12,473 nt of DNA from an uncultured Devosia sp. GTDB taxonomy: Bacteria; Pseudomonadota; Alphaproteobacteria; Rhizobiales; Devosiaceae. The notes beneath the pieces are model-generated. The model was not told the DNA's origin. It saw only the letters and a program-made list of their open reading frames with translations, and searched no databases. Position 1 is the first letter of the stretch, and every line of letters begins with the position of its first letter. This document shows, piece by piece, positions 1-12,473 of this stretch. The position numbers and the translations under genes are program-made. The stretch is taken from NCBI GenBank assembly GCA_946481445.1, contig CAMLOA010000018.1, forward strand, positions 1 through 12,473, read 5' to 3'.

Positions 1-1
1 G

Positions 2-361
2 CCCGGCAGCGTGCATTCGCACAGCTATTACTCCACGACCGATACGGCCAGCCGACGCTTTGCCTGGGTCACGCTGAAGCCGGTGACCGGCCGTACGCAC
101 CAGTTGCGCGTGCACATGGCCCAGCTCGGCACGCCCATTCTCGACGATCCGCGCTACTTCAATATCGAGAACTACCAGCCTGCCGAGGGGCTGGGGCATG
201 GCCTGCACCTGCATGCCCGCCGCATTGCGCTGCCGCTGCGCAACGGCAAGCGGCTCGACGTGTCCGCGCCCCTGCCGCCCCACATGGCGCAGAGCTTCGA
301 GGCGCTGGGCTTCGATGCCGACCGCTTCGATGTTGGTGCCGATCCGGAGGACGGGGCATGA
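2..361 (+). CDS. RluA-family 23S rRNA pseudouridine synthase, C-terminal part (5' end outside window)
   Basis: This is the C-terminal ~119 residues of an RluA-family pseudouridine synthase, which isomerises uridines in structured RNA (RluC/RluD act on 23S rRNA). The frame is open from the left edge, so the N-terminal S4-like region and the catalytic Asp (HRLD motif) lie outside the window. The family's C-terminal signature is plain: KPVTGRTHQLRVHMAQLG followed by PILDDPRY, then the LHLHARRIALPL strand that closes the catalytic fold. The stop overlaps the ATG of the next gene (ATGA), so the two are probably translationally coupled. Followed by a HAD hydrolase and ATP12, this order suggests the RluC-like enzyme usually found there in Rhizobiales. 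Which of RluC or RluD it is cannot be settled from this fragment. The family call is firm. Confidence 0.93.
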   Translation, partial: PGSVHSHSYYSTTDTASRRFAWVTLKPVTGRTHQLRVHMAQLGTPILDDPRYFNIENYQPAEGLGHGLHLHARRIALPLRNGKRLDVSAPLPPHMAQSFEALGFDADRFDVGADPEDGA

Positions 362-1023
362 CCCTGATTGTCTTCGATGTTGACGGTACGCTGGTCGATA
401 GCGGCGCCGAGATCGCCAGGCGCGTTGCAGGCGCGTTCGAACTGCTGGGCCTGCCGCAACCGTCGGAGCAGGCCGTGCGCGCCAATGTCGGCCTGTCGCT
501 GGCCCTCTACATGGGCGTCGTCGCCGGAACGGACGATGCGGACCTGATCGGGCGTCTCGTGGACGCCTACCGCGCCGTGGCCGCAGCTTCTCCCCCGGGC
601 ACCATGCCCCTCTTCGCGGGCGCGCGCGATGCCCTCATGCGGCTCGATGCGCGGCCGGGAACCGTGCTGGGGGTGGCGACCGGAAAGGGCATGGCGGGCC
701 TGCGCAAGACCATCGAGCAGAACGGTCTCGATGGCATGTTTGTCACCCTGCAGACACCAGACACCAACCCTTCCAAGCCGCATCCGGCAATGCTGTTCTC
801 GGCCATGGACGCTGCGGGTGCCGGCCCGTCCGAAACTGTCATGGTCGGCGACGCCGTCTTCGACATCGAGATGGCGCGCGCCGCAGGTGTGGCGTCCATC
901 GGCGTGTCGTGGGGGCTGCAGCCCCCGCAGGCCCTGCGGCAGGCGGGTGCCTCGGCCATTGTCGATAGTTTTGCCCAACTGGATGCAACGATAGACGCTG
1001 TTCTGGAGAAGACCCATGCGTGA
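358..1023 (+). CDS. HAD-superfamily (IA) hydrolase, phosphoglycolate-phosphatase-like
   Basis: A 221-residue haloacid-dehalogenase-type phosphatase, probably cytoplasmic and Mg2+-dependent, acting on a small phosphorylated metabolite. All four HAD motifs are present: motif I FDVDGTLVDS with nucleophile D7 and acid/base D9; motif II VATGK with T108; motif III Lys K140 in SKPHP; motif IV GDAVFD with D165 and D169. Residues ~15-80 form a helical C1 cap, so this is subfamily IA (Gph/PGP-like). Length is normal. The ATG overlaps the upstream stop as ATGA, and its own stop overlaps the ATP12 start by 8 bases, so the three genes look like one coupled operon. The substrate cannot be read from sequence; phosphoglycolate phosphatase is the usual automatic annotation, and housecleaning of aberrant phosphates is equally possible. 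Confidence 0.93.
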   Translation: MTLIVFDVDGTLVDSGAEIARRVAGAFELLGLPQPSEQAVRANVGLSLALYMGVVAGTDDADLIGRLVDAYRAVAAASPPGTMPLFAGARDALMRLDARPGTVLGVATGKGMAGLRKTIEQNGLDGMFVTLQTPDTNPSKPHPAMLFSAMDAAGAGPSETVMVGDAVFDIEMARAAGVASIGVSWGLQPPQALRQAGASAIVDSFAQLDATIDAVLEKTHA

Positions 1024-1795
1024 TCAGCTCGAAGAGGCCCATCGGCACCGGGACGACGGCTATGGGCGCGCCCAGCATCTGAACAAGGTGGAACTGCCCA
1101 AGCGCTTCTACAAGGACGTCGCTGCCGGAGCCGCCGAGGGCGGCTTCGTCGTGACGCTCGATGGCCGCCCGGTGCGCACGCCGGGCCGGAAGCTGCCCGT
1201 CATCGTGCCGGCCGCCGCCATCGCCACCGCCATGGCGCAGGAATGGTCGGCACAGGGCGAATTCATCGATCCGGCGACCATGCCCATGGTGAGGTTGATC
1301 AACTCGGCGGTCGAAAGCGGCGAGGAAATGGTTCCGGCCTTTCGAGCCGAGGTGATCAAGTTCGCCGCGGGAGACCTGCTCCTCTATCGGGCGGAGAGCC
1401 CGCAGGAGCTGGTCAGCCAGCAGGATGTGCTCTGGGACAATGCCCTGGCCACGCTCGCCCGGCATTTCGGCGTCAGCTTCCAGCCGACCGCGGGTATCAT
1501 CCACCAGGTGCAACCCAAGGCCACGCTGGATCGGCTTGCCGAAGCGCTGGAAGGAGAAAATCTCTTTGTCCTGACGGCACTTGTCTCCATTACCGGAATC
1601 ACTGGTTCAGGCCTGCTTGCCATCGCCCTCTGGCACAGCCTGCTGTCGCCCGAGCAGGTTTGGGTCGCGGCCCATGTCGACGAGGATTATCAGATCAGCC
1701 AATGGGGCGAGGACGAGGAAGCCGCCGATCGGCGCGCCAGGCGGCGGGTCGAGTTCGATGTGGCGGTCGCCGTACTGGATGCCCTGCGGGCCTAG
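1016..1795 (+). CDS. ATP12-family F1-ATPase assembly chaperone
   Basis: A 259-residue protein of the ATP12 family, a cytoplasmic chaperone that in mitochondria binds the free F1 alpha subunit so that it can assemble with beta; alphaproteobacterial homologues are presumed to do the same for ATP synthase. Family landmarks: KRFYK (29-33), LDGRPVRTPG (48-57), an EW pair (76-77), the PATMP segment (86-90), D120 with LLYRA (122-126), and W140 in the QQDVLWDNAL helix. The acidic C-terminal helix (EDEEAADRRARR) is typical. The start is supported by GGAGA about seven bases upstream; that Shine-Dalgarno lies inside the end of the HAD gene. No signal peptide or membrane helix is seen. Its last four bases are shared with the stop of convergent folK. 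Family assignment is firm; the bacterial role is inferred from the family. Confidence 0.93.
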   Translation: MRDQLEEAHRHRDDGYGRAQHLNKVELPKRFYKDVAAGAAEGGFVVTLDGRPVRTPGRKLPVIVPAAAIATAMAQEWSAQGEFIDPATMPMVRLINSAVESGEEMVPAFRAEVIKFAAGDLLLYRAESPQELVSQQDVLWDNALATLARHFGVSFQPTAGIIHQVQPKATLDRLAEALEGENLFVLTALVSITGITGSGLLAIALWHSLLSPEQVWVAAHVDEDYQISQWGEDEEAADRRARRRVEFDVAVAVLDALRA

Positions 1796-2238
1796 CGCGG
1801 CTTGCGGGCGACCAGTTCCACCCAGTCGGCCACCTCCGGCGCTATTTCGCGCAGGGGAACGAGCACGAAATCGCGCTGGTGGGCGAACTGATGCGGCAGG
1901 GTCAGCCGGGCGGTTCGGATTTCGAACCGGTCATAGGCGATGATGTCGATGTCGATCAGCCGCGGACCCCATACGTCGTCGCGGACCCGCCCCATTTCCA
2001 GCTCAATGCCCAGCAGCGCTTCGAGCAGGGGAACCGGCTTCAGGCTGGTTTCGACCTCCAGCGCCATGTTGGCAAAGTCGGGCTGGTCCGTCTTGCCCCA
2101 GGGCCTGGTGGCAATGACCGTCGAGCGCTTGGTGACGTCGATCCTGGGATGGGCATCGATCCGCCGGACAGCTTCCTCGAGTTGCGCCCTCGGATCGCCG
2201 ATATTGGCGCCCAGGCTCAGCCAGGCCGTCGCTGTCAT
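1792..2238 (-). CDS. folK: 2-amino-4-hydroxy-6-hydroxymethyldihydropteridine pyrophosphokinase (HPPK)
   Basis: HPPK transfers pyrophosphate from ATP to 6-hydroxymethyl-7,8-dihydropterin, giving the substrate of FolP in folate synthesis; it is a cytoplasmic monomer of about 150-160 residues, and this one has 148. The N-terminal LSLGANIGDP (7-16) and the signature RDDVWGPRLIDIDI (86-99) are present. Within it R93 and the Mg2+-binding pair D96/D98 match the known R92, D95 and D97 of the E. coli enzyme. LPHQFAHQRDFVLVPL (114-129) is the usual C-terminal substrate-binding stretch. The start overlaps the folB stop as ATGA, so folK is the last, coupled gene of the transporter-folP-folB-folK unit. 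Its TAG stop lies inside the CTAG shared with the ATP12 stop, leaving no room for a terminator. Confidence 0.97.
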   Translation of the reverse strand: MTATAWLSLGANIGDPRAQLEEAVRRIDAHPRIDVTKRSTVIATRPWGKTDQPDFANMALEVETSLKPVPLLEALLGIELEMGRVRDDVWGPRLIDIDIIAYDRFEIRTARLTLPHQFAHQRDFVLVPLREIAPEVADWVELVARKPR

Positions 2239-2618
2239 GCCGGCCGCCGGCGATGCAGTTCGATGGCGGCTTCGCCCCGCACCATGGCAATCGGCGCCTC
2301 GGGCTTGCGGATGCGGATGACGATCCAGGCGACGTCCTGGAAGGCCGCAAACACGGCATCCACCACGCCCTGGGCAACCGCTTCCAGCAGCTTGCGTCGC
2401 GGGCTTTCAAACGCGTCCTTCACCACGTCATAGACATCCGCATAGGAGATGCCGGTCGCCAGGTCATCGGTGCGGCCGGGCGCCGTGAGGTCCACCCCCA
2501 GTTCGAGGTCGATGAAGAAGCGCTGCCCCAGCCGCTCCTCCTCGGCATAGACGCCGTGGTAGCCGTAAAAGCCGAGATCCCGAAGGATGATGCGGTCGCC
2601 GGTGAACGTTTCAGGCAT
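2235..2618 (-). CDS. folB: Dihydroneopterin aldolase
   Basis: FolB cleaves 7,8-dihydroneopterin to 6-hydroxymethyl-7,8-dihydropterin plus glycolaldehyde, the step before FolK; it works as a cytoplasmic octamer. The 127-residue length is usual. Signatures seen: GFYGYHGVYAEEERLGQRF (16-34), ISYADVYDVV (57-66) with the active-site-region Tyr, LLEAVA with E79 (pterin-anchoring Glu), and IRKPEAPI with K105 in the place of the catalytic Lys. The start lies six bases after the folP stop; GGGATAG, the only SD-like string, overlaps that stop, suggesting coupling. The stop overlaps the folK start by four bases. Related folX/dihydroneopterin epimerases share the fold, but the position between folP and folK makes FolB by far the best call. 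Confidence 0.96.
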   Translation of the reverse strand: MPETFTGDRIILRDLGFYGYHGVYAEEERLGQRFFIDLELGVDLTAPGRTDDLATGISYADVYDVVKDAFESPRRKLLEAVAQGVVDAVFAAFQDVAWIVIRIRKPEAPIAMVRGEAAIELHRRRPA

Positions 2619-2624
2619 CGAGGA

Positions 2625-3494
2625 CTATCCCAGTTCTGCTGGCGGGCCGTAGAGCGTTGCCTGGGCCACCAGCAAGGCCTGCCTGTTGGCACGCACGTCG
2701 TGGACGCGGAAAATGTGTCCGCCACCCATATAGCCCAGCACGCTTGTGGCAAGGGTCCCCTCGACGCGCTGGTCCGGCGGCACATCGAGCAGGCGGCCGA
2801 TCATGGACTTGCGCGACGTCCCCACGAGAAGGGGCAATGGGCTGCCCCCCGGCATGGCGCCGGTCTGCAGGTCGCGGAGGTGGCGCAGGATGCGATAGTT
2901 TTCAGCCAGGGACTTGCCGAAGCCGAAACCCGGGTCGAGGATGATCTGATCCGGTGCGATACCGGCGCCTGCGGCAATGGCGATCGACCGCGCGAACCAG
3001 GCCCGCATGTCCTCCAGCACGTCGGTCGCCGCGTCGCGCGCCTTGTTCCAGTGCATGACGATGACGGTCGCCTGGTGCAGGGCGGCGACCTCCGCCATCT
3101 CTGGCGCCCCCTGCAGGCCATGCACATCGTTGATGATGCTGGCCCCGGCCTGCATCGCCTGGTCGGCAACTAGGGGCTTGTAGGTATCGATGGAGATCGG
3201 CACCGTCACACCGTCGGCAACGAGAGCATCGATCACCGGCATCACCCGGTCCAGCTCCTGCTGCACGCCGACCGCCTCTGCCCCCGGGCGCGTGCTTTCC
3301 CCGCCGACATCGATGATGTCGGCGCCCTCGGCGATCATCCTGCGGGCATGGGTCAGTGCTGCATCCAGGCGGGCATGCTCGCCCCCGTCCGAAAAGCTGT
3401 CGGGGGTGACGTTGAGAATGCCCATGACGACCGGTCTTGGTCCGAGGTGCAGATCGGCGCGGCCGGGCAGGGCGATGGTGTGGGCGGTATGCAT
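2625..3494 (-). CDS. folP: Dihydropteroate synthase
   Basis: FolP joins 6-hydroxymethyldihydropterin pyrophosphate to p-aminobenzoate, forming dihydropteroate; it is the sulfonamide target. From the chosen ATG it has 289 residues, normal for the family. Pterin and pyrophosphate-binding motifs run in order: GILNVTPDSFSDGG (25-38), IIDVGGESTRPGA, ISIDTYK, IINDVHG, LDPGFGFGKS, VGTSRKSMIGRLL and FRVHDV. The frame stays open 81 bases further upstream, but that extension is a low-complexity Gly/Ala tract inside the transporter gene; starting at MHTAHT puts the ATG two bases after the transporter stop and matches known N-termini. No strong Shine-Dalgarno precedes it, so initiation probably depends on ribosomes ending the upstream gene. 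Not a mobile sul-type variant: it sits in a chromosomal folate operon. Confidence 0.96.
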   Translation of the reverse strand: MHTAHTIALPGRADLHLGPRPVVMGILNVTPDSFSDGGEHARLDAALTHARRMIAEGADIIDVGGESTRPGAEAVGVQQELDRVMPVIDALVADGVTVPISIDTYKPLVADQAMQAGASIINDVHGLQGAPEMAEVAALHQATVIVMHWNKARDAATDVLEDMRAWFARSIAIAAGAGIAPDQIILDPGFGFGKSLAENYRILRHLRDLQTGAMPGGSPLPLLVGTSRKSMIGRLLDVPPDQRVEGTLATSVLGYMGGGHIFRVHDVRANRQALLVAQATLYGPPAELG

Positions 3495-3496
3495 GG

Positions 3497-5266
3497 TCAG
3501 AACGGCCAGACCAGCATCAGCGCTGGCACGCCCACCAGCACCACCAGCAGGGACAGCGGCGCCCCCAGGCGCCAATAGTCACCGAACTTGTAGCCGCCCG
3601 GACCCATGACGAGCGTGTTGCACTGGTGCCCGATCGGCGTGAGGAAGTCGCATCCCGCGCCGATGGCCACTGCCAGCAGGAAAGCTTCGGGCCGATATCC
3701 CAGTTCGGTGGCAAACGTAGCTGCGATGGGTGCCATGACCAGCACGGTGGCCGCATTGTTGAGGAATGGCGTCACCGCCATGGCCGCCACCATGATCAGC
3801 GCCAGGGCGCCCCAGCCGGGCAGCATGCTCGCCAGTTGCGAGAGCAGCCCGGCGACCACTTCCGTGCCGCCTGTGGCCCGCAGGGAATCCGACACCGGGA
3901 TCAGGCAGGCCAGCATGATCAGGATGGGGGCGTCGAGTTGGGAATAAACGTCCCGCAGCGGGATCGAGCGGCTGAGGACCATGGCAACGGCTGCCGCGAA
4001 GAACGCAGGCGCCACCGGCACCACGCCCACTGCTGTCGCGGCCATCGCCACGAACAGGATGGCGAGCGGCACCAGCCCATTGCGCACGCTGCCCAGGCGC
4101 AGCCCGCGCTCCACCAGGGGCAGGCAATCCCATTCGCGCAGCAGTTCGGGCAGGCGCTTGAAGTGTCCCTGGATCAGGATGACGTCGCCGTTCTGGAAGC
4201 GGATCTGTCCCAGCCGTTCGGTAAAGCGCTCGTCTCGCCGGCTGATGGCGATCAGGTTGAGCCCGGTGCGGTCGAACAGCGTCAATTCCTGTGCCGTGGC
4301 CCCGATCAAACCGGAATTCTCGCCGATAACGGCCTCGATAATGCCGATATCGGCCGCATCCTTGCTGGCGGCGCCGCGGCGCTCGGAGAAGACCAGGCCC
4401 GATTGGCTCACCATCTTGTCGAGCGCTTCTGGGTCGCCGGAGATGAGCAGGATATCGCCGGCCCGCAGCCGGGCATCGGGCAGGGGGGTGCGGCTGCGCC
4501 CCGAAGCACTGACGATGCGCGTGACCATGGCCTGGCCATCCGCCCGGGCCTGCACGTCTGCCACGGTCTGCCCCACGGCGGCCGAATCCTCCACCACGCG
4601 GGCTTCGGTTGTGTAGTTCTTGATGTCGACGGCCCGGTCCAGGCCCCCCTGTTCGCGCTTGCGCTCAGGCAGCAGGCGATAGCAGATCGCCAGGAAGATG
4701 AGACCGACCACGGATAGGGCCAGCCCGACAGGGGTGTAGTCGAACATGGTGAAGGGCGTGCCGGTCAGGTCCTGCCGGACCCGGGACACGATGATATTGG
4801 GCGAGGTGCCGATCTGCGTCATCAGCCCGCCCAATAGCGAGGCAAACGACATCGGCATCAGGAACAGGGAAGGCGACACGTTCGACTTGCGCGCCATCTG
4901 GAAGGCGATGGGCATCATGATGGCCAGCGCGCCGATATTCTTGACGAAGGCACTGAGGACGCACACCACCACTGTGAGCAGGATGAGCTGGGCCCGGGGC
5001 GTCGACAGGTCCGGCGCGAAGCGGCGGATCGCCAGCTCCATGATGCCGGAGCGGGACACGGCCGCACTCACCACCAGTGCGCTGGCGACGATGATGACGA
5101 TGTCGTCCGAAAACCCGCTGAATGCGCGGTCGGGTGGCACAACGCCGAGAGCCAGGGCGGCCAGCAGGGCGCCTACCGCGACGACGTCATAGCGCCAGCG
5201 TCCCCAGACGAAGGCCACCATCATGGCGGCGATGATGACGAAGGCAAGCGTTTGCGGCAGGGTCAT
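3497..5266 (-). CDS. SLC13/DASS-family anion transporter with two RCK_C (TrkA-C) domains
   Basis: A 589-residue inner-membrane permease of the SLC13 (divalent anion:Na+ symporter-like) family. Two transporter halves (about 1-200 and 395-589) flank a soluble insert of about 200 residues holding two RCK_C/TrkA-C domains (~205-288, with GDILLISGDPEAL; ~303-376, with GDVILIQGHFKRL). Each half has the family's pseudo-repeat: VKNIGALAIMMP with IGTSPNIIVS in the first, LNNAATVLVMAP with TPIGHQCNTLV in the second. This architecture resembles E. coli YfbS and SAC1-like proteins, whose substrates (sulfate, dicarboxylates or unknown) vary, so the substrate is left open. A GTG 48 bases upstream in frame is possible, but MTLPQTLAF begins right before the first helix and is preferred. 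It is the first gene of the unit, ending two bases before the folP ATG. Confidence 0.9.
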   Translation of the reverse strand: MTLPQTLAFVIIAAMMVAFVWGRWRYDVVAVGALLAALALGVVPPDRAFSGFSDDIVIIVASALVVSAAVSRSGIMELAIRRFAPDLSTPRAQLILLTVVVCVLSAFVKNIGALAIMMPIAFQMARKSNVSPSLFLMPMSFASLLGGLMTQIGTSPNIIVSRVRQDLTGTPFTMFDYTPVGLALSVVGLIFLAICYRLLPERKREQGGLDRAVDIKNYTTEARVVEDSAAVGQTVADVQARADGQAMVTRIVSASGRSRTPLPDARLRAGDILLISGDPEALDKMVSQSGLVFSERRGAASKDAADIGIIEAVIGENSGLIGATAQELTLFDRTGLNLIAISRRDERFTERLGQIRFQNGDVILIQGHFKRLPELLREWDCLPLVERGLRLGSVRNGLVPLAILFVAMAATAVGVVPVAPAFFAAAVAMVLSRSIPLRDVYSQLDAPILIMLACLIPVSDSLRATGGTEVVAGLLSQLASMLPGWGALALIMVAAMAVTPFLNNAATVLVMAPIAATFATELGYRPEAFLLAVAIGAGCDFLTPIGHQCNTLVMGPGGYKFGDYWRLGAPLSLLVVLVGVPALMLVWPF

Positions 5267-5367
5267 TGCATATCCAGCATGGCCATCGGCTCTTGTCGCC
5301 AGCGGTGAAAACACCCTACTAAGGCCGGAAGAACAAGTGCGAAAATCGCCGAACGAGCATCATTTGC

Positions 5368-5383
5368 TGTGGAACAGACCACA
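5368..5383. promoter_or_regulatory. CRP-sized dyad TGTGG-N6-CCACA, probable operator
   Basis: A perfect 5+5 inverted repeat with a six-base spacer (AACAGA), starting 49 bases before the phosphotriesterase ATG. The spacing and outer TGTG...CACA bases match the CRP/Clr consensus TGTGA-N6-TCACA, with only the innermost base of each arm changed. GntR- or IclR-type regulators also use short GC-rich dyads like this one. It is non-coding if the hydrolase starts at its strong ribosome-binding site, as argued there. Confidence 0.45.
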
Positions 5384-5403
5384 CGGACGCGCCGCAAGGG
5401 CGA

Positions 5404-5411
5404 GGGAGGAG
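5404..5411 (+). promoter_or_regulatory. Strong ribosome-binding site of the phosphotriesterase gene
   Basis: GGGAGGAG lies five bases ahead of the ATG at 5417. It decides the start: the in-frame GTG at 5369 has no such signal and would add 16 residues of low-complexity, Arg/Gly-rich sequence before the conserved N-terminus. Confidence 0.8.
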
Positions 5412-5416
5412 ACGGC

Positions 5417-6331
5417 ATGAAGCGACTTTATTCCACGCTGGGGGCTCTGGAAAAGTCTCAGTTGGGCATGATCTTGCCGCATGAACACGTCTTCGTGGAT
5501 TTGCGTACTCCAGACCAGCCCGGTTACGCGATGGCCGACGAAGCCGACGTCGTCGCGCTCATGGCGCCCCAGATCGAGGCCATCAAGGCCCAGGGCATCA
5601 CGGCCCTGGTCGAGTGCTCCACTGGCGGGGTCGGCCGGCGTGCCGATTTCGACCTTGCCGTGTCCCGCGCGACGGGCTTTCCCATCGTCGTTCCCACCGG
5701 CAACTATCGTGAGCCCTGGATTCCCGAATGGGTGCGGACCGCCAGCGAAGACGCGCTGGAATCGTGGATGCTGGACGAACTCAACAAGGGGATCGAGGAT
5801 ACCGGCGTACGCGCCGGCTGGATCAAGCTCAGCGCGGGGGACGATGGAATCACCCCGCTGGAGGCCCGGATCCTGCGCGCCGCCGCGCGTGCCGCCAAAG
5901 CCACCGGCGCGACTATAGGCTCCCATACCATCAAGGGCCGCGTCGTCATGGACCAGCTCGACATCATCGAGGCCGAGGGCGGCTCGGCCAGCCGCTTCAT
6001 TTCCATCCATACCCAGGCGGAACCCGATTTCGAGCTGCACAAGGCCGTCGCGGCCCGCGGGGCCTGGATCGAATACGACAATATTGGCTGGGTAGCGGAT
6101 GACGAGACCGTGCCGCGCATCCTCAGGGCGCTGGAAGCCGGGCTGGGCGGCCAGTTGCTGCTGAGCCACGACATGGGCTGGTTCGACCCCGCCTTGCCCG
6201 GTGGCGGCGCGCCGCGGCCCTACACGCACCTGGTGGACAAGACCATGCCGCTGTTGCGTGCCGCCGGTGTCGACGAGCCGACGCTGACCCGTCTCACCCA
6301 CGACAATCCGTTCAACGCCTACGCCAGATAG
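5417..6331 (+). CDS. Phosphotriesterase-family (amidohydrolase fold) metal-dependent hydrolase
   Basis: A 304-residue TIM-barrel hydrolase of the phosphotriesterase family, with a predicted binuclear metal site. Every expected ligand is present and in order: H22 and H24 (PHEH), K137 (GWIKLS, the Lys that becomes carboxylated and bridges the metals), H170 (GSHT), H198 (SIHTQ) and D252 (LSHDMGW). Family members include true phosphotriesterases, PTE-like lactonases and proteins of unknown substrate such as E. coli Php. The GGFR/YRE-type loops of characterised quorum-quenching lactonases cannot be judged by eye, so the substrate is open; a lactone or carboxylester is at least as likely as an organophosphate. 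There is no signal peptide, so it is cytoplasmic. A TGTGG-N6-CCACA dyad lies upstream and the HPP-CBS gene follows after 46 bases, possibly on the same transcript. Confidence 0.9.
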   Translation: MKRLYSTLGALEKSQLGMILPHEHVFVDLRTPDQPGYAMADEADVVALMAPQIEAIKAQGITALVECSTGGVGRRADFDLAVSRATGFPIVVPTGNYREPWIPEWVRTASEDALESWMLDELNKGIEDTGVRAGWIKLSAGDDGITPLEARILRAAARAAKATGATIGSHTIKGRVVMDQLDIIEAEGGSASRFISIHTQAEPDFELHKAVAARGAWIEYDNIGWVADDETVPRILRALEAGLGGQLLLSHDMGWFDPALPGGGAPRPYTHLVDKTMPLLRAAGVDEPTLTRLTHDNPFNAYAR

Positions 6332-6377
6332 CCAGGCGGTTGGCGGCACGGCGGGGGAATGCTAGAGCGCGCGGGTC

Positions 6378-7574
6378 ATGTCCAGCATTGTACCTTTCAT
6401 AAAGCGCCTCGTTCCGGGCCTGGCGCCGGTCAGCCTCGGCGAGCGCCTGCGCGCCTCCATCGGGGCGCTGATCGGCATCCTGGTGACCGGGCTCGTGGCG
6501 AGCCTGGCTCTCGGGGGCAGCTCGGACGTGCCCCTGCTGATCGCCCCGATGGGCGCATCTGCGGTGCTGCTCTTTGCGGTGCCTACCAGCCCCTTGGCGC
6601 AGCCCTGGTCGATCATTGGCGGCAATATCGTAGCCGCCCTCATCGGAGTCACCTGCGCGCGCTATGTCGGCGATGTCGTAGTTGCGGCCGCGCTGGCCAT
6701 CGGCCTCGCCATTGCCGCCATGATGGCTTTGCGCTGTCTGCACCCGCCCAGCGGTGCCGTGGCACTCACCGCCGTGCTCGGCGGGCCAGCCATTCAGGCC
6801 GCGGGCTATGGTTTCGTGCTGTGGCCGGTTGGGGTCAATTCCCTGCTGCTGCTTATCGCCGCGCTGGTGTTCAACAACCTGACTGGCCGGCGCTATCCCC
6901 ACTTGGCCCCTCCCGCGCCGGCTCATCCGCATCGCACTGCCGATCCATTGCCCAGCGCCCGGCTGGGGGTGACCAGTGCCGATATCAGCGCGGTCCTGGC
7001 ACAGTATGACCTCGTCCTGCCCATCGCGACCGATGAACTCGAGGACATCCTGCATCGCGCCGAGATTCGCGCGTTCGAGCGCCGGTCAGGCGGCATTTCC
7101 TGCGCCGATGTGATGAGCCGGGACATTCGCACGGTGACCCCGCGCACGCCGCTGCGCGAGGCCCTGCGCCACTTGCGCGAGCATCACGTCAAGGCCTTGC
7201 CCGTCGTCGACCCTGATCGTCGCGTGGTCGGAATCGTCACGCAGACCGATCTGCTCGACAAGTCCGATTGGGGCATGTCGGCGGTCGGCTCTGGACTGGG
7301 CTGGAGGCTGAGGGCGATCAGCAACTCGGATCGCTCCCTGCGCGGCGTGGTCGAGGACATCATGAGCAAGCCGGTGCGCGCCGCGCGGCCGGAGATGCTC
7401 ATCGCCCAGATCGTGCCTGCCATGGCAGACGAGGGGCTGCATCACCTGCCGGTGGTCGATGCCGATGGCAGGATTGTGGGCATGCTCACCCAATCCGACC
7501 TCGTCGCCGCCCTCTTCGCTGCTGCCGCAGGTCCGGACAGCATCGAGGGCACCCCTGGCGCCCTCGCATCCTGA
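6378..7574 (+). CDS. HPP-family integral membrane protein with C-terminal CBS pair
   Basis: A 398-residue inner-membrane protein. The N-terminal ~170 residues form an HPP domain with hydrophobic segments near 26-47, 51-69, 77-95, 99-118 and 140-165; the family-naming H122-P123-P124 sits in LHPPSGAVALTAVLGG, and PMGASAVLLFAVP plus SPLAQPW precede it. After a Pro/His-rich linker (~174-193) come two CBS motifs (~243-295, VMSRDIRTVTP to GIVTQTDLL; ~325-383, DIMSKPVRAARP to GMLTQSDLV), which usually form one adenine-nucleotide-sensing module. HPP proteins of cyanobacteria and chloroplasts have been linked to nitrite transport; the role of the HPP-CBS form is not established. The Shine-Dalgarno is weak. 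The CBS pair suggests gating by ATP/AMP or a cyclic nucleotide. No obvious terminator follows. Confidence 0.9.
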   Translation: MSSIVPFIKRLVPGLAPVSLGERLRASIGALIGILVTGLVASLALGGSSDVPLLIAPMGASAVLLFAVPTSPLAQPWSIIGGNIVAALIGVTCARYVGDVVVAAALAIGLAIAAMMALRCLHPPSGAVALTAVLGGPAIQAAGYGFVLWPVGVNSLLLLIAALVFNNLTGRRYPHLAPPAPAHPHRTADPLPSARLGVTSADISAVLAQYDLVLPIATDELEDILHRAEIRAFERRSGGISCADVMSRDIRTVTPRTPLREALRHLREHHVKALPVVDPDRRVVGIVTQTDLLDKSDWGMSAVGSGLGWRLRAISNSDRSLRGVVEDIMSKPVRAARPEMLIAQIVPAMADEGLHHLPVVDADGRIVGMLTQSDLVAALFAAAAGPDSIEGTPGALAS

Positions 7575-7603
7575 TCCGTGGTTCGCTCACGGCAGTCCGT
7601 TTG

Positions 7604-7628
7604 ACGCCTGCGCACATAGAACAGGCGT
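7604..7628. repeat. Inverted repeat ACGCCTG-N11-CAGGCGT in the HPP-CBS/fecR gap
   Basis: Two perfect 7-base arms (7604-7610 and 7622-7628) around an 11-base centre, 30 bases after the HPP-CBS stop. There is no T-run behind it, so it is a poor intrinsic terminator. It might be an operator or a 3'-end mRNA hairpin. Confidence 0.35.
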
Positions 7629-7673
7629 TCGATGACATTGACCCCCAGCCGTGATGCATTGGCCGCCGGCTGC

Positions 7674-7687
7674 GTGCCCTGGGGAAC
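7674..7687. promoter_or_regulatory. Operator candidate, GTGCCC-TG-GGGAAC, upstream of fecR
   Basis: A 14-base near-palindrome ending 50 bases before the fecR ATG in non-coding DNA. It matches the perfect palindrome at 10973-10986 at 13 of 14 positions; the single difference (G for T at 7676) breaks one pair of the left arm. Read as 5-N4-5 it has the geometry of FNR/Crp-family sites. The adjacent Crp/Fnr gene is the obvious candidate binder. Confidence 0.55.
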
Positions 7688-7727
7688 AGTCCTTGTCCCT
7701 CCGGCATGCTAGCCTGCGTCAACTGAT

Positions 7728-7732
7728 GGAGG
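7728..7732 (+). promoter_or_regulatory. Ribosome-binding site of fecR-like gene
   Basis: GGAGG lies five bases before the ATG at 7738. It favours this start over the in-frame ATG at 7726 (which overlaps the site) and one at 7651 (which would put 29 unrelated residues ahead of a twin-arginine signal). Confidence 0.75.
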
Positions 7733-7737
7733 CAGGC

Positions 7738-8364
7738 ATGCATGTGCCAAAGGCGAAGACAAGCCGACGACAGCTGCTGTTGGGATCGATGGCTCTCGGC
7801 CTATGCGGGGCCGTGCGTCCGGCCCTGGCGAATAGCCCGGTGGGCTCGGCCATGATGGTTGAAGGCGAGGTGTCCCTGCGCCGCGGCAGCCTGGAGGCCG
7901 CGCTTCAGGTCGGCGACGCCATCAACCTTCATGACTTCGTGGTCACGCGCAAAGATGGGCTGGCTCTGCTCATGCTCGAGCGCGACATGCGCATCAACCT
8001 CGGCGGCGAGACGGAGTTTGCCGTGGACGAGTTTGTCGTCGGCCAGTCGGGGACCATCCAGCTCGGCGGCGCCATGGTGTTTGATCGTCCCGAAGGCCTG
8101 CCACCCGTCGATCTTGTGATCCAGACCGCCTTCGCGCAGATCGGGGTGCGCGGCACGCGCTTCTTCGCCGGGCCGAGCCAGGGGCGTCTTGCGGTTTTCG
8201 TCGACCGCGGCACCGTTTCGGTGGCGGCTGCGGGGACGGAGCGCGTGCTTGGCCCAGGAGATGGCGTCGATTTCGCCAATCCCGGCGATCCGCCGGGGGA
8301 TGTGGTGCAGTGGAGCGCGCCGCGCATCGCGGAGGCCTTCGCCAGCCTCGGCCTTGTGCGTTAG
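7738..8364 (+). CDS. FecR-domain periplasmic protein with Tat-type signal peptide
   Basis: A 208-residue exported protein. The N-terminus carries a twin-arginine motif (S9-R10-R11-Q-L-L-L), a hydrophobic core and an AxA cleavage site after A31 (PALA/NS), so it is predicted to reach the periplasm folded, via Tat. Residues ~35-175 form a FecR beta domain: GEVSLRRG, the GDAINLHDFVVT segment, and the hallmark QIGVRGTRFFAG (134-145). Classical FecR is an anti-sigma factor anchored in the membrane with an N-terminal cytoplasmic part; this one has neither, so it cannot bind a sigma factor directly and is more likely a sensor or ligand partner. It converges on the CHASE2-cyclase gene, sharing four bases (TTAG) at the stops, and has an operator-like palindrome upstream. 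Serving as input to the CHASE2 domain is inference from context. Confidence 0.87.
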   Translation: MHVPKAKTSRRQLLLGSMALGLCGAVRPALANSPVGSAMMVEGEVSLRRGSLEAALQVGDAINLHDFVVTRKDGLALLMLERDMRINLGGETEFAVDEFVVGQSGTIQLGGAMVFDRPEGLPPVDLVIQTAFAQIGVRGTRFFAGPSQGRLAVFVDRGTVSVAAAGTERVLGPGDGVDFANPGDPPGDVVQWSAPRIAEAFASLGLVR

Positions 8365-10211
8365 CGGCGGGGTGTGAACACCTCGGTCTCGCCGAAGCCC
8401 CGTATTTCGATCCTGCCGAGTGACCGGATGGGCAGTCGTGCCCCGGCAGCCGCGTCGGGGCCGATGCAGATCGTGCTGCCCAACTGCTTGTTGGCCTCCT
8501 CGAGCCGCGCCGCCATGTTTACGGCATCGCCATAGGCGGTGTAGTCGATCTTTCCCGCGGCACCGATATCGCCCAGGATGACCTGGCCGGTTTCGATGCC
8601 GATGCGGGTGCGGCCCAGGCCGAGCGCGGCATATTCGGGCTTTTCCCGGAACGCCTCGGAGAACGCTTCCATCTCCAGCGCGCAGCGGAGAGCGGCGTCG
8701 ACATGGTCCGGCACATCGGCGGGCGCATTGAAGAAGGCGTGAATGGCATCGCCGACGAACTTGTCGATCATGCCGCCATGCTTCAGCACGATGGCGGTCA
8801 TCCCTGAGAAATAGTCATCGAGGACCCCAACGAAAGTGCGTGGGTCCAGGCCCCTGGTAGAGCCCGTGAACCCTTCGAGGTCCGTGAAGAGGGCCGTGAC
8901 CACCCGCTCTTCGCCTTCCAGCCGGAACAGGCCCGGATTACGCACGAAACGGGCCACCACATCGGCCGGCAGCAGCTGGCTGATGCGTCGTCGCAGCGAC
9001 GCCTCTGCCCGCCTGAGCCTGGCGGCATGGGTGACGAGCGCCAGGCTACCCGCCAGCACCATGGCCAGCGGCGGCAATACGGGGTCGAGCAGCAGCGCGC
9101 CGGCCAGGCTCAGGGCCAGGGCCCCGCCGATCCAGGCGAGGGCCGTCAGCCCGATCGCCAGTGCGGCCAGGGCAGGGGCCAGCAGGGCGGAAGCCATGGC
9201 CAGCGCAATGCCGCCCGCTATGGCGGCAGCGGGCTCGATAAGACCGGCATTGGCGATGCGCTCCGGCAAGCGGCCCGACAGAACGCCGGCGGCGACGTCG
9301 GCATGAATTTGCACCGATGGGTGCAAGGGGCTGCTGGTGGTCGGGCGCAAGGCCCCGCTGCGGGGGGAGGAACTGCCCACAAGGACGAGCTTTCCCGACA
9401 GCGCCGTCGCAGCCTGCCCCTCCAGGACTTGGGTAGCGGTCACTGTCCTGTCCATCCAGTCCGCGGGCGTGGTAGGCCGGTAGCGGACCTGCCCGTCCGG
9501 GCCGATCCCAAAGCGGGTGGTTCCAAGGCGCAGCCAGGCCGGATCACCCCCAAGCATGGGCGACGGCGCCTGCAGCGCCACGCGGACTGCGTCGAAGGCC
9601 AGCCCCAGATAGGGGGTTCCCATGACGGCTGCGATGGCGGGCACCTCGCGCACGAGGCCGCCGTCACTGCCGGCCAGCGAAATCACCGCCGCGCTGGCCG
9701 CCACGTCCTGGAATTGCTGGCAGGCCGGTTCGGTGCCGTCGGCGTACCAGATCAGCGGCACCGACAGGTCGTTCATCACCGCAATGGCGGGTTGCGGGAT
9801 AGGCAGCCCGCCGCCCGAGCCGGCGAGGAGGAAGCCAAGGACGGTCGGGACCGTGCCGATCGCGGCCGCGACTTGGCCGTTCGTGTCGTTCACGTCGCAC
9901 GTCGCCGACAGCACGATGTCCAGCGCCATGACCCGTGGCCCCTGCTGTGCGATCTCGGTCAGCAACCGGGCGGTGTCTGCGCGGGACCATGCCTGCCCGT
10001 CCTGGTTCAGGTCCGGAATGTCCACGACCACGATGTCGCCATCGAGCGGCGCGGGCGCCGCCTGCAGCAGCAGGTCGAAACCCTGTTCGCGCCAGCCTTC
10101 GAGCATGTCGGGCGGGTTGGCGGCCAGCAGCGCGCCGATAACCGCAATGCCGCCGCCAACGGCCACCGGGGCCAGTGCCATGCGCAGGCTGGCCACGACC
10201 GACCGCATCAT
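8361..10211 (-). CDS. CHASE2-domain class III adenylate cyclase, membrane-bound
   Basis: A 616-residue transmembrane cyclase predicted to make cAMP in response to an extracytoplasmic signal. Order: helix ~12-31; periplasmic CHASE2 domain ~35-315 (DGDIVVVDIPDLNQ, RVMALDIVLS, VQIHADVAAGVLSG); three helices ~322-345, 347-375 and 378-396; a short Arg-rich linker; catalytic domain ~430-600. All class III residues are present: metal-binding D444 (LFTDLEGFT) and D488 (FVGDAI), purine-specifying K484 and D556 (KIDYT), and transition-state N565 and R569 (VNMAARLE). The Lys/Asp pair marks adenylate rather than guanylate specificity. The ATG overlaps the stop of the upstream Crp/Fnr gene (ATGA), so both come from one transcript. 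Its stop overlaps that of the convergent fecR-like gene. Unknown: what the CHASE2 domain senses. Confidence 0.94.
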   Translation of the reverse strand: MMRSVVASLRMALAPVAVGGGIAVIGALLAANPPDMLEGWREQGFDLLLQAAPAPLDGDIVVVDIPDLNQDGQAWSRADTARLLTEIAQQGPRVMALDIVLSATCDVNDTNGQVAAAIGTVPTVLGFLLAGSGGGLPIPQPAIAVMNDLSVPLIWYADGTEPACQQFQDVAASAAVISLAGSDGGLVREVPAIAAVMGTPYLGLAFDAVRVALQAPSPMLGGDPAWLRLGTTRFGIGPDGQVRYRPTTPADWMDRTVTATQVLEGQAATALSGKLVLVGSSSPRSGALRPTTSSPLHPSVQIHADVAAGVLSGRLPERIANAGLIEPAAAIAGGIALAMASALLAPALAALAIGLTALAWIGGALALSLAGALLLDPVLPPLAMVLAGSLALVTHAARLRRAEASLRRRISQLLPADVVARFVRNPGLFRLEGEERVVTALFTDLEGFTGSTRGLDPRTFVGVLDDYFSGMTAIVLKHGGMIDKFVGDAIHAFFNAPADVPDHVDAALRCALEMEAFSEAFREKPEYAALGLGRTRIGIETGQVILGDIGAAGKIDYTAYGDAVNMAARLEEANKQLGSTICIGPDAAAGARLPIRSLGRIEIRGFGETEVFTPRR

Positions 10212-10903
10212 TTGCTATCGATTTCCGAGATCTGCGCCAGGATATTCGTGTTGCAGCTGAGCACGGATCCGTCGCGCGTGATCGCGCCCTGCTCCTCGAG
10301 CGACAGGATGGCCCGATTCACTTTTGGCCGGCTGGCGCCGAGCATGGCGGCGATCTCGCCCTGGCTGAGGTCGAGCCGCAGGCGGGCCTCCTCGGGTGGT
10401 TCCTCGCCATAGCTTTGCCTGAGTGCCAGCAGCAGGAAGCGCGCCACGCGCGCCTCCAGTTCGAACAGGGCGATGGATTCGAGCTGGTCTGTCGTCTCGC
10501 GCAGCCGCCGGCTCAGATAGGCGATAAGGCCGGTGCGCAGTTCTGAGAAGGATGCCAGCAGTCGGGTGAAATCGTCCTTCAGGATCACCCGCCCGGTGGT
10601 GGCAATCGCCGCAGTGGCGTCGGCGGAGCGCGGCTCGCCATCGAGCAGTGCCATTTCGCCCAGGATTTCGCCCGGTCCGGCCTGCCGCAGGGTCAGCTCG
10701 CGCCCGCCCTGCGTGATCAGCGACAGTTTCACCCGGCCGTCTATGACCGCCACGACGTGATCACCGGCATCGCCGCGCTGGAACATGACCTCGCCGGCGT
10801 TCCAGCGTCGAAGCTGCGCCACGCGGTCCAGCTCCGCTATGGCCGCGTTGTCGAAATACTCAAAGATAGGAAACGAGCGCCAGAAGGCGGCTCCGCTTTG
10901 CAT
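10208..10903 (-). CDS. Crp/Fnr-family transcriptional regulator, probably cAMP-responsive
   Basis: A 231-residue regulator with an N-terminal cyclic-nucleotide-binding domain (~8-120), dimerisation helix (~121-160) and winged helix-turn-helix (~180-209, LSQGEIAAMLGASRPKVNRA). Residues that bind cAMP in E. coli CRP are kept: E83 in GEMALLDG, R92-S93 in EPRSADA, and T137-T138 for CRP T127-S128 in the RRLRETTDQL helix. No FNR-type N-terminal cysteine cluster is seen. In the recognition helix SRPKVNR keeps both Arg of CRP's SRETVGR but replaces Glu181 with Pro, so the DNA site may differ from TGTGA. The frame is open to 11011, but ATG 10903 has GGGAG eight bases upstream, gives the normal length, and leaves the palindrome at 10973-10986 outside the gene. 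First gene of the crp-cyclase operon. Confidence 0.92.
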   Translation of the reverse strand: MQSGAAFWRSFPIFEYFDNAAIAELDRVAQLRRWNAGEVMFQRGDAGDHVVAVIDGRVKLSLITQGGRELTLRQAGPGEILGEMALLDGEPRSADATAAIATTGRVILKDDFTRLLASFSELRTGLIAYLSRRLRETTDQLESIALFELEARVARFLLLALRQSYGEEPPEEARLRLDLSQGEIAAMLGASRPKVNRAILSLEEQGAITRDGSVLSCNTNILAQISEIDSK

Positions 10904-10911
10904 CCGGCGAT

Positions 10912-10916
10912 CTCCC
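10912..10916 (-). promoter_or_regulatory. Ribosome-binding site of the Crp/Fnr gene
   Basis: GGGAG on the minus strand, eight bases before ATG 10903. It decides the start over the in-frame ATG at 10927 and the first possible codon at 11011, neither of which has a comparable signal. Confidence 0.65.
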
Positions 10917-10972
10917 GCTCGATCCATATCCGTTCGGCAGTGTGGCGAAATCTTCGTCCTGGGCAAGCCCCT

Positions 10973-10986
10973 GTTCCCTGGGGAAC
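10973..10986. promoter_or_regulatory. Perfect palindromic operator candidate GTTCCC-TG-GGGAAC between crp and SH3 genes
   Basis: Six-base perfect arms around TG, extendable to eight-base arms with one mismatch (10971-10988). It lies 69 bases before the crp ATG and 81 bases before the SH3 ATG, in the shared divergent promoter region. A 13/14 copy occurs before fecR at 7674-7687. As 5-N4-5 it has FNR/Crp-site geometry. Autoregulation by the adjacent Crp/Fnr protein is the simplest reading. Confidence 0.6.
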
Positions 10987-11021
10987 TGCCGATGTCCGGT
11001 CCGTCCGCCATTGTCGGGTCA

Positions 11022-11044
11022 TCGGGTTGCAGCGGGCAGCCCGA
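11022..11044 (+). promoter_or_regulatory. Stem-loop in the 5' leader of the SH3 gene
   Basis: TCGGGTTGC (11022-11030) can pair with GCAGCCCGA (11036-11044) over nine base pairs, one of them G-U, around the five-base loop AGCGG. It ends 23 bases before the ATG and just ahead of the AAAAGGA ribosome-binding site. It may stabilise the mRNA or influence translation. No riboswitch class is recognised. Confidence 0.4.
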
Positions 11045-11067
11045 AACATCGGGAAAAGGAAATCGTC

Positions 11068-11370
11068 ATGTTCAAGAAAGCTCTTATCGCCACCGCCCTG
11101 GTTCTTGCCACCGCCTCCACCTCCATGGCCGCAACCTACGGCTGGACGACCGCCGGCGTGAACTTCCGCGACGGTCCGGGCACCAGCTACTACAAGCTGG
11201 GCACCATTGCCGCCTGCACCAAGGTCAGCATCGATGACGACCAGAATGGCTGGTACAAGGTGAGCTGGTCCGGCCAGTGGGGCTGGGTCGCGTCGAGCTA
11301 CGTGTCCTACGACGCCGACTACTGCGCCAGCTACCAGGCGCCGGCCCATACCGGCTACAAGAAGTACTGA
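11068..11370 (+). CDS. Small secreted SH3-domain (SH3b) protein
   Basis: A 100-residue protein with a clear Sec signal peptide (MFKKALIATALVLATASTSMA, cleavage near A21/A22) and a single bacterial SH3 domain filling the mature part: VNFRDGPGTSYYKLGTI (31-47), then GWYKVSW (61-67) and GQWGWVASSYVS (69-80), the classic order. Bacterial SH3 domains often bind cell-wall peptides or act as targeting modules. A Tyr/Lys-rich tail follows. C50 and C86 could form a disulfide in the periplasm. Start: MFKK has AAAAGGA upstream; the longer frame from 10942 would put 42 non-conserved residues ahead of the signal peptide. It is divergent from crp, with a palindrome and a leader stem-loop in between, and followed by a GC-rich hairpin. 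Envelope role likely; exact function unknown. Confidence 0.88.
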   Translation: MFKKALIATALVLATASTSMAATYGWTTAGVNFRDGPGTSYYKLGTIAACTKVSIDDDQNGWYKVSWSGQWGWVASSYVSYDADYCASYQAPAHTGYKKY

Positions 11371-11390
11371 GCCGATCCGGCTTCGATCAG

Positions 11391-11414
11391 GCGCCCCGGT
11401 CACCACCGGGGCGC
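11391..11414 (+). terminator. GC-rich hairpin after the SH3 gene, probable terminator without T-run
   Basis: A perfect ten-base-pair stem, GCGCCCCGGT/ACCGGGGCGC, with the four-base loop CACC, starting 20 bases after the SH3 stop. The following bases (TGCCACATCC) are not a T-run, so termination may be weak or Rho-assisted; it may instead protect the mRNA 3' end. Confidence 0.6.
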
Positions 11415-11431
11415 TGCCACATCCGGAACAG

Positions 11432-11453
11432 AAAAAGGGCGCCGATGGCGCCC
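11432..11453 (-). terminator. Intrinsic terminator of rimO
   Basis: On the minus strand GGGCGCC and GGCGCCC (seven pairs, three-base loop) are followed directly by TTTTTC, 28 bases after the rimO stop. This is a textbook Rho-independent terminator for the leftward rimO transcript. Read rightwards the hairpin lacks a T-run. Confidence 0.85.
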
Positions 11454-11481
11454 ATTCTTGGAGACGAGGGCACCTTGGCCC

Positions 11482-12473
11482 TCAATTCGTCATGCGAACC
11501 GGTTCTGCGAACAGGTCATATTCGTCGCTGTCGGTCACCGTCACCTGCACGATATCCCCCGGCTTGATGCCCGTGGCATTGGCGATGATCACGGTGCCAT
11601 CGATCTCCGGGGCGTCCCATTTCGAGCGGCCGATGGCCTTGTTGGCATCCGGCTGCACATCGTCTACGATCACGTCGATTGTCCGCCCCACCTTCTTTGC
11701 CAGCTGACCGGCAGAGACGTTCTGCGCCACTTCCATCAGCTGCTCGAAGCGGTCCTGCGCCACCTCGTCGGGCACTATGCCGTCCAGCTCGTTGGCGGGA
11801 GCGCCCGTCACCGGCTCGTATTTGAAGCAGCCGGCGCGGTCGATTTCGGCTTCCTCGATGAAGTCGAGCAGCATCTCGAAGTCTTCCTCGGTCTCGCCCG
11901 GGAAGCCGACGATGAAGTTGGAACGTACCGTCAGGTCGGGAACCTGGCGCTTCCAGTCCAGGATGCGGTTGAGCGTCTTCTCCTGGTGCGCGGGACGGCG
12001 CATGGCCTTGAGCACGGTCGGGGACGCGTGCTGGAAGGGAATGTCGAGATAAGGCAGCACGAGGCCATCGGCCATCAGCTCCATGATCGCGTCGACATGG
12101 GGGTAGGGGTAGACATAATGCAGGCGCACCCATGCGCCCAGCTGCCCCAGTTCCTTGGCCAGGTCGTAGAACTTGGCCTTGACCGGCCGGCCGCGATAGT
12201 TCGATTCGGCGTATTTGATGTCCACGCCATAGGCGCTGGTGTCCTGGCTGATCACCAGCAGTTCCTTGACGCCCGAGCGGATCAGGCCTTCGGCTTCCGA
12301 GAGGATGCCGGCTGCCGGGCGCGAGGCTAGGTCGCCGCGGATCTGCGGAATGATGCAGAACGAGCAGCGGTTGTTGCAGCCTTCGGAAATCTTGAGATAG
12401 GCGTAGTGGCGCGGCGTCAGCTTGAGGCCGGTTTCCGGCACCAGGTCGACGAATTTGTTCGGCACGGGCGGCA
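11482..12473 (-). CDS. rimO: Ribosomal protein S12 methylthiotransferase RimO (5' end outside window)
   Basis: RimO is a radical-SAM enzyme that adds a methylthio group to the conserved Asp of ribosomal protein S12. About 330 C-terminal residues are present; the N-terminal MTTase (UPF0004) domain, with its own Fe-S-binding cysteines, runs off the right edge. Visible parts: [14 protein letters not shown] leading into the radical-SAM cluster motif CNNRCSFC (CxxxCxxC), [27 protein letters not shown], the [21 protein letters not shown] segment, [13 protein letters not shown], and a C-terminal TRAM domain (~260-325). The QDTSAYG and DIPFQHAS wording is RimO-like rather than MiaB-like. The first in-window codon that could start (GTG at 12465) is internal. 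A strong terminator follows the stop. Confidence 0.95.

Follow-up and report, generated by a model that had tools for sequence, protein, structure and literature searches.

Two palindromes in an uncultured Devosia sp. look like sites for the Clr-type cAMP-sensing activator encoded between them

The window, a 12,473-nt stretch of DNA from an uncultured Devosia sp., carries genes for a FecR-domain protein, a CHASE2 cyclase, a Crp-type regulator and a small SH3-domain protein. Their coordinates and those of the associated sequence elements are as follows:

7616–7633, no strand assigned: near copy (one mismatch) of ATCGAAC-N4-GTTCGAT, a palindrome found near fecR in several relatives
7674–7687, plus strand: site 1, Clr-box-like GTGCCCTGGGGAAC, upstream of fecR
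7710–7715, plus strand: TAGCCT, putative −10 hexamer of the fecR promoter; spacing from site 1 exactly 22 nt
7738–8364, plus strand: fecR, FecR-domain protein, a relative of the gene in the SMc02177 position of locus L153; GGAGG precedes the ATG
8361–10211, minus strand: CHASE2 adenylate/guanylate cyclase; its position and Pfam domains are CyaD1-like
10208–10903, minus strand: crp, Clr-like cyclic-nucleotide receptor, named for its relatedness to Clr
10973–10986, no strand assigned: site 2, Clr-box-like palindrome GTTCCCTGGGGAAC, between crp and the SH3 gene
11009–11014, plus strand: CATTGT, putative −10 hexamer of the SH3 promoter; spacing from site 2 exactly 22 nt
11069–11370, plus strand: small SH3-domain protein (PF08239), proposed Clr target

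The crp and cyclase genes are both on the minus strand and overlap by 4 bases, with fecR convergent on them. The crp start at 10903 agrees with that of a 231-aa relative (P0001), and for fecR an in-frame ATG at 7726 is a possible alternative start. By eye, the N-terminus of the SH3 protein resembles a signal peptide. Among named proteins, those closest to Crp come from Devosia, and several of the closest matches of both Crp and FecR are metagenome or JGI sequences. Among 136 genomes of one family, taken as Devosiaceae, the same seven contained the cyclase (E ≤ 1e-130) and Crp (E ≤ 1e-50), and the pair therefore travels together; we refer to these seven genomes as clr+ and to the other 129 as clr−. 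A contig scan with the cyclase recovered 13 loci, mostly distant, and a search for Clr at E ≤ 1e-60, run without a positive control, found no match in 15 genomes of the family of G237. On its other side, fecR is adjoined in the window by an HPP/CBS-domain gene (6378–7574); at this position four of the seven Devosiaceae relatives carry an SH3-like gene (L051, 10463–10630; L052, 9314–9535; L054, 6242–6451; L055, 6532–6780, the last at E 0.005).

The initial annotation had reported GTTCCCTGGGGAAC at 10973–10986 and GTGCCCTGGGGAAC at 7674–7687, and both were found at these coordinates. The two sites are identical at 13 of 14 positions, exactly 50 bases separate the end of site 1 from the fecR ATG (7738), and the window holds no other near copy, these being its only matches at up to two mismatches to GTTCCCTGGGGAAC, all as that annotation had stated. 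Of 5000 windows simulated with a first-order Markov model, 22 contained at least one match to GTTCCCTGGGGAAC with at most one mismatch, and on this count we rejected a chance origin of the matching pair. Perfect 6-N2-6 palindromes are ordinary here (5 in the window vs 6.6 expected), and the looser pattern GTKCCCNNGGGAAC with two mismatches gave seven window matches, extending to three other places, vs 2.9 expected. With the starts of fecR, crp and the SH3 gene taken as 7738, 10903 and 11069, respectively, both sites are intergenic; longer, mechanically called open reading frames run across site 1 (from GTG 7651) and across site 2 (among others from 11011 on the minus strand and 10942 on the plus strand).

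Alignment of the window Crp with Clr of Sinorhizobium meliloti gave 126 identical residues of 231 (55%). The Clr residues that contact the cyclic nucleotide, listed in PMC10127613 as G85, E86, R95, S96, T140 and T141, are all kept, as are G47 and D48, making eight of the eight residues checked. A helix-turn-helix segment, GASRPKVNRAIL, taken to be the recognition helix, is identical in the two proteins, and the nearest solved structure is S. meliloti Clr itself (7pza, E 1.7e-77; the next at 1.4e-26). In S. meliloti, clr is SMc02175, cyaD1 is SMc02176 and SMc02177 has a FecR domain (PMC5498481), and CyaD1, CyaD2 and CyaK are CHASE2 cyclases (PMC13001267).

For S. meliloti, PMC10127613 gives the Clr-box core as GTNNCNNNNGNNAC, and PMC5498481 gives TGTTN8AACA for the smc02178 box and HGTYHCNNNNGRWACA as the relaxed Clr-box consensus. 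The core is matched by both sites, and with four matches in the window it is uninformative by itself. Site 2 with its flanks, read on the minus strand, also matches the stricter HGTYHCNNNNGRWACA, from which site 1 departs by a single mismatch, a G that breaks the Y of HGTYHC. A matrix trained solely on 23 boxes of the Sinorhizobium family placed site 2 first by far in the window, at 22.0 bits, a score reached in none of 300 simulated windows. An unrelated stretch at 11414 outscored site 1, which came third at 9.2 bits; simulated windows reach such a score 0.35 times each on average, in 88 of the 300, and site 1 is for that reason weak when taken alone. The suggestion that a Crp/Fnr-type dimer encoded between the sites would fit them is supported by a regulator that is a relative of Clr and by sites that match the Clr-box core, and both palindromes look like sites for a cAMP-sensing activator encoded between them.

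Conservation of the two sites was then read in relatives. The site 2 palindrome lies upstream of crp in all seven clr+ Devosiaceae relatives (with GTCCC in L029/L064), and the divergent gene has a Pfam SH3 domain in the six tested; in the seventh, G419, the divergent frame is alike by eye. Within Rhodobacterales, an order inferred from named loci, a crp-side box was present in three of the eight clr relatives (G002, G003 and G774) and was not found in the other five (G001, G537, G592, G691 and G706). In L016, and in the more distant L004, L018–L022, L024 and L025, the 300 bp examined did not show the palindrome either. Site 1 has one clear counterpart before fecR among the seven Devosiaceae relatives, in L056. 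Conservation in orthologous promoters, put forward as a check, therefore holds for site 2 and mostly fails for site 1.

Eleven loci with a crp-side box (the window, seven Devosiaceae and three Rhodobacterales) were aligned on the box. A −10-like YANNNT occurs exactly 22 nt beyond it on the side away from crp, the SH3 side in the window, in 11/11 loci, and on that side at no other offset from 5 to 44 in any of them (2/11 at 45, 1/11 at 48). If this hexamer is a −10 element, the box centre lies at −41.5, the geometry of a class II Crp promoter. The same distance separates site 1 from TAGCCT on the fecR side, followed by GGAGG and the ATG, and CTTGTC just past site 1 resembles the CTTGCC that flanks site 2. 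Transcription would accordingly be predicted to start at about 11021 for the SH3 gene and about 7722 for fecR. Most Clr-activated promoters carry the box at −42 to −76 from the start site (PMC10127613); those figures come from mapped starts, and the −41.5 set beside them is derived from the YANNNT 22 nt away.

For the family of Sinorhizobium, taken as Rhizobiaceae, we read 24 clr loci (L153–L156 and L159–L178), 24 of the 40 genomes found among 346. A core-matching box lies within 350 bp of fecR in 23 of them, L172 being the locus with no box in that range. YANNNT stands 22 nt from the box, on the side away from fecR, in 16 of the 24 loci; of the seven of 23 boxes that have none at 22 nt, four (L168, L173, L174 and L178) have it at 21 nt by reading. 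In L153 and L154, where Clr shares 99% identity with the S. meliloti protein, the gap beyond fecR holds a single core match. It reads TGTT-N8-AACA, as does the validated smc02178 box, and 22 nt past it, toward the gene in the smc02178 position, stands TAGAAT or TAGGAT.

We consider it highly probable that the palindromes are Clr boxes, with class II activation of the SH3 gene through site 2 and probably the same for fecR through site 1. In the proposed mechanism, the membrane CHASE2 cyclase would make cAMP (or cGMP), and the nucleotide-bound Clr-like dimer would bind the box at 10973–10986, its centre some 41.5 bp ahead of the start site, and switch on the SH3 gene by class II activation; the second copy (7674–7687) would probably play this part for fecR. 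Beside the observed sequence match, the relatedness to Clr and the conserved site 2 with its conserved 22-nt spacing, we infer that the protein binds, that binding depends on the nucleotide, where transcription starts, and that the genes are activated and not repressed. The comparisons support the idea of a putative Crp operator, and the regulatory element reported in the initial annotation is real, its binder very likely having been identified correctly.

Site 2 lies between divergent genes, and it might instead mainly govern the crp-cyclase operon, positively or negatively, as Clr autoregulation, with the SH3 gene incidental. A CTTGC string on the crp side of the box in 8/11 loci (counted by reading) speaks for this, since CTTGCC could be a −35 and the Gemmobacter loci, in which the divergent gene is unrelated to SH3, are included. 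Against it, YANNNT has no fixed offset toward crp, occurring in at most 3/11 of the box-bearing loci at any single offset, compared with 11/11 on the far side, and a GTTYC-N4-GRAAC box within 350 bp before crp was found in 0/24 Sinorhizobium-family loci, L165 having one weaker core match there. On balance we hold autoregulation to be rather unlikely. The same asymmetry bears on the earlier picture of four genes tied into one regulon by a shared operator: the SH3 gene retains its place through site 2, fecR does so more weakly through site 1, and crp-cyclase would be a less certain member, the fixed-spacing −10-like element lying solely on the side away from crp.

Site 2 could also be the only real Clr box, serving the SH3 gene, with site 1 a chance near copy and no operator shared with fecR. 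Its third rank in the matrix scan fits this, as does the record in Devosiaceae, where the one clear counterpart, the L056 box GTTCCTTGCGTCAC, is followed at 22 nt by CATTGG, which is not a YANNNT, and where the core match of L057 is about 166 bp upstream of fecR. A chance copy has to be set against the 13/14 identity to site 2, equalled or bettered in only the 22 simulated windows given above, against TAGCCT at exactly 22 nt and CTTGTC beyond the box, and against the box before fecR in 23/24 Sinorhizobium-family loci. In addition, smc02177 is reported in PMC5498481 as Clr-activated outside the plant, its nodule expression being essentially Clr-independent. Three things favour site 1 as a Clr box: how closely it resembles site 2, the spacing and the Sinorhizobium-family fecR boxes. 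We judge a chance origin of this site unlikely.

In alphaproteobacterial EcfG promoters, GGAAC forms the −35 element and CGTT follows 16–17 nt downstream; that the GGGAAC strings are −35 elements of such an ECF-type sigma factor, set back to back by chance, is suggested by the resemblance and by the position of site 2 between divergent genes, and we rejected it as highly improbable, since direct reading found no GGAAC-N16/17-CGTT at either site, both arms of site 2 are conserved and what stands at a fixed distance is YANNNT, 22 nt away.

The second palindrome near fecR, ATCGAAC-N4-GTTCGAT, occurs in the relatives at L051 10301, L052 5438 and 9196, L054 6566, L055 6406, and L057 7082 and 10923, and has YANNNT 22 nt away on one side at four of these seven sites. 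It was present in 26 of the 136 Devosiaceae genomes, with no reversed-control matches; 20 of the 26 are clr−. It is thus not tied to clr, and we therefore rejected it as a Clr box.

Genome-wide enrichment of the palindrome had been proposed as a further check, and it was not observed. In ten clr-bearing genomes the bare palindrome GTTCCNNNNGGAAC occurred 3–16 times per genome compared with 10–21 for the reversed control, falling below the control in nine and exceeding it only in G001 (16 to 12). A genome-wide regulon defined by the bare palindrome was rejected, there being no excess over the control in 9/10 genomes. The pattern GTTNCNNNNGNAAC-N22-YANNNT gave 31 matches in the seven clr+ and 25 in 13 clr− Devosiaceae genomes, with controls of 21 and 31, respectively, parS-like matches being counted in. 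GTTTCACGTGAAAC, a recurrent sequence among the pattern matches that we take to be parS-like, was counted apart. After many clr+ matches were seen to continue AACWG, the motif was refined to GTTYCNNNNGRAACWG, and across the 136 genomes the composite GTTYCNNNNGRAACWG-N20-YANNNT matched 19 times in 7/7 clr+ genomes and 14 times in 13 of the 129 clr− genomes (controls 2 and 10; four of the 14 clr− matches parS-like). At the time of refinement, 116 of the 129 clr− genomes were unseen. The concentration of the composite motif in clr+ genomes is suggestive, and as a post hoc contrast it is no clean test, because the motif was refined after the fact.

Six of the 19 clr+ composite matches are the crp/SH3 site, and for some of the remaining 13, related genes lie downstream in different genomes. 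In G415 and G468 the gene after the box encodes a protein of about 250 aa whose start is signal-like (56% identical between the two); in G419 a relative is preceded by a box-like site that has CAAAAG at 22 nt. G415 and G453 share another protein of similar size downstream of the box (57% identical to each other, about 33% to the first), and G453 and G468 a membrane-like protein of 114–116 aa (67% identical). Some clr+ matches, for example both further ones in G186, fall in long open frames with no matched neighbour. In clr+ genomes, box-like sites of L091, L148, L150, L151 and L052 (near 5383) are followed by proteins of about 250 aa that fall into two related families; in each family the one member tested gave no Pfam match. 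In L051 (near 13500) and L052 (near 12200), box-like pairs have a Sel1-repeat protein of about 300 aa on one side and a divergent protein of about 370–380 aa on the other, the latter with a LuxR-type GerE domain in L052 (E 1.3e-5) and no Pfam match in L051. The first of these proteins in L051, of 304 aa, has Sel1 repeats at E 2.2e-19 and is weakly similar to the SMc02178-position protein of L155; the L052 one is 52% identical to it.

The class II promoters of Escherichia coli CRP place the box at about −41.5, and the CRP half-site is TGTGA. The window resembles them in the inferred box centre and differs in having GTTCC as the half-site and in its regulator, which scores 69 bits against a cut-off of 266 for the NCBIfam CRP equivalog. 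Likeness to the S. meliloti Clr system is closer: the regulator is 55% identical with its contact residues kept, a CHASE2 cyclase lies beside it and fecR is convergent, in an order clr-cyclase-fecR that equals SMc02175–SMc02177 as these are consecutively numbered in PMC5498481. The box core is shared, as is the 22-nt distance from box to hexamer seen in L153 and L154. In those two loci the box occupies the interval separating fecR from the smc02178-position gene, with none seen within 350 bp before clr, whereas the window has a strong box between clr and the SH3 gene and a weaker one before fecR; no smc02178-like gene was recognised in the window.

The neighbour on the box side also differs between lineages. 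Devosiaceae have the SH3 protein there. The Sinorhizobium family has a small protein in the SMc02178 position, with a Sel1 repeat in L155 (E 7e-9); the L153 version matches that of L155 (38% over 132 residues, E 3.6e-25) and has no Pfam match of its own. In L157 and L158, loci of the Gemmobacter type, the neighbour is an RTX calcium-binding-repeat protein of about 600 aa (E 1.2e-86 and 1.1e-79), toward which the Clr-box promoter (near 5210 and 7135, respectively) is directed. We give an even chance to a reading in which clr-cyclase-fecR is an old alphaproteobacterial envelope-sensing module, coupled through the Clr box to an exchangeable secreted output: SMc02178-type, partly Sel1-repeat, in the Sinorhizobium family, SH3 in Devosiaceae and RTX in the Gemmobacter type. 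If so, the circuit that limits legume infection would be one application of a broader, non-symbiotic signalling module, the sensor-regulator core staying constant while the regulated secreted protein is swapped between lineages, and such comparison offers a way to approach the roles of the outputs. A literature search (Devosia, Clr, adenylate cyclase, CHASE2) returned no paper naming Devosia with a Clr circuit. The present analysis locates in Devosiaceae and Gemmobacter-like bacteria a circuit that has been studied for how it controls root infection in legumes, and offers an exact promoter rule, box, 22 nt, YANNNT. At this locus it looks like the Clr-type switch already known from Sinorhizobium, here aimed at a different secreted protein.
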